Of a stretch of 56,235 nucleotides of DNA, positions 1 to 56,235 are shown piece after piece. Origin of the DNA: Candidatus Aminicenantota bacterium. Lineage in GTDB: Bacteria > Acidobacteriota > Aminicenantia > Aminicenantales > CALLJL01. Numbering within the stretch: the stretch's first letter is position 1; each line of letters starts with the position of its first letter. The notes below the pieces were generated by a model. It worked only from the letters and a program-made list of their open reading frames with translations, was not told the origin of the DNA and searched no databases. Made by a program: the position numbers and the translations under genes. The DNA is taken from the NCBI GenBank assembly GCA_026416195.1, contig JAOAFQ010000004.1, forward strand, positions 1 through 56,235, written 5' to 3'.

Positions 1-528
1 CTTTATTTCAGACCTCATTGCTTCTAAAGATAAACCAATTTTAACTGAGCCCCAGCGAATTGGCGATCCAGGAGCAAAAATGGGAATTTCAATTTCCCTT
101 ATTTTCATCTTTTTTCCATTAACCTCAAATAGAGCTGGCCGATAAACAACCGTATTCTCCTCTATTTGTTCAGGTAGATAGGAACAGCAGATTATCTCCT
201 CTTTATCTTCGACGGAATCAGTAGCGACAAAAAGATTGCTATAACGATCAAAAAAAACAACATAGAGAATATTAGGATCGTGAAGGGAACTCAAGTTACG
301 GCGGACGGTTTCTCTATCCCACCAAATAAGGGCATTGAGATTTAAGTTGGCAATATTTTGAGCTAATAAATAACCCTCTCGTCGGGATCGTTCGTCGATG
401 GTGCGAACCTCCTGACGTTGAAAGAAAAATATGATCATCCCCACTGTGATCATAAGCAAAGCCGCTACCCAAATCATAAAGCGAGCAAAAAGAGAGGAAC
501 TTACTTTAGGCAACCAACTAAGACTCAT
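1..528 (-). CDS. Membrane sensor protein, N-terminal part (histidine kinase or diguanylate cyclase type), truncated by the window edge
   Basis: Open frame of 176 codons on the minus strand from ATG at 526-528 to the edge: MSLSWLPKVSSSLFARFMIWVAALLMITVGMIIFFFQRQEVRTIDERSRREGYLLAQNIANLNLNALIWWD...; one TM helix followed by an extracytoplasmic sensor-like region. Absent from the ORF track because no stop lies inside the window. Start overlaps the stop of the upstream SBP gene (ATGA). Confidence 0.7.
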   Translation of the reverse strand, partial: MSLSWLPKVSSSLFARFMIWVAALLMITVGMIIFFFQRQEVRTIDERSRREGYLLAQNIANLNLNALIWWDRETVRRNLSSLHDPNILYVVFFDRYSNLFVATDSVEDKEEIICCSYLPEQIEENTVVYRPALFEVNGKKMKIREIEIPIFAPGSPIRWGSVKIGLSLEAMRSEIK

Positions 529-2126
529 TTCTTTTCTTGCTTCCAAACAACTGACATATCCAAAAAGGAAAAACCAAGGGTTGGGACTTTAATCCCCTGA
601 ACATAACGCTGAACAGCTAAACGTTGATTCAGGAGAAAAAGGGGAATAACTGGCAAATCTTCAAGCAGTTTGGTCTCAATCTCTCGAAATATTTCAATTC
701 TTTTGCCCCAACTTTTTTCTGCTTCTGACATGGCTAAAAGATTTTCGATAGTTTCGTTCTCGTAGTGAAAAATCATTCGATTAATATCTGAATTCAAGCT
801 GAAGAGAGGCCGGATGATATTCTCAGGGTCAGGGAAATCGATTTTCCAAGAAAAAAGAATGAGATAAGGACTTTTAACAGTCCTAATATTTTTCAGAGAA
901 TTGATCAATCGAAGACGGAGATTGAAACCAATCTCGATCAGCTGCTCTTTTAGCCGCTGATAAATTCTTTCGCCTCGCCATCGATCACTTTTAAGAACAC
1001 AAAAGTCAATAAGAGAAAAACTTTCGGTCGGGAAATAGCCTGCCTTAAATAAAAGAGAGCGAGCTTCTCCAATATTTCTTTCTTTCCTCGTTTCAATAGG
1101 GAAGAAACCAGGAAGGCGGGGATGGATAATGTTGTTGAGAACTTGAGGCATTGATTCGAAAGTAAAGTAGGAACGAGCAAGATCGCTCTTATCTATGGCT
1201 AGATTAATTGCTTTTCGAACTAAAGGATGATTGAAAGGGGGGCGATCGCAACTAAACCCAAGATAAATAAGCTTGAAGGAATCACTTTCGAGAACCTGAC
1301 ATTCGGTTCGAGAAAGAGAAGGCGAATAATAGGGAATCACGTCAATTTCTTGATCAATAAATTGGTCAAGAGTAAAAGTCGAGCTAAACTCGATAGCTTC
1401 AAGAAAGGGCTTCGGACCATAATAGTTTTCATTTCTTTCGAGTTTGACTCCAATTATTCTTAATTTTGGATCACGTAACCAATAAGCAAATTTAAATGGA
1501 CCAGTGCCCGAAGGTTTATAAAAAAATTCTTTTCCCTGAGATTCGAGAAGATCATGGGGAAGAATTTTACAAAATGGAGCGGCTAAGATTGAAAGAAGAG
1601 AGAGATGAGGTTGGTCTAGAGTAATTTCAAAAGTATAATTATTTTGAACGACAAAACCCTTAACTTCGTTGGCTTTGCCTTCAAAAAATTCTTTGGCTCC
1701 ATTTATTTTAAAGATAAAATATTGATAAAAAGGACTAGTTCCGGGTTGAAGGAGCCTCTCGAGAGAAACCTTAACATCTTTAGCAGTTAAAAGACGACCA
1801 TGATGAAAATGAATCCCCTTTTTTAAATAAAAAATATATCTAGTGCCATCAGGCGAAACGATCCAATAATCAGCCAGCTGGGGCACAATTTGCAGATTAG
1901 AATCAAATTTTACCAGACCCTCAAAGATTTGGTCGGTTATAACAACTTCACACTCCGGAGATGCAGGATCAAGCAAAGGCATCAGCCCTGAATTGAAAGT
2001 TCTAACCCTCAAGGTCCCTCCAAGTTGATTTTTTCCTTGTTGGCCATTAAGACTAATCGACCAGAAAATAATTAAAAAAACAATGGAAAAAATAATTGTC
2101 CACTCTTTTTTTAACTTTAGAGACAT
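525..2126 (-). CDS. ABC transporter substrate-binding protein, family 5 (peptide/oligopeptide type)
   Basis: ORF 525..2186; likely start is the internal Met of MSLKLKKEWTIIFSIVFLIIFW (2126), giving a signal/anchor. Typical SBP_bac_5 text: LVKFDSNLQIVPQLADYWIVSPDGTRYIFYLKKGIHFHHGRLLTAKDVKVSLERLL. Confidence 0.88.
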   Translation of the reverse strand: MSLKLKKEWTIIFSIVFLIIFWSISLNGQQGKNQLGGTLRVRTFNSGLMPLLDPASPECEVVITDQIFEGLVKFDSNLQIVPQLADYWIVSPDGTRYIFYLKKGIHFHHGRLLTAKDVKVSLERLLQPGTSPFYQYFIFKINGAKEFFEGKANEVKGFVVQNNYTFEITLDQPHLSLLSILAAPFCKILPHDLLESQGKEFFYKPSGTGPFKFAYWLRDPKLRIIGVKLERNENYYGPKPFLEAIEFSSTFTLDQFIDQEIDVIPYYSPSLSRTECQVLESDSFKLIYLGFSCDRPPFNHPLVRKAINLAIDKSDLARSYFTFESMPQVLNNIIHPRLPGFFPIETRKERNIGEARSLLFKAGYFPTESFSLIDFCVLKSDRWRGERIYQRLKEQLIEIGFNLRLRLINSLKNIRTVKSPYLILFSWKIDFPDPENIIRPLFSLNSDINRMIFHYENETIENLLAMSEAEKSWGKRIEIFREIETKLLEDLPVIPLFLLNQRLAVQRYVQGIKVPTLGFSFLDMSVVWKQEKK

Positions 2127-2263
2127 TAGGGCATCTTTTTTTAATATAGAAGAGAAAATCATTCTTTGCAACCAATTTCCGGGCAACTTTAGGGCTATAG
2201 GTTAATGAACTGGGAACTCCCCTTTGCTTCTGCTAAAATAAGCTTTCAATAACTGAGGTAAAA

Positions 2264-2929
2264 ATGGAAGCGCTTATCTTTGATATGGATGGTCTAATGG
2301 TTGACACTGAAACTCTTTATTTTGAAGCTGAAAAGAACCTAGCTCGTCGTTTTGGGCGGGAAGTAAAAGAAGAAACCTTAGCTCGGATGATGGGCCGGAA
2401 ACCCTTGGAAAGCTTGGTTATTTTCGCTCAAGAACTCAATCTCGACGTTAAGCCTGAGGACCTGCTCGAAATGCGAACTGCAATTATGAAAAGAAGTCTT
2501 CTTCGTAATCTGAGGCCTATGCCTGGTCTTTACACCATTGTTAATATTTTCTCCGGTCGGCTAAAATTAGCTATTGCTACTGGCGCCCAGCAAGAATTCC
2601 TTGATTTGATTGTCGATAGTCTCGGCCTTAGATCAAAATTCGATGTTCTTCAGGCAAGTGACGAAATTAAAGAAGGAAAACCCCAGCCTGAAATCTATTT
2701 AGTTACTTGTCAAAAGCTCGGCCTCAAACCTCAAGATTGTCTTGTTCTAGAAGATTCGGCTAATGGAGTTTTGGCCGCCAGAAGGGCTGGCTGTTATGTT
2801 ATAGCTGTTCCCTCTCCCCAAGCTAAAGGTCAGGATTTTAGTTCAGCTCACGCCATTGCCTCTGATCTTTTTGCCGCTATTCCAATCATCGAAAAGCTGC
2901 TTCTTTCTGCAAACACTGGGCCACTTTGA
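2264..2929 (+). CDS. HAD-superfamily hydrolase (beta-phosphoglucomutase-like subfamily)
   Basis: N-terminal FDMDGLMVDTE motif I; later EGKPQPEIYL and VLEDSANGVLAARRAG motifs. Confidence 0.9.
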   Translation: MEALIFDMDGLMVDTETLYFEAEKNLARRFGREVKEETLARMMGRKPLESLVIFAQELNLDVKPEDLLEMRTAIMKRSLLRNLRPMPGLYTIVNIFSGRLKLAIATGAQQEFLDLIVDSLGLRSKFDVLQASDEIKEGKPQPEIYLVTCQKLGLKPQDCLVLEDSANGVLAARRAGCYVIAVPSPQAKGQDFSSAHAIASDLFAAIPIIEKLLLSANTGPL

Positions 2930-4244
2930 TGACTTCATTAAAAACCCTCATTAAGTTACCTCCCCAGATTTTGGCCAAATCCTTTTCTTTATAGCCCCGT
3001 CGGAGTAACTCTACGGTAACATTGAACATCTCACTAACATCATTACAACCTTCCACTCCTCCACCTCCATCAAAATCAGTTCCTATACCAACATAATCAA
3101 TGCCGGCAATCTTGATAACATGCTCAATATGATCAGCCACATCTTTTACCGTAGCAATTTCCTGAGGAAAACGCCGCCTAATCTCATTAAGTTCTTCTAG
3201 AGCTTTTTGGCGAAGGACTTCATCCTGGATCGCCCTGATATTACCTCCATATTTGGCTTCCAAATCTTTAATTGCCTTGTCTCTTTCTGGATTTGGCTTG
3301 GGTTGGCGAAGATAACTACTGAGAAAACAGATTTGAATGACCCCACCTTTCTTGGCTAAAGCCTTAATCATCTCATCGGAAAGATTACGAGGATTGGGAC
3401 ATAAAGCTCGACACGAGGAATGGCTGGCAATGACTGGCGCCTCTGAGACTTGGATTACATCCCAGAAAGACTGGTCTGAAATATGAGAAACATCAACCAT
3501 GATGCCGAGACGATTGCAGGCTTTAATTACCTGTCGCCCAAATTCACTGAGGCCTTTATCTTCTGGATTCAGACGATCAGTAGCTGAATCACAGATATCA
3601 TTATCTTGAGAATGACAAAGCGTAAGATAACGAATTCCAAGTCGGTAATACTCTTCAAGACGTGAAAGATCACGACCTATGGGATAACCATTTTCCAGAC
3701 CCAAAAAGGCAATCAACTTGCCTTCTTTTTTTAATTGGTAAGCATCTTGAGGTGTAAGAGCAAGCCCAATCAGGTTGGAATAATCTTTCACCATTTTATG
3801 GACAACTTGGATGAGTTGGCTTGCCCTTTCTCTGGCCTTCGCATAACCCTCATCAGTAAGTGGCCCTTGGCCAACAAAAACACTAAAAAAGAGAGCATCA
3901 AGTCCGCCCTCTCTCATTCGGGGAAGATCAATTTTACCACTTTCTTTTTGTCCTGGTTCATGGCGTTGACCAATATCCCAACCCGGACGTAACATCATCA
4001 TCGGAGTATCACAGTGGCAATCAACCGTCAAAATTCTCTGATGAATTTGCCGAGCTTTAGCTATTAATTGATTCTCCTTTAAATTGACCCGACAAGCTAT
4101 CCCTATTGAGTTGACAAAAAGGAAAATAACCAAGAAACCAAAAATAAAATCATGCCTTCCCAAGATAGGAAAAACTCTTTGCCAATCGCTTCTTTTAATT
4201 TTCCAGAATCTCATTGTCTTCACCTTGGGGGGATATTTTCTCAA
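2886..4244 (-). CDS. Membrane dipeptidase (peptidase M19, renal dipeptidase family)
   Basis: VDCHCDTPM, GLENGYPIG, LTLCHSQDN, DVSHISD, SHSSCRALCPNPRNLSDEMI, VGIGTDFDGGGG are M19 hallmarks; N-terminal hydrophobic segment. Confidence 0.93.
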   Translation of the reverse strand: MRKYPPKVKTMRFWKIKRSDWQRVFPILGRHDFIFGFLVIFLFVNSIGIACRVNLKENQLIAKARQIHQRILTVDCHCDTPMMMLRPGWDIGQRHEPGQKESGKIDLPRMREGGLDALFFSVFVGQGPLTDEGYAKARERASQLIQVVHKMVKDYSNLIGLALTPQDAYQLKKEGKLIAFLGLENGYPIGRDLSRLEEYYRLGIRYLTLCHSQDNDICDSATDRLNPEDKGLSEFGRQVIKACNRLGIMVDVSHISDQSFWDVIQVSEAPVIASHSSCRALCPNPRNLSDEMIKALAKKGGVIQICFLSSYLRQPKPNPERDKAIKDLEAKYGGNIRAIQDEVLRQKALEELNEIRRRFPQEIATVKDVADHIEHVIKIAGIDYVGIGTDFDGGGGVEGCNDVSEMFNVTVELLRRGYKEKDLAKIWGGNLMRVFNEVIKVAQCLQKEAAFR

Positions 4245-4289
4245 TCTTCATGGCCAAAGAGACTCAATTGGTGGATTGGAGCAACAGCT

Positions 4290-4817
4290 TCAATATTTCC
4301 CATCCATTCTAAATTCAGAGGTATCGAGCCAAAAGCCATTATTCTGAAGAGAATCTAATTGGGCTTGCAACAAGTCATAATGAAATCTTTCCTCATTAAC
4401 AATTCTTTCAAAAATCTCTTTAGTTCTTTCTTCAGAACAAGCAGACACACCTTGTTGGAAATGGTCAATAGCTTTCCTTTCCAACTCAAGGCCGATAGAA
4501 AGAGCTTCGAGATCGCTCTTGCCACTCGCTCCTTTCATCCGGCTAACTAGGCTTTCAATCACCTCCGAGTTTTCCTTTAAATCTTCAGAGGAAATCTCTT
4601 TTCGCCAATCTTCGTTCCCTATGATCTCGGTAAAAAGATGGGCAAAAGTTTCCAAATGCCTCACTTCTTCTTTGGCAAGATGTTCAAACATCTTGCGGCC
4701 AAGGTTATTTTGGGTTAATTCGGCCGCTTTAAGAAAAAATTCTTTGCCTCGAATTTCGAGTTTAAGAGCCTCTTTTAACAGCCATTTAAGATTAGGATCA
4801 TTTAATTTGGTCATCAC
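4290..4817 (-). CDS. Ferritin-like diiron protein (rubrerythrin-family, no rubredoxin domain)
   Basis: Two four-helix halves with conserved Glu and ExxH motifs (EEVRH, EERFH). Confidence 0.8.
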   Translation of the reverse strand: MMTKLNDPNLKWLLKEALKLEIRGKEFFLKAAELTQNNLGRKMFEHLAKEEVRHLETFAHLFTEIIGNEDWRKEISSEDLKENSEVIESLVSRMKGASGKSDLEALSIGLELERKAIDHFQQGVSACSEERTKEIFERIVNEERFHYDLLQAQLDSLQNNGFWLDTSEFRMDGKY

Positions 4818-5007
4818 TTAACCTCCAAAAAACATTAGCAAAGTATTATACATTATGAAGATCGAACTCTCCAGTCGTTACTTAAAAAAAATTTTGGTTT
4901 TAGAAGTAAAAGCTGATAATTTAAATGAATTTTTTTTAGCTTCTTTAGTCCTTACAAATTCTAGCCAAAAAAGCAAAGCTGAAGTTTCGTCAAATTATGA
5001 TTTTATT

Positions 5008-5976
5008 TTATTCTTTTATTAAAAGATAATAGGCTCGGGTTTCATCTAGTTTGCGCTCGAGAAGGAAATCAACCAGGCTATAACCTTGCTTGAATAAGGA
5101 CAAAAACAGCTCCCTTGTCTTCAAACGCCAATCAAGAGGAATACGACGAATTTCTGATGAAGCCACATCAGTGGCTCTAAGCATTGAATAAAAATCGACT
5201 GGAATTCTAACTAAAATCGGACTAACCTTAGGCGAAGGATTTATTTCCTTGATTACTTCTAAACGGATGGAACCATCCTTCCCTTCAACTTCAACCAAAT
5301 CAACCTGATTAACTATTCTTTCTGATTTAATTATGTCTTCCTTTAAGTCTAATTTTTTTGGAAGGCGGGTAATATCCCACCCCATAAAAAACCGATCACT
5401 TGGAATATCTAAACGATTCAGACGACCACCATATTCTCCATAAGGAGCAATCCGGTACTCAAGAACTTTCATCCCAAAATAATGAACATTGCGATAGGCA
5501 TTCACGGCTGTCAAAGGATCATAAGTACAAACAATAAAGTCGAGGCCAAACCAGTCCCTAACTATGTCGCGCTGGAATTCCTTGATAGCAATTCCCAGTC
5601 CATAGCCTTGCCATTCCTCTTTAACTCCGAGAAATTGAGCATAAAACCAGAGATTAGTCTGGTCTCGAAAGGCAATGGCCTTATTTTTAACGCCCACAAA
5701 GCCATAAGCAAAACCAACTAAATGGTGTTTATCCTTGAGCCAGCCTAAGCCTGGTTCTTCATGATAGGCGGCAATAAATAAAGAACCGCCCTCATGTAAG
5801 AAATTTTCACAAAGCAGATTTCTTGTTCCAGCTAAATGGTCTTCAGGAAAAGCCCAGATTTCTTCTCTAAGATCTTCATATTTCCGATAATCTTCAGGAT
5901 CATTTGAATCTTCAATGGTTAAAAGAAACTTTAAACCCTTCGATTCAAATATTCTCTGAGGTTCCAAAAGACTCAT
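5008..5976 (-). CDS. GNAT-like acetyltransferase domain protein
   Basis: LGVKEEWQGYGLGIAIKEFQRD acetyl-CoA binding-like segment and a following TYDPLTAVNAYRNVHYFGMKV stretch. Confidence 0.7.
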   Translation of the reverse strand: MSLLEPQRIFESKGLKFLLTIEDSNDPEDYRKYEDLREEIWAFPEDHLAGTRNLLCENFLHEGGSLFIAAYHEEPGLGWLKDKHHLVGFAYGFVGVKNKAIAFRDQTNLWFYAQFLGVKEEWQGYGLGIAIKEFQRDIVRDWFGLDFIVCTYDPLTAVNAYRNVHYFGMKVLEYRIAPYGEYGGRLNRLDIPSDRFFMGWDITRLPKKLDLKEDIIKSERIVNQVDLVEVEGKDGSIRLEVIKEINPSPKVSPILVRIPVDFYSMLRATDVASSEIRRIPLDWRLKTRELFLSLFKQGYSLVDFLLERKLDETRAYYLLIKE

Positions 5977-6064
5977 GACTTACCTCAGTTATAGTTAAAT
6001 TGCCTTTTGTTGATATTTTATTATAAGTTTTAATTCTTAAAAAAGAGTAATTAAAGGAGGCGAA

Positions 6065-8584
6065 GTGAAAAATATAAAAAAGAGGGGCTGGTTAAAGAAT
6101 TTGATCTGGTTCGTTCTTTTTAGCTTTTTCATTATCTGGCCAGAACTTTTAGCCCAAGTAGACAAGCCATTGATTTTAAGGGCTTCAGGGGAAATACCAG
6201 AAGGTTTAAGTCGGCTGGCTAGGGCTGGCGATATTCTTCTTGAAGGTCCAGCCCTAAAAATTCTTTTTGGAGGTAGCCCTAAGACCATTATGACTCATTC
6301 AAGATATGCCGGAGGTGACGCTAAAGGAACCATCATAGGTATTGCTCCCCCTGAAGGTGAAGCTAATGGCGAAGTCCATATTGGCAGTCCAACTGTCCGT
6401 TTTGAAAACAGAACTATCTATCTTCCCTATACGGAATTCAAATATCCTCAAAAAATAGAGCCAAATCGGACCGCTCTCCAGGCCCTAGCCAATTATGTTT
6501 TGCCTGACGGGAAAAAACTCTCTGTTAGAACTACTTATACCGTTAACTTAGCAGAAGGTAAAGTTGAAATTAGTTCTGTCGTCACTAATTCTGGCGAACA
6601 AACCTGGACTGAGCTTGGCTATTCTCTCCTTTTTGATGCCATGCATAATTACTCTTTTAATCCCTTTCATAATATCTACCACCGAAATCTCAATTTTCGT
6701 TTCTATCAAAAAAAGCGACATTTTTTGGCTTGGATAAATCTCAATCCTGTCCCCGCAGCTGATTCTGTTCTGCCCGATAAATTGGCGCCAGGACAGAGCT
6801 TTACGGTTAACTATATCTTATTAACTGATACGCAGCCTTGGCGTCTTCTGGAAAAAATTTATGCTATATTGAAAGTCCCTGTTTTTCCGGCAAAAATAAG
6901 CATGCCTGCAGACGGAACCAGGTGGAAGGAAATCGTCATCACTCATATTCTAAGTGGCGCCACTTTTTACCGAGCCATTTATAGTGATGAGGCCACCTCA
7001 GCCGATATTCTTCTGCCTGAAGGCTTTTATCGGGTCCGAGGTCACTTTTTTCCGGCCGTGGTTGAAACTTTCCTTGCGGTAGAAAAAGGGAAAGAAAACC
7101 GAGCCCGCCTCCGTTTGCCTTTGTTCGGCAAGATTAGCTTGCGAGTCCAGGATAGCCAAGGAAACTATGTGCCTGGTAAGGTTTCTTTCATTGGTCTCCA
7201 GCCAACTCGAACTCCCTATTTTCGTCCAGAAAATCCAGTCGAAACTGGTCGTAGCTTTGAAAGCTTTAAAAATTCTTGTTTTCCTCCTGCTGAGGGTTTA
7301 GACCTTACGCTGCCTGTAGGAACATATTTAATAACGGCCTCACGGGGACCTGAATATAGCATTGATCAAAAAGTTATTGAAGTTATAGCTGACGCTCCCC
7401 TAAACTTAACTTTCTGCCTTAACCGAGTAGTAGACAAACCTGGCTTAATTAGTCTTGATCCCCATATTCATACCATCCATTCTGATGGCACTGTTAGCAT
7501 AAGCAACCGATTAATTTCTTTGATTGCTGAGGGGGTAGAAACAGCTATCGCTACCGATCATAATATTGTCACTGATTATTTCCAGGACCTTAAAAGACTA
7601 GGGCTTGAAAAGGAAATCTCTATTTTACTAGGGACAGAAGTAACTGTTCAGGACATGGTTCATTTTAATCTTTATCCTTTAAATTATATAGAAAAAGATG
7701 AAAGAAAAGGAGCCATTGAACCGACAGCAGAGAAAGTAAGCGAGCTTTTGGCGGCTGCTCGCGCCAAAAATCCTTCAGCCCTTATCCAAATCAATCATCC
7801 GCGAGCTGGAACTTTGGGTTACTTTAACAACTATCAACTTGATCTTGTCTCTGCAGCCTATGTTAGGGAAACCTTTGATTTAGGTTTTGATCTAATAGAA
7901 GTTCTAAATGGAGCTTTACCCCTCTCCTCTAATTCAATCGCCTTGAAAGACTGGCTTCATCTAATCAATCGAGGTTACTATTATCCTTTGATTGGCTCTT
8001 CCGATTCTCACACCATTGATGGAGGCGAGCCAGGCTATGCTCGGACCTACGTTTTTTATGACAAGCCAAAAACTGAGCCTATTGATTTCAAGGCAATTTT
8101 GTCAGCCCTTAAAGCTGGAAGGGCCTTCACCAGCACTGGCCCATTGATCGATTTCAGAATCAATGAGGCCACTTTAGGTGAGACCCTTTCAATCAAACCA
8201 GGTCCAGTTAATTTTAAAATTAAAGTTTGGGGAGCTCCCTGGATTGAGATCGATGAAGTCAGGTTATTTTTTAATGGGTCGACTCGTTTAATTCTTCCGG
8301 TAAAGGAAAAAACCAAAGAACTTATTAAAATAGAAGAAAACATTGTTCTTGAGATCAAGGAAGACACGGCCGTGGTTGCCGAAGTTATTGGTAAAAAAAG
8401 CCTTTTTCCCATCCTTCAGCAACCTTCTGATTCGGGCGAATTAAAAGACGCCGCTCTGCCTTATGCAATTACTAATCCAATATTTATCGACACCAATGGC
8501 AACAATCATTACGACCATCCTTGGCCAGCAAAAATTGAGAAGGTAAAAGCTAAGCCAAACCGAGGTCGGATAATAAGCCGCTAA
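6065..8584 (+). CDS. CehA/McbA-family metallohydrolase with C-terminal PHP domain, secreted
   Basis: Signal-like N-terminus; LDPHIHTIHSDGTVSISNRL, ATDHNIVTDY, GSSDSHTID PHP motifs. GGAGG RBS just upstream. The track start codon is GTG, translated as M. Confidence 0.83.
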   Translation: MKNIKKRGWLKNLIWFVLFSFFIIWPELLAQVDKPLILRASGEIPEGLSRLARAGDILLEGPALKILFGGSPKTIMTHSRYAGGDAKGTIIGIAPPEGEANGEVHIGSPTVRFENRTIYLPYTEFKYPQKIEPNRTALQALANYVLPDGKKLSVRTTYTVNLAEGKVEISSVVTNSGEQTWTELGYSLLFDAMHNYSFNPFHNIYHRNLNFRFYQKKRHFLAWINLNPVPAADSVLPDKLAPGQSFTVNYILLTDTQPWRLLEKIYAILKVPVFPAKISMPADGTRWKEIVITHILSGATFYRAIYSDEATSADILLPEGFYRVRGHFFPAVVETFLAVEKGKENRARLRLPLFGKISLRVQDSQGNYVPGKVSFIGLQPTRTPYFRPENPVETGRSFESFKNSCFPPAEGLDLTLPVGTYLITASRGPEYSIDQKVIEVIADAPLNLTFCLNRVVDKPGLISLDPHIHTIHSDGTVSISNRLISLIAEGVETAIATDHNIVTDYFQDLKRLGLEKEISILLGTEVTVQDMVHFNLYPLNYIEKDERKGAIEPTAEKVSELLAAARAKNPSALIQINHPRAGTLGYFNNYQLDLVSAAYVRETFDLGFDLIEVLNGALPLSSNSIALKDWLHLINRGYYYPLIGSSDSHTIDGGEPGYARTYVFYDKPKTEPIDFKAILSALKAGRAFTSTGPLIDFRINEATLGETLSIKPGPVNFKIKVWGAPWIEIDEVRLFFNGSTRLILPVKEKTKELIKIEENIVLEIKEDTAVVAEVIGKKSLFPILQQPSDSGELKDAALPYAITNPIFIDTNGNNHYDHPWPAKIEKVKAKPNRGRIISR

Positions 8585-8604
8585 AGCCAAGGGAGCTAAA
8601 AAAA

Positions 8605-9186
8605 ATGAAATCAAATAAAGCAAAAGAAGGCCTAGATCCTCGAAGTTTTACGAGTCTGCCTAATCTAATCACTTTATTCCGGCTGTCAGCTTCACTTACT
8701 TTTTTCACTTTAGCCGCTCTTAAATCCAGTCCTGACCTGAATTTTATTGGCCTCGGCCTCCATTGGGCAGGAGATGTTATGGATGGATTTTTAGCTCGGA
8801 AAACGAAACAAGAAACTATTTTGGGAGCAGAAATCGATATTATCGCTGACAGAATTGAATCAATTTTCTTCTATCTTAATTTTCTCAACTTCAATCCTCA
8901 TCTTTTTTTGCCTATAATTATTTATCTCATCGATTTTGCCTTTGTCGATTTTTATCTTAGTTACCAATTCATTAAATACCCAATTATTTCGCCCAATTAT
9001 TTTTATTTAGTAGACCAACGGGTCTACCGATATAATTTCAGTCCTCTGGCTAAGTTCTGTAACTCGACGGTTGTAGCTCTTTTGCTTATCTTTGTTCCCC
9101 AATGGTCAATTCTAGCCGTTCTTTTCGCTAGCGGTCTAATAATTTTAAAGCTTCGATCTATTTTCTGGCTAAGAGAAAAAACCTGA
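8605..9186 (+). CDS. CDP-alcohol phosphatidyltransferase family protein
   Basis: Exact D(x)2DG(x)2AR(x)8G(x)3D(x)3D motif: DVMDGFLARKTKQETILGAEIDIIAD; multiple TM segments. Confidence 0.9.
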   Translation: MKSNKAKEGLDPRSFTSLPNLITLFRLSASLTFFTLAALKSSPDLNFIGLGLHWAGDVMDGFLARKTKQETILGAEIDIIADRIESIFFYLNFLNFNPHLFLPIIIYLIDFAFVDFYLSYQFIKYPIISPNYFYLVDQRVYRYNFSPLAKFCNSTVVALLLIFVPQWSILAVLFASGLIILKLRSIFWLREKT

Positions 9187-9231
9187 CTTGCCTTTAATCC
9201 TTTCCTCGGGCTATTATGAAGAGGAAAAACG

Positions 9232-10215
9232 ATGAGTCGATTAAAAAGAGACTTATCCCTTCTTTGGAGAGGCATTAAAAATTATTTGACCGATCGCCCT
9301 CTTTGCGTCTCCTTTGAAGTCACCTATGCCTGTAACGCCCGCTGCCAACATTGTCATCTTGGTGGCCCTGTGGCTAATGAAAAAAGAGCTTCGGCTCAAG
9401 AATTCGGCCGAATAAGCGATTGGCTGAAACCAGTCGGCGCCCAGATTTCAGGAGGGGAACCTTTGCTTAGATCTGATCTCGAAGAGATAATTCGAGCTAT
9501 CCATCGGCCCCAAAAGCCTCCTTTTATTATTGTAACTACCAACGGGGCTCTTCTTAATAGGAAAAGATATGAAAGTTTGCGCCAAGCAGGCGTCGATGAA
9601 TTCTCTCTTTCCCTTGATTATCCTGATGAAAGACATGATACTTTCCGAGGAATTCCTGGTCTTTTCCGCAAAATCGAAAGCCTGGTTAAAGAATTAGCGC
9701 CCCTTGATGAAAAAGCTATTACCCTTTCTTGTGTTATCCAAAATGATAATTTTCCCGACCTTGTTCGATTAGCTGAACTCGCTCGGCGATGGGGAGTAAG
9801 AATAAACTTTAGTACTTACACCTGGATGAGAACTCACAACCGCCAATTTATGATCTCCCCAGACAATCTAAAGCTATTTAAAAATGTCCTCAATCAGCTT
9901 CTTGAATTTAAGAAAAAATATGGGACAATTTACACCTCTGATTATGTTTTTCGTTTAATGCCTATATATTTCGAAAAGGGAGAAATTGGTCACTGCCGCG
10001 CTGGGCAACGCTTCTTTATCGTCAATCCTGATGGTCGGCTTTCCCCTTGTGGCCTAATTTTAAAATATTATTCGAGTCTTGACGAATTGAAGGCTTTTCG
10101 ACAGACCAACTCTTGTGGCTATTGTTATACTAGTATAAGGGCGGGGACAGAAAGACCTCCCAAATATCTCCTTCTCGATAACATCCGCCTTTTCCGGAAA
10201 AAAAAAAGAAAATAG
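9232..10215 (+). CDS. Radical SAM protein with short SPASM-like C-terminus
   Basis: CNARCQHC (CxxxCxxC) cluster motif, SGGEPLLR, C-terminal CRAGQRFFIVNPDGRLSPCG and CGYC. Confidence 0.88.
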   Translation: MSRLKRDLSLLWRGIKNYLTDRPLCVSFEVTYACNARCQHCHLGGPVANEKRASAQEFGRISDWLKPVGAQISGGEPLLRSDLEEIIRAIHRPQKPPFIIVTTNGALLNRKRYESLRQAGVDEFSLSLDYPDERHDTFRGIPGLFRKIESLVKELAPLDEKAITLSCVIQNDNFPDLVRLAELARRWGVRINFSTYTWMRTHNRQFMISPDNLKLFKNVLNQLLEFKKKYGTIYTSDYVFRLMPIYFEKGEIGHCRAGQRFFIVNPDGRLSPCGLILKYYSSLDELKAFRQTNSCGYCYTSIRAGTERPPKYLLLDNIRLFRKKKRK

Positions 10216-10911
10216 ATGTCTCCTCTGAATCAAGAAGAAAAAACTCACTATCTGGCTGAACCTGCTCCAGAGAAAACAAGGCAAGAGTTTCCCGCTTTTT
10301 GGCGAACAGTTATCTTTATAGCAGAAATCATTTTTGTCATCGGCCTTTTTGTCTGGTGGTTTTCAAGCCCTTCAGCTCGTTTAAGTCGGAGTCTTTTGGT
10401 TCTCTTCCTTTATTGTTTTCCGGCTGAATTTATTATTGCGGCTGTGCCCCATGAACCCTTAATTCTTTATTTCGCTAAATTTTATTCCCCCTTTATAGTA
10501 GCTTTAGTTTCAGCTGCGGGAACAGTAATGGCAGAAATAATTAATTATACTTCCTTTAATTATGTAGCCGATCTCAGATCATTTAAAAAAATGCGGGAGG
10601 GAAAATTTATCAAGAAAACCGTAGCTCTTTTTTATCGGGCTCCCTTTCTCGCTCTCTTGGTGGCTGGCTTTTCCCCTATTCCTTTTTATCCCTTTCGCTT
10701 TTTGGTTGTTTTAGCTCGCTATCCCTTAAAAAAGTATCTACTTGCGGTCTTTCTTTCCCGAACCCCCCGTTTTTTCTTTTTAGCCCTTTTCGGTAAACTT
10801 CTCAGAATTCCGGATTCTTTAATTGCTCTTTTATTTCTGTTTCTAATTCTGGCCGGTCTCTTTCCGCCCCTTCTTCACCGCCTTAGCCAAAACAAAAGAA
10901 AAAAATCGTAA
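10216..10911 (+). CDS. VTT/DedA-like integral membrane protein
   Basis: VSAAGTVMAEIINYTSFNYVADL and hydrophobic profile as in SNARE-associated/VTT proteins; starts immediately after the radical SAM stop. Confidence 0.65.
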   Translation: MSPLNQEEKTHYLAEPAPEKTRQEFPAFWRTVIFIAEIIFVIGLFVWWFSSPSARLSRSLLVLFLYCFPAEFIIAAVPHEPLILYFAKFYSPFIVALVSAAGTVMAEIINYTSFNYVADLRSFKKMREGKFIKKTVALFYRAPFLALLVAGFSPIPFYPFRFLVVLARYPLKKYLLAVFLSRTPRFFFLALFGKLLRIPDSLIALLFLFLILAGLFPPLLHRLSQNKRKKS

Positions 10912-10998
10912 GAGAACAAAAAAAATAAACCTTGCTTCCGGTATAATCATCAGAAGAAGGAAAAAAGAAAAGAGTAAAAAGAAAAAAAGAGAAAAGCC

Positions 10999-11931
10999 AT
11001 GAAAAGGGATTACTCTTTTGATCATCTTGAACCAATGGCTATAATTGTTAATCCATTATCAGCTTCTGGCAAATGGGAACGACGAAAGAAAGCTCGCCGC
11101 TTAATTGAAAAAACTTTTAAGGGAAAAATCCATTTAGCTAGCGGAGGAAAGGAAGCGACCATCAATCTGGTTAAAAAAATAGCTCCTGGCTTAAAAACCC
11201 TTGTGGCTGTCGGCGGGGATGGAACAATTGCTGATGTTCTTGAGGGCTTAAAAAGAGCGGGTTGCCTAAAGCAAATTCTTTTTGGCATTATTCCTTTCGG
11301 AAGTGGCAATGCTTTCCGCAAGACCTTTGGCATTCCTAAAAACATTTTGAAAGCCATTGAACTTCTCCAATACGGCCACCATCGCTTAATTGATTTAATT
11401 AGTTTTGAAGACAAAATTGCTGGTTTTATTAGCGTTGGAGCGACGGCTTGGGTCACCGAAGAAAAATTGAAAATATCTTTACCCGGTTTCTGGGGACACG
11501 TTTGGGCTGGTCGAAAAATTCTCAGCTTGAAACCCAAGTTTTGGCAATTAATATTGGTTGAGGTACTCGATAGTCAGGGGAAAATCCTGCCTTCCCTTGA
11601 ATTGGAAGCTCCAGTTCTTGATATCGTTATTGCTAAAACCAATTATTTTGGCTATAGCTGGCGCATTTCTCCTTTCGCTGATCCAGAAGATGGCTGGTTA
11701 GACATTACTCTCTTTGAAATGAGTGGCTATCGCTATATTCTTTCTTTGCCCTCTATTTACTTTGGTTGGAAACAAAAAAAACTTCATCATTTTAAGGCTC
11801 GCCGGCTTACTATAACAGGCGAAAAATTTCCCATTCAATACAATGGCGAATTTTTAGGTTGGCGAAAAAACATAACCTTTGAAATTCTTCCCCATGCCCT
11901 AAAAATTATTTGTCCTCAAACCAATAAATAA
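10999..11931 (+). CDS. Diacylglycerol kinase catalytic-domain (lipid kinase) family protein
   Basis: IIVNPLSASGKW, VAVGGDGTIADVLEGL, FGIIPFGSGNAFRKTFGIP motifs. Confidence 0.9.
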   Translation: MKRDYSFDHLEPMAIIVNPLSASGKWERRKKARRLIEKTFKGKIHLASGGKEATINLVKKIAPGLKTLVAVGGDGTIADVLEGLKRAGCLKQILFGIIPFGSGNAFRKTFGIPKNILKAIELLQYGHHRLIDLISFEDKIAGFISVGATAWVTEEKLKISLPGFWGHVWAGRKILSLKPKFWQLILVEVLDSQGKILPSLELEAPVLDIVIAKTNYFGYSWRISPFADPEDGWLDITLFEMSGYRYILSLPSIYFGWKQKKLHHFKARRLTITGEKFPIQYNGEFLGWRKNITFEILPHALKIICPQTNK

Positions 11932-12100
11932 ATTTTAAGAATTTTCGATTCCCCTCATTTGGAAATTATTCATAAGCTTATCTTTTTTATCTTGAACAAA
12001 TCGAATCTTGAATTGAAAATTATTAAATCATCTTTAAAATAAAGAAAGACATTTAAGACACCGCTTAAATTATGAAAGATAAGTCGAAAAGGAGGGAAAA

Positions 12101-14341
12101 ATGGATTTTCAAAAAAAATCCATTATCTTTGCGGGTTTTGTCTTTGTTAGTCTTTTCTTTCTTTTTTCCTTAACTTTTCTTTGGGCCGCCCAAGCTAAAC
12201 CTAAATTTACCATCGAGCAGATTTTGAGTTATCCCTTTTGTTATAGTCTCGTCTCGGCCAAGAAAGCGGATCGGATCGCCTGGGTTGAGGTTCAAAAGGG
12301 CAAAAGGAACCTTTTTACGGCGGCTGCACCTGATTTTAAACCCCAAAGACTTACTAACTACTCCCAAGATGATGGTATAGATTTAATGAGTCCGGCTATT
12401 AGTGACGATGGCTCGATCATTGTCTATGTCCGAGGACATAATCCTAACCGGCAGGGTTGGGTAGCTAATCCGGCCTCCTATCCAGAAGGGGTTGAGCAAG
12501 CAATTTGGGCGGTAAGATCAACGGGGGGAAAACCTTTCAGGATAGCGGCTGGCTCAAATCCTGTCCTTTCGCCTGATGGCCAAATGGTTCTTTGGGTCAA
12601 AGACGGTCAAATCTATGGGGTCGCCCTTGGTCCTATTGAGAAAAAAGGCGGTAATTCACCTGAAGAAGATGCTCAACTCAAACCTCTTTTTCGGACCCAA
12701 GGAACCAATAGCAACCCCGTTTGGTCGCCCGATAGTAAAAAGATTGCTTTTGTCAGTGATCGAGAAGATCATAGTTTTATTGGAGTCTTTGATTTAACCA
12801 CAAAAAAGATTATTTATTTATCTCCCTCGGTCGATCGTGATACAAGTCCAACCTGGTCACCTGATGGCCAAAAAATCGCTTTCATTCGTCGGCCAGGATA
12901 TTCCTTTAGTCAAATAATAGCGGCTGACCAGGCCAGAGCCACTACGGCCCGAACTCCTGGTTTCGTTATGATTCCGCCAACGATGGCCACCCCACCCGGA
13001 GAGCGCCGCCCAACTGACCAACCAGCTCAAACGGCTTCAGGCCCTGGATTTGTCGAAGCCAAATTTGCTGATGGCCGAACTTTGACTTTCTGGGTAGCTG
13101 ACCTATCTCTCGGAACCGCTCAGAAGGTCTGGCATGAACCATTAGATGACCCATCTTTTCGAGCCATAAGAAATATTGTTTGGGCTGGAAAAAGCCTCGT
13201 TTTTCAAGTTGAAAGAAATAATTGGCGCCATTACTATTCAGTTCCTGTTTTTGGTGATGTTGATGCCCAACCGGTTAATTTAACCCCAGGCGAAGGCGAG
13301 ACTGAATTCGTTGCTTTTTCCTCCGATGGCGAGTGGCTTTATTATAGTACTAATGTTGGGGATATTGATCGCCGCCATCTATGGAAAACACCAACGGCTG
13401 GTGGAAAACCCATTCAATTAACTTCAGGCGAAGGAATTGAAACTGAGCCTGTGCCTTTAGGTTCAAACAAATTGGTGGCAACTTTTTACTCTGATGCCCG
13501 GAGACCGCGTTCAGTCGCCTTGGTTCCAGTTGAAGGAGGAACCCCCAAAATTATTACCTCTCTTCCATCTGAATTTCCTCTTGAGGCTCATGTTATACCT
13601 CAGCCTATAATCCTCACAGCTGAGGATGGGCTTAAATTTCATAACCAGCTTTTCCTCCCGCCTGATTTAAAACCCGGAGAAAAAAGACCAGCTTTAATCT
13701 TTCTTCATGGCGGGCCCGTTCGCCAAATGCTTCTTGGCTATCACTATCTGTACTTTTATCACATGGCTTATGCCATTAATCAATACTTCGCCAATCAAGG
13801 TTATGTAGTTATCTCTGTTAATTTTCGCTCTGGTATTGGTTATGGTCGGGATTTCCGCATGGCCCCAAACCGGGGAGCTCAAGGAGCATCAGAATATCAA
13901 GATATTATCGCCGCCGCTCGTTATCTTCAGTCCAGGCCTGATGTTGATCCAGAAAGAATTGGCCTCTGGGGACTTTCTTATGGCGGCTATTTGACCGCTC
14001 TCGGATTAGCCCGTAATTCTGATATTTTTCGAGCTGGGGTGGATATGGCCGGTGTTCACCTTTGGGGAAATAATTTAGATATAAATAGTCTTTCCTTTAA
14101 ATCTTCTCCGATCGGCTCTATTGACAAATGGACTTCACCTGTTCTCCTTATTCATGGCGATGATGACCGAAACGTGGCTTTCTCCCAAACGACCGGTCTT
14201 GTTCAGCTCCTTCGGGCTCGAAACATACCGCATGAGCTTATTGTCTTCCCCGATGAAGTTCATGTTTTCCTAATTTTTGAAAATTGGCTGAAGGCCTTTC
14301 GAGCGGCTGATGATTTCTTAGCCCGGAAGCTAAAAAAATAG
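12101..14341 (+). CDS. S9-family prolyl oligopeptidase with TolB-like beta-propeller
   Basis: WSPDSKKIAFVSDR-type propeller repeats; GLSYGGY nucleophile, HGDDDRNV Asp, DEVHVF His; signal peptide. Confidence 0.93.
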   Translation: MDFQKKSIIFAGFVFVSLFFLFSLTFLWAAQAKPKFTIEQILSYPFCYSLVSAKKADRIAWVEVQKGKRNLFTAAAPDFKPQRLTNYSQDDGIDLMSPAISDDGSIIVYVRGHNPNRQGWVANPASYPEGVEQAIWAVRSTGGKPFRIAAGSNPVLSPDGQMVLWVKDGQIYGVALGPIEKKGGNSPEEDAQLKPLFRTQGTNSNPVWSPDSKKIAFVSDREDHSFIGVFDLTTKKIIYLSPSVDRDTSPTWSPDGQKIAFIRRPGYSFSQIIAADQARATTARTPGFVMIPPTMATPPGERRPTDQPAQTASGPGFVEAKFADGRTLTFWVADLSLGTAQKVWHEPLDDPSFRAIRNIVWAGKSLVFQVERNNWRHYYSVPVFGDVDAQPVNLTPGEGETEFVAFSSDGEWLYYSTNVGDIDRRHLWKTPTAGGKPIQLTSGEGIETEPVPLGSNKLVATFYSDARRPRSVALVPVEGGTPKIITSLPSEFPLEAHVIPQPIILTAEDGLKFHNQLFLPPDLKPGEKRPALIFLHGGPVRQMLLGYHYLYFYHMAYAINQYFANQGYVVISVNFRSGIGYGRDFRMAPNRGAQGASEYQDIIAAARYLQSRPDVDPERIGLWGLSYGGYLTALGLARNSDIFRAGVDMAGVHLWGNNLDINSLSFKSSPIGSIDKWTSPVLLIHGDDDRNVAFSQTTGLVQLLRARNIPHELIVFPDEVHVFLIFENWLKAFRAADDFLARKLKK

Positions 14342-14413
14342 CTTTTTAGCTATCTTTTAATCCACTTAAACCAATGTGGAACCGACCCCAACCAAAGACA
14401 GAGAAAATTGAAA

Positions 14414-15025
14414 CTACAAATGATTCTCTTGGAGGGGAAGAACAATCAAGCCTTCTTGAGGATGGCCAACTTCTTCTGCTTTTCCCAGAAAATAATAATA
14501 ACCTACAAAAGCAGCGGTGACCGCATCAAGTTCATCAGGCGTCATTTTTTCTCGAAGACCTTGAAGGCCAAAGCGTTTCAAACCCAAAAGCAATTTGGAA
14601 GAATTTCGACGCGAACGAGGCAATTTCCAAATATCTTGGGCTGCTCCTGGATAAACTTCAATTACTTTTATTCCTAAGGACTCTATCTTTCGGCGTAAAT
14701 GTATACCCCTCCTCATGAGCTGCTTCATTGACTTAAAATTTAGGGGCAAGAAACGAAGACGGCGGCTCTTTAGATCTTCCTCACACTTTCTTAAAGCCAA
14801 ATGTCTTTTTTCTTTCCTCGCGACTGAGAAAATTGGTCGACTTAAAGGTGCATCAATGGCTACTAAAGAGGGTTTCTTTTCTCTAATCAAAAGAAGAATT
14901 TCCCTGTTTTTATAAATTAATCTTGTCGATATCATCATTTCCTGGAAAAAACAGATTCCGGTAGGTCGCTTAGATGTAGCTGCTAAATCTATACCCATAA
15001 TCAGGCAAGAATGACAGGAACTCAT
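14414..15025 (-). CDS. DUF429 family protein
   Basis: MGIDLAATSKRPTGICFF, VAIDAPLSRP, EVYPGAAQDIW, DELDAVTAAFVGYYY pattern. Confidence 0.8.
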   Translation of the reverse strand: MSSCHSCLIMGIDLAATSKRPTGICFFQEMMISTRLIYKNREILLLIREKKPSLVAIDAPLSRPIFSVARKEKRHLALRKCEEDLKSRRLRFLPLNFKSMKQLMRRGIHLRRKIESLGIKVIEVYPGAAQDIWKLPRSRRNSSKLLLGLKRFGLQGLREKMTPDELDAVTAAFVGYYYFLGKAEEVGHPQEGLIVLPLQENHL

Positions 15026-15030
15026 TAAGT

Positions 15031-15981
15031 TTAACGAGAGAAACTAATCAAATCAAAGAGAGCTTTAACTGCTTCCTCGGGAAAGAACCGACCACTCATT
15101 TTTTGCAAATCCAGCAACGAGGTAAATTTTTCCTCGGCGGCGGCCGGATAAATTCGCGTCGACAAACGATCATAAGCTTCAGCCAAAGCAATAAGGCTAC
15201 TGGCCAAAGGCACCGATTGAATATCCTTATCAATTACTGAGGCTTCTTGAACATAATGTTGATAATAACCCAACATGATTGGTTTAATTTCTTTAAGCAA
15301 ATAAGCAGTTGTGGAGAGCATAACGATTTCTTTATTTTTAAAGGTAGCTTCAGGTTTTTTCATTTCGCTTTCCATAAAAGAAGCAGCTTTTTCCAAGAAA
15401 GGAAGATTCGTGGCCATATCCCCCGCCTGAATTAACAAAGCAGCTGATTTGATATTTTCCACTTCCCGGCGGCTCAGGCCAAGCTTTTCAGCTAATTTGC
15501 CCGCAAGAAGGGCTACCCGAGCCGCTTTTGGTCTTTCCTCATCTGCCGATTCAAGATATTTAATTACAATATCGAGAGCCCCAATATAGGCCTGCGATAA
15601 ACTCCGCATTCGAGCTTCCCGCTGTTCAGAAACAGAGCCAACAATAGCTCCAGTTAAAATAAGAAAGCCGGCCCAAGTAACCAAATTGACAATTTCATCA
15701 CTAGAAAAAGATTGAAAGGTATAATCATGACGGAGGAAAAAAAGATAAAGAGCCACTAGAAGAATACAAAGTAAGGCGGTCAAAACCCCTTGTCTCTTCC
15801 CCAAAAAATAGCCAGCTAGGATAACCGGTAGAAAAAAGAAATTAAGTAAAGACAATTTATAGTGGACTAGGATGGCAATGGCGATAATGCCTAAAAGGAT
15901 AATAACAATAATAAAAAGATCAAAGTGCTTTTTAAAATACTCTTTTAGGCGGCGCAATCTATCCACTCCTTCTCTCGCCAC
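15031..15981 (-). CDS. Membrane protein with degenerate HD-GYP-like cytoplasmic domain
   Basis: Four or so TM helices, then GLSRREVENIKSAALLIQAGDMATNLPFL ... LIALAEAYDRLSTRIYP, aligning by eye to HD-GYP GLSxxExxxLxxAALLHDIGKIGIPxxIL ... IIAVADAFDALTSxRPYRP. Confidence 0.65.
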   Translation of the reverse strand: MAREGVDRLRRLKEYFKKHFDLFIIVIILLGIIAIAILVHYKLSLLNFFFLPVILAGYFLGKRQGVLTALLCILLVALYLFFLRHDYTFQSFSSDEIVNLVTWAGFLILTGAIVGSVSEQREARMRSLSQAYIGALDIVIKYLESADEERPKAARVALLAGKLAEKLGLSRREVENIKSAALLIQAGDMATNLPFLEKAASFMESEMKKPEATFKNKEIVMLSTTAYLLKEIKPIMLGYYQHYVQEASVIDKDIQSVPLASSLIALAEAYDRLSTRIYPAAAEEKFTSLLDLQKMSGRFFPEEAVKALFDLISFSR

Positions 15982-16094
15982 CCTCCCCTTTTTCTAACCC
16001 ACCGAGCTTAATCTATCCCATTCCAAATATTTAGTCAAACAAATTATTTCCATTTTTGATAAAATTTTTTATTACCTTGGCTTCTAAATTATCA

Positions 16095-16544
16095 TCAATC
16101 GAGCTTAGGAGAGTTTACCCGGATAATAAATTCAGGTGGATGAAAAAGATGAAGTTTGACTGGACAGCTATCAACCGCTCGCTTAGCTGCCTCTTGGTAT
16201 TTCTCGGGAAAACCAACTGGCAGAAAAAGATCAATAATCAGGCGACTGATCATTTTCCTTTCTGGATTTTTTTCTATAGACATTACTACCTTAGAACCTT
16301 CCATAGAAATTCCTCTTTCTTGACAGAAAGCTAAGAAATAAAAACCAGCGCAAGTAGCAATGGAAATAAGAAAAAGATCAAAAGGGGAAAGCGCTAAGCC
16401 TTCCCCCCCTGCATAAACCGGCTGATCAGTTGTCACTTTAAAGCCTTTATATATAGCTTCTACTTTCATTTTGCCAGGAAAAGTAACCTCAATTTGATTA
16501 TTAGTCATGGCTGACCTCCCTTGATTTTCCCTTGTTGGACTCAA
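16095..16544 (-). CDS. OsmC/Ohr family protein
   Basis: GGEGLALSPFDLFLISIATCAGFYFLAFCQERGI and C-terminal DSCPVKLHL. Confidence 0.88.
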   Translation of the reverse strand: MSPTRENQGRSAMTNNQIEVTFPGKMKVEAIYKGFKVTTDQPVYAGGEGLALSPFDLFLISIATCAGFYFLAFCQERGISMEGSKVVMSIEKNPERKMISRLIIDLFLPVGFPEKYQEAAKRAVDSCPVKLHLFHPPEFIIRVNSPKLD

Positions 16545-16559
16545 AATCAGCAGAAAGCC

Positions 16560-16721
16560 TTAAAAAAGATTAGCCAAGAGAGCTCCAAAAATAGCCCAGT
16601 AAATAACAGCCCAAGTCCGATGGCGCATAATATAGCAAGTACCTTGACGACAGCCGATGAAACGAAACCATAAATAACCGACCCAAGCTCCAACTATGGC
16701 TCCGATAATTATTTTAACCAT
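16560..16721 (-). CDS. Small membrane protein, DUF6132-like (53 aa)
   Basis: Below ORF-track cutoff; reads MVKIIIGAIVGAWVGYLWFRFIGCRQGTCYIMRHRTWAVIYWAIFGALLANLF with GCRxGTC signature and two TM segments. Confidence 0.72.
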   Translation of the reverse strand: MVKIIIGAIVGAWVGYLWFRFIGCRQGTCYIMRHRTWAVIYWAIFGALLANLF

Positions 16722-16762
16722 TTTTTCCTTTTATTTTTTAATTTAATTGATCTCCTTGTCTT

Positions 16763-17209
16763 TTAAAACTGACCAGTTGAACCAAATCCCTTTTCACCCC
16801 TTGAAGTAGACTCAAGTTCTTTTACCTCTTCTATTTCTACAATCTCAATGGGTTGAATAAGCAACTGGGCTATTTTCATTCCCGGCTGAACAATTAGATC
16901 TTCTTGGGCCAAATTTACAAGAACAACCCTTACTTCACCTCGATAGCTGGAATCAATAACTCCGGCCAATCGATGAAGCCCCCGAAGCGACAGTCCGCTT
17001 TTGTCCCAGATTAAACCAACATATCCAGGCGGAATAGCCATTTGAAGGCCTGTTCCGATGGCCTTGATCTCTCCAGGTTTTAAAAGAATCTCTTCGCTAG
17101 CAAATAAATCAAGCCCAGCATCTCCAGAATGACTGTATTGAGGAAGCTTGGCTAATGGATTGAGTTTTCGGACTCGAAGGGTCAACTTATCCATTTGACT
17201 CGCCTCCAA
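16763..17209 (-). CDS. dut: dUTP diphosphatase (dUTPase)
   Basis: SGDAGLDLFAS, DKSGLSLRGLHRLAGVIDSSYRGEV, RGEKGFGSTGQF: trimeric dUTPase motifs. Confidence 0.96.
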   Translation of the reverse strand: MEASQMDKLTLRVRKLNPLAKLPQYSHSGDAGLDLFASEEILLKPGEIKAIGTGLQMAIPPGYVGLIWDKSGLSLRGLHRLAGVIDSSYRGEVRVVLVNLAQEDLIVQPGMKIAQLLIQPIEIVEIEEVKELESTSRGEKGFGSTGQF

Positions 17210-17224
17210 CTAAAAGTATGCCTC

Positions 17225-17923
17225 TTAGATACCTTCAATTCTCACTTCGACAAAGTATTGACGAGCAATTTCAGCCATTTTGAGAATATCTTTCCGATCA
17301 TAGGGACGAACATGAAGATAATGAGGATTTATTGTGTTTTTAGGAGAAAATTGTTGAAGTTGATAAAGCTTAGCTCCTTTGAGCCATTCGCCAATTTCCT
17401 TGATTTCCTTGAAGTCAATTAATCCAGGGACAACGGTAGTTCTAAACATATAAGCGAGCCCGCTGCTTCTAATTATATCTACTGACCATTGGAGGTCCTT
17501 TTCGGGGACTCTGCGGCCAATAATTTTTTCATATTTAATTAGAGGTGCTTTTATATCCATGGCTATGAAATCAACAATTTTCTCTCTAATAAGATGTTCA
17601 AGACGAGAGGGAAAGGAACCGTTAGTGTCAATTTTAACCAGCAAATGGCGGTCTTTAATCACTCGAATTAAAGTTTCCACATCTTCATCTAGGAGAGGTT
17701 CACCTCCCGTTATACAGACCCCTTCAAGCCAACCGCGTCTTTCATCTAAAAAAGATATAAAAAAATCAATGGGAAAGGTTGGGAGTGACTCCGGATTAAG
17801 GACTAAATCAGCGTTATGACAAAATGGACAGCGGAAATTACAACCTCCGAGAAAAACAGTGGCAGAGATATGGCCAGGAAAATCCTTAGGGGCAAATTTT
17901 TCTAAACCCTTGATCGCCACCAA
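17225..17923 (-). CDS. nrdG: Anaerobic ribonucleoside-triphosphate reductase activating protein
   Basis: Radical SAM CNFRCPFCHN, TGGEPLLD; located downstream of nrdD. Confidence 0.9.
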   Translation of the reverse strand: MVAIKGLEKFAPKDFPGHISATVFLGGCNFRCPFCHNADLVLNPESLPTFPIDFFISFLDERRGWLEGVCITGGEPLLDEDVETLIRVIKDRHLLVKIDTNGSFPSRLEHLIREKIVDFIAMDIKAPLIKYEKIIGRRVPEKDLQWSVDIIRSSGLAYMFRTTVVPGLIDFKEIKEIGEWLKGAKLYQLQQFSPKNTINPHYLHVRPYDRKDILKMAEIARQYFVEVRIEGI

Positions 17924-18168
17924 GCTTCTAACTCCTCTGGATTATTTAAAGCTACCTCAACTCTCCCTTCATTTAACACAATAAGGAGAGGTAAGACAAT
18001 AGCCCCCCTCTCATCTCGACGAACATAGTCAAGAAATTCTCGAAGCTTGGCTTTTCCTTCCTTTTTGACTAGATCAACTTCTTTGACGGAAAGAGACAAT
18101 CCTTTCAATTTCTCTTTAAAGGCATTACATTTTTCGCAATTGGGATAAGTAAAAAGCCAATATTCCAT
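17902..18168 (-). CDS. Glutaredoxin/thioredoxin-like CxxC protein (88 aa)
   Basis: MEYWLFTYPNCEKCNAFKEKL...; start placed at 18168, 5 nt after the nrdD stop, because the track's longer N-terminus overlaps nrdD in another frame. Confidence 0.75.
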   Translation of the reverse strand: MEYWLFTYPNCEKCNAFKEKLKGLSLSVKEVDLVKKEGKAKLREFLDYVRRDERGAIVLPLLIVLNEGRVEVALNNPEELEAWWRSRV

Positions 18169-18172
18169 ATCT

Positions 18173-20248
18173 TTAAAAAAGTTTGGTGTAAGGGGTCCTC
18201 TGCTTAAATTCCTGTTGTTTACCATCATTCCAGGTCCTAATTGGCCGGAGATATCCGACAATTCTGGAATAGACTTCAGTTTCAGCGCCACAGTGCGGAC
18301 AAGAAGGATGTTGTCCCTTGAGATAACCATGACTTTCACAGACTGAAAAAGTAGGGGTGATACTGAAATAGGGTAACCTAGTTTCCGCAATTTTACGCAC
18401 TAATTTTTTACAAGTCTGAGGATCAATCGCTTCGGGCAAAAAGGTATGGAAAATGGTCCCGCCAGTATAAAGAGGTTGAATATCCTGTTGATGGTTAATG
18501 GCTTCCCAGACATCCCTCGTCGCGTCCACATTGAGCTGGGTAGAATTAGTTAAGTAAGGGAATTTATCCGTTCCAGAAGTAATTATATTTCTATACTTTT
18601 CGCGATCGAGTCGAGCTAACCGGTAAGAGGTTGATTCAGCCGGGGTGGCTTCAAGATTATAGAGGTTGCCCGTTTCCTCTTGAAATTCTCGGAGAACTTC
18701 GCGCATGAATTGAAGGACTTCGATCGTAAACTCCTTACCCTCTAGGGTACCAATGCCTTTGCCGAGAAAATTAAGACAACATTCATGCATGCCGCAAACA
18801 CCAATTGTCGAAAAATGATTATCAAAATGACCGAGATAACCCAGCGTATAAGGCGTAAGTCCTTTCTGCAACATAGTGGAAACAACCTCCCGTTTGGTTT
18901 CTAGGCACTCTTTGGCTAAAGTCATTAAATATCTCAAGCGAGCAAAGAATTCTTCACGGCTTTGAGCCTCGAAACCAATCCGGTTAAGATTAATTGTCAC
19001 CACCCCAATCGAACCAGTTGAATCTCCAGGCCCCCAAATATTACCAGGTCGACGCATTAGCTCTCTCTGATCTAGGTTAAGGCGACAGCACATAGCTCTG
19101 ATATCACCTGGGTTAAGATCTGTACCGATGTAGTTTTGAAAATAAGGGATGCCATATTTGGCTGTCGCCTTAAAAAGCAACTCAGCAATTGGCGAGTCCC
19201 AGTCGAAATCCTTCGTTAAATTGTAGGTAGGAATGGGAAAAGTAAAAACTCGACCTTTTTGATCACCTTCAATCATCAATTCCAAAAAAGCTCGATTGAT
19301 CATATCCATTTCGGGTTGATAGTCACCATAACAAGAATCGAGTTCAACTCCACCGACGACCACTTTTTTGTTCTTCATATCCTCAGGGACGGTTAAATCA
19401 AAAGTTAAATTAGAAAAGGGAGTTTGCCATCCCCAGCGGGAAGGAACATTGAGACCAAAAATTAGTTTTTGAATATCTTGCTTAACTTGCTCAAAGGAGA
19501 GATTATCAGCTCTGACGAAAGGGGCCAAAAAAGTGTCGACTGAAGAAAAGGCTTGTGCTCCTGCAAATTCGCCTTGCATTGTCCCTATGAAATTAACCAT
19601 GTGAAGGGTAGCCGTTTCGAGATGCCGCGCTGGGTAAGAATGAACTTGATTAGGGACATGGCCAAAGCCTTTACGGAGCAACTGTTCAAGGGACCAGCCA
19701 GCGCAATAACCGACGATTGGATAAGTAAGGTCATGAATGTGAAACTCGCCATCCAAGTGAGCCCGTTTAATCCTCTCAGAATAAAGCTGGTTCAAAGCGA
19801 AATTGGCCAGGACTTCCCCCGAAATGCGAGCATTAAGGCCTGAAAAGCTCATTGTCCCTTCATTGCTGTTTTCCCTTATTTTCCAGTCACGGTCATTGAT
19901 ATAATCCTTGATCAACCGTTCGAGGTTAAGACCAGTTCGTTTGGCTTCCCGAATATCTTTATGTTTTTCTCGATAAAGAATATAAGCTTTGGCTACTTGG
20001 TGATAGCCTTGCTTCATCAGCACCATTTCCACAATGTCTTGGATTTGCTCGACGGAAGGAATGGTAAATCCGCCGAATTTTTCCTCAAGAATGAAGGTAG
20101 TAATGTCCGAAATGTGTTTAGCCGCTTCGCGATCCTCAATTCCCTGGGAGCGCATGGCCTTGAAAACTGCCTCAGTAATTTTGTCCTGGCAAAAATCAAC
20201 TATGGTTCCATCCCTTTTTTTAATCCTGGTCACGCCTCTGGTCATCAT
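18173..20248 (-). CDS. nrdD: Anaerobic (class III) ribonucleoside-triphosphate reductase with N-terminal ATP cone
   Basis: ATP-cone start (TRIKKRDGTIVDFCQDKITEAVFKA), AMCCRLNLD, C-terminal CPHCG and glycyl-radical RIVGYLRPIRTWNDGKQQEF. Confidence 0.96.
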   Translation of the reverse strand: MMTRGVTRIKKRDGTIVDFCQDKITEAVFKAMRSQGIEDREAAKHISDITTFILEEKFGGFTIPSVEQIQDIVEMVLMKQGYHQVAKAYILYREKHKDIREAKRTGLNLERLIKDYINDRDWKIRENSNEGTMSFSGLNARISGEVLANFALNQLYSERIKRAHLDGEFHIHDLTYPIVGYCAGWSLEQLLRKGFGHVPNQVHSYPARHLETATLHMVNFIGTMQGEFAGAQAFSSVDTFLAPFVRADNLSFEQVKQDIQKLIFGLNVPSRWGWQTPFSNLTFDLTVPEDMKNKKVVVGGVELDSCYGDYQPEMDMINRAFLELMIEGDQKGRVFTFPIPTYNLTKDFDWDSPIAELLFKATAKYGIPYFQNYIGTDLNPGDIRAMCCRLNLDQRELMRRPGNIWGPGDSTGSIGVVTINLNRIGFEAQSREEFFARLRYLMTLAKECLETKREVVSTMLQKGLTPYTLGYLGHFDNHFSTIGVCGMHECCLNFLGKGIGTLEGKEFTIEVLQFMREVLREFQEETGNLYNLEATPAESTSYRLARLDREKYRNIITSGTDKFPYLTNSTQLNVDATRDVWEAINHQQDIQPLYTGGTIFHTFLPEAIDPQTCKKLVRKIAETRLPYFSITPTFSVCESHGYLKGQHPSCPHCGAETEVYSRIVGYLRPIRTWNDGKQQEFKQRTPYTKLF

Positions 20249-20396
20249 GGCCTTACCTCCTTTTACCTGGTTTATTTTGAGTCTTATTTGTCTTGATCAA
20301 AAGCAACTTTTTAAACCAGCCAAATTTTCCTAAAAAAGGCAACATTTTGTTACTTTTAAAAAAAGGAACCCAACATCTTGTATATTTTTGGTTTTG

Positions 20397-20425
20397 AATT
20401 TACATTCTCTGCAAATCTTTGTCAA
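20397..20425 (-). promoter_or_regulatory. Putative sigma70-type promoter for nrdD
   Basis: Minus strand TTGACA (20420-20425), 17-nt spacer, TAAATT (20397-20402), about 150 nt upstream of the nrdD start. Confidence 0.5.
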
Positions 20426-20451
20426 GTCTTTTTTTTAAAAACATGGATATC

Positions 20452-20844
20452 TCAAAAAAAAATCTGAGGGCTTTTTTCGCCAAGGCTATCGTGGTCCAAC
20501 AATAACGGGGTCAGAAATTGAACGATTTTATAATCGAGAAGAATGTCCTTTTATTAATCGGTCATCGTAAAATTATCCCTTCTCTGTGGGATCCTCGGCT
20601 AAGAGCAATATATATTTGATCTAGGGCAAAGATTCCCCGGCCAACATCGATTCCCCTGGTAAAGAGAACTGATCAAACTTCTTAAATTCACCTGATAGGC
20701 GGCCTAAGGGAACGGTGCTTATCCCTTCCACTTCCCTATCTTAGTCCATGTAACAATAGGTTTAAACCCAAGAAAGGAATGAATTGTTTGGCCCCAGACA
20801 TTTAAAGCAGCCACTCCAGTTGGCTCGACAACAGCCCCTTCCTT
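20452..20844 (-). pseudogene. Pif1-family (DEAD/AAA) helicase remnant
   Basis: Minus strand reads KEGAVVEPTGVAALNVWGQTIHSFLGFKPIV (Pif1 PTGVAAxNxxGxTIHSF block), stop, then in other frames GIDVGRGIFALDQIYIALSRGSHREGIILR*PINK and KDILLDYKIVQFLTP (Pif1 C-terminal block), with frameshifts, stops and a large internal deletion. Confidence 0.8.
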
Positions 20845-20933
20845 TTATATCAAAATTGGGCTTAGCCAATTTGGCTGCCTCTTGGCTTCGGATATACCTT
20901 GCTTTCACTCCCAGCTTATGTCAAGATTTTTAT

Positions 20934-21734
20934 ATGGACCAAACCAAAAAAAAATTAATTTCTTTTGGGAGAAAAAATTACTTTCATTTTTTTCTTTTCT
21001 TTTTTTTAGCCATTTCCTTTTGGTTTTTTTCCGCTTGTTCCCCAAATAAGCCCAAGACAGTCCCTGATAGGGAAAAGGACCCCCAATATCATTATGAAAA
21101 AGCCGTTGTCGCCTTAAGATATGATCTGCCTGACATGGCTATTGATTACCTCAAGCAGGCATTGACTTTAGACCCTAATCATTATCCTTCCTATAATCTT
21201 TTGGGAGTAATTTATCATAAAAAAGGGAATTATCAGGCGGCCGCGGACGCCCTTAACCGGGCCATCGAGCTCAAACCAGATTCAGGTGAAGCTCATCATA
21301 ACCTAGGGGTGGTTTATCAGGACATGGGTTTAAGGTCAAAAGCTGAACAGGAATACCTGAAGGCAATTAAGCTTGGTTACCATCGGTCTTATTTTCTCTT
21401 AGCCCGTCTTCTCTTAGATCAAAAGAAATATGAAGAATCTATCCATTTTGCTCTCAAGGCCGCGGAATTAAATCCCCATGATGCAGCTATTTTCAACTTA
21501 CTTGGAGTAGCCTGTAATGAAAGACAAGATTATAAGCAAGCTATAAATTTTCTTCAAAGGGCAATGAATCTGAATCCTGAAGACCCGATCATCTGGATTA
21601 ATCTAGGAATCGCCTATTTAAATAATGGTGAAAAAGAAAAGGCCAAGGAGTTGTTGGAAAAGGCGCTTACCCAACTTAAAGATCAGACTTTAATTGATAA
21701 AGTAAAATCTTGGCTCGACCAAATAAAATTTTAA
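20934..21734 (+). CDS. TPR-repeat lipoprotein
   Basis: Start at MDQTKKKLISFGRKNYFHFFLFFFLAISFWFFSAC gives a lipobox; 5-6 TPR units (NLLGVIYHKKGNYQAAADALNRAIELKPDSGEAHHNLGVVYQDMG...). Confidence 0.87.
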   Translation: MDQTKKKLISFGRKNYFHFFLFFFLAISFWFFSACSPNKPKTVPDREKDPQYHYEKAVVALRYDLPDMAIDYLKQALTLDPNHYPSYNLLGVIYHKKGNYQAAADALNRAIELKPDSGEAHHNLGVVYQDMGLRSKAEQEYLKAIKLGYHRSYFLLARLLLDQKKYEESIHFALKAAELNPHDAAIFNLLGVACNERQDYKQAINFLQRAMNLNPEDPIIWINLGIAYLNNGEKEKAKELLEKALTQLKDQTLIDKVKSWLDQIKF

Positions 21735-21869
21735 CTTTAAAATGAAAATAAAAGGTCCCTTTGCCATTTTTGAAAAATTTTATTTCAAACAAGAATAAAG
21801 GTTAGGTTACGGTTATAGATAAGGGTGATCAGATAAAAAATGATTTAAGCTTTAAATCGAGGAGAGGGC

Positions 21870-22262
21870 ATGAAAATCTTAGAGATTGAAACAAGATCTA
21901 AGGAGGAACTTATCGATATAACCCACCTTATTGCCAGAGAAGTTCAATCGATGGGGCTTAAGGAGGGAGGCGTAATTGTCTTTGTCCCTCATACAACCGC
22001 AGGACTTACTCTTAATGAAAATGCTGATCCATCTGTTAAAAGAGATATTCTTCTAGCTTTGCGCCATATGGTGCCTGAGAATCTTCCTTATTCCCATAGT
22101 GAAGGCAATTCGCCAGCTCATGTCAAGGCCTCCCTTTGTGGTAGTTCGCTTTATCTCATCGTCAAAGAAGGTAAATTGTGGCTAGGAACCTGGCAAGGAA
22201 TAACTTTTTGTGAATTTGATGGTCCAAGACGCCGACGCCTCTTCCTGTCGGCCATAAAATGA
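21870..22262 (+). CDS. yjbQ: YjbQ/UPF0047 family protein
   Basis: VPHTTAGLTLNENADPSVKRDI, HSEGNSPAHVKASLCGSS, GTWQGITFCEFDGPRRRRL. Confidence 0.92.
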   Translation: MKILEIETRSKEELIDITHLIAREVQSMGLKEGGVIVFVPHTTAGLTLNENADPSVKRDILLALRHMVPENLPYSHSEGNSPAHVKASLCGSSLYLIVKEGKLWLGTWQGITFCEFDGPRRRRLFLSAIK

Positions 22263-22296
22263 TCCTGAGTTTGGACCAATTCTCAAAGGACCTTAA

Positions 22297-23736
22297 TTAT
22301 TTTACTATTTTTAAGAGCGTTCCCGGTGGTGGCACAGTCTCCAGCTCGGACTGATTCATAATGGCCAATTGCTTCCAAAGATTTTGGGGCACGTTCTCTC
22401 TTTTAAAAATCTCGATAACCTTTTCTTGGCCATTAGCTCTAACTAGGCTAATTCGCTGAGGTTGGCGATTCAAATATGAGGCTTCTTTAAGCTCCTCAAA
22501 AGAGCCAATTGAATTTTTGAACTTTTCATCATAGGAAGAATAATTTCTCCAAGGAGCAAGCCCGAAAAAGCTAAAAATGTGATCGCCATAACGAATTAAG
22601 CCTAAACGCAAATAGAGAGTTTCGCCTTCCGTTGATTCAATCAGATAATAGGCGTGATAGGAAGGTAAATTACCAGTCTCCAGACGATCCTCCTTCACCT
22701 TCTTTGCTCCTTTTATAGAAGAAATTTTTTTCTCAGCATAGCTAGCCAATTCCTCTGAACTTTTTTCCACCAAGAGGATAAGAGCCGCCTGGCCATCTTT
22801 CGAGGATAATCTCACCTGGGAAGCCGTATTCTGAACGGTCCAATCTTCTGGAAGGGAAAAAACAAAGCGTAACTTAGGATGATAGAATTTCCCTTTTTCA
22901 ACAAAACCCTGGCGAGGATCATCTCCAAAGACCAATCCCTGGAGGTTTTGAAGATATTGACTCGAGTTAACTTTAAGCTTGTAATCTTCTTCGTTCAACA
23001 TGGCCTTAACCCTTTCGATTCTATCTTTGGTCAAAGGATGAGTTGAAAGGAAGCCGGGCAAAGGTCGTCCACCCGAAAGATCGCCCAATTTTTCTAAGGA
23101 TTGAAAAAAATTAATGATAAAAACTGGCGACCAGCCGGCTCGCCGCGCATACATGACGCCCAAACGATCAGCTTGATATTCATCGTCGCGACTGTATTTA
23201 AGGAATAGAAGTTGCAGACCGACACTCGCTAACCCTGAAAGATCAGCCAGCCTTTTATCTATAGCGCTCATAACAGCTAATCCAGTTTGAACTAAAATCA
23301 TCTGACTTAGCCTCTTTAAGCTATGGCGGGCACTAATGTGGCCTAATTCATGGCCAAGAATTGTCACCAGCTCAGCTTCATGGTTAATTAAAGCTAGGAT
23401 TCCTCGAGTTACATAAACGTAACCACCAGGCACGGCAAAGGCATTTATCACTGGCGTGTCTAAAACTGCAAAATGATAATCTAGTTCTGGCCGATGAGTA
23501 TAAGGAACAAGAGCTTGTCCTAGTTCATTAATATAGGCTGCAATTTTTTCAGCCTCAACTAAACCATATTGAGCTTTTATTTCGAGATCAGTCTGTTGTC
23601 CCAGAGCTTTCTCTTGAGAAATGGAAATAAGAGTCAGTTCTTTTTCGCCAGTGACAGGATTAACCGAACAGCTCAAAAAAGCTAGACTAAAACCGGCTAA
23701 AAGAATAAAAATGATTTTTTCTTTTTTTTCTTTCAT
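22297..23736 (-). CDS. M48-family metalloprotease, lipoprotein (BepA-like)
   Basis: HELGHISARH zinc motif, DDEYQADRLGVMYARRAGW, lipobox LSCSVNP. Confidence 0.92.
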   Translation of the reverse strand: MKEKKEKIIFILLAGFSLAFLSCSVNPVTGEKELTLISISQEKALGQQTDLEIKAQYGLVEAEKIAAYINELGQALVPYTHRPELDYHFAVLDTPVINAFAVPGGYVYVTRGILALINHEAELVTILGHELGHISARHSLKRLSQMILVQTGLAVMSAIDKRLADLSGLASVGLQLLFLKYSRDDEYQADRLGVMYARRAGWSPVFIINFFQSLEKLGDLSGGRPLPGFLSTHPLTKDRIERVKAMLNEEDYKLKVNSSQYLQNLQGLVFGDDPRQGFVEKGKFYHPKLRFVFSLPEDWTVQNTASQVRLSSKDGQAALILLVEKSSEELASYAEKKISSIKGAKKVKEDRLETGNLPSYHAYYLIESTEGETLYLRLGLIRYGDHIFSFFGLAPWRNYSSYDEKFKNSIGSFEELKEASYLNRQPQRISLVRANGQEKVIEIFKRENVPQNLWKQLAIMNQSELETVPPPGTLLKIVK

Positions 23737-23937
23737 TTTACTATTTCCCTTTTTTGGTTATTTTAAGAAATTCTGACCTTATTGCGAGTTCTCCCTTTTA
23801 TCTTACCGTATTCATTTCTTTATTAATATTTATTTTGGTCTCTCTGGGAAAAATAAAGCACTCTAATTTAATCTCCAAAGATAGAATTTTATCAAGCCCG
23901 CTTCTTTAAATTAATTAAAGTTAAGCCAGTTTAAAAA

Positions 23938-24552
23938 TCAAGGAGAGACCAAATTTATCCCAAAAGAGGAAAGAGCTTTTTCTAGTTCTGTTTCTGGTCG
24001 ATAAAGAATTGATTTTAGGCCTAAAAGATTAGCTGTTCGAATATTTTCTTCAAGATCATCAATAAAAACCGCTTCGCCAGGCGAAACCTGAGCTACATCC
24101 AAAGCAATTCGATAAATCTCTGGATGGGGTTTCATCAAGCCCACTTCATAAGATAAAACCAGCGAATCAAAAATCATTGCTTCAGGAAAGCGTTCTCGAA
24201 TATAAGAAAAACGAAGAAGGTCCGTATTAGAAAGGAGAATGAGACGACAAGATGTCTTAGCTCTTTTTAGAATATTAATCACCTGATAGTTGGGCGAAAA
24301 AACATTGCAGTAAGCTTCGATAAAGTCCTCATAAGATAAATTAGCTTGGGTTAAACTAATTATTTTTGTGTAAAATTCAGGTGGTGAAATTCGGCCAGTG
24401 TCGAGAAGTTCAATTAGCTCAAAATGATCCCGAACTATTTGCCGAATTTCTTCTTGACTTAAGGGTGACACCTGACTTAAACGACGATAAAACTGACCAT
24501 TGTCAAACCAAAGGACTACCTGTCCCATGTCAGAAATAATTGCTTTGATCAT
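23938..24552 (-). CDS. HAD-family hydrolase
   Basis: ISDMGQVVLWFD, LLSNTD, GLMKPHPEIY, VFIDDLEENIRTA motifs. Confidence 0.87.
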   Translation of the reverse strand: MIKAIISDMGQVVLWFDNGQFYRRLSQVSPLSQEEIRQIVRDHFELIELLDTGRISPPEFYTKIISLTQANLSYEDFIEAYCNVFSPNYQVINILKRAKTSCRLILLSNTDLLRFSYIRERFPEAMIFDSLVLSYEVGLMKPHPEIYRIALDVAQVSPGEAVFIDDLEENIRTANLLGLKSILYRPETELEKALSSFGINLVSP

Positions 24553-24785
24553 TGTTACCTCGAGATGAGGAAAATTCAGAACTAAGAACCTAATTTATAG
24601 CAAAAGGATTTATCAGTCTCAATAGAAAACTAAAGACAGGATGTCTCTGTTACTTGCCATGGCCATTGAAATTAACGGTTGGTCCGCCTTGAAGGCTAAA
24701 GTCTCATTGGGCGAAGGCTTGATTCGACTACTCTTGGCTTCTCAAAAAATGGTAATTTTGCATTTTATTTGACTCAAGATTAAAC

Positions 24786-26351
24786 CTATTTATCAATTTT
24801 ATAAATTAATGCCTCGCTTCCATCAGGCAAAGGCCATTTGCCCCAAAGAGTAAAAGAAGGATACTTTTTCCCCTCTTCTACCCAGGACCAGAATTTCTCC
24901 AAGAACTCAAGGCGATAACGGGCTGTATGCTCCAGGGCAATCTTGCCTGTTTTCAAGATAACAAAGTGATAACCCAAAAGCTGAGTGAAATTAACTGGCT
25001 TGCCACCAATCTCTTCAACTTCATAAGGATAATTCTTAATTGCACAAAAAAGTTTGAAAATATTGGGATTAAAATAAGGCTGGTTAGCTAAAACTGCCAA
25101 CGCTAATTCTTTTTGCGGAAATGAATGAGCTAAAGAATCTAAGATTTTTTCTATTGGCCAATCTTCCTTAAAGGCCTGGAAAGCATACGGATGTTCAATT
25201 CTTTTTGGTTGACCAAAAGAAATGGCCAGAAATTGATACCCAGAAACCAGGATTAGAAGGAAAATAAAGCCAATTCGAATTTTCTTCCAAGGAATGGAAA
25301 TTAATCCGGCTGCACTGATGAGGGCCAGGGCAGGAAAAAGAGGCAAAATGAAGCGAGCATCTTTATTTGGGATAAGGACAAAAACAAAAAGCCCAGGCAA
25401 TAGCCAAACTAAACAAAAACCAAGAGCTCTCCAGTTTCTGACCCAAAGAAAATAGAAAATTAACCCCGCCCCAAAGAAAGGTAACAACCATTTTGAAATG
25501 ATGACATCTTTAAGAGTTACAAGATACCAAACAAGGGAAGGCCAGAATTTAACCGGGTCGCCTTCAAGCCTTGAATCAGACAAGAGGGCATGATGAGCGC
25601 CTGCCTGAAAATCACTCAAATTTTTAAGATACCAGGGAAGAGAAAGGGCTAAGGCTAAGCCTATAACTATTGCCGCTGAGACTAAAGCTTGTTTAAAGGT
25701 CCTCTTTTGTCTGATCCAGGTCTCAATAAAGACCAATAAGGTCGTAAAAGCAAAAAAAGCTGGCGAAGTCCATTTGGTCAAAAGAGATAAACCCATCGCC
25801 AGCCCAAGAAAAACTCCTGACTTAAGATCCCAGCCGCCACAACTCTTGATGACTAAATATTGAACCCAAACAATTACAGTCATTAGACAAAAATCAATTA
25901 AGCTGTCCCTAAGCAGACCATAAACTAAGGGAGACACTAAAACCAAGAAAAGTGCAAGGAGAGCGGTGTCCGGATTAAACCACTCTTGGGCTATTTTCAA
26001 GATGACAATAACAAGAAGAATTAAAAAGAGAAAATTGGTTAAAACTACTTTATCTGGCGAAAAACCAAAAATTTTCGTCACAATGGCGGCCGAAAAATGG
26101 AAAAAAGGAGGCCAATAATTAGTTGTCCGAAGTAATTTAGTCAACGAAAGCTTTTCTGGGTGATCCAATAATCGATTGAATTTAAGAGCGATCAGAATAT
26201 GTGCTGACTGATCAAAGGGAGGGGGCAAAGTGTCTTGGAATAGCCAGATCAGATTAACTCCTGAATATAAAATGAGAAAAACAATTAAGAGGAAAAACCA
26301 ATAATTCAATTTATTGTTAGTGGCCAATTTTAATTTACTTTTTATAACCAT
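24786..26351 (-). CDS. Glycosyltransferase family 39-like polytopic membrane protein
   Basis: About 10 TM helices; N-terminal loop with PPFDQSAHILIA, NYWPPFFHFSAA; KDARFILPLFPALALISAAG typical of ArnT/PMT-like enzymes. Confidence 0.78.
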   Translation of the reverse strand: MVIKSKLKLATNNKLNYWFFLLIVFLILYSGVNLIWLFQDTLPPPFDQSAHILIALKFNRLLDHPEKLSLTKLLRTTNYWPPFFHFSAAIVTKIFGFSPDKVVLTNFLFLILLVIVILKIAQEWFNPDTALLALFLVLVSPLVYGLLRDSLIDFCLMTVIVWVQYLVIKSCGGWDLKSGVFLGLAMGLSLLTKWTSPAFFAFTTLLVFIETWIRQKRTFKQALVSAAIVIGLALALSLPWYLKNLSDFQAGAHHALLSDSRLEGDPVKFWPSLVWYLVTLKDVIISKWLLPFFGAGLIFYFLWVRNWRALGFCLVWLLPGLFVFVLIPNKDARFILPLFPALALISAAGLISIPWKKIRIGFIFLLILVSGYQFLAISFGQPKRIEHPYAFQAFKEDWPIEKILDSLAHSFPQKELALAVLANQPYFNPNIFKLFCAIKNYPYEVEEIGGKPVNFTQLLGYHFVILKTGKIALEHTARYRLEFLEKFWSWVEEGKKYPSFTLWGKWPLPDGSEALIYKIDK

Positions 26352-26514
26352 ATTATTTTCTATCTCAATTCGACCTTGCTAGTTTCAACAAGAACAACAT
26401 TCATCAAAACCTAAGATCAACTAGCTTGTTTAGTTTTCTAATTTTATAATTTTGAAATAACCTTTTACCAATTTTTTTATTAATATTTTTTTAATTGCTT
26501 GATAAAAAATCAAA

Positions 26515-27756
26515 TTAAGTTTGAGCCAGCTTAGAAGGAAGCTCAATTCGGTTACCTTCTTGGCGAGCGGCCTTTTTCAAAAGAAGGGCGAAAAGAAAAC
26601 CAATAAAACCTAAAACCGCAAACATTAAAATCGTATTTCGATAATTACCACCTGAAACATCGGTGATTTTGCCAGCCAACCAGTTAAACAGGGTTAGGCC
26701 CAAATTTTGAATTAAAGTCATCAAACCATAGGCGGTTCCTAAACGTTTCTCTTCTACCATAATGGGAATAGACGGCCACATAGCCGCTGGAACTAAACTG
26801 AAAGCCACTCCGAGAACAATCATCGCCACTGAAGGGGGAAAATAAGTTAAAGCTAAAGAAAGATAAACGGGAATAATAAGGCCTGCGCCCACCATCATTA
26901 AAGTCGCCCTTTTCCCAATTTTATCCACGAGATAACCAAACAATGGGGTAAAAAACATTGTTCCAGTTATAACTAAAGAGGTATAAAAACCTCCTTTAAT
27001 GGCACTAAAACCAAATTTTGATTGAAGGAAGACTGTAGAAAAGGCAGTAAAAGGGAAAATAGCAGAATAAAAAGTCATACAAAGAAGGGAAATATACCAA
27101 AAGGCTGGTTTAAACCCAAAAATATCTTTAAAAACAATTTTTTCTTCAGTCAGGGAAACTGGCCCATCAGCTATATTTTTTTCTTTAGCGCGCTCGAGAT
27201 TGGAATAAAGGAGAAAAAGACCTAGCGAAAGAAACATAATAATGGCCGAAACCCAAATGGCTAGCTGCCATGAACCAGATAGAGCTTGAATTCGAGCCGC
27301 ACTGTTGAGGGCCGCAAAAGTACCCAATCTGGCCACCATCAAGTTTAAACCAAAGGCTAAAGCCAACTCTCTTCCTTTAAACCACTTAGCTAGAATCTTA
27401 TTTTGAGTAATGATGAGGGATTCTGAACCGAGACCATAAATGAGGCGTCCAAAAAGCATTAAAGGAAAGCTCAAACCGGCAGACAAAGCCGTAATTAAGA
27501 CCCCAAGAGCACAGAGAGAGACAAATAGCCCACCAGCTCGCCTGATACCAATCCGATCTAGGAGGATGCCGCCAATAAGAACCATGATAAAATTAGGTAG
27601 ATAATAAAAACTAAAAAGCAATCCATATTGAGCACGACTCAAGTTCATATCGCGCATGATGAAATCAGCTATAGGACTAACCGCGTCATAAGCATAATAG
27701 GCGCCAAAAATGACCCAACCCATTAAAACTAATACCAGCCACCTAAATTTGGCCAT
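26515..27756 (-). CDS. Major facilitator superfamily transporter
   Basis: 12 TM profile; GGILLDRIGIRRAGG and GYLVDKIGKRA MFS loop motifs. Confidence 0.9.
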   Translation of the reverse strand: MAKFRWLVLVLMGWVIFGAYYAYDAVSPIADFIMRDMNLSRAQYGLLFSFYYLPNFIMVLIGGILLDRIGIRRAGGLFVSLCALGVLITALSAGLSFPLMLFGRLIYGLGSESLIITQNKILAKWFKGRELALAFGLNLMVARLGTFAALNSAARIQALSGSWQLAIWVSAIIMFLSLGLFLLYSNLERAKEKNIADGPVSLTEEKIVFKDIFGFKPAFWYISLLCMTFYSAIFPFTAFSTVFLQSKFGFSAIKGGFYTSLVITGTMFFTPLFGYLVDKIGKRATLMMVGAGLIIPVYLSLALTYFPPSVAMIVLGVAFSLVPAAMWPSIPIMVEEKRLGTAYGLMTLIQNLGLTLFNWLAGKITDVSGGNYRNTILMFAVLGFIGFLFALLLKKAARQEGNRIELPSKLAQT

Positions 27757-27956
27757 GGCTACTCTCCTTCAGGCCCATTTGATTCTGGCTCTCAACCAAG
27801 GGATAGTTAATTTTTTCTTAGAATTTTAAATTTATATTTTATTTAAAGCTTTAATCTTTAACCACAATTATCTAAATTTTCCATCTTTCTTCTTGTTAAT
27901 AGGTTGTCATAAAATTCTATGAATAAACTTAATCATTTTTAGGAGGTCAAATTAAA

Positions 27957-29660
27957 ATGAATAATAAGCAGAGAAAGGCAAGCGATTTTTGGCCCATTCT
28001 GATGATTCTAGCTCTAGCTCTTCTAACCATTGGGGGAGCCTGGTCGCTTTATTTAATTAAGGGAAAAAAGGTTCAAATTGAAGATATCAAGTCGGCCGAA
28101 AAGATTATTGATCTTTCCTTTACTTCCAAAGAAAGAAAACTGATGCTTGAGGATGTTCGCAATCAAGCTCGCACTTATCGGCAGCTTCGCCAAATTCCTT
28201 TGCCTAACAATGTCCCCCCAGCTCTTTATTTTAACCCTCAGGTCACACCGAACCACGGGACGAATTCAGTTATTAAAAATAAAACGACTGGCTTTGAATC
28301 ATATTTAAATAAAAACATTAGGCGACCTAAAAATCTTGAAGAGCTTGCTTTTTACCCAATTACAGCCCTGGCTGAGCTCCTTCGGACGAGACAAGTAAGT
28401 TCGTTAGAGCTAACTGAAATGTATCTAAGTCGTTTAAAGAAATATGGACCCAAATTAGAATGTATAATTACGTTAACTGAAGAGTTAGCCAGAGAACAAG
28501 CTAAGAGGGCCGATGAAGAAATAGCTGCTGGCAAATATAGAGGTCCTCTTCATGGAATTCCTTGGGGGGCCAAGGACCTTCTGGCCACTAAGGGAATCCG
28601 AACCACCTGGGGAGCAGCTCCTTATAAGAACCAAATTCCTGATGAAGATGCCACCGTGGTCAAAAAGCTTGAGGAGGCTGGGGCTGTTCTTTTAGTTAAA
28701 TTGACCCTGGGTGAGTTGGCCTGGGGAGATGTCTGGTTTGGCGGTCGGACCCGAAATCCCTGGGATTATGAACAGGGGTCCAGCGGTTCTTCGGCTGGTT
28801 CCGCAGCGGCGACAGCAGCCGGTTTAGTCGGTTTTGCTCTTGGTAGTGAAACTTGGGGGTCAATTGTTTCACCTTCATCCCGATGCGGAGTTACTGGGCT
28901 TAGACCGACTTTTGGTCGAGTCAGTCGAACAGGTGCCATGACCTTGAGCTGGAGTATGGATAAAATTGGACCAATTGCCCGGACTGTTGATGATTGCGCC
29001 TTAATTTTTCAAGCGATAATTGGTCCTGATGGTTACGATTTGACTTGTGTCGATAAACCATTTTCCTGGGAGCCTGATCTCGATCTCAAATCAATTCGAG
29101 TAGGTTATCTTAAAAAAGAATTTGAGCGGGACTATCGAAACAAAAAGAATGATCTTCAAACTCTTGAAATCCTTAAAGGCCTTGGCCTGGACCTTATTCC
29201 TTTCGAATTACCTTCTAATATCCCAATTGATTCTCTTGCCTTCATTCTTAACGTCGAGGCAGCTGCGGCCTTTGATGAATTAACTCGAAACAATCAAGAT
29301 GATCTTCTAACGAGACAAGGAAGAAATGCCTGGCCGAATGTCTTCCGTCAGGCCCGTTTGATTACAGCCGTCGAGTATATCCAAGCTAATCGCTTGAGGT
29401 GGCTCCTTATGAAAGAAATGGCTGAAAGAATGAAAAATATCGATGTTTATGTAGCTCCTTCCTTTGGACCTAACCTCCTTTTAACCAACCTAACAGGTCA
29501 CCCAGCTGTGGTCGTTCCAAATGGCTTTGATGAAAGCGGCCATCCCACAAGCATTTCCTTTATTGGTAATCTTTTTGCTGAAGATAAAGCTTTAAGGGTA
29601 GCCAGAGCTTTTCAGCAAGCCACCGATTTTCATCTCCGCCATCCCCAGCTTAAAGAATAG
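27957..29660 (+). CDS. Amidase signature family enzyme with N-terminal membrane anchor
   Basis: GIPWGAKDL Lys, GSSGSSAGSAAATAAG, GSETWGSIVSPSSRCGVTGLRPTFGRVSR. Confidence 0.92.
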   Translation: MNNKQRKASDFWPILMILALALLTIGGAWSLYLIKGKKVQIEDIKSAEKIIDLSFTSKERKLMLEDVRNQARTYRQLRQIPLPNNVPPALYFNPQVTPNHGTNSVIKNKTTGFESYLNKNIRRPKNLEELAFYPITALAELLRTRQVSSLELTEMYLSRLKKYGPKLECIITLTEELAREQAKRADEEIAAGKYRGPLHGIPWGAKDLLATKGIRTTWGAAPYKNQIPDEDATVVKKLEEAGAVLLVKLTLGELAWGDVWFGGRTRNPWDYEQGSSGSSAGSAAATAAGLVGFALGSETWGSIVSPSSRCGVTGLRPTFGRVSRTGAMTLSWSMDKIGPIARTVDDCALIFQAIIGPDGYDLTCVDKPFSWEPDLDLKSIRVGYLKKEFERDYRNKKNDLQTLEILKGLGLDLIPFELPSNIPIDSLAFILNVEAAAAFDELTRNNQDDLLTRQGRNAWPNVFRQARLITAVEYIQANRLRWLLMKEMAERMKNIDVYVAPSFGPNLLLTNLTGHPAVVVPNGFDESGHPTSISFIGNLFAEDKALRVARAFQQATDFHLRHPQLKE

Positions 29661-29683
29661 TTCTTTAAGGAAGGACAAAAATC

Positions 29684-30406
29684 TCAGCGATATGGTCGAT
29701 ATCTTTCCCGGCCAAGGCCAAGAAAACTTAAAAACCATTGAAAGAAAATTAAAAAATAGCCACTCCCACAAGGGAAAGAATCCATTCGTCGCGTTGAGGT
29801 GCGGATAAAGGCTTCTCGAATATAAATAAAATCCTGATTCTCTCGCCATAATCTTTTTTTAATTCGAGTAAACAGCTCCAAATCTTCTGAGAGCTTCAAA
29901 GCTGGATTAAATCCTCCCTCCTCCAGAAAAAGGGTTCGTTCACAGTAACCCATCTGAGCCGCAATGCGAAAAGTTCTCTTCCCAAATTCAATGAGACGAA
30001 AAAAATAGCGAGGTAACCATTCCTGAGATTTAGGGACCAGCCGGATGATGCCCATTCGGTATCCTCGCAGATAAGACTGAGCCACAACTTCAGCTAAGTT
30101 AGAACTCATTTCCGAGTCGGCATCTAAAAAGATGAGGACATCACCCGTGGCCAATAGGGCTCCCCTATTTTTAGCCCTAGACACGCCCAAAATTTTCTCT
30201 TCGGTTAGGAAAGACTTAAATTTGAGTTCATTTGTCCCGATGAAATCATAAAAAACTTTAGCTGTTCTGTCAGTAGACGCATTATCAATGACAATCAATT
30301 CTAGGAAATGGGGATCGTATGTTTGATTTTTAACTGAGTCTAAGGCGGTCCAGAGATATTTTTCTTCATTGTAAGCAGGAATGATAACTGAAATTTTAGG
30401 TTTCAT
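29684..30406 (-). CDS. Glycosyltransferase family 2
   Basis: ISVIIPAYNEEKYLWTALDSV, VIDNASTDRT, FLDADSEM; 4-nt overlap with upstream gene. Confidence 0.9.
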   Translation of the reverse strand: MKPKISVIIPAYNEEKYLWTALDSVKNQTYDPHFLELIVIDNASTDRTAKVFYDFIGTNELKFKSFLTEEKILGVSRAKNRGALLATGDVLIFLDADSEMSSNLAEVVAQSYLRGYRMGIIRLVPKSQEWLPRYFFRLIEFGKRTFRIAAQMGYCERTLFLEEGGFNPALKLSEDLELFTRIKKRLWRENQDFIYIREAFIRTSTRRMDSFPCGSGYFLIFFQWFLSFLGLGRERYRPYR

Positions 30407-31143
30407 TTTTCTAAAAATTGGAAATAGGTGATTGGCTGAGCATAAGAAAGCAATCGTTTTACCAATTCAATTGATTTTTTAAGATTGGGATGGTCAAGCT
30501 GACGAGGATGGAAAACAACTCTAATCAAATTCAACCAGGGTATAAGAAAAATGCGACTCAATTCATTACCCCAGCCCATCAGACTTTCAAGGAATCGGTG
30601 AATCCCCTGATGGCCCAAAGCAGGCGAAAAAAAATGGCGGTCTCTTTTAAGATCGACGACTTGAGTCAAAGTAGTAAAATATCGAAGATTAGCTTCTTGG
30701 AGAACCCTAATGGTTGACTGACTCAGGCGCCAAGTAGGAGCAGTAAAACCAAAGCATTTAAGTCCGGCCTCTTTCAAGATTTCAAGACCTTCCTCTATCC
30801 GCCGTCGGGCCTCGTCTGGCGACAAATGGGAAAATTCATCCTCCCCTCCAGTTAGCCATTTCTTGGTCAATGATTGAGTACGAAGATCAAGGGAAGGTCG
30901 AGTATGGGTTAAACCATGGAGAACAATCTCAGAACCATTAGCTGAAAGCTCTTTTAGCCAACTGGTAAAAGAAGGGAAAAGAGTTATTTTGTTCTTTCCT
31001 TGAAAATCAGGAATAACCTTTAGGACAAAAAAAGGTACTCCGAGCTCCTTTAATTGATTAAAAATAAATTCCAATTGAGAGAAGAAAACTGGGCTTACAT
31101 CATGGAGACTAATTACCAGGGCTGGCCTCTTTCTCTTAATCAC
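30403..31143 (-). CDS. DUF2334 polysaccharide deacetylase-like protein
   Basis: LVISLHDVSP, EIVLHGLTH, GFTAPTWRLS, VFHPRQLDHP motifs. Confidence 0.82.
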   Translation of the reverse strand: MIKRKRPALVISLHDVSPVFFSQLEFIFNQLKELGVPFFVLKVIPDFQGKNKITLFPSFTSWLKELSANGSEIVLHGLTHTRPSLDLRTQSLTKKWLTGGEDEFSHLSPDEARRRIEEGLEILKEAGLKCFGFTAPTWRLSQSTIRVLQEANLRYFTTLTQVVDLKRDRHFFSPALGHQGIHRFLESLMGWGNELSRIFLIPWLNLIRVVFHPRQLDHPNLKKSIELVKRLLSYAQPITYFQFLEK

Positions 31144-31163
31144 TTTGACCTAATGATTGATCA

Positions 31164-31622
31164 TTATTTCTTACGAGTGACCTTAACTGAAGCTATGATA
31201 TCTAAATCATGGACAAAAAGCGTACCCTCCATTTTTTCATAATCAGCTGAAATTTTTAATTCTGCTGTAATTAGGCGCGATAAACCATCAGGCGGGGTTG
31301 GCGCATTAAAATCAAAGGTCAGCTTATCTGCCTCAAACTTTATATTAATCAAGGGAAGATGGCTAAAAAAACCATTAGCTTCAGAAACTGTTCCTTCGAA
31401 TTTGCCCTCTGTTTCTTTAAAAGAAAGATTTAAATAAAAGTATTGTCCCTCCGCTTCAACCACCATTTGCCAATCACCAACTAGCTGACTTAACTGTTGA
31501 GCCCACAATTTCCAACCTAAAATACCTAAAGATAAAACTATCACTGCTAATAAAAAGGAATTTTCTTTTCTTCTCATTATAATTACACCTCCCTTATTTC
31601 CTAGTTTTAATCCTAATATCAT
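31164..31622 (-). CDS. Secreted/anchored hypothetical protein
   Basis: N-terminal hydrophobic anchor; small beta-rich protein (GDWQMVVEAEGQYFYLNLSFKETEGKFEGTVSEANG). Confidence 0.7.
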   Translation of the reverse strand: MILGLKLGNKGGVIIMRRKENSFLLAVIVLSLGILGWKLWAQQLSQLVGDWQMVVEAEGQYFYLNLSFKETEGKFEGTVSEANGFFSHLPLINIKFEADKLTFDFNAPTPPDGLSRLITAELKISADYEKMEGTLFVHDLDIIASVKVTRKK

Positions 31623-31699
31623 AGTTAGAATTATTAAGGCAAGTAAGAACAGACCGCAACCTTGACTTACCCTCCAAACTTTAGGATGATGAAAAGGTA

Positions 31700-33403
31700 A
31701 TGATAAAAAAATATCCTTCGCCCATCTTGGCTTTTTTCGGTCCTGAGGAATTCCTACAATCCTATTTAGAATATATAGAGAGAGAAAACTTAATCGAGCG
31801 GCTATGGCGACAAGATTGGACTCTCTGGAGTCAATCCCCGGAAGGCATAACCAATCGGCTGGGCTGGCTTGAAGCTCCCCAAAAATTGGTTATCCACTTG
31901 CCCTCCATAAATCAATTCGTCTCTAATTTCAAAACGACAAAACTATCCAAAGCTCTTCTGGTGGGGATGGGAGGTTCAAGTTTAGCCCCTAAAGTTTTAA
32001 ATAATTTCTTCCCCTCAAAGCCAGATTATTTTTCTTTAGAAATTCTTGATTCGACTGTTCCCAAAGAAATTATTCTAAAGGAAATTTCTTGTCCTCCGGC
32101 CAAAACTATTTACCTTGTCTCATCAAAATCTGGGACAACCACTGAAACCAATTGTCTCTTCCATTATTTTTTTACTCGGGTTTTAACTGAACTTGGCGAA
32201 AAAGAAGCGCCTTCCCACTTTATGGCTATCACCTATCCCTCTACTCCCTTAGTAACTAAAGCCCAGACATTAGGATTCGCCAAGATTTGGCTAGCTGAGC
32301 CCAATGTTGGTGGTCGCTTTTCGGCCCTTACTGTTTTTGGGTTGGTGCCAGCTGCTTTAAAGGGAATTGATATTTCCGAATTAATCGAATCAGCCCAAAA
32401 AATGATAATTGATTGTCAGAAGGAAAAAGCTTCTCAAAACCCAGGAGCTATGCTTGCCGCTTTTCTGGCTTCTGTCGAGGCTTTGGGCCGCAATAAACTT
32501 CTTCTTTATCTTGAGCCAAGCCTCGAAGGCCTAGGCGAGTGGATTGAACAACTGGTCGCCGAAAGTACAGGCAAACTGAAAAAAGGTCTTTTACCAGTCA
32601 TCGGCCAGGAGGAACTACTACCTCTCATTAATCTTACTGATGCAGCCTTTATTGCCCTAGGAACCTCTGAATCTTCTTTCACCCAGCTTATGGAAATTTT
32701 AAAAGAAACGAAAACGCCTTCTCTTTGGATTGTCTTTAATCCTCAAAAAGACATCGGGGCTCTTTTTTTTCTTTGGGAATGGGCCGTGGCTTTGGCTGCT
32801 TCCTTCTTCAGACTAAACCCTTTTGATCAGCCAGATGTCGAAAAGACTAAGACAATCACTCGGGAAATCTTAGATGAGCTAAAAAAGAAAGGAAGTTTAG
32901 CGCCGTTAAAAAATCAATTACCTTGGAACGGTTTAACCCTTTTTACATCCGAGGCCTACACTTCCTTGGCTGATGGATTGATTGATTTTCTTCATCAGGC
33001 TAAAAAAGCTGATTATCTAAGTCTGCAGGTGTTTTTAGCTGCAGATAAAGAAACAAAAAGCTTCTTTCACCTAGTGGTCAAAGAATTGATTAATAAACTT
33101 CGCCGACCTATAACTTTAGGCTGGGGCCCAAGTTATCTTCATTCTACGGGACAATTCCATAAAGGAGGTCGCAATAAAGGCTTTTTCCTTCAATTCCTCG
33201 CTACCGATGAAAATGATCTGATCATTCCTGAAAATCCTGGAGACAAAGAAGGTTGGCTCACTTTTGGGGTTCTTAAAGAAGTCCAAGCTCGGGCCGATTA
33301 TCTGGCTCTTTCGAGTTTGGGCAAAAAGATAATCCAGCTTAACTTAGGCCGTGATTCTTTAGAATCACTGAAAAAATTAAATAAACTTATTAATTCTTTA
33401 TAA
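31700..33403 (+). CDS. Glucose-6-phosphate isomerase-like protein (resembles PGI half of Tal-Pgi fusions)
   Basis: VGMGGSSLAPKVL, VSSKSGTTTET, EPNVGGRFSALTVFGLVPAALKG, LYLEPSLEGLGEWIEQLVAESTGK. Confidence 0.82.
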   Translation: MIKKYPSPILAFFGPEEFLQSYLEYIERENLIERLWRQDWTLWSQSPEGITNRLGWLEAPQKLVIHLPSINQFVSNFKTTKLSKALLVGMGGSSLAPKVLNNFFPSKPDYFSLEILDSTVPKEIILKEISCPPAKTIYLVSSKSGTTTETNCLFHYFFTRVLTELGEKEAPSHFMAITYPSTPLVTKAQTLGFAKIWLAEPNVGGRFSALTVFGLVPAALKGIDISELIESAQKMIIDCQKEKASQNPGAMLAAFLASVEALGRNKLLLYLEPSLEGLGEWIEQLVAESTGKLKKGLLPVIGQEELLPLINLTDAAFIALGTSESSFTQLMEILKETKTPSLWIVFNPQKDIGALFFLWEWAVALAASFFRLNPFDQPDVEKTKTITREILDELKKKGSLAPLKNQLPWNGLTLFTSEAYTSLADGLIDFLHQAKKADYLSLQVFLAADKETKSFFHLVVKELINKLRRPITLGWGPSYLHSTGQFHKGGRNKGFFLQFLATDENDLIIPENPGDKEGWLTFGVLKEVQARADYLALSSLGKKIIQLNLGRDSLESLKKLNKLINSL

Positions 33404-34171
33404 CTAATAAAGCCCAGCAAAAACGACATCAGCCCGAAAAATTTCTTTGGTCTTAATTCTAGTTTTTGGCTCAACTGTATCTTTAACGTTCAAATAAAAC
33501 CAGAATCTGTTATAAAGTCGAAGTTTTTTAACATAATAAAGAGCGTAATCTGTTATATTATCAACTATTATTTTGGCCAGTTCTTTTCCCTTAGAATCGA
33601 AAAGGACAATTCGATAATCTGCTGGCGACTGGCCTTGGATAAGTTGACCATAAACTTTAACTTTCCCCTTTCCTTCCCATTCAGCCGGCTTATTAATATT
33701 GGTAATATTTAAGGCCACATAATTATTTCTTTCATCAGGATCAAAGAAATCAGTGAGCTTTACCTCTGCTGTCCGAGTAAATATCGTTCGCCATTGATTC
33801 TCACCTTCCTTTAGCTCGATCGAATCAGCCACAAAAAGAGAAGGTTCGTCCTTAACTAAATTTCCTTTAACTCTAATTTCCTTATCCACCAAATCAGCCA
33901 GGGAACCACTCTCAAGATTACCTTCGACCACAATGTCAAACCCCTGCGCCTCTGGAAGATAAAGGTATTTACCCCAAGCAACTTTGACCTTACCCGTAAA
34001 TTCATGAATTTCAGCTGGGGCAGCTGGCTCTGTCGGTGGTTTTTCAGCTTGCTTACATGAAACGACCAGTAAAGTGAAAACAATCGGAATAGCCAGAATC
34101 AATGCCGCCTTGACCAAGCTTTTTCTTTTTAAGCCAAGCTTATTAACCTGAATCGAGTTGCGCCAAATCAT
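33404..34171 (-). CDS. Lipoprotein of unknown function
   Basis: N-terminal hydrophobic segment ending LLVVSCKQ (lipobox). Confidence 0.75.
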   Translation of the reverse strand: MIWRNSIQVNKLGLKRKSLVKAALILAIPIVFTLLVVSCKQAEKPPTEPAAPAEIHEFTGKVKVAWGKYLYLPEAQGFDIVVEGNLESGSLADLVDKEIRVKGNLVKDEPSLFVADSIELKEGENQWRTIFTRTAEVKLTDFFDPDERNNYVALNITNINKPAEWEGKGKVKVYGQLIQGQSPADYRIVLFDSKGKELAKIIVDNITDYALYYVKKLRLYNRFWFYLNVKDTVEPKTRIKTKEIFRADVVFAGLY

Positions 34172-34325
34172 GACTCTTACCTCCCATCTGAGTCAAAGGA
34201 GAATCAAAGAGGCCTGGTCTTTCTAGCCCAAATAATGCTTTGACCCAACTAAACCATGCCTCTGAAAAATGGATGAATACTTATAGCATTGAATAAATAA
34301 AAAGTAAAGTAAATTTTTTAGATGG

Positions 34326-36233
34326 TTACTTTTTCTTTATTCGCCCGGCTGAGGACGAAGAAGCTGAACTTCCGGTCGGTTTTGAAGAAATACTAGGTGG
34401 GGAAAGTTTTAGAGGTGAAAGGCTTCCTGGCCTTGAAGAAAAAGAAGGAACTGAAGACTGGGGCAGAGAGGTCACCGACGGAAGACGGGTAACGGAAGGA
34501 AGACGCCAGCTACTTGAATCAGAAGATTTATTAATAGAAGAAGGCGAAGGCCTTATATTCCTTGAGGGATATGTTCGTTCAGCTAATTTTGTGCGAAGAT
34601 AATTTAAAGGGGATGATCGACTGGAAAAGGACGCAAGTCCACTTTCTCGAGAGGAAGAAAGTCGGCTTGGTCTCAAATTGTCTTCTTCTTTTCGGCTGCT
34701 TGAGGGGGAAACTTCCATTTCCCTCTCCTTTTTTTGAGGCTGAGCTCGAGTCGGATCAACTTTTACTCCTGATAGGGAGCCACTATCCTTCCGGATTTTC
34801 CTTTCTGAATTCCGTTCTTGGGGGTTAAGGGGCGAAAACTTTGAGCTATTAATCGGACGAAGCTGGGTTGAGTCAATTGGCTGACGCGATGGCCAGGGCG
34901 AAGAGCTGACACCTCTAATAACATTATCCTTTTTCAAGCCTCGATTTTCTTCACTCCAAGTTAATGACCCCGCTTTAACCCGAGTAATCGATTGGCTAGA
35001 TAGAGAAGGGCGACCACTTTGGACTCGAACGAGGGAGTTGAGTTCTTCGCTTCGAGCGGCTCTTAAACTTATGGAGCTCAGGCTGACTATCTGGCTCTCC
35101 CGAAGAGCAACTTCATGAATTTTGGGAGCCATAAGCTGGTCTTTGCGGACTACCGTCAACGCCTTTGAATGGAGAGGATAAACTGAATCATAGTAGCGGT
35201 CATAGAAAATATTATTAATGATAACGACCGGCCGATTGTAATAACTCAACGGTACCCAACCATAATAATCATAGGCTGACCACCAATATACCCAGGCAGG
35301 CCCCCAATGAACTGTGGGAATCCAGTACCAACCTAGACCAAAACGCCAATGCCACCGGCCAAAATGAAAAACACACCAGCCCCAAGGCTCATAAGGAATC
35401 CAAGTCCAGCCAATCAAAGGATACCAAACCCAACGGCCGTAATAATAGGGACGCCAATCTGAATAAATGACAATTGGCACCCATACGTAGCCCCAAGGTC
35501 GTTCGTAAATCCAACGACCGTGGGCTTCAAGTTCAGCCTCATATTCGGTTAATTCTGGAGGAAGGTATCGAGAAGAGGCTTTAATCTCTCGAGCCTCTCT
35601 ATCTTCATTCCAAGAAGCAAAACTATCCCTTTCATCCCTAATCCGTCCGGTTGAGCCTAAATCACCCCGTGAAGCTAATAGCCGTTCACCTCTCTCAAGA
35701 ATAACTGATTGCTCATCTCCAGCCACTTCCCCAGCTCCCTCAAGAACGGATATTTGAGTATCTAAAGAACTAACATCCAAACGATAAAGACCTGCTTCAA
35801 GAATATAAAAAGAAGCGTCGGCTGTATGAATCTCATATTCTTTTTCTTGATTTAAATTTTTAAGACGAAGGTAAACTGAACCTTCAATAATTTTTAAGCT
35901 GGTTTTTTCGCCCTCAGATTTAGGCATCTTTAGAAACTCAACTTTCGTCCAGTTATCAAGACGAAGGTCATTGCCGCGGCCAAAAGAAACCTCAGCTCGG
36001 CCATCTCTTGTAATCAAGAGATTCCCTTCGCTAAGGACAAAATTAACTTCGGCAGCTTCTTCTGTGCTTTCAGCTGTTTGTAAAATAACGTCGCCCTGCA
36101 CGTATTTAAGTCGGGCAAATTGATAGCGATAATAGCCCTCCTGGGCAATTAAAAGAGGAGCAATAAAAAGACTCAGGAAAACCAACCGAGCTATTTTGTG
36201 CCTCATTTTAGCCTCCCCTTTCTTAAACAGCAA
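34326..36233 (-). CDS. FecR-domain and DUF6600 protein with Ser/Pro-rich C-terminus
   Basis: FecR-like N-terminus, then Trp/Tyr-rich block (YEAELEAHGRWIYERPWGYVWVPIVIYSDWRPYYYGRWVWYPLIGWTWIPYEPWGWCVFHFGRWHW). Confidence 0.85.
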   Translation of the reverse strand: MLFKKGEAKMRHKIARLVFLSLFIAPLLIAQEGYYRYQFARLKYVQGDVILQTAESTEEAAEVNFVLSEGNLLITRDGRAEVSFGRGNDLRLDNWTKVEFLKMPKSEGEKTSLKIIEGSVYLRLKNLNQEKEYEIHTADASFYILEAGLYRLDVSSLDTQISVLEGAGEVAGDEQSVILERGERLLASRGDLGSTGRIRDERDSFASWNEDREAREIKASSRYLPPELTEYEAELEAHGRWIYERPWGYVWVPIVIYSDWRPYYYGRWVWYPLIGWTWIPYEPWGWCVFHFGRWHWRFGLGWYWIPTVHWGPAWVYWWSAYDYYGWVPLSYYNRPVVIINNIFYDRYYDSVYPLHSKALTVVRKDQLMAPKIHEVALRESQIVSLSSISLRAARSEELNSLVRVQSGRPSLSSQSITRVKAGSLTWSEENRGLKKDNVIRGVSSSPWPSRQPIDSTQLRPINSSKFSPLNPQERNSERKIRKDSGSLSGVKVDPTRAQPQKKEREMEVSPSSSRKEEDNLRPSRLSSSRESGLASFSSRSSPLNYLRTKLAERTYPSRNIRPSPSSINKSSDSSSWRLPSVTRLPSVTSLPQSSVPSFSSRPGSLSPLKLSPPSISSKPTGSSASSSSAGRIKKK

Positions 36234-36360
36234 TTTGTGTGCCAGTTATTTCTCCCCAAGGGAAGACAAAGTTCATTAGTATGATTTTAGTTCTCAAATC
36301 GGAGCAAATGTCCTCTTTTCAGAACGCCTCTTTGATTCTTTTTCATTCCTGAGGGTAAAT

Positions 36361-36391
36361 AAAAAAGGGGGAAATTTTTCCCCCTTTTTTT
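36361..36391 (-). terminator. Rho-independent terminator-like hairpin
   Basis: Near-perfect inverted repeat AAAAAAGGGGGAAATTTTTCCCCCTTTTTTT just downstream of the Spy-like gene; T-run in both orientations. Confidence 0.7.
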
Positions 36392-36401
36392 AAGTTTAAT
36401 T

Positions 36402-36938
36402 TTACCACCACCAACGAGGCAAGAAGCGAGGCCGCATCATAAACCCAGGCCAGCTAGGCATGAATGGAGCTATTTTTCGAGCCCTAAATCCAGGCCAGAT
36501 TCCCCGGCCAGGAAAGAAACGGGACATTCTTTCTCGAGCCTGAGCCAACTTGTCTCTCTGCTCTTTTGTCAGAAGCTTTTCAATTTCTCCTTGGTGCTTG
36601 ATTCTAGCCTTCATCTCGGAAGCCCTAAGTTTAAAAATTTCATCAATCAAACCATCAATTTTTTTAGAATCAGCCTTTGGGTCTTGTCGGGCTTCACGCA
36701 GCTGCTTCTGTAAATCGAATAATTTATCTCGGATCGCCTTAATTTCCTCTTGATGAGTCTTTCTTAGGGCCTCTATTTTTGATTTTTGGTCAGAAGTAAG
36801 CCCAAGCCACTCTTGCAGGCCGGGTCCTAACCCAGCTCTGGCCCAGCCTGGACGTCGCATGGGTTGAGCTTGGAGAATGGTGGTTACAAGGAAAAGGAAA
36901 AGAACAAGGCAAGAGAGAATCATTAATTTATTTCTCAT
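36402..36938 (-). CDS. Spy/CpxP-like periplasmic protein
   Basis: Signal peptide; helical LGLTSDQKSKIEALRKTHQEEIKAIRDKLFDLQKQLREA and LLTKEQRDKLAQARE. Confidence 0.8.
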   Translation of the reverse strand: MRNKLMILSCLVLFLFLVTTILQAQPMRRPGWARAGLGPGLQEWLGLTSDQKSKIEALRKTHQEEIKAIRDKLFDLQKQLREARQDPKADSKKIDGLIDEIFKLRASEMKARIKHQGEIEKLLTKEQRDKLAQARERMSRFFPGRGIWPGFRARKIAPFMPSWPGFMMRPRFLPRWWW

Positions 36939-37026
36939 CTCGAACCTCCTTTTCTTCTCTCATATAATTTAGACGTTAGAACTTCCCTTTTCCTTGGACA
37001 AGGGAGCGATTTTTTCTGAAAAGATA

Positions 37027-38076
37027 TTAATGGCTTTCCCAGACCTTAAAGCCTTCAGATGTAAGATAAAGGGGCAAAAATCTTATTCCCCCCCCAAGAT
37101 TGCCTATAGCTTCAATCATTTTTCGCCGCCAGCAGTCATCGGGCGAAGCTAAAATGGTTAATGAACCGCCTTCTCCGCCGGCCCCATTAACCTTCCAGCC
37201 CGAGGCTTTAAATTTTTTGGCCAGAGAAATCACCTGATCAGCTTGACGAGAAATTAATTCAGCTCCAAGCTGGCGTTGCCATTCATTATTTTCAATCATT
37301 ATTTGTCCATAGGCGGTCAAATCCCCTCTTTCTAGGGCAACTTTTGCCCTTTCGGCCAAAGCGGCCATTTTTATTAGGGGCCGAAAAGATGCTTCCCCTG
37401 TTTCAAGGCGACGGATGATTGTTTCATGAAGACTTGTTGAAAGATGAGGCTTTCCTAAATAAATTAAAACTAAACGTCTTTCCAGCTCGGCCCAAAGCTC
37501 GGGCTTAATCGCAAGCTTGGTTACTTGGTTTTTTGGATACTGATTTATTTCAATAAAGAGGGGCCCTCCAAAGGTGGCACAGAGTTGATCCTGGATTCCA
37601 CATTGTTGTTTTAATCTCTGCGTCTCGACCTGATGAGCTAAAGAAGCCAATTCATTTGGATCAACTGATTTGTTCTGTAGGTAAAGAAGCGAACCAATTA
37701 AAGCCACACAAACAGAAGCGGAAGTTCCTGTGGACATGCCGGGTGGAACAGGGGAAAATAGAGAGATTTCAAGTTCTAAATCCGCAGGTACGCCAACTAA
37801 GTTGACGGCTTGCTGAAGAAGGGGATGAGGTCCAGAAGAGGGATTATCAGGATCAAACGAAAAGGATTGTTTATAATTTTCAGCAATTATCCGAACTCTT
37901 TTTCTTTTTTCCTTAGCTAAGGACCAACCTTTTATTTGAACCTCAACAGGTGGGCCAATGGCTAGGTTTTGAACTCGGCCCTGCCGAGCAAACCAGGTAT
38001 CTGTCCAGCCCCCAATATCGTTAATTCGCAGCGGCGCTTGCCCATGAATAAGACGATTTATTTTCGCTTTTTTCAA
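37027..38076 (-). CDS. GHMP-family sugar kinase
   Basis: GQAPLRINDIGGWTD, SPVPPGMSTGTSASVCVALIGSLL, GAGGEGGSLTIL motifs. Confidence 0.85.
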   Translation of the reverse strand: MKKAKINRLIHGQAPLRINDIGGWTDTWFARQGRVQNLAIGPPVEVQIKGWSLAKEKRKRVRIIAENYKQSFSFDPDNPSSGPHPLLQQAVNLVGVPADLELEISLFSPVPPGMSTGTSASVCVALIGSLLYLQNKSVDPNELASLAHQVETQRLKQQCGIQDQLCATFGGPLFIEINQYPKNQVTKLAIKPELWAELERRLVLIYLGKPHLSTSLHETIIRRLETGEASFRPLIKMAALAERAKVALERGDLTAYGQIMIENNEWQRQLGAELISRQADQVISLAKKFKASGWKVNGAGGEGGSLTILASPDDCWRRKMIEAIGNLGGGIRFLPLYLTSEGFKVWESH

Positions 38077-38141
38077 GGCAAAATGAAAAACCTTTTAAAA
38101 AAGAAATTTATTCCAGATAAACTTTTTTAGAAAGGCAATAA

Positions 38142-38339
38142 CTAAATTTTCTTTAAAATAGGCATCCCAGTTTTCGGAGTTTCGACCACTTTAAACCCTT
38201 CGGGAAGAGCATCAAGAGCACCGGGACGGATCTCTCGAGCAAAATAATAAATGGTTTGCTTTCGACCTCCTTTGAGGCTAACTTCACGCGAATGAAGATA
38301 ATAGGTAATTCCCTTCGAATTTTTGAATTCATAAGCCAT
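38142..38339 (-). CDS. Conserved small hypothetical protein (65 aa)
   Basis: MAYEFKNSKGITYYLHSREVSLKGGRKQTIYYFAREIRP...; purine-rich region (GGAGG) upstream of start. Confidence 0.7.
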   Translation of the reverse strand: MAYEFKNSKGITYYLHSREVSLKGGRKQTIYYFAREIRPGALDALPEGFKVVETPKTGMPILKKI

Positions 38340-38581
38340 GGTTAAACCTCCATCAGATTTATTTTCCTAAAAATAAAACTTAAATTTATCTTCAATAGAT
38401 TGGCTTTGTCTTTGTCCATATTTAGGATTAATAAAAACCCTCGCCTCTTCCCAAGAGTTTTCAATCCTAACTCCTTTCGACTTGAAAGCTGATAATGCTG
38501 ACGAGCAAAAAGTTTAATCGTCAGGCCTGTTGAAGTAAATATAAAAAACTAAATCTTCTGTCAAGGAAATTTCTTCTCTTT

Positions 38582-39007
38582 TTAATCAGTTTTTTTGGAT
38601 TCAAACTCAGCCAGCGTTTCCGCATAAATAGGTGGAATTAATTTTAAAAGAGGCACTAGCCGAGAAGCTTTAGCCATATTTCCAGAGATTTTAAGTTTTC
38701 CAGAAATAAGAGTGGCAAAAATATCCTTTTTCCCAGACCAAAGTTCATCAAGCGTCGAGGCGGCCATTTCTAAAGTTAAATCAGGTTCAGGTCCTTCTTC
38801 CCCAAAATAAGACCTTGGGGTGGAGGTTGAAGGCTGGCTCATCGATTGAGCATCAATTTTTATCGAGGCCTTAGGCTCAGTTAATCGAATTTGAAGGATA
38901 AGGTCAGAATTTTTCAGGGCCGAACATGCTTCAAAGTGCGAACCAACTTTATCTAAAAAAATCTCGAAAAAATTTCTAACTTCTTGTTCATCTTTGAAAA
39001 TCGCCAT
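38582..39007 (-). CDS. SCP2 sterol-binding-domain-like protein
   Basis: PDLTLEMAASTLDELWSGKKDIFATLISGKLKISGNMAKASRLVPLLKLI. Confidence 0.75.
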   Translation of the reverse strand: MAIFKDEQEVRNFFEIFLDKVGSHFEACSALKNSDLILQIRLTEPKASIKIDAQSMSQPSTSTPRSYFGEEGPEPDLTLEMAASTLDELWSGKKDIFATLISGKLKISGNMAKASRLVPLLKLIPPIYAETLAEFESKKTD

Positions 39008-39033
39008 TGTTTCCTCCTTTAAAATTTTTAAAA

Positions 39034-39324
39034 TTAATGAACAAAGCCAACCGGTGGGGGCATATCGGCTGGAGTTATTGGTCCGTATTCAGCTTCATAG
39101 CGTTGAACATTAGCTATTAAGGCCTCCATAAAACGTTTCGCATGGGCTGGGCTTAAAATTAATCGAGCTACTAATTTCCCCATAGGGCCATCAGGAAAAA
39201 TAAAGGCAAAATCAAAAATAAATTCCTCTCGAGAATGACGAATGGCTGCTAAATTAGAATATTGGCCGAGGGCCACATTTTCATCGACCTTAATATCAAT
39301 TTTCTCGATCTTCTTTTGCTCCAT
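39034..39324 (-). CDS. DUF3467 family protein
   Basis: ENVALGQYSNLAAIRHSREEFIFDFAFIFPD ... ARLILSPAHAKRFMEALIANVQRYEAEYG. Confidence 0.85.
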   Translation of the reverse strand: MEQKKIEKIDIKVDENVALGQYSNLAAIRHSREEFIFDFAFIFPDGPMGKLVARLILSPAHAKRFMEALIANVQRYEAEYGPITPADMPPPVGFVH

Positions 39325-39385
39325 CGATTTTCCCTCCCGTTTTTATCTTATTTTAAAACAATTTTAAAGCCAATTAAAAAATATC

Positions 39386-39414
39386 TTTACAAAAGCATTT
39401 TTGTATGATATAAA
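39386..39414 (+). promoter_or_regulatory. Putative sigma70-type promoter of an intergenic RNA
   Basis: TTTACA (39386-39391), 17-nt spacer, TATAAA (39409-39414); predicted +1 at about 39421. Confidence 0.55.
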
Positions 39415-39420
39415 GTATAT

Positions 39421-39500
39421 GGCTTTCTCGGGCGGGCTGGAGAAAGCCCCCACCTTTTTGGTTCCCATCATCAACCCCCCTTTTGCTGACAACAGCCCGC
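39421..39500 (+). ncRNA. Candidate structured small RNA with hairpin-loop pseudoknot (3' end undetermined)
   Basis: Stem GGCTTTCTC (39421-39429) / GAGAAAGCC (39440-39448); loop GCGGGCTG (39432-39439) is perfectly complementary to CAGCCCGC (39493-39500). Confidence 0.45.
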
Positions 39501-39565
39501 ACTTATAATGGATTTTCCCTCTCGCTTGCTTTCTATTCGGTCAAGCAGGCTAGGCCTAGATTGAA

Positions 39566-40483
39566 TTAATTGATCGGCTCCCCTTCTGGGTAATCTTTTA
39601 AAATTTCAGCCGGAATTTCCATCACCTTGGTCCAACCTCCCAATCTTTGGAGAACCTGGGGTGAAGTCAGAGGTCTCTTTTTTCCTTTTTCAATAAGATA
39701 GACAGGCCTGTTGGCGCCGCTTCCAAGTTCCATAACTAAACAACCTTCAAAGTTGAGATCAATCAGCTCACCATCAGGTAAGCTGGAAAGAATTTCATCG
39801 GAAACGATCGCCAAATATTTCCACGGGTCCTTCCCTCTCTTCTGGTTATAGTTATAGCGATAAAGGCTTTCGAGATTTTTAAAGGCCCGACGGACATACA
39901 GGCCAGGCCCTCGACGCTCAATCATATAAACAGTCTGATTCGCGCCCTTAACATATTTCTGATGAAGATAAGCCAAATTATCTTCAACCGGCCATGAGGA
40001 AAACTCACGATCTAACCGATCAAGAAGTCGACGACAATCACCTAGAGCATAGGGTACAAGACTTGATTCGCGCATTTCTTTTTCCAATTCATAAAAGAAG
40101 CGAGTAAGATAAATAAAGGCCTGAAAGAGATTGGTTCTCAAATATTGAGTCGAAAAATAACCCGATCTTTCTTCAGTCAATCGGATAAAAAGTCGGCAGG
40201 AAGCGGCAAAGGCTTCAGCTTTAAATAAGATAGCTTGCTCCTTTTCGGTAATCAGACCCCTTCGGCCTTTAAAATATTGAAAAGTATCTTCCGCTAAAGC
40301 TGTGGCCAATTTTTCTAAATCGATGGCCAAATTAAGAATAGCGGTTCGACGGTCAGCCGCCATGGCCGCTTCTATGGTCACTCTTGGAAGACCAGTAAAA
40401 CAAAAGAAAATAAAAAAGCTAAACCAAAACCTACTGAAAGGAAGTTTAAAAAAGAAAATTGGTTTAAAGTTTAAAACCTTCAT
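39566..40483 (-). CDS. Secreted hypothetical protein with duplicated C-terminal VYxIExG...PxGExI repeat
   Basis: Signal-like N-terminus; C-terminal units VYMIERRGPGLYVRR...DEILSSLPDGELI and VYLIEKGKKRPLTSPQVLQRLGGWTKVMEIPAEILKDYPEGEPI. Confidence 0.75.
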   Translation of the reverse strand: MKVLNFKPIFFFKLPFSRFWFSFFIFFCFTGLPRVTIEAAMAADRRTAILNLAIDLEKLATALAEDTFQYFKGRRGLITEKEQAILFKAEAFAASCRLFIRLTEERSGYFSTQYLRTNLFQAFIYLTRFFYELEKEMRESSLVPYALGDCRRLLDRLDREFSSWPVEDNLAYLHQKYVKGANQTVYMIERRGPGLYVRRAFKNLESLYRYNYNQKRGKDPWKYLAIVSDEILSSLPDGELIDLNFEGCLVMELGSGANRPVYLIEKGKKRPLTSPQVLQRLGGWTKVMEIPAEILKDYPEGEPIN

Positions 40484-40757
40484 TTGATCATCCTCTAAAA
40501 TTTTTTCTTGTTGGAAATAATTTTAGAATTTTTTTAATTTTAAAATTATTCAAAAAATAAAAAGAAATATAACCAAATAAATCTTCCCACCTACTTGTCA
40601 ACTTTTTAATTTTTATTTCTCCAATAAATAATTTCAGTTTTTTATATTCTAATAAATTTCTTGGATTTCAGCTATTTAGTTTTTTAATCCCCATTGACAT
40701 TCCCAATTGAATCAAATTAATTTATTTCATCTTCTTGTCTCAGGTTAAGGAGGCAAA

Positions 40758-41246
40758 ATGAAAGCTAGAAGAGCTTCCCAGGCAAAAAGACCGACTGACG
40801 CTTCCCTTGCCCGCCGCTACGAAAATATTTGGAAGCAATTAAAAGATATTGTCGCCAAAACTGAAAATAAAATTTCGAGGATGGCTACCGTTGTCGCTCT
40901 CCTACACCATAAAATGCCTCATTATTTCTGGACCGGGTTTTATTTTCTAGATAAAGGTGAACTTATAGTCGGTCCCTATCAAGGAACTCTGGCCTGTCCG
41001 GTTCTGGAAAAACATCGAGGCGTTTGTTGGACAGGAATTCTCAAAAGGCAAACAATTATTGTCCCAGATGTCCATCAATTCCCTGGCCATATTGCCTGTG
41101 ATCCCCGGTCAAATTCCGAAATCGTTGTTCCTCTTTTCAACCAAAATCAAGAACCTTGGGCTGTTCTTGATATTGACAGCACCCTTTTCAATGCCTTTAA
41201 TCAAATTGACCAAGAATGGTTAGAAAAAATTGTTACTTTAATTTAA
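40758..41246 (+). CDS. GAF-domain protein, free methionine-(R)-sulfoxide reductase-like
   Basis: FYFLDKGELIVGPYQGTLACP, RGVCWTGILKRQTIIVPDVHQFPGHIACDPRSNSEIVVPL; three expected Cys positions present. Confidence 0.85.
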   Translation: MKARRASQAKRPTDASLARRYENIWKQLKDIVAKTENKISRMATVVALLHHKMPHYFWTGFYFLDKGELIVGPYQGTLACPVLEKHRGVCWTGILKRQTIIVPDVHQFPGHIACDPRSNSEIVVPLFNQNQEPWAVLDIDSTLFNAFNQIDQEWLEKIVTLI

Positions 41247-41281
41247 AAAGTAGGCTTGGACTTCGTTTCTCTTTGGTCTAT

Positions 41282-42151
41282 CTATTTGTTAATTGGTGAT
41301 CGATTTTTTTTTTGGCGATGTTTAATAATATGCCCAGCTACTTCTTTAATAATTTTAACTGCAGCGGCAGCTGTTATCCCGGAAGGGTCTCGAGATGGAT
41401 TAAGCTCAACTACATCAAGACCAACAATATTGGCCTCTAGTTCATGAAGTAAATCAAAAACTTGGCGAGTTGAAAGACCTCCAGGTTCATGGTGAGCCAC
41501 TCCTGGAGCAAAGGCTGGATCCAAAGAATCAAGATCAAAGGAAATATAAAGGGGGTTGGTGAAATTGAGGCGGGGAATAACTTTTAAATCTTTCATCTCA
41601 ATCATTGTTACCCCATATTTCGACGCTATTGCTCGCTGTTCAGCTGTAGCGGCTCTTATTCCTATCTGAACCAGCTTTTTGATCAATCCAGCCTCTAAAA
41701 TGCGAGCAAAAGGGCAAGCGTGGGAGAGTCGGTCTCCATAAAGGTCTGGATAGAGATCGGGATGAGCATCAAAATGAAGAAGATCAAGATGATGAAAATA
41801 TTTTGAAAAAGCTTTAATTATAGGGAAGGTAATTGAATGATCTCCTCCCAGAATAATGGGTACAGCCCCTTGGTCAAGAATTCTAGCGACAGCTTCTTCA
41901 ATTTGGATAAAAGTCTTATCGACATCTCCCGAAGTATCTACATCACCAAGATCGACTATTGTTGCCTCAGTTTCTAAATTAATCCCCAATTCAGTAAAAG
42001 GATTTAAAGCTTTGCTCGTTGAGGCCCGTCGAATAGCTTGAGGCCCCAAAGCCGCTCCTTTTAAAAAACATGACTTTTCATCAAAAGGAATTCCCAGGAT
42101 GGCTATCTCATAAACTTCACTTTTTTTTACAGCCCCTCCAAAATCAGTCAT
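41282..42151 (-). CDS. speB: Agmatinase/arginase (ureohydrolase) family protein
   Basis: ILGGDHSITFP, LLHFDAHPDLY, ISFDLDSLDPAFAPGVAHHEPGG, GLDVVELNPSRD. Confidence 0.88.
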   Translation of the reverse strand: MTDFGGAVKKSEVYEIAILGIPFDEKSCFLKGAALGPQAIRRASTSKALNPFTELGINLETEATIVDLGDVDTSGDVDKTFIQIEEAVARILDQGAVPIILGGDHSITFPIIKAFSKYFHHLDLLHFDAHPDLYPDLYGDRLSHACPFARILEAGLIKKLVQIGIRAATAEQRAIASKYGVTMIEMKDLKVIPRLNFTNPLYISFDLDSLDPAFAPGVAHHEPGGLSTRQVFDLLHELEANIVGLDVVELNPSRDPSGITAAAAVKIIKEVAGHIIKHRQKKNRSPINK

Positions 42152-42344
42152 GGTTCACCTCGCTGAGCGATTTTTTCCCTTCTTTTTTAATATTTTTATC
42201 AACCTAATTCAACCCGCAAAGGCCAACCTTTCATCTTTGGATATTCTAAAATCTTCTGATCCATCCTTTTAATCCTATTTAAAATTTTCTGATGATAAAA
42301 AACTTTCCGACAACTGAATTTTTCAACGACCAAATAAATAGAAA

Positions 42345-42374
42345 AGGGGATTTCCTCTTAGGAGGAAATCCCTT
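42345..42374 (-). terminator. Terminator-like hairpin
   Basis: 11-bp perfect stem GGGATTTCCTC/GAGGAAATCCC with 4-nt loop; minus-strand transcript continues CCTTTTCTATTTATTT. Confidence 0.55.
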
Positions 42375-42466
42375 AAAGGAGGGTGGGGGGAGAGGGAGGT
42401 GAGCTCCCCTCCTTTTCACAACCTTTGAACCGCCTTGGATGAGAGAAAGATCAGGTTGTGAACCTA
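42345..42466 (-). ncRNA. Candidate structured small RNA or mRNA leader upstream of the agmatinase-family gene
   Basis: Minus strand begins AGGTTCACAACCT near predicted +1; TTCACAACCT (42415-42424 plus) and AGGTTGTGAA (42453-42462 plus) form a 10-bp pairing that competes with the local AGGTT/AACCT hairpin; ends in terminator-like hairpin. Confidence 0.4.
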
Positions 42467-42472
42467 CCCTCC

Positions 42473-42500
42473 ATTTTAGTCAAATTTTTTCTCTTCTCAA
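42473..42500 (-). promoter_or_regulatory. Putative promoter for the 42345-42466 RNA
   Basis: Minus strand TTGAGA (42495-42500), 16-nt spacer, TAAAAT (42473-42478). Confidence 0.45.
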
Positions 42501-42681
42501 TCACCAGTTAGGGCGAATAACGGGGTGAATTTTCTTCCGCCCTCGGCTAATCGATCCCACCTCTTCCTTCAAAGATTAGGTCGGAGCTTTGTCTTTTGCC
42601 CCTTCTTTTTATTTTATTTAAAATTGCCTTTATTTTCCAGCAACTGCCGTCCTTTTTTATTTGACATCTTTTTTAATTTAA

Positions 42682-42701
42682 TTATTAAAATATTTTAATA
42701 A
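42682..42701. repeat. Perfect 20-nt palindrome in the radical SAM gene promoter region
   Basis: TTATTAAAATATTTTAATAA, starting 15 nt after a TTGACA at 42661-42666. Confidence 0.7.
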
Positions 42702-42722
42702 GGGATTAAAAAAATTATTTTC

Positions 42723-44270
42723 ATGTCTATCTGGAATGAGGGAAGGAGTTTAGCCATGCTAAATAATCACTCTCCCTTCTTGAAGAAATTTTCTCTGTCT
42801 TTAGAAAACAATCAACGTTCTTCCTGGACGGAGAAAATGCTGGACTTTGCGGCACATATCGGGCCAAAGGCTTTTCGTTTTACCCCCTTGAGAAAATTGG
42901 TTGCCTCTAGTTTAGAAGAGAAGCTGCGAAGTTCGGCTCAAAGCCTCTTAGCTAAGGGCGAACACTTTCCTGGGGTGGTTTTAGATAGGCTTGACCTAAG
43001 CTTGGCTATTCTTCATTCCATAGAAAGAGCTTTGGCTGAGGGCCGTCTTGGCGAAAGGTCAGCCAGGAAGTTGCTTCAGATTTTTGCAGGCGATGTCTTG
43101 GTCCGCAAAGGAGAACCCTCGGCTAAACAGCGTTTCCTTGCGCGTCATGGGGTAAACCCACCTGAAATTCTCCTCATCAGTCCAACAAAAGCCTGTAATC
43201 TTCGTTGCCATGGTTGTTACGCCGATTCAGGAGGCACTAATGAAAAACTACCATGGCCTATTTTTGAAAGGCTAGTTGAAGAAGCCCATGACCTTTGGGG
43301 GGCTCGCTTTATCGTTTTCAGTGGCGGTGAGCCCCTCGTCTATCGGGATCAAGGAAAAACAGTCTTGGACTTAGTTAAACAGTTTAACGATTGCTTTTTT
43401 ATGATGTATACCAATGGAACCTTAATTGACGATGAAATGGCTTATCGAATAGGCCAAGTGGGCAATTTAATGCCAGCCGTTTCGGTTGAGGGACTAAAAG
43501 AGCAAACCGACCAGCGACGGGGGCCTGGTGTTTTCGAAAAAATTGTCGCGGCTTTGCAGAGATTGAAACGAGAAAAGGTCTTTTACGGCATCTCTATAAC
43601 CGCTACCAAAGACAACGCCGAGCATCTATTCTCTGATGAAGTTATTGACTTTTACTTCGAAGAAATGAAGGCCAATTTTGCCTGGGTCTTCCATTACATG
43701 CCCATTGGTCGCTCTTTTACTCTTTCTCTTCTCCCCTCCCCCAAACAAAGAATCTGGATGTGGCGTCGGTCTTGGGAACTCGTCCGAAAAAGAAAAATTT
43801 TTATCGCTGACTTTTGGAATAGTGGAACTGCTTCCTATGGTTGCATTGCTGCTGGCCGTGAAGGCGGATACTTGGCTGTTGACTGGAATGGTTGGATCCT
43901 TCCCTGCGTCTTTATGCCCTATTCACCAGTTAATATTATTGAAGCCTATGCTCAAGGAAAAACCCTAGAAGATGTTTGGGCCAATCCTTTCTTTGCTCGC
44001 CTACGACAATGGCAGAGGGAATATGGCTATAAGAAAAAAATAGTTAGACCAGAAGATCGAGGCAATTGGATGATGCCCTGTCTCATTCGCGATCACTATC
44101 AGAAATTCCGCGAGCTTATTAGCGACTTCCAGCTGACTCCTCAAGATCAAAATGCGGCCGCGGCCCTTCAAGATCCAGAGTATTTCCAGGGAATGGTCGC
44201 TTATAACCAAGCTGTAGCTGAATTAATGGACCCTATCTGGAAAAATGAGTATTCAAGGCTTATTTCATAA
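42723..44270 (+). CDS. Radical SAM protein with N-terminal extension
   Basis: CNLRCHGCYA cluster motif, VFSGGEPLVY, SVEGLKEQTDQRRG, C-terminal DWNGWILPCVFMPY. First downstream Met (MLNNHS) is an alternative start. Confidence 0.87.
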   Translation: MSIWNEGRSLAMLNNHSPFLKKFSLSLENNQRSSWTEKMLDFAAHIGPKAFRFTPLRKLVASSLEEKLRSSAQSLLAKGEHFPGVVLDRLDLSLAILHSIERALAEGRLGERSARKLLQIFAGDVLVRKGEPSAKQRFLARHGVNPPEILLISPTKACNLRCHGCYADSGGTNEKLPWPIFERLVEEAHDLWGARFIVFSGGEPLVYRDQGKTVLDLVKQFNDCFFMMYTNGTLIDDEMAYRIGQVGNLMPAVSVEGLKEQTDQRRGPGVFEKIVAALQRLKREKVFYGISITATKDNAEHLFSDEVIDFYFEEMKANFAWVFHYMPIGRSFTLSLLPSPKQRIWMWRRSWELVRKRKIFIADFWNSGTASYGCIAAGREGGYLAVDWNGWILPCVFMPYSPVNIIEAYAQGKTLEDVWANPFFARLRQWQREYGYKKKIVRPEDRGNWMMPCLIRDHYQKFRELISDFQLTPQDQNAAAALQDPEYFQGMVAYNQAVAELMDPIWKNEYSRLIS

Positions 44271-44286
44271 CTTTTTGGAGAAAAAA

Positions 44287-44850
44287 ATGGCAAAAAAAAT
44301 TATTACTAATTTAAAACATTTTCAATATTTTTATCCCTACACTGTAGCTTTGGTGGGCGCTAAATCAGGCCACAAAATTAACTTTATGAGCTGCGCCTGG
44401 CATTCTGCCCTTTCCTTTAATCCTCCCCTTTTCGGGGTTCTCCTTTCGAAAAAAAGATTGACCCATTCAATCATTAGTGAAGCTCGTGAATTCTCCGTTA
44501 ATTTTCTTTCCTATGATCAAGCGAAAATCTCAGCCATCATGGGCCGAAAATCTGGCCGAGAGGTAGATAAAATAAAGCTTTCTGGTCTGCATCTGCTTGA
44601 ACCTAAAAATATCCAGTCGCCCTTAATTGCTGAGGCCTATGTCGCCTTTGAATGCCGTCTTGAAGAAATTCATCCTTTTGGTGATCATGACCTTTTTGTA
44701 GGTCAAATCTTAGCGGTTCACGTCGACTCTGAAGGTTTCAATCAAGAAGGCGTTCTTGAAGTCCAACGAATCCGTCCATTATGTTATCTCGGCAGTGATT
44801 GTTATGTCACGATCGATCCAGAGAGCTTTAAACGAGTTTTGCCTGATTAA
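44287..44850 (+). CDS. Flavin reductase-like (FMN-binding) family protein
   Basis: FQYFYPYTVALVGAKSGHKINFMSCAWHSALSFNPPLFGVLLSKKRLTHSII; start moved to ATG 44287 with GGAG upstream. Confidence 0.85.
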   Translation: MAKKIITNLKHFQYFYPYTVALVGAKSGHKINFMSCAWHSALSFNPPLFGVLLSKKRLTHSIISEAREFSVNFLSYDQAKISAIMGRKSGREVDKIKLSGLHLLEPKNIQSPLIAEAYVAFECRLEEIHPFGDHDLFVGQILAVHVDSEGFNQEGVLEVQRIRPLCYLGSDCYVTIDPESFKRVLPD

Positions 44851-44950
44851 GCTTTCAATTAGGTTGAAATTAACCCTCCCAACGGAGATAATCTTAAACG
44901 GCTATCTTTTTTAAGGTTCAATGATTTAAAGTCTCAGGAAAGGAGGTTTC

Positions 44951-47347
44951 ATGGGGAGCAAAGTTAAATTGATAAGCTCAATTAATTCTTGTGGGCTTTT
45001 AATTATTCTGCTTATTTGGCCATCAATTGTCTTCGGCCATAATTCTTTATTCCTTTCTTCCGATGAAGCTCAAGAGAAAGTTACTCCTTTTAGACTCACC
45101 ATTGACAACATTATGCAAGGAGAAGAACTAGTTGGGACAAGCCCAACTGCCGTGATGTGGTCTTATGATAGCCAAAAATTATATTTTCGCTGGCGAGATC
45201 CAAAAGATAAAACAGCTGGTTTTTATATGGTTAATTTAAAAGATTTAAAACCAAAAGCTACCACCATAGAAGAAATTTTTAAATCACCTCCAATAATCCC
45301 AGCTAGCTTGGGTAGAGGCCAAGCTGGTTTGGGTCAAGCAGGATTCAATCTTCAATTTGATTCAGCTCGGCGTCGGGCCTTAATTGTTTTTCAAGGTGAC
45401 TTAAGATTAATGGATCTTAAAACAGGGAAAATAACTCAGCTCACCCAAACTGAAGCCAGGGAAACGAACGCTCGCTTTTCTTTCGATGAAAAAAAGATAA
45501 TTTTCACTTCCGAAGATAATCTCTATTCTTATAACCAAGAAGATGGAAGTATAAAACAACTAACAACTTTCACCCGACAAAAACCGCCTGCTCAACCAGT
45601 TATGAGCGAAATTGATAAATGGTATCTAGAGCAGCAGAGGACTCTATTTAAAGAAATTGGCCGAGGCCGATTCCCAGAAATGGCCAGTCTTGGAGAGATG
45701 GGGACTAGCCCAAAGAGGCGTTCCTTTTTCTTAGAAAGCAACCAAAGTCTAACTTTGCTTGAACTTACGCCTGATGAAAAACAGGTTATTTTCTTCCTTT
45801 CTGAGCCAGACCCTGAGGTTAAGGAAACTCTTGTCCCCAATTATGTTACCCGAACAGGCTATACCGAAACCATTTCCTCTCATCCCAAAGCCGCTTACAT
45901 TTCTCCTCGCTTGACTCGAGCGGGCCTAATGGATGTAGCCACAGGAGAAGTTCGTTGGCTTGAACTGAATCAAGGAGGACGGCGCATTTTCCCGACCATG
46001 GTCTCTTGGTCACCTAATGGTCAAGACTGTGTGCTTTTGGCTCGGGCCGAAGATAGAAAAGATCATTGGCTTTTTCGAATTGATTGGATGAAAGCCAAGG
46101 CTGAAATTTTAGACCAAGTTCATGATGAAGCTTGGGTTGGCCCTCTGGGTCTAACTAACCTTTTTTGGTCAAAAGATGGTCGACGGCTCTATTATATATC
46201 AGAAAAAGATGGCTTTGCCCATCTCTATTCTTTAACCCTTGATGGCCAAGAAAGAAAAAAGCTAACCTCTGGAAAATTTGAAGTCCGCTCAGCTCAACTA
46301 TCGAATGATGGTCAATTTATTTATTTTTTAAGCAATGAAGAGCATCCTGGAGAGACCCATTTTTATAAAATGCCGATTAATGGGGGTCCTAGAACAAGGC
46401 TTACCTTCCTTGAAGGAATGAATGAAGTCTATCTTTCTCCAGATGAAAAGTGGTTGGCTCTGATTCATTCTGAAACCAATCGGCCACCTGAACTCTACCT
46501 CCAACCTAATCAGCCGCAAGCTAAGGCCCAGCAAATAACTGTTTCGCCAAGTGAAGCTTTCAGGAGTTATCATTGGGCCAAGCCAGAAATTGTTACCTTT
46601 AAAGCTCGGGATGGCTTTGAAGTTTATGCCCGCCTTTACCAACCTCAGTCCTGGCATCCTTCCAAACCTGCGGTTATTTTTATCCATGGAGCAGGATATC
46701 TTCAGAATGCTCACAAGGGGTGGAGCACCTATTACCGGGAATACATGTTTCATAATTTTCTTATGGAGCAGGGTTACCTGGTATTTGATGTGGATTATCG
46801 TGGCAGCGCTGGCTACGGCCGAGATTGTCGCACGGCAATTTATCGGCATATGGGCGGCAAGGACCTGGATGACATTGTTGATGCGGCTAAATTCCTAGTC
46901 TCTCGCTATGGAGCTAATCCTCAGAAAATAGGCGTTTATGGTGGCTCCTATGGTGGTTTTTTAACCTTGATGGCTATGTTCAAGGAACCGGATGTATTTC
47001 GCGCTGGGGCCGCCTTGCGGCCTGTCACTGACTGGGCCCATTATCACCCTGGATATACCGTCGACATTCTTAATTTGCCTCATAAAGACCCTGAGGCCTA
47101 CCGTCAGAGTTCACCTATTTACTTCGCTGAAGGCTTAAAAGGAGCTCTTCTTATTTGCCATGGAATGGTTGATACCAATGTTCATTTTCAGGATTCCGTA
47201 CGCCTTGTCCAACGTTTAATTGAACTCCGCAAGGAGAATTGGGAGTTGGCCATCTATCCAGTTGAGGACCATTCTTTCCGCAACGCTTCCTCTTGGGCTG
47301 ATGAATATAAGCGCATTTTTAAGCTCTTTGAGACCAACTTGAAATAA
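44951..47347 (+). CDS. S9-family peptidase (DPP-IV/prolyl oligopeptidase type)
   Basis: Propeller repeats; GVYGGSYGGFLTLMAM Ser, CHGMVDTNVHF Asp, VEDHSF His; GGAGG RBS. Confidence 0.93.
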   Translation: MGSKVKLISSINSCGLLIILLIWPSIVFGHNSLFLSSDEAQEKVTPFRLTIDNIMQGEELVGTSPTAVMWSYDSQKLYFRWRDPKDKTAGFYMVNLKDLKPKATTIEEIFKSPPIIPASLGRGQAGLGQAGFNLQFDSARRRALIVFQGDLRLMDLKTGKITQLTQTEARETNARFSFDEKKIIFTSEDNLYSYNQEDGSIKQLTTFTRQKPPAQPVMSEIDKWYLEQQRTLFKEIGRGRFPEMASLGEMGTSPKRRSFFLESNQSLTLLELTPDEKQVIFFLSEPDPEVKETLVPNYVTRTGYTETISSHPKAAYISPRLTRAGLMDVATGEVRWLELNQGGRRIFPTMVSWSPNGQDCVLLARAEDRKDHWLFRIDWMKAKAEILDQVHDEAWVGPLGLTNLFWSKDGRRLYYISEKDGFAHLYSLTLDGQERKKLTSGKFEVRSAQLSNDGQFIYFLSNEEHPGETHFYKMPINGGPRTRLTFLEGMNEVYLSPDEKWLALIHSETNRPPELYLQPNQPQAKAQQITVSPSEAFRSYHWAKPEIVTFKARDGFEVYARLYQPQSWHPSKPAVIFIHGAGYLQNAHKGWSTYYREYMFHNFLMEQGYLVFDVDYRGSAGYGRDCRTAIYRHMGGKDLDDIVDAAKFLVSRYGANPQKIGVYGGSYGGFLTLMAMFKEPDVFRAGAALRPVTDWAHYHPGYTVDILNLPHKDPEAYRQSSPIYFAEGLKGALLICHGMVDTNVHFQDSVRLVQRLIELRKENWELAIYPVEDHSFRNASSWADEYKRIFKLFETNLK

Positions 47348-47519
47348 ATTAAACTCAAATTAAGGAAGATAAATTTACCACAGTTAGGCTTATCTAAAGA
47401 AGAAGGTTCTCTTTAACTTAACCTTAAAACTTAAAAAATCTTTCAACAATTTTAAAAATCTGGAAATGAAAGTTAAAATTTGTATAATTTTAAAAATAAG
47501 AAAATAAAAGGCGAAGTTA

Positions 47520-48455
47520 ATGGTTGAAGAAACGACCTCTTTAGAAGTCCTAAGAGTCGAAAACCTCTATAAATCCTATAAATCTGGGTTCATCCCCCGT
47601 CGCTTTCCTGTTCTCAAAGGGATAAGTTTTTCTGTTCATCAAGGAGAAATCTTCGGTTATTTAGGGCCAAATGGGGCAGGGAAAACCACTACTCTTAAAT
47701 GTATTCTTGGCTTAATCTTTCCCGATTCAGGCGAAATTAAACTTTTTGGCCAACCCCATCTTTTCCTTAAGGCTAAGGAAAAAGTTGGCTATTTACCTGA
47801 AAACCCTTATTTTTATGAATATCTGACGGCTCGGGAATTTTTAAATTTCTATGCCCAGCTCTTTCCTCGAGAACGAATGGCCGATAAAAATAAAATCAAT
47901 GAGTTGCTCCATCTTGTTGGCTTAGAAAAAGCTGCTGATCTCCAACTAAGGAAATTTTCTAAAGGCATGCTTCAAAGAATAGGGCTAGCTCAGGCCTTAA
48001 TAAATGACCCAGAATTAGTCTTCCTTGACGAACCTTTGGGTGGCCTCGACCCAATTGGCCGCAAGGAGTTGCGCGATATCATTGTCAATCTCAAAGAAAA
48101 AGGAAAGACCGTTTTCCTCTGCTCCCATATCCTTCAAGATATTGAAATGATCTGCGATCGAGTGGCCATTATAGTGGGTGGGCGCTTAGTTGCTCAAGGA
48201 GCATTGACCGACCTCATTTCAGAAAAAGTTCTTTTTACCGAAATTACCCTTTCTGGCCTACCACGAGAAACCCTTGAAGGTTTAGGCGAATTTGTTTCTG
48301 TTCGTGGGGATCGAGCCTTAATTAAAGTTTTTGATGAAAATAAGCTTAGCCAAATCCTAAATTTAGTTAGGGAAAAGAAAGGGAAAATCTATTCCCTGGT
48401 TCCTCGAACTGAAACTCTGGAAGATATCTTTGTCGATATGGTGAAACAGAGATGA
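47520..48455 (+). CDS. ABC transporter ATP-binding protein
   Basis: Walker A GPNGAGKTT, signature FSKGMLQRIGLAQAL, Walker B LVFLDEPLGGLDP. Confidence 0.95.
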   Translation: MVEETTSLEVLRVENLYKSYKSGFIPRRFPVLKGISFSVHQGEIFGYLGPNGAGKTTTLKCILGLIFPDSGEIKLFGQPHLFLKAKEKVGYLPENPYFYEYLTAREFLNFYAQLFPRERMADKNKINELLHLVGLEKAADLQLRKFSKGMLQRIGLAQALINDPELVFLDEPLGGLDPIGRKELRDIIVNLKEKGKTVFLCSHILQDIEMICDRVAIIVGGRLVAQGALTDLISEKVLFTEITLSGLPRETLEGLGEFVSVRGDRALIKVFDENKLSQILNLVREKKGKIYSLVPRTETLEDIFVDMVKQR

Positions 48456-49216
48456 AAATCAAAGCAATTGCTCTTAACACTTTTAAGGAAGCCATTAGAG
48501 ATAGAATTCTTTATTTGCTTTTCTTTTTTGCAGCAGCAGCGATTATTTTTTCTAGGATTTTGGCTCTTTTAACGGTCGGTGATCGAATTAAGATCATTAA
48601 GGATGTCGGCCTGGCCTCTCTTTCTCTTTTTGGCGCCCTCATGGCTATCCTTATAGGCACCGGCTTGGTTTATAAGGAAATTGATAAAAAGACGATTTAT
48701 ACAGTAATCTCCAAGCCTATTCATCGCTGGCAATTTCTTCTTGGCAAATTTCTTGGCTTGATGTTAACCTTGGTGGTCATGATAGGTCTGATGAGTCTTA
48801 TTTTCCTGGCGGTGGTTTTTGTTCACACTTTTAAATTCGAACCTCGTTTGCTAATTGCTATTGCCTTCATATTTATTGAACTTTTTTTGATTACGGCGGT
48901 CGCCATCCTGTTCTCTTGTTTTTCTACCCCCATTCTTAGCTCTATTTTTTCTCTTGCCTTTTATTTAATTGGCCACACCTCCTGGGGCCTGGAAACTCTT
49001 ATCCGAAAACTAAAATCTGGAGTCTGGCGCTCTTTAGCTCAGTTTCTTTACACTTTCCTCCCTGATCTTGAAAATTTTAATTTCCGCACTGAAATTGTTC
49101 ATGGTTTGACGATTCAACCAAAATTTTATTTCTATTCAGCCTTATATGGATTTTTTTACACTCTTTTTATCCTTGTCCTAGCAAATATAATTTTTAGAAA
49201 GCGAGATTTCGTTTAA
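48452..49216 (+). CDS. ABC-2 type transporter permease
   Basis: Six TM profile, TVISKPIHRWQFLLGKFLGL; 4-nt overlap with ATPase gene. Confidence 0.87.
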   Translation: MKIKAIALNTFKEAIRDRILYLLFFFAAAAIIFSRILALLTVGDRIKIIKDVGLASLSLFGALMAILIGTGLVYKEIDKKTIYTVISKPIHRWQFLLGKFLGLMLTLVVMIGLMSLIFLAVVFVHTFKFEPRLLIAIAFIFIELFLITAVAILFSCFSTPILSSIFSLAFYLIGHTSWGLETLIRKLKSGVWRSLAQFLYTFLPDLENFNFRTEIVHGLTIQPKFYFYSALYGFFYTLFILVLANIIFRKRDFV

Positions 49217-49219
49217 GCG

Positions 49220-50089
49220 ATGAAAGGAGGCTGGCTTAATCAAAAAAGCCGAGATCCGAGCTTTCTCTTCTTGATAATAGTTTTGATCCTTAGCTTACTA
49301 ATTTTTATGGTTCTTAAGGTTCGCTGTGATCAAATCAGTCGGACTCGCGTACCAGGTTCGGCCATAATCTATATTCCTTCTGGGAAATACCTAAAATATG
49401 TTACTTTTGGTTATTCCTCTGTCCTGGCTGACTTAATTTATCTCTGGGCGATCCAGTACTATTCCAATTATGCCATCGAAGACCGATTCAATTATCTTGA
49501 ACATATTTTTTCAATAATTTCAGAGTTAGATCCTCGTTATATTGACCCTTATGAGCTAGGGGCCCTCATTGCCGTTTATGAGGGTAATAATCTTGAGCTC
49601 GGTCTCAAAATCTTGGATATGGGTTTGCAAAAAAATCCAGATCAATGGTTTTTCCCTTTTATGGCCGGCCATTTAGCTCAGCTTAGAAAAAATTATGATT
49701 TAGCTAGGATTTATTATAAAAAGGCGATGGAAATTCCCGGTTCCCCGGACATTGTAAAAAGGCTTTATGCCTTTTCAGCTTTTAAGACTATGGATTTCGA
49801 AACAGCTTGGCGCACTTGGCTTGAGGTTTATGAAACAGCTCAGGATGAAAGGATAAAAAAAATTGCTAATAATCACCTTTATCAGGTTAAGGCGGCTATT
49901 GACAAACAAATAATTGAGCAAGCAGTGCTTTTATTTAGAGAAAAATACGGGCGCAATCCTTATAGTTTAGACCAACTTGTTCGAACTGGTTTTTTAAAAG
50001 AAATTCCTAAGGACCTCGATGGTCTGGATTATCTTTATGATCCCAGAACTGGCGAGGTCAGGACGGCTCAAATCTGGTGGAAACGATAA
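49220..50089 (+). CDS. Membrane-anchored TPR-like protein with pseudopilin-like C-terminus
   Basis: N-terminal TM, TPR-like helices, C-terminal FREKYGRNPYSLDQLVRTGFLKEIPKDLDGLDYLYDPRTGEV. Confidence 0.7.
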   Translation: MKGGWLNQKSRDPSFLFLIIVLILSLLIFMVLKVRCDQISRTRVPGSAIIYIPSGKYLKYVTFGYSSVLADLIYLWAIQYYSNYAIEDRFNYLEHIFSIISELDPRYIDPYELGALIAVYEGNNLELGLKILDMGLQKNPDQWFFPFMAGHLAQLRKNYDLARIYYKKAMEIPGSPDIVKRLYAFSAFKTMDFETAWRTWLEVYETAQDERIKKIANNHLYQVKAAIDKQIIEQAVLLFREKYGRNPYSLDQLVRTGFLKEIPKDLDGLDYLYDPRTGEVRTAQIWWKR

Positions 50090-50847
50090 TTGTTATTCTC
50101 TTTGGATTGGTCTGGGGGAGTTTTCTCAATGTCGTTGTTTACCGCCTTCCCCAGGGCAAAAGCATTATCAAACCAGCTTCTTCTTGTCCTCATTGCGGCA
50201 CGAGGATAAACTGGTACGACAATATCCCCCTTCTTTCTTATTTGCTGCTTAAAGGAAAGTGTCGGGCCTGTCGTCGGCCCATTTCGATTATTTACCCAAT
50301 AATCGAAGCTTTAACGGCCGCCTTGCTTCTTATCCTCTATTACCATTATTCTCTTTCTCTCCACTTCTTGGCGGCTGCCCTTTTTACTAGCGCTTTAATT
50401 ACTCTAGGTTTTATTGACTTCAAACACCAAATTCTACCTGATCACTTAACAATTCCTCTTTTCCTTTTATCTTTAATCTATGGTTTTCTTCGATCTGACT
50501 TAAATTTGAAAGAAGTTTTGCTCGGCGCCTTTTTTGGAAGTGGATTCCTTTTTCTTATCTATGTCGGTTATTTCCTTATTCGAAAAAAAGAAGGTCTAGG
50601 CACTGGAGATATAATTTTGATGTTGGGGATTGGCTCTTTTCTTGGACTAAAAGGAACCATCTTAACCTTGATTCTAGCTACTTTTGCCGGCGCTTTGGTT
50701 GGTCTATTTCTTCTTTTAGGCCAAAAAAAAGAGTGGCAAACTGCCCTTCCCTTCGGTTCATTCCTTACTCCCGCTGCTTTTATTTCATTGGTCTGGGGTG
50801 AAAAAATAATTGTTTGGTATTTTAGTCTTTTTTCACTTCCAGGATGA
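50077..50847 (+). CDS. Prepilin peptidase (A24 family, with N-terminal CxxC domain)
   Basis: LVWGSFLNVVVYRLPQGKSI, CPHCG...CRACRRPIS, GFIDFKHQILPDHLT, GTGDIILMLGIG. Confidence 0.92.
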   Translation: METIIVILFGLVWGSFLNVVVYRLPQGKSIIKPASSCPHCGTRINWYDNIPLLSYLLLKGKCRACRRPISIIYPIIEALTAALLLILYYHYSLSLHFLAAALFTSALITLGFIDFKHQILPDHLTIPLFLLSLIYGFLRSDLNLKEVLLGAFFGSGFLFLIYVGYFLIRKKEGLGTGDIILMLGIGSFLGLKGTILTLILATFAGALVGLFLLLGQKKEWQTALPFGSFLTPAAFISLVWGEKIIVWYFSLFSLPG

Positions 50848-50925
50848 CTCTTTAAAAATGCTTTTGGAAGCTTAAGATTATCAATAATTGAATTTTCCAC
50901 CAGGCTATGGTAATGGATTGAGTAC

Positions 50926-52743
50926 TTGGAGAATATCAAGGTGTGGTTAAAAATAAGAGCTGATTATCCCCAAATTGTAATCTTTTTAATTTTTTCCTTT
51001 TTCTTTTTTGCTTCCCTCTTTTTAAATTTGCCGGCGATCCATAATGGTTTTCTTTGCGCTGATCAGGCTGTTTATTTGGCCATGACTCAGAGTATCGCCC
51101 TTGATGGCGATCTCGAATATACGACCAAAGACTTGGCTCGTTATTATTATTCCTTTGAGGCTGGGCCTCAAGGTATCTTTTTGAAAAAGGGAAAAGACGG
51201 CCGAATTTTTTACGCAAAATCCTTTGCCTATTCTCTTTTCGCGGCCCCTTTTGTCCGCTTATTTGGCGTCAATGGCTTTTTAGTTTTTCATTCTTTTCTT
51301 CTTTTTCTTATCATCTATATGGGAACACGTTATCTTAGCCTGACCAATAACCAAGGGCTTTCCCTTGCGGCCACTCTTACTTTTCTTTTTGCCTCAATTG
51401 CAGGGGTTTATTATTTCTGGATATCGCCTGATTTTTTCAATTTATCCTTAATCTTTTTTATCCTTTTTCTCTGGCTCTATAAAATTCAAGCTAAAAAGAG
51501 CCAGAAGATGTCTTTTTCTTCAGGCGTCGAAAGGTTTATTCTTTCTAATAAGACTGATTATTTGGCTAGTCTCCTTCTTGGGTTTGCCACTTTTTCTAAG
51601 CCTCCTAATGCTGTCCTTTTAGGTCCACTTTTTCTTTATCAATTGCTTCAACGCCGTATCGGTCGAGCCTTGCTTATGGCCTTAATTTTCGTTGGTTCAG
51701 TCGCTCTTTTTTTCGGGGCCAATTATCTTCTGACCTCTGATTGGAATTATATGGGCGGAGAAAGAAAGACTTTCATTGGTACCTTCCCTCTTGAGAAAGA
51801 AAACATCACTTTTGATAGTATTGGCCATCCGATGACTTCAGAAGGCTATTTTGAAAAGTTTTTTCTACCTTTGACCTTTGTTCCGATTAATCTCTTTTAT
51901 TATTTTTTCGGTCGCTTTACTGGGATTACTTGGTATTTCTTTCCTGCTCTTCTCGCTCTTATCCTTTTCCTATTGCGAAAGAAAACTCAAGAACAATGGA
52001 TGCTCCTTTTAGGCGCGTTGGGTGGCATTTTAACCTACGTAATTTTTATGCCTGACAACTATGGCGGCGGTGGAGGTTCGTTAGCTAATCGATATTTCCT
52101 TAATATCTATCCGCTTTTCTTTTTTCTTGTTCCCCAAATAAAGAAAAAGGGAGAAATCTTCTTATGTTGGCTAATGGCGGCCTTTTTCATTTCGCCCATT
52201 CTAGTTTCTCCTTTTCATTCCTCCGCCCAACCAGCAACCCATGCTAAACGATTTCCTTTTAAAGCCCTGCCAGTCGAAATGACCTTAATCAATAATCTCC
52301 CTACCAATACCAATCCGCGAGCTTTTCGAGTGGATGCTGGCCTTACCGAATACCGTGGTTTTCTTCACTTTCTTGATGACAACTTTTTGCCCAAATTAGA
52401 ACCTACGGGGATTTGGACAAGGGGCCCATATCCCTGTGAAATGATCCTTAAGACCTATTATCCCCTTAAAGAAATAGTAGTTCATCTCCTTAACAATCCT
52501 CGAAGGAACAATCAGATCAAAGTAACCGTCGAAGGCAAGACCCAACAAGTCACCCTTCAATCCAAGCAGCGGGCAACATTACGCTTTCCTGTGGGTCGCG
52601 GTTTTCAAATTAAAGCTAGCCATCTTTATCGAATAAAAATAAAGGCTTCTAAAGGTTCGATCCCTTATTTTGAAAGTCCTACGAGCGATGAACGCCGAGT
52701 GTTAGGCGTTTTCTTTGAACTTGAACTCATTCCGGCTCAATAA
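50926..52743 (+). CDS. Polytopic membrane protein, glycosyltransferase-like, with C-terminal soluble domain
   Basis: About 10-11 TM helices; DQAVYLAMTQSIALDGDLEYTTKDLARYY loop; hydrophilic C-terminal beta-rich tail. Confidence 0.7.
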   Translation: MENIKVWLKIRADYPQIVIFLIFSFFFFASLFLNLPAIHNGFLCADQAVYLAMTQSIALDGDLEYTTKDLARYYYSFEAGPQGIFLKKGKDGRIFYAKSFAYSLFAAPFVRLFGVNGFLVFHSFLLFLIIYMGTRYLSLTNNQGLSLAATLTFLFASIAGVYYFWISPDFFNLSLIFFILFLWLYKIQAKKSQKMSFSSGVERFILSNKTDYLASLLLGFATFSKPPNAVLLGPLFLYQLLQRRIGRALLMALIFVGSVALFFGANYLLTSDWNYMGGERKTFIGTFPLEKENITFDSIGHPMTSEGYFEKFFLPLTFVPINLFYYFFGRFTGITWYFFPALLALILFLLRKKTQEQWMLLLGALGGILTYVIFMPDNYGGGGGSLANRYFLNIYPLFFFLVPQIKKKGEIFLCWLMAAFFISPILVSPFHSSAQPATHAKRFPFKALPVEMTLINNLPTNTNPRAFRVDAGLTEYRGFLHFLDDNFLPKLEPTGIWTRGPYPCEMILKTYYPLKEIVVHLLNNPRRNNQIKVTVEGKTQQVTLQSKQRATLRFPVGRGFQIKASHLYRIKIKASKGSIPYFESPTSDERRVLGVFFELELIPAQ

Positions 52744-54647
52744 TGTGTGGTCTCTGTGGTTTCGCTTTTACTTCTGCTTCAAGGCAACCTGATCAAGCTA
52801 TTTTAAAAGAAATGGCCAACACCCTTATTCATCGTGGTCCTGATGATGAAGGCTATTTCTGCCAGCCGGGCATTGGACTAGCTGTCCGTCGCCTCAGTAT
52901 CATTGATGTTAGGGGTGGCCACCAGCCTCTTAGCAACGAAGATGGAACTATCTGGGTAGCTCAAAATGGCGAAATTTATAATTTTCTTGAGCTAAGGGCA
53001 GAGCTAGAAAAAAGGGGCCATGTTTTTCGAACAAGATCAGATACTGAAGTTATCGCCCATAGCTATGAGGAATGGGGGCTTAATTGTCTGGAGCAATTCA
53101 GAGGAATGTTTGCTTTCGCTCTTTGGGATGACAAGAAAAAAAGATTAATCTTGGCTAGGGACAGGATTGGCGTTAAACCCCTTTATTACACCTTACTTCC
53201 TGATGGCACCTTGGTTTTCGGCTCAGAAATAAAAGCGATCTTGGCTTATCCTGGTATCTTGAGAGAACTTGACCTTGAAGCCCTCGATTTTTATTTGACT
53301 TTTGAATACATACCCGCGCCTTATTCAATTTTTAAGGGGATCAAAAAATTACCGGCCGCTCATTGGCTGCTTTATGCCCCTCCCAAACTAATGATTAACC
53401 GCTATTGGCAGCTTGATCCAAAAAAATTAAAAGAAGAAACAAAATTTCTGACTTTAGACCAAGCTATGGACGAGCTTTACGAAAAACTTCGAGAATCAGT
53501 CCAACTTCGTCTTATTAGTGACGTCCCGCTTGGGGCCTTCTTAAGTGGAGGTATTGACTCTTCCACCATTGTCGGCTTTATGAGAGAATTGGGCGCTGAT
53601 CCGCTTCGAACTTTCTCTATTGGCTTTAAAGAATCAACTTACAATGAACTGGATTACGCCCGACTCACTGCGGCTCGATTCCACACTCAGCATGAGGAAT
53701 TTATCCTTGAACCCAAAGCTTTAGATCTCACGGAAAAGCTTCTTTATCATCTTGATGAACCCCTGGCCGATTCTTCGATCTTTCCAACCTATTTGGTTTC
53801 AGCTATGGCCCGCTCTCAAGTCACAGTTGCCCTTTCCGGCGATGGTGGCGATGAACTCTTTGGGGGCTACGAACACTATCAGGCTCAGAAGCTGGCTCAA
53901 TGGCCCTTAATCGAAAAAATTGGTCGACTCATTTCTCCCTTGATCAATTACTTTCCTCCTACCGAAAAGAAAAAGGGCTTCTGGAATAAACTCCAACGAT
54001 TTACTCTCGGCTTAACCTCTCCTCCAGAGCTACGACACTTTCGCTGGATGATGTTCTGGCGAGAAAGGGAAAAAGGATTTTTATATAGCGAAGCCATTAA
54101 AAAAGAGATTAATCAATTCGGACCCATCTGGACCCGAGAACCATTAAAATCAATTTTTGAAGAAATGACCTGTTTTGACCCATTAACCGCGGAACTTTAC
54201 CTGGATCTTAAAACTTATCTCCCCGATGATATCATGGTTAAAGTTGATCGAATGAGTATGGCCACTTCTCTTGAGGCTAGAGAGCCTTTACTTGATCATC
54301 GACTTGTCGAATTTGTCTTCGCTTTGCCAGGCGAATGGAAAGTTCGGGGCTTAAAAACCAAGTGGATTTTCAAAAAAACTATGGAAAGGCTTTTACCAAA
54401 AAAAATTATTTATCGACCTAAAGAAGGTTTTAGTATTCCCATCAAGCTCTGGCTACGTCAGGAACTCCGTTCTTTGCTTCTCGATGAACTTAATGAAGAA
54501 AAGATAAGGCGGGAAGGCTTATTTTCACCACAAGTAGTTAAAAAACTGATTGATGACCATTTAGCTGGCCGGAAAAATTATAGCCATCAGCTTTGGACTC
54601 TTTTGGTTTTCGAGATGTGGCAAGAAAAATATTTAGTAAACCGATAG
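52743..54647 (+). CDS. asnB: Asparagine synthase (glutamine-hydrolyzing)
   Basis: MCGLCGFAF, HRGPDDEG, SLSNEDGTIWVAQNGEIYNF-type GATase; FLSGGIDSSTIVG, ALSGDGGDELFGGYEHY. TAATG junction with upstream gene. Confidence 0.94.
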   Translation: MCGLCGFAFTSASRQPDQAILKEMANTLIHRGPDDEGYFCQPGIGLAVRRLSIIDVRGGHQPLSNEDGTIWVAQNGEIYNFLELRAELEKRGHVFRTRSDTEVIAHSYEEWGLNCLEQFRGMFAFALWDDKKKRLILARDRIGVKPLYYTLLPDGTLVFGSEIKAILAYPGILRELDLEALDFYLTFEYIPAPYSIFKGIKKLPAAHWLLYAPPKLMINRYWQLDPKKLKEETKFLTLDQAMDELYEKLRESVQLRLISDVPLGAFLSGGIDSSTIVGFMRELGADPLRTFSIGFKESTYNELDYARLTAARFHTQHEEFILEPKALDLTEKLLYHLDEPLADSSIFPTYLVSAMARSQVTVALSGDGGDELFGGYEHYQAQKLAQWPLIEKIGRLISPLINYFPPTEKKKGFWNKLQRFTLGLTSPPELRHFRWMMFWREREKGFLYSEAIKKEINQFGPIWTREPLKSIFEEMTCFDPLTAELYLDLKTYLPDDIMVKVDRMSMATSLEAREPLLDHRLVEFVFALPGEWKVRGLKTKWIFKKTMERLLPKKIIYRPKEGFSIPIKLWLRQELRSLLLDELNEEKIRREGLFSPQVVKKLIDDHLAGRKNYSHQLWTLLVFEMWQEKYLVNR

Positions 54648-54650
54648 AAT

Positions 54651-56003
54651 TTATAACTTTTCTATAACGAATATCGCCTCCTTTTTTGATTGGATCTTGA
54701 AGGCTTCATTAATTGGACATCCTGGAATCCAGACAATCTCTTTACCAGAAATGAAGAGAGGCCAGAAAGGTCGAAGATTAACTGGAATATGGCGAGAGCT
54801 CATCACTGCTTTTAATTTTTTTGGTTTATCGGAGCCTAACGGTTGATAGCGATCGCCAGGTCGACGTGTTCTGATTAGAAGAGGGAAATCTAATTTTCGC
54901 CAGCTTAAACAAGCTCGGCAACCATCATCAAAAGGAGGAAGTTCATCTCCTTTAATCTTTTGACCTGAGAATTTAAAACCAAGGCCCGGAATTTCAATTG
55001 TCTGCTTCCCATCCCAATTTAACTGATAGTTTCGAAGCTGGCGCCAACTCTTTTCTTCCAAAATAAAATGATTTAAACGAACAAGCTTAATCCCTCTTTT
55101 TAGATGAATCTTTTTCCCCGGCTCAAGCCGACGAACGGCCTCAACTTCTTGAAAACTAATTTCTCGCAAATCGCCTCGAAGCCTCATAAGGAAACGTCGA
55201 ATTAACCGTCTAGCCAAGGCGGGATGAAGTTTTTCGAGCGCCTTGGCATCAAGCCATAAATCATTGCCCTCTACTTTGATAACTCGCGAGAGCTGCTCTT
55301 CTTCAATTTTTTCAAGAAAATCTTCCTCTTCTCTGAGAATATCAGCCATCCGGGCTAAGTTAGCCACAATTTGGGGATTAAATCTTTCTTCAAGCAAAGG
55401 AATAAGTTCCAATCTAAGGCGATTGCGCAGGAAACGTCGATCGAAATTGCTTTCATCCAGGCAAAAGGGAATTTTAAGTTCCTTGAGATAAGTCTCAATT
55501 TCTCGGCGTCGAAAAAAAATTAAAGGTCTAATTATCTTGCCTTCAATTTCGGGTAAGATTCCTCTCAAACCCCGCGGACCACTGCCTCGGATCAAACGCA
55601 AGAGAAAGGTTTCAGCTTGATCATCCAGGTTATGGCCAGTGGCAATTTTGGTAGCACCTAATCTTTTCCGTGTCTCTTCAAGGAAATGATACCGAAGTTC
55701 ACGGCCAGCCTCTTCAAGATTAAGACGTCGCTTTCGGGCATAAGCTCTAACATCAACCCTCTTGAGAACAAGGGGCAGGGCATATTTTTTGGCTACTTGA
55801 ATAACAAAAGTTTCATCTTTTTTAGCTGAAGGCCTCAGACCATGATTTAGATGAGCCAGCGAAAGCTGGAAAGGAATTTTCGACTGAAGGCGAACAAGTA
55901 GGGAAAGTAAACAGGTCGAATCAGGTCCACCAGAATAAGCGAGTAAAATATGGTCCTTGGGTTCAATCAACTTTTTTTGGCAAACTTCTTTAACAAAGCG
56001 CAA
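54651..56003 (-). CDS. tilS: tRNA(Ile)-lysidine synthetase
   Basis: LLAYSGGPDSTCLLSLL PP-loop, LAHLNHGLRP, TGHNLDDQAETFLLRLIRGSGPRGLRG, DESNFDRRFLRNRLR, C-terminal RRPGDRYQPLG. Confidence 0.94.
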   Translation of the reverse strand: MRFVKEVCQKKLIEPKDHILLAYSGGPDSTCLLSLLVRLQSKIPFQLSLAHLNHGLRPSAKKDETFVIQVAKKYALPLVLKRVDVRAYARKRRLNLEEAGRELRYHFLEETRKRLGATKIATGHNLDDQAETFLLRLIRGSGPRGLRGILPEIEGKIIRPLIFFRRREIETYLKELKIPFCLDESNFDRRFLRNRLRLELIPLLEERFNPQIVANLARMADILREEEDFLEKIEEEQLSRVIKVEGNDLWLDAKALEKLHPALARRLIRRFLMRLRGDLREISFQEVEAVRRLEPGKKIHLKRGIKLVRLNHFILEEKSWRQLRNYQLNWDGKQTIEIPGLGFKFSGQKIKGDELPPFDDGCRACLSWRKLDFPLLIRTRRPGDRYQPLGSDKPKKLKAVMSSRHIPVNLRPFWPLFISGKEIVWIPGCPINEAFKIQSKKEAIFVIEKL

Positions 56004-56068
56004 AAAGATTTTTTGAGGAATGGATTTAATTGGCTTAATTTTTATAGGCCCCTTTGAATTGATGATAA

Positions 56069-56142
56069 TGGCGGTGGAGGGATTCGAACCCCCGACACTG
56101 CGGATATGAGCCGCATGCTCTAACCAACTGTGCTACACCGCC
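56069..56142 (-). tRNA. tRNA with CAT anticodon (probably elongator tRNA-Met; tRNA-Ile2 not excluded)
   Basis: GGCGGTGTAGCACAGTTGGTTAGAGCATGCGGCTCATATCCGCAGTGTCGGGGGTTCGAATCCCTCCACCGCCA; 7-bp acceptor stem, CTCATAT anticodon loop, GGTTCGAATCC T-arm; CCA not encoded. Confidence 0.93.
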
Positions 56143-56154
56143 TTAAGTAAGATG

Positions 56155-56184
56155 ATTTTAGCGAAAAGGCTCGCTTTAAGTCAA
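56155..56184 (-). promoter_or_regulatory. Putative promoter of the tRNA gene
   Basis: Minus strand TTGACT (56179-56184), 18-nt spacer, TAAAAT (56155-56160), -10 ending 12 nt before the mature tRNA 5' end. Confidence 0.6.
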
Positions 56185-56235
56185 TGAACCCGCTCAGGGA
56201 AAATTTCACTTCTCGTTTAGGGTCAAAAGTCATTC

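Follow-up and report, generated by a model that had tools for sequence, protein, structure and literature searches.

What is the short hairpin that follows a promoter between two minus-strand genes of a Candidatus Aminicenantota bacterium, and what could it do? It lies in the window, by which we mean the whole stretch of 56,235 nt analyzed here (contig JAOAFQ010000004.1 of assembly GCA_026416195.1, positions 1 to 56,235). An initial annotation proposed a small RNA, not yet annotated, that has a hairpin at the predicted +1 and a loop pseudoknot, and comparison with relatives bears this out: the element is conserved, both of its helices covary and its promoter is conserved. Judged from sequence comparison, the feature is far beyond chance and is a genuine small RNA gene, knotted and not named before. 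It represents a lineage-wide RNA family that has strong comparative support, is missing from Rfam and occurs in widespread, mostly uncultured bacteria.

Layout of the RNA gene

The 84-nt RNA gene occupies positions 39420-39503 of the plus strand. Its parts and the genes on either side are as follows.

39034-39324, minus strand: gene of a DUF3467 protein (Pfam PF11950, E 1.9e-23), the divergent upstream neighbor, outside the RNA
39386-39414, plus strand: sigma-70-type promoter (TTTACA 39386-39391, 17-nt spacer, TATAAA 39409-39414), assigned from the sequence and the fixed -10 position among relatives
39421-39448, plus strand: P1 hairpin of 9 bp (39421-39429 with 39440-39448), its base at the predicted +1, assigned from covariation
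39432-39439, plus strand: 5′ strand of P2, GCGGGCTG, within the P1 loop, assigned from a complement search and covariation in 66 members
39449-39492, plus strand: C/U-rich linker of 44 nt, subtype A, CCCACCUUUUUGGUUCCCAUCAUCAACCCCCCUUUUGCUGACAA, assigned from identity in subtype A; presumably single-stranded
39493-39500, plus strand: 3′ strand of P2, CAGCCCGC, which completes the pseudoknot, assigned from covariation; conservation ends right after it
39501-39512, plus strand: probable 3′ end, an A followed by a short pyrimidine-rich tail, weak in the window copy
39566-40483, minus strand: gene of an uncharacterized 305-aa protein

The promoter hexamers, the 9-bp hairpin that begins 6 nt after TATAAA and the complement between its loop and a downstream strand had all been noted initially, and each can be read directly in the window. 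P1 is formed by the arms GGCTTTCTC (39421-39429) and GAGAAAGCC (39440-39448) around the loop GGGCGGGCTG (39430-39439), and the two P2 strands are perfect 8-bp complements 53 nt apart.

Among the members of the family, the -10 hexamer is found at a constant site about 10-13 nt upstream of the RNA start and the -35 is mostly TTGATT or TTTACA; a combined -10/-35 match of at least 9 of 12 positions occurs in 86% of members vs 5.5% of shuffles. The window's own TTTACA-17-TATAAA is not among the sites listed by a generic promoter scan of the window, because stricter rules were applied there, and the comparative test outweighs that scan. At the other end, a terminator scan found no clear terminator downstream of the window RNA, as the initial annotation had said. 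Over all loci, the intrinsic terminator score exceeds 10 in 19%, vs 2.6% of shuffles, and the majority have nothing past P2 except the short pyrimidine tail: C/U makes up 83% of the 5 nt after the A in all members and is at background level beyond about 12 nt.

In single-sequence folding, the energy of the window strand is unremarkable relative to shuffles (z = -0.07), and the nested prediction forms P2 with P1 disrupted. Thus, the support for this RNA is comparative, not thermodynamic.

Covariation and distribution

A 191-base query (39380-39570) matches 54 of 59 relatives and all 25 sampled genera, and the identity spans the entire RNA and ends just past P2. When 66 members are aligned (alignment A3), 98.4% of the P1 and P2 cells are paired and 130 changes are two-sided; shuffles give 36 ± 9 such changes, and controls with slid partners no more than 21. 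In P1, both sides have changed at seven of the nine pairs, 98.1% of cells being paired, and in 62 of the 66 members an octamer exactly complementary to that of the loop lies 27-57 nt past P1. The family comprises subtypes that have a common scaffold and different linkers, and P2 varies with them: it is GCGGGCTG/CAGCCCGC, GCCGGCTG/CAGCCGGC or GCTGGCTG/CAGCCAGC, the loop strand being GCGGGCTG in subtype A, GCCGGCTG in subtypes B and C and GCTGGCTG in subtype D, so that pair 3 is G-C, C-G or U-A depending on the subtype. The first alignment (A1) had been selected on P2. The U-A pair of subtype D was not in A1 and therefore provides an independent test of P2, which P2 passed. At one locus (L047) the linker carries a deletion and P2 is restored as GCGGGCCG/CGGCCCGC. 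A further 21 members have 7-9 P1 pairs each and a perfect P2 in all except one; in one of these members, the first G-C of P2 is replaced by A-U.

Could this conservation be that of a protein? A microprotein gene on the minus strand, in which AAAAGGGGGGTTGATGATGGGAACC..., a Shine-Dalgarno-like site, would be followed by a short open frame, can be drawn in the window, where a frame of 42 aa is present. However, linker lengths that differ by one base shift the frame (L026, L056), stops occur in all six frames (in 13 to 52 of the 66 members, depending on the frame), the promoter lies on the plus strand and the changes are accounted for by covariation of the helices. Coding conservation, which the initial annotation had named as one finding that would speak against an RNA, is thus not seen; the microprotein reading is disfavored and almost certainly wrong.

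How widely is the RNA distributed? Two covariance models were used, in both of which the P2 columns were scored as plain sequence, not as pairs. Model R1, with P1 as the sole helix, found the RNA in 90 of the 94 genomes of the order and in all 35 genera; model R2, which includes the later-found subtypes, found it in 93 of the 94 genomes of the order (Candidatus Aminicenantes), with 1-17 copies in each. The only R2 match outside the order was in one genome (G118) from another family of the same class. In a sample of 396 genomes of the phylum at E ≤ 0.001, covariance E-values being rough, the matches were 28 members of the order and G118, leaving 367 genomes without one. Weak matches outside the order in four genomes (G300, G305, G285 and G062) were dropped since P2 is missing, and weak BLAST matches in other classes (L061-L065) lack the structure. 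The genome of the window has three copies: the window RNA, G000:C60:3385-3471 and G000:C220:6641-6725.

A pattern for subtypes B and C, scanned against genome contigs totaling 257 billion bases, returned 35 stretches, mostly in records titled Candidatus Aminicenantes, and all 35 show the hairpin and the linker on inspection. Three of them are in records titled Thermoplasmata, Nitrospirota and "bacterium"; these records may be mis-binned, or the distribution of the RNA may be slightly wider. Family members are seen at positions 423-490 of locus L159, from a 5.2-Mb record titled Thermoplasmata archaeon (CP070751.1), and at 222-291 of L163, from a Nitrospirota-titled record (JAOUJR010000158.1), both of which are probably mislabeled or mixed bins.

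Linkers and possible functions

The linker is where the subtypes part. All linkers are poor in G (5-9%) and rich in C/U (69-73%), the longest being those of subtype D. Among 30 distinct members of subtype A, mean pairwise identity reaches 98% both in the linker and in the 3′ strand of P2 and 83% in the P1 region; it is 47% upstream and 30% downstream. The motif CCCCCUUUUGCU occurs in 30 of 30 A linkers and 14 of 24 B/C linkers (expected 0.00), and the anti-Shine-Dalgarno sequence CCCUCCUU in 20 of 30 D linkers vs 0.27 expected. CCUCC is present in 23 of 30 D linkers, with three CCUCC blocks in a D form from the window's own genome (L240), and in none of the 54 A/B/C linkers (0/30 in A alone), about 13 of which would be expected to bear it from composition.

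We propose that the RNA is a trans-acting sRNA of a new family, whose H-type pseudoknot would present a single-stranded pairing segment, a proposal to which we give about an even chance; that it regulates other genes via the exposed C/U-rich stretch is probable. An outline of the proposed process is as follows: transcription would begin at the base of P1, and P1 (9 bp) and P2 (8 bp) would form an H-type pseudoknot that keeps the 27-57-nt G-poor, C/U-rich linker single-stranded. The linker would be the working part, pairing with mRNA segments that are rich in purines and resemble ribosome-binding sites, perhaps assisted by Hfq, and this pairing would lower translation of the target mRNAs. In the paralogues, the scaffold would be held constant and the linker changed, and with it the targets, from CCCUCCUU in D to CCCCCUUUUGCU in A/B. 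The comparison establishes the gene, its promoter, the two helices, the distribution, the subtypes and the conservation of the linker, whereas expression, the single-stranded state of the linker, its pairing with mRNA and the chaperone are what we infer here. GGAGG-type Shine-Dalgarno sites are in use in the lineage and Hfq is present in 18 of 21 relatives; together with the constant scaffold, the exchangeable linkers and the anti-Shine-Dalgarno motif of D, they favor antisense action at ribosome-binding sites, a mode of control demonstrated for NfeR1 in rhizobia (PMC10746234).

Which mRNAs would be paired? In target tests based on gene starts from a simple script and covering about 0.86 Mb, GGGGG was not enriched at start sites of the lineage, the subtype A linker paired with start sites no better than shuffled linkers did, and its exact complements upstream of start codons, the RNA itself excluded, were few and had no recurring position. 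The start site of the adjoining DUF3467 gene is not a target of subtype A at the four loci where it could be placed. Two single cases were set aside. In genome G029, the start site at C4:1016433-1016451 (minus strand) of a secreted-looking protein (MIKNLKALLLI...) contains GCAAAAGGGGGGG, which exactly complements the A/B linker core and is not recurrent; in G038, a short frame that pairs strongly as a candidate target likewise has no recurrence.

The main rival to the antisense reading is protein binding, which we regard as possible but doubtful: the C/U-rich strand displayed by the pseudoknot would sequester a protein or guide it, such as Hfq, ribosomal protein S1, a cold-shock protein or Rho, the RNA serving as a sponge or forming a stable ribonucleoprotein, and the paralogues would supply dosage or variants. 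The C/U-rich, G-poor composition, the presence of up to 17 copies per genome and the lack of mRNA targets found for subtype A are in its favor, as is the near-invariance of the entire 44-nt A linker across the order, which exceeds the need of a short antisense seed. On the other hand, each subtype has its own sharp motif, one of them an exact anti-Shine-Dalgarno sequence, and CCUCC is missing from the A/B/C linkers against the expectation from composition; distinct motifs fit separate pairing targets better than a single common protein. A broader idea, rather unlikely as it stands, is that one scaffold with duplicated paralogues and cassette-like linkers constitutes a new class, of global RNA regulators or of ribonucleoprotein RNAs, near-universal in Aminicenantes, in which one subtype would mimic the anti-Shine-Dalgarno tail of the ribosome and the ultraconserved subtype A would bind a dedicated partner. 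Concrete predictions about the control of translation follow from a scaffold whose single-stranded cassettes can be exchanged and include an exact anti-Shine-Dalgarno sequence.

Known RNAs, neighboring genes and copies

Does the RNA belong to a known class? The initial annotation recognized none, and Rfam 15 agrees: no family reaches its gathering score over the region, a lax search giving only matches far below gathering scores. A full-text search of one literature collection found no relevant report of a non-coding RNA in Aminicenantes. In the broad sense the RNA resembles a trans-acting sRNA in that it has its own promoter, lies outside any gene leader, is conserved in structure and is non-coding. 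The nearest parallel is with alpha-r14 or cuckoo RNA, a clade-restricted sRNA family whose stems covary and whose unpaired regions hold ultraconserved anti-Shine-Dalgarno motifs rich in C and U; its Sinorhizobium member, NfeR1, uses unpaired CCUCCUCCC motifs to silence mRNAs (PMC10746234). Both RNAs are stand-alone and clade-limited, and subtype D likewise has an anti-Shine-Dalgarno motif in a presumably unpaired region. However, the alpha-r14 motif is carried by three hairpins, whereas here there is one hairpin and a pseudoknot whose linker holds the motif; measured against CCUCCUCCC, no A linker and 23 of 30 D linkers contain CCUCC, the latter in a different fold. Alpha-r14 belongs to another phylum, with no known sequence relation to the Aminicenantes RNA. 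As to 6S RNA, it is also a stand-alone gene, near-universal within its clade, but it has another fold, a long hairpin with bulges and about 180 nt in length. Searches of 25 genomes from the order, among them the one that contains the window, gave no match to the model RF00013; 6S RNA is either too diverged there for the model or absent.

A resemblance to the pistol ribozyme had been pointed out initially. The topology of a loop pseudoknot close to the 5′ end is indeed shared, and the likeness stops there: the RNA has two helices only, their lengths differ and the pistol covariance model gives no match in the Rfam searches. The ribozyme reading is thus unsupported and disfavored. The H-type pseudoknot riboswitches preQ1-I and SAM-II also have a hairpin loop that pairs with a downstream strand, but they are cis leaders with compact ligand-binding loops, whereas the Aminicenantes RNA is stand-alone, has a promoter to itself and a linker of 27-57 nt, and is not positioned as a leader ahead of a regulated gene.

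What, then, of action in cis on a neighboring gene, as a riboswitch, leader or attenuator? The DUF3467 gene, the commonest upstream neighbor of subtype A, could suggest it, since it adjoins the RNA at 26 loci, divergently upstream and 51-597 nt away. Its transcription, however, runs away from the RNA, the genes downstream in the window are on the opposite strand, and neighbors vary between copies, subtypes and families. The riboswitch-like element suggested at first is disfavored on these grounds, and cis action in general is very unlikely. Near subtype A, a conserved 65-aa protein without a Pfam match also recurs, at 23 loci. In the window, its gene and the DUF3467 gene lie within 38142-39324 of the minus strand with an SCP2-domain gene between them, and no link of these genes with the RNA was found.

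The several dispersed copies per genome might also be taken for the ends of a mobile element or for a phage-borne RNA spread by transposition. Against this, subtype A is mainly single-copy with a conserved gene context, no transposase-like neighbor recurs among the clusters listed and viral contigs gave no match, so that such an origin is extremely unlikely. In several genomes (L031, L032, L048 and L049), copies of subtypes B and C follow one another in tandem at a distance of about 60-135 nt, and each copy of a tandem pair has a separate promoter; these tandem copies are located downstream of a conserved gene resembling glycerate kinase. At another locus (L037), the copies at 1392-1475 and 4295-4378 are almost identical, have similar flanks and are surrounded by paralogues from a single gene family, an arrangement that points to a recent tandem duplication of the RNA plus gene.
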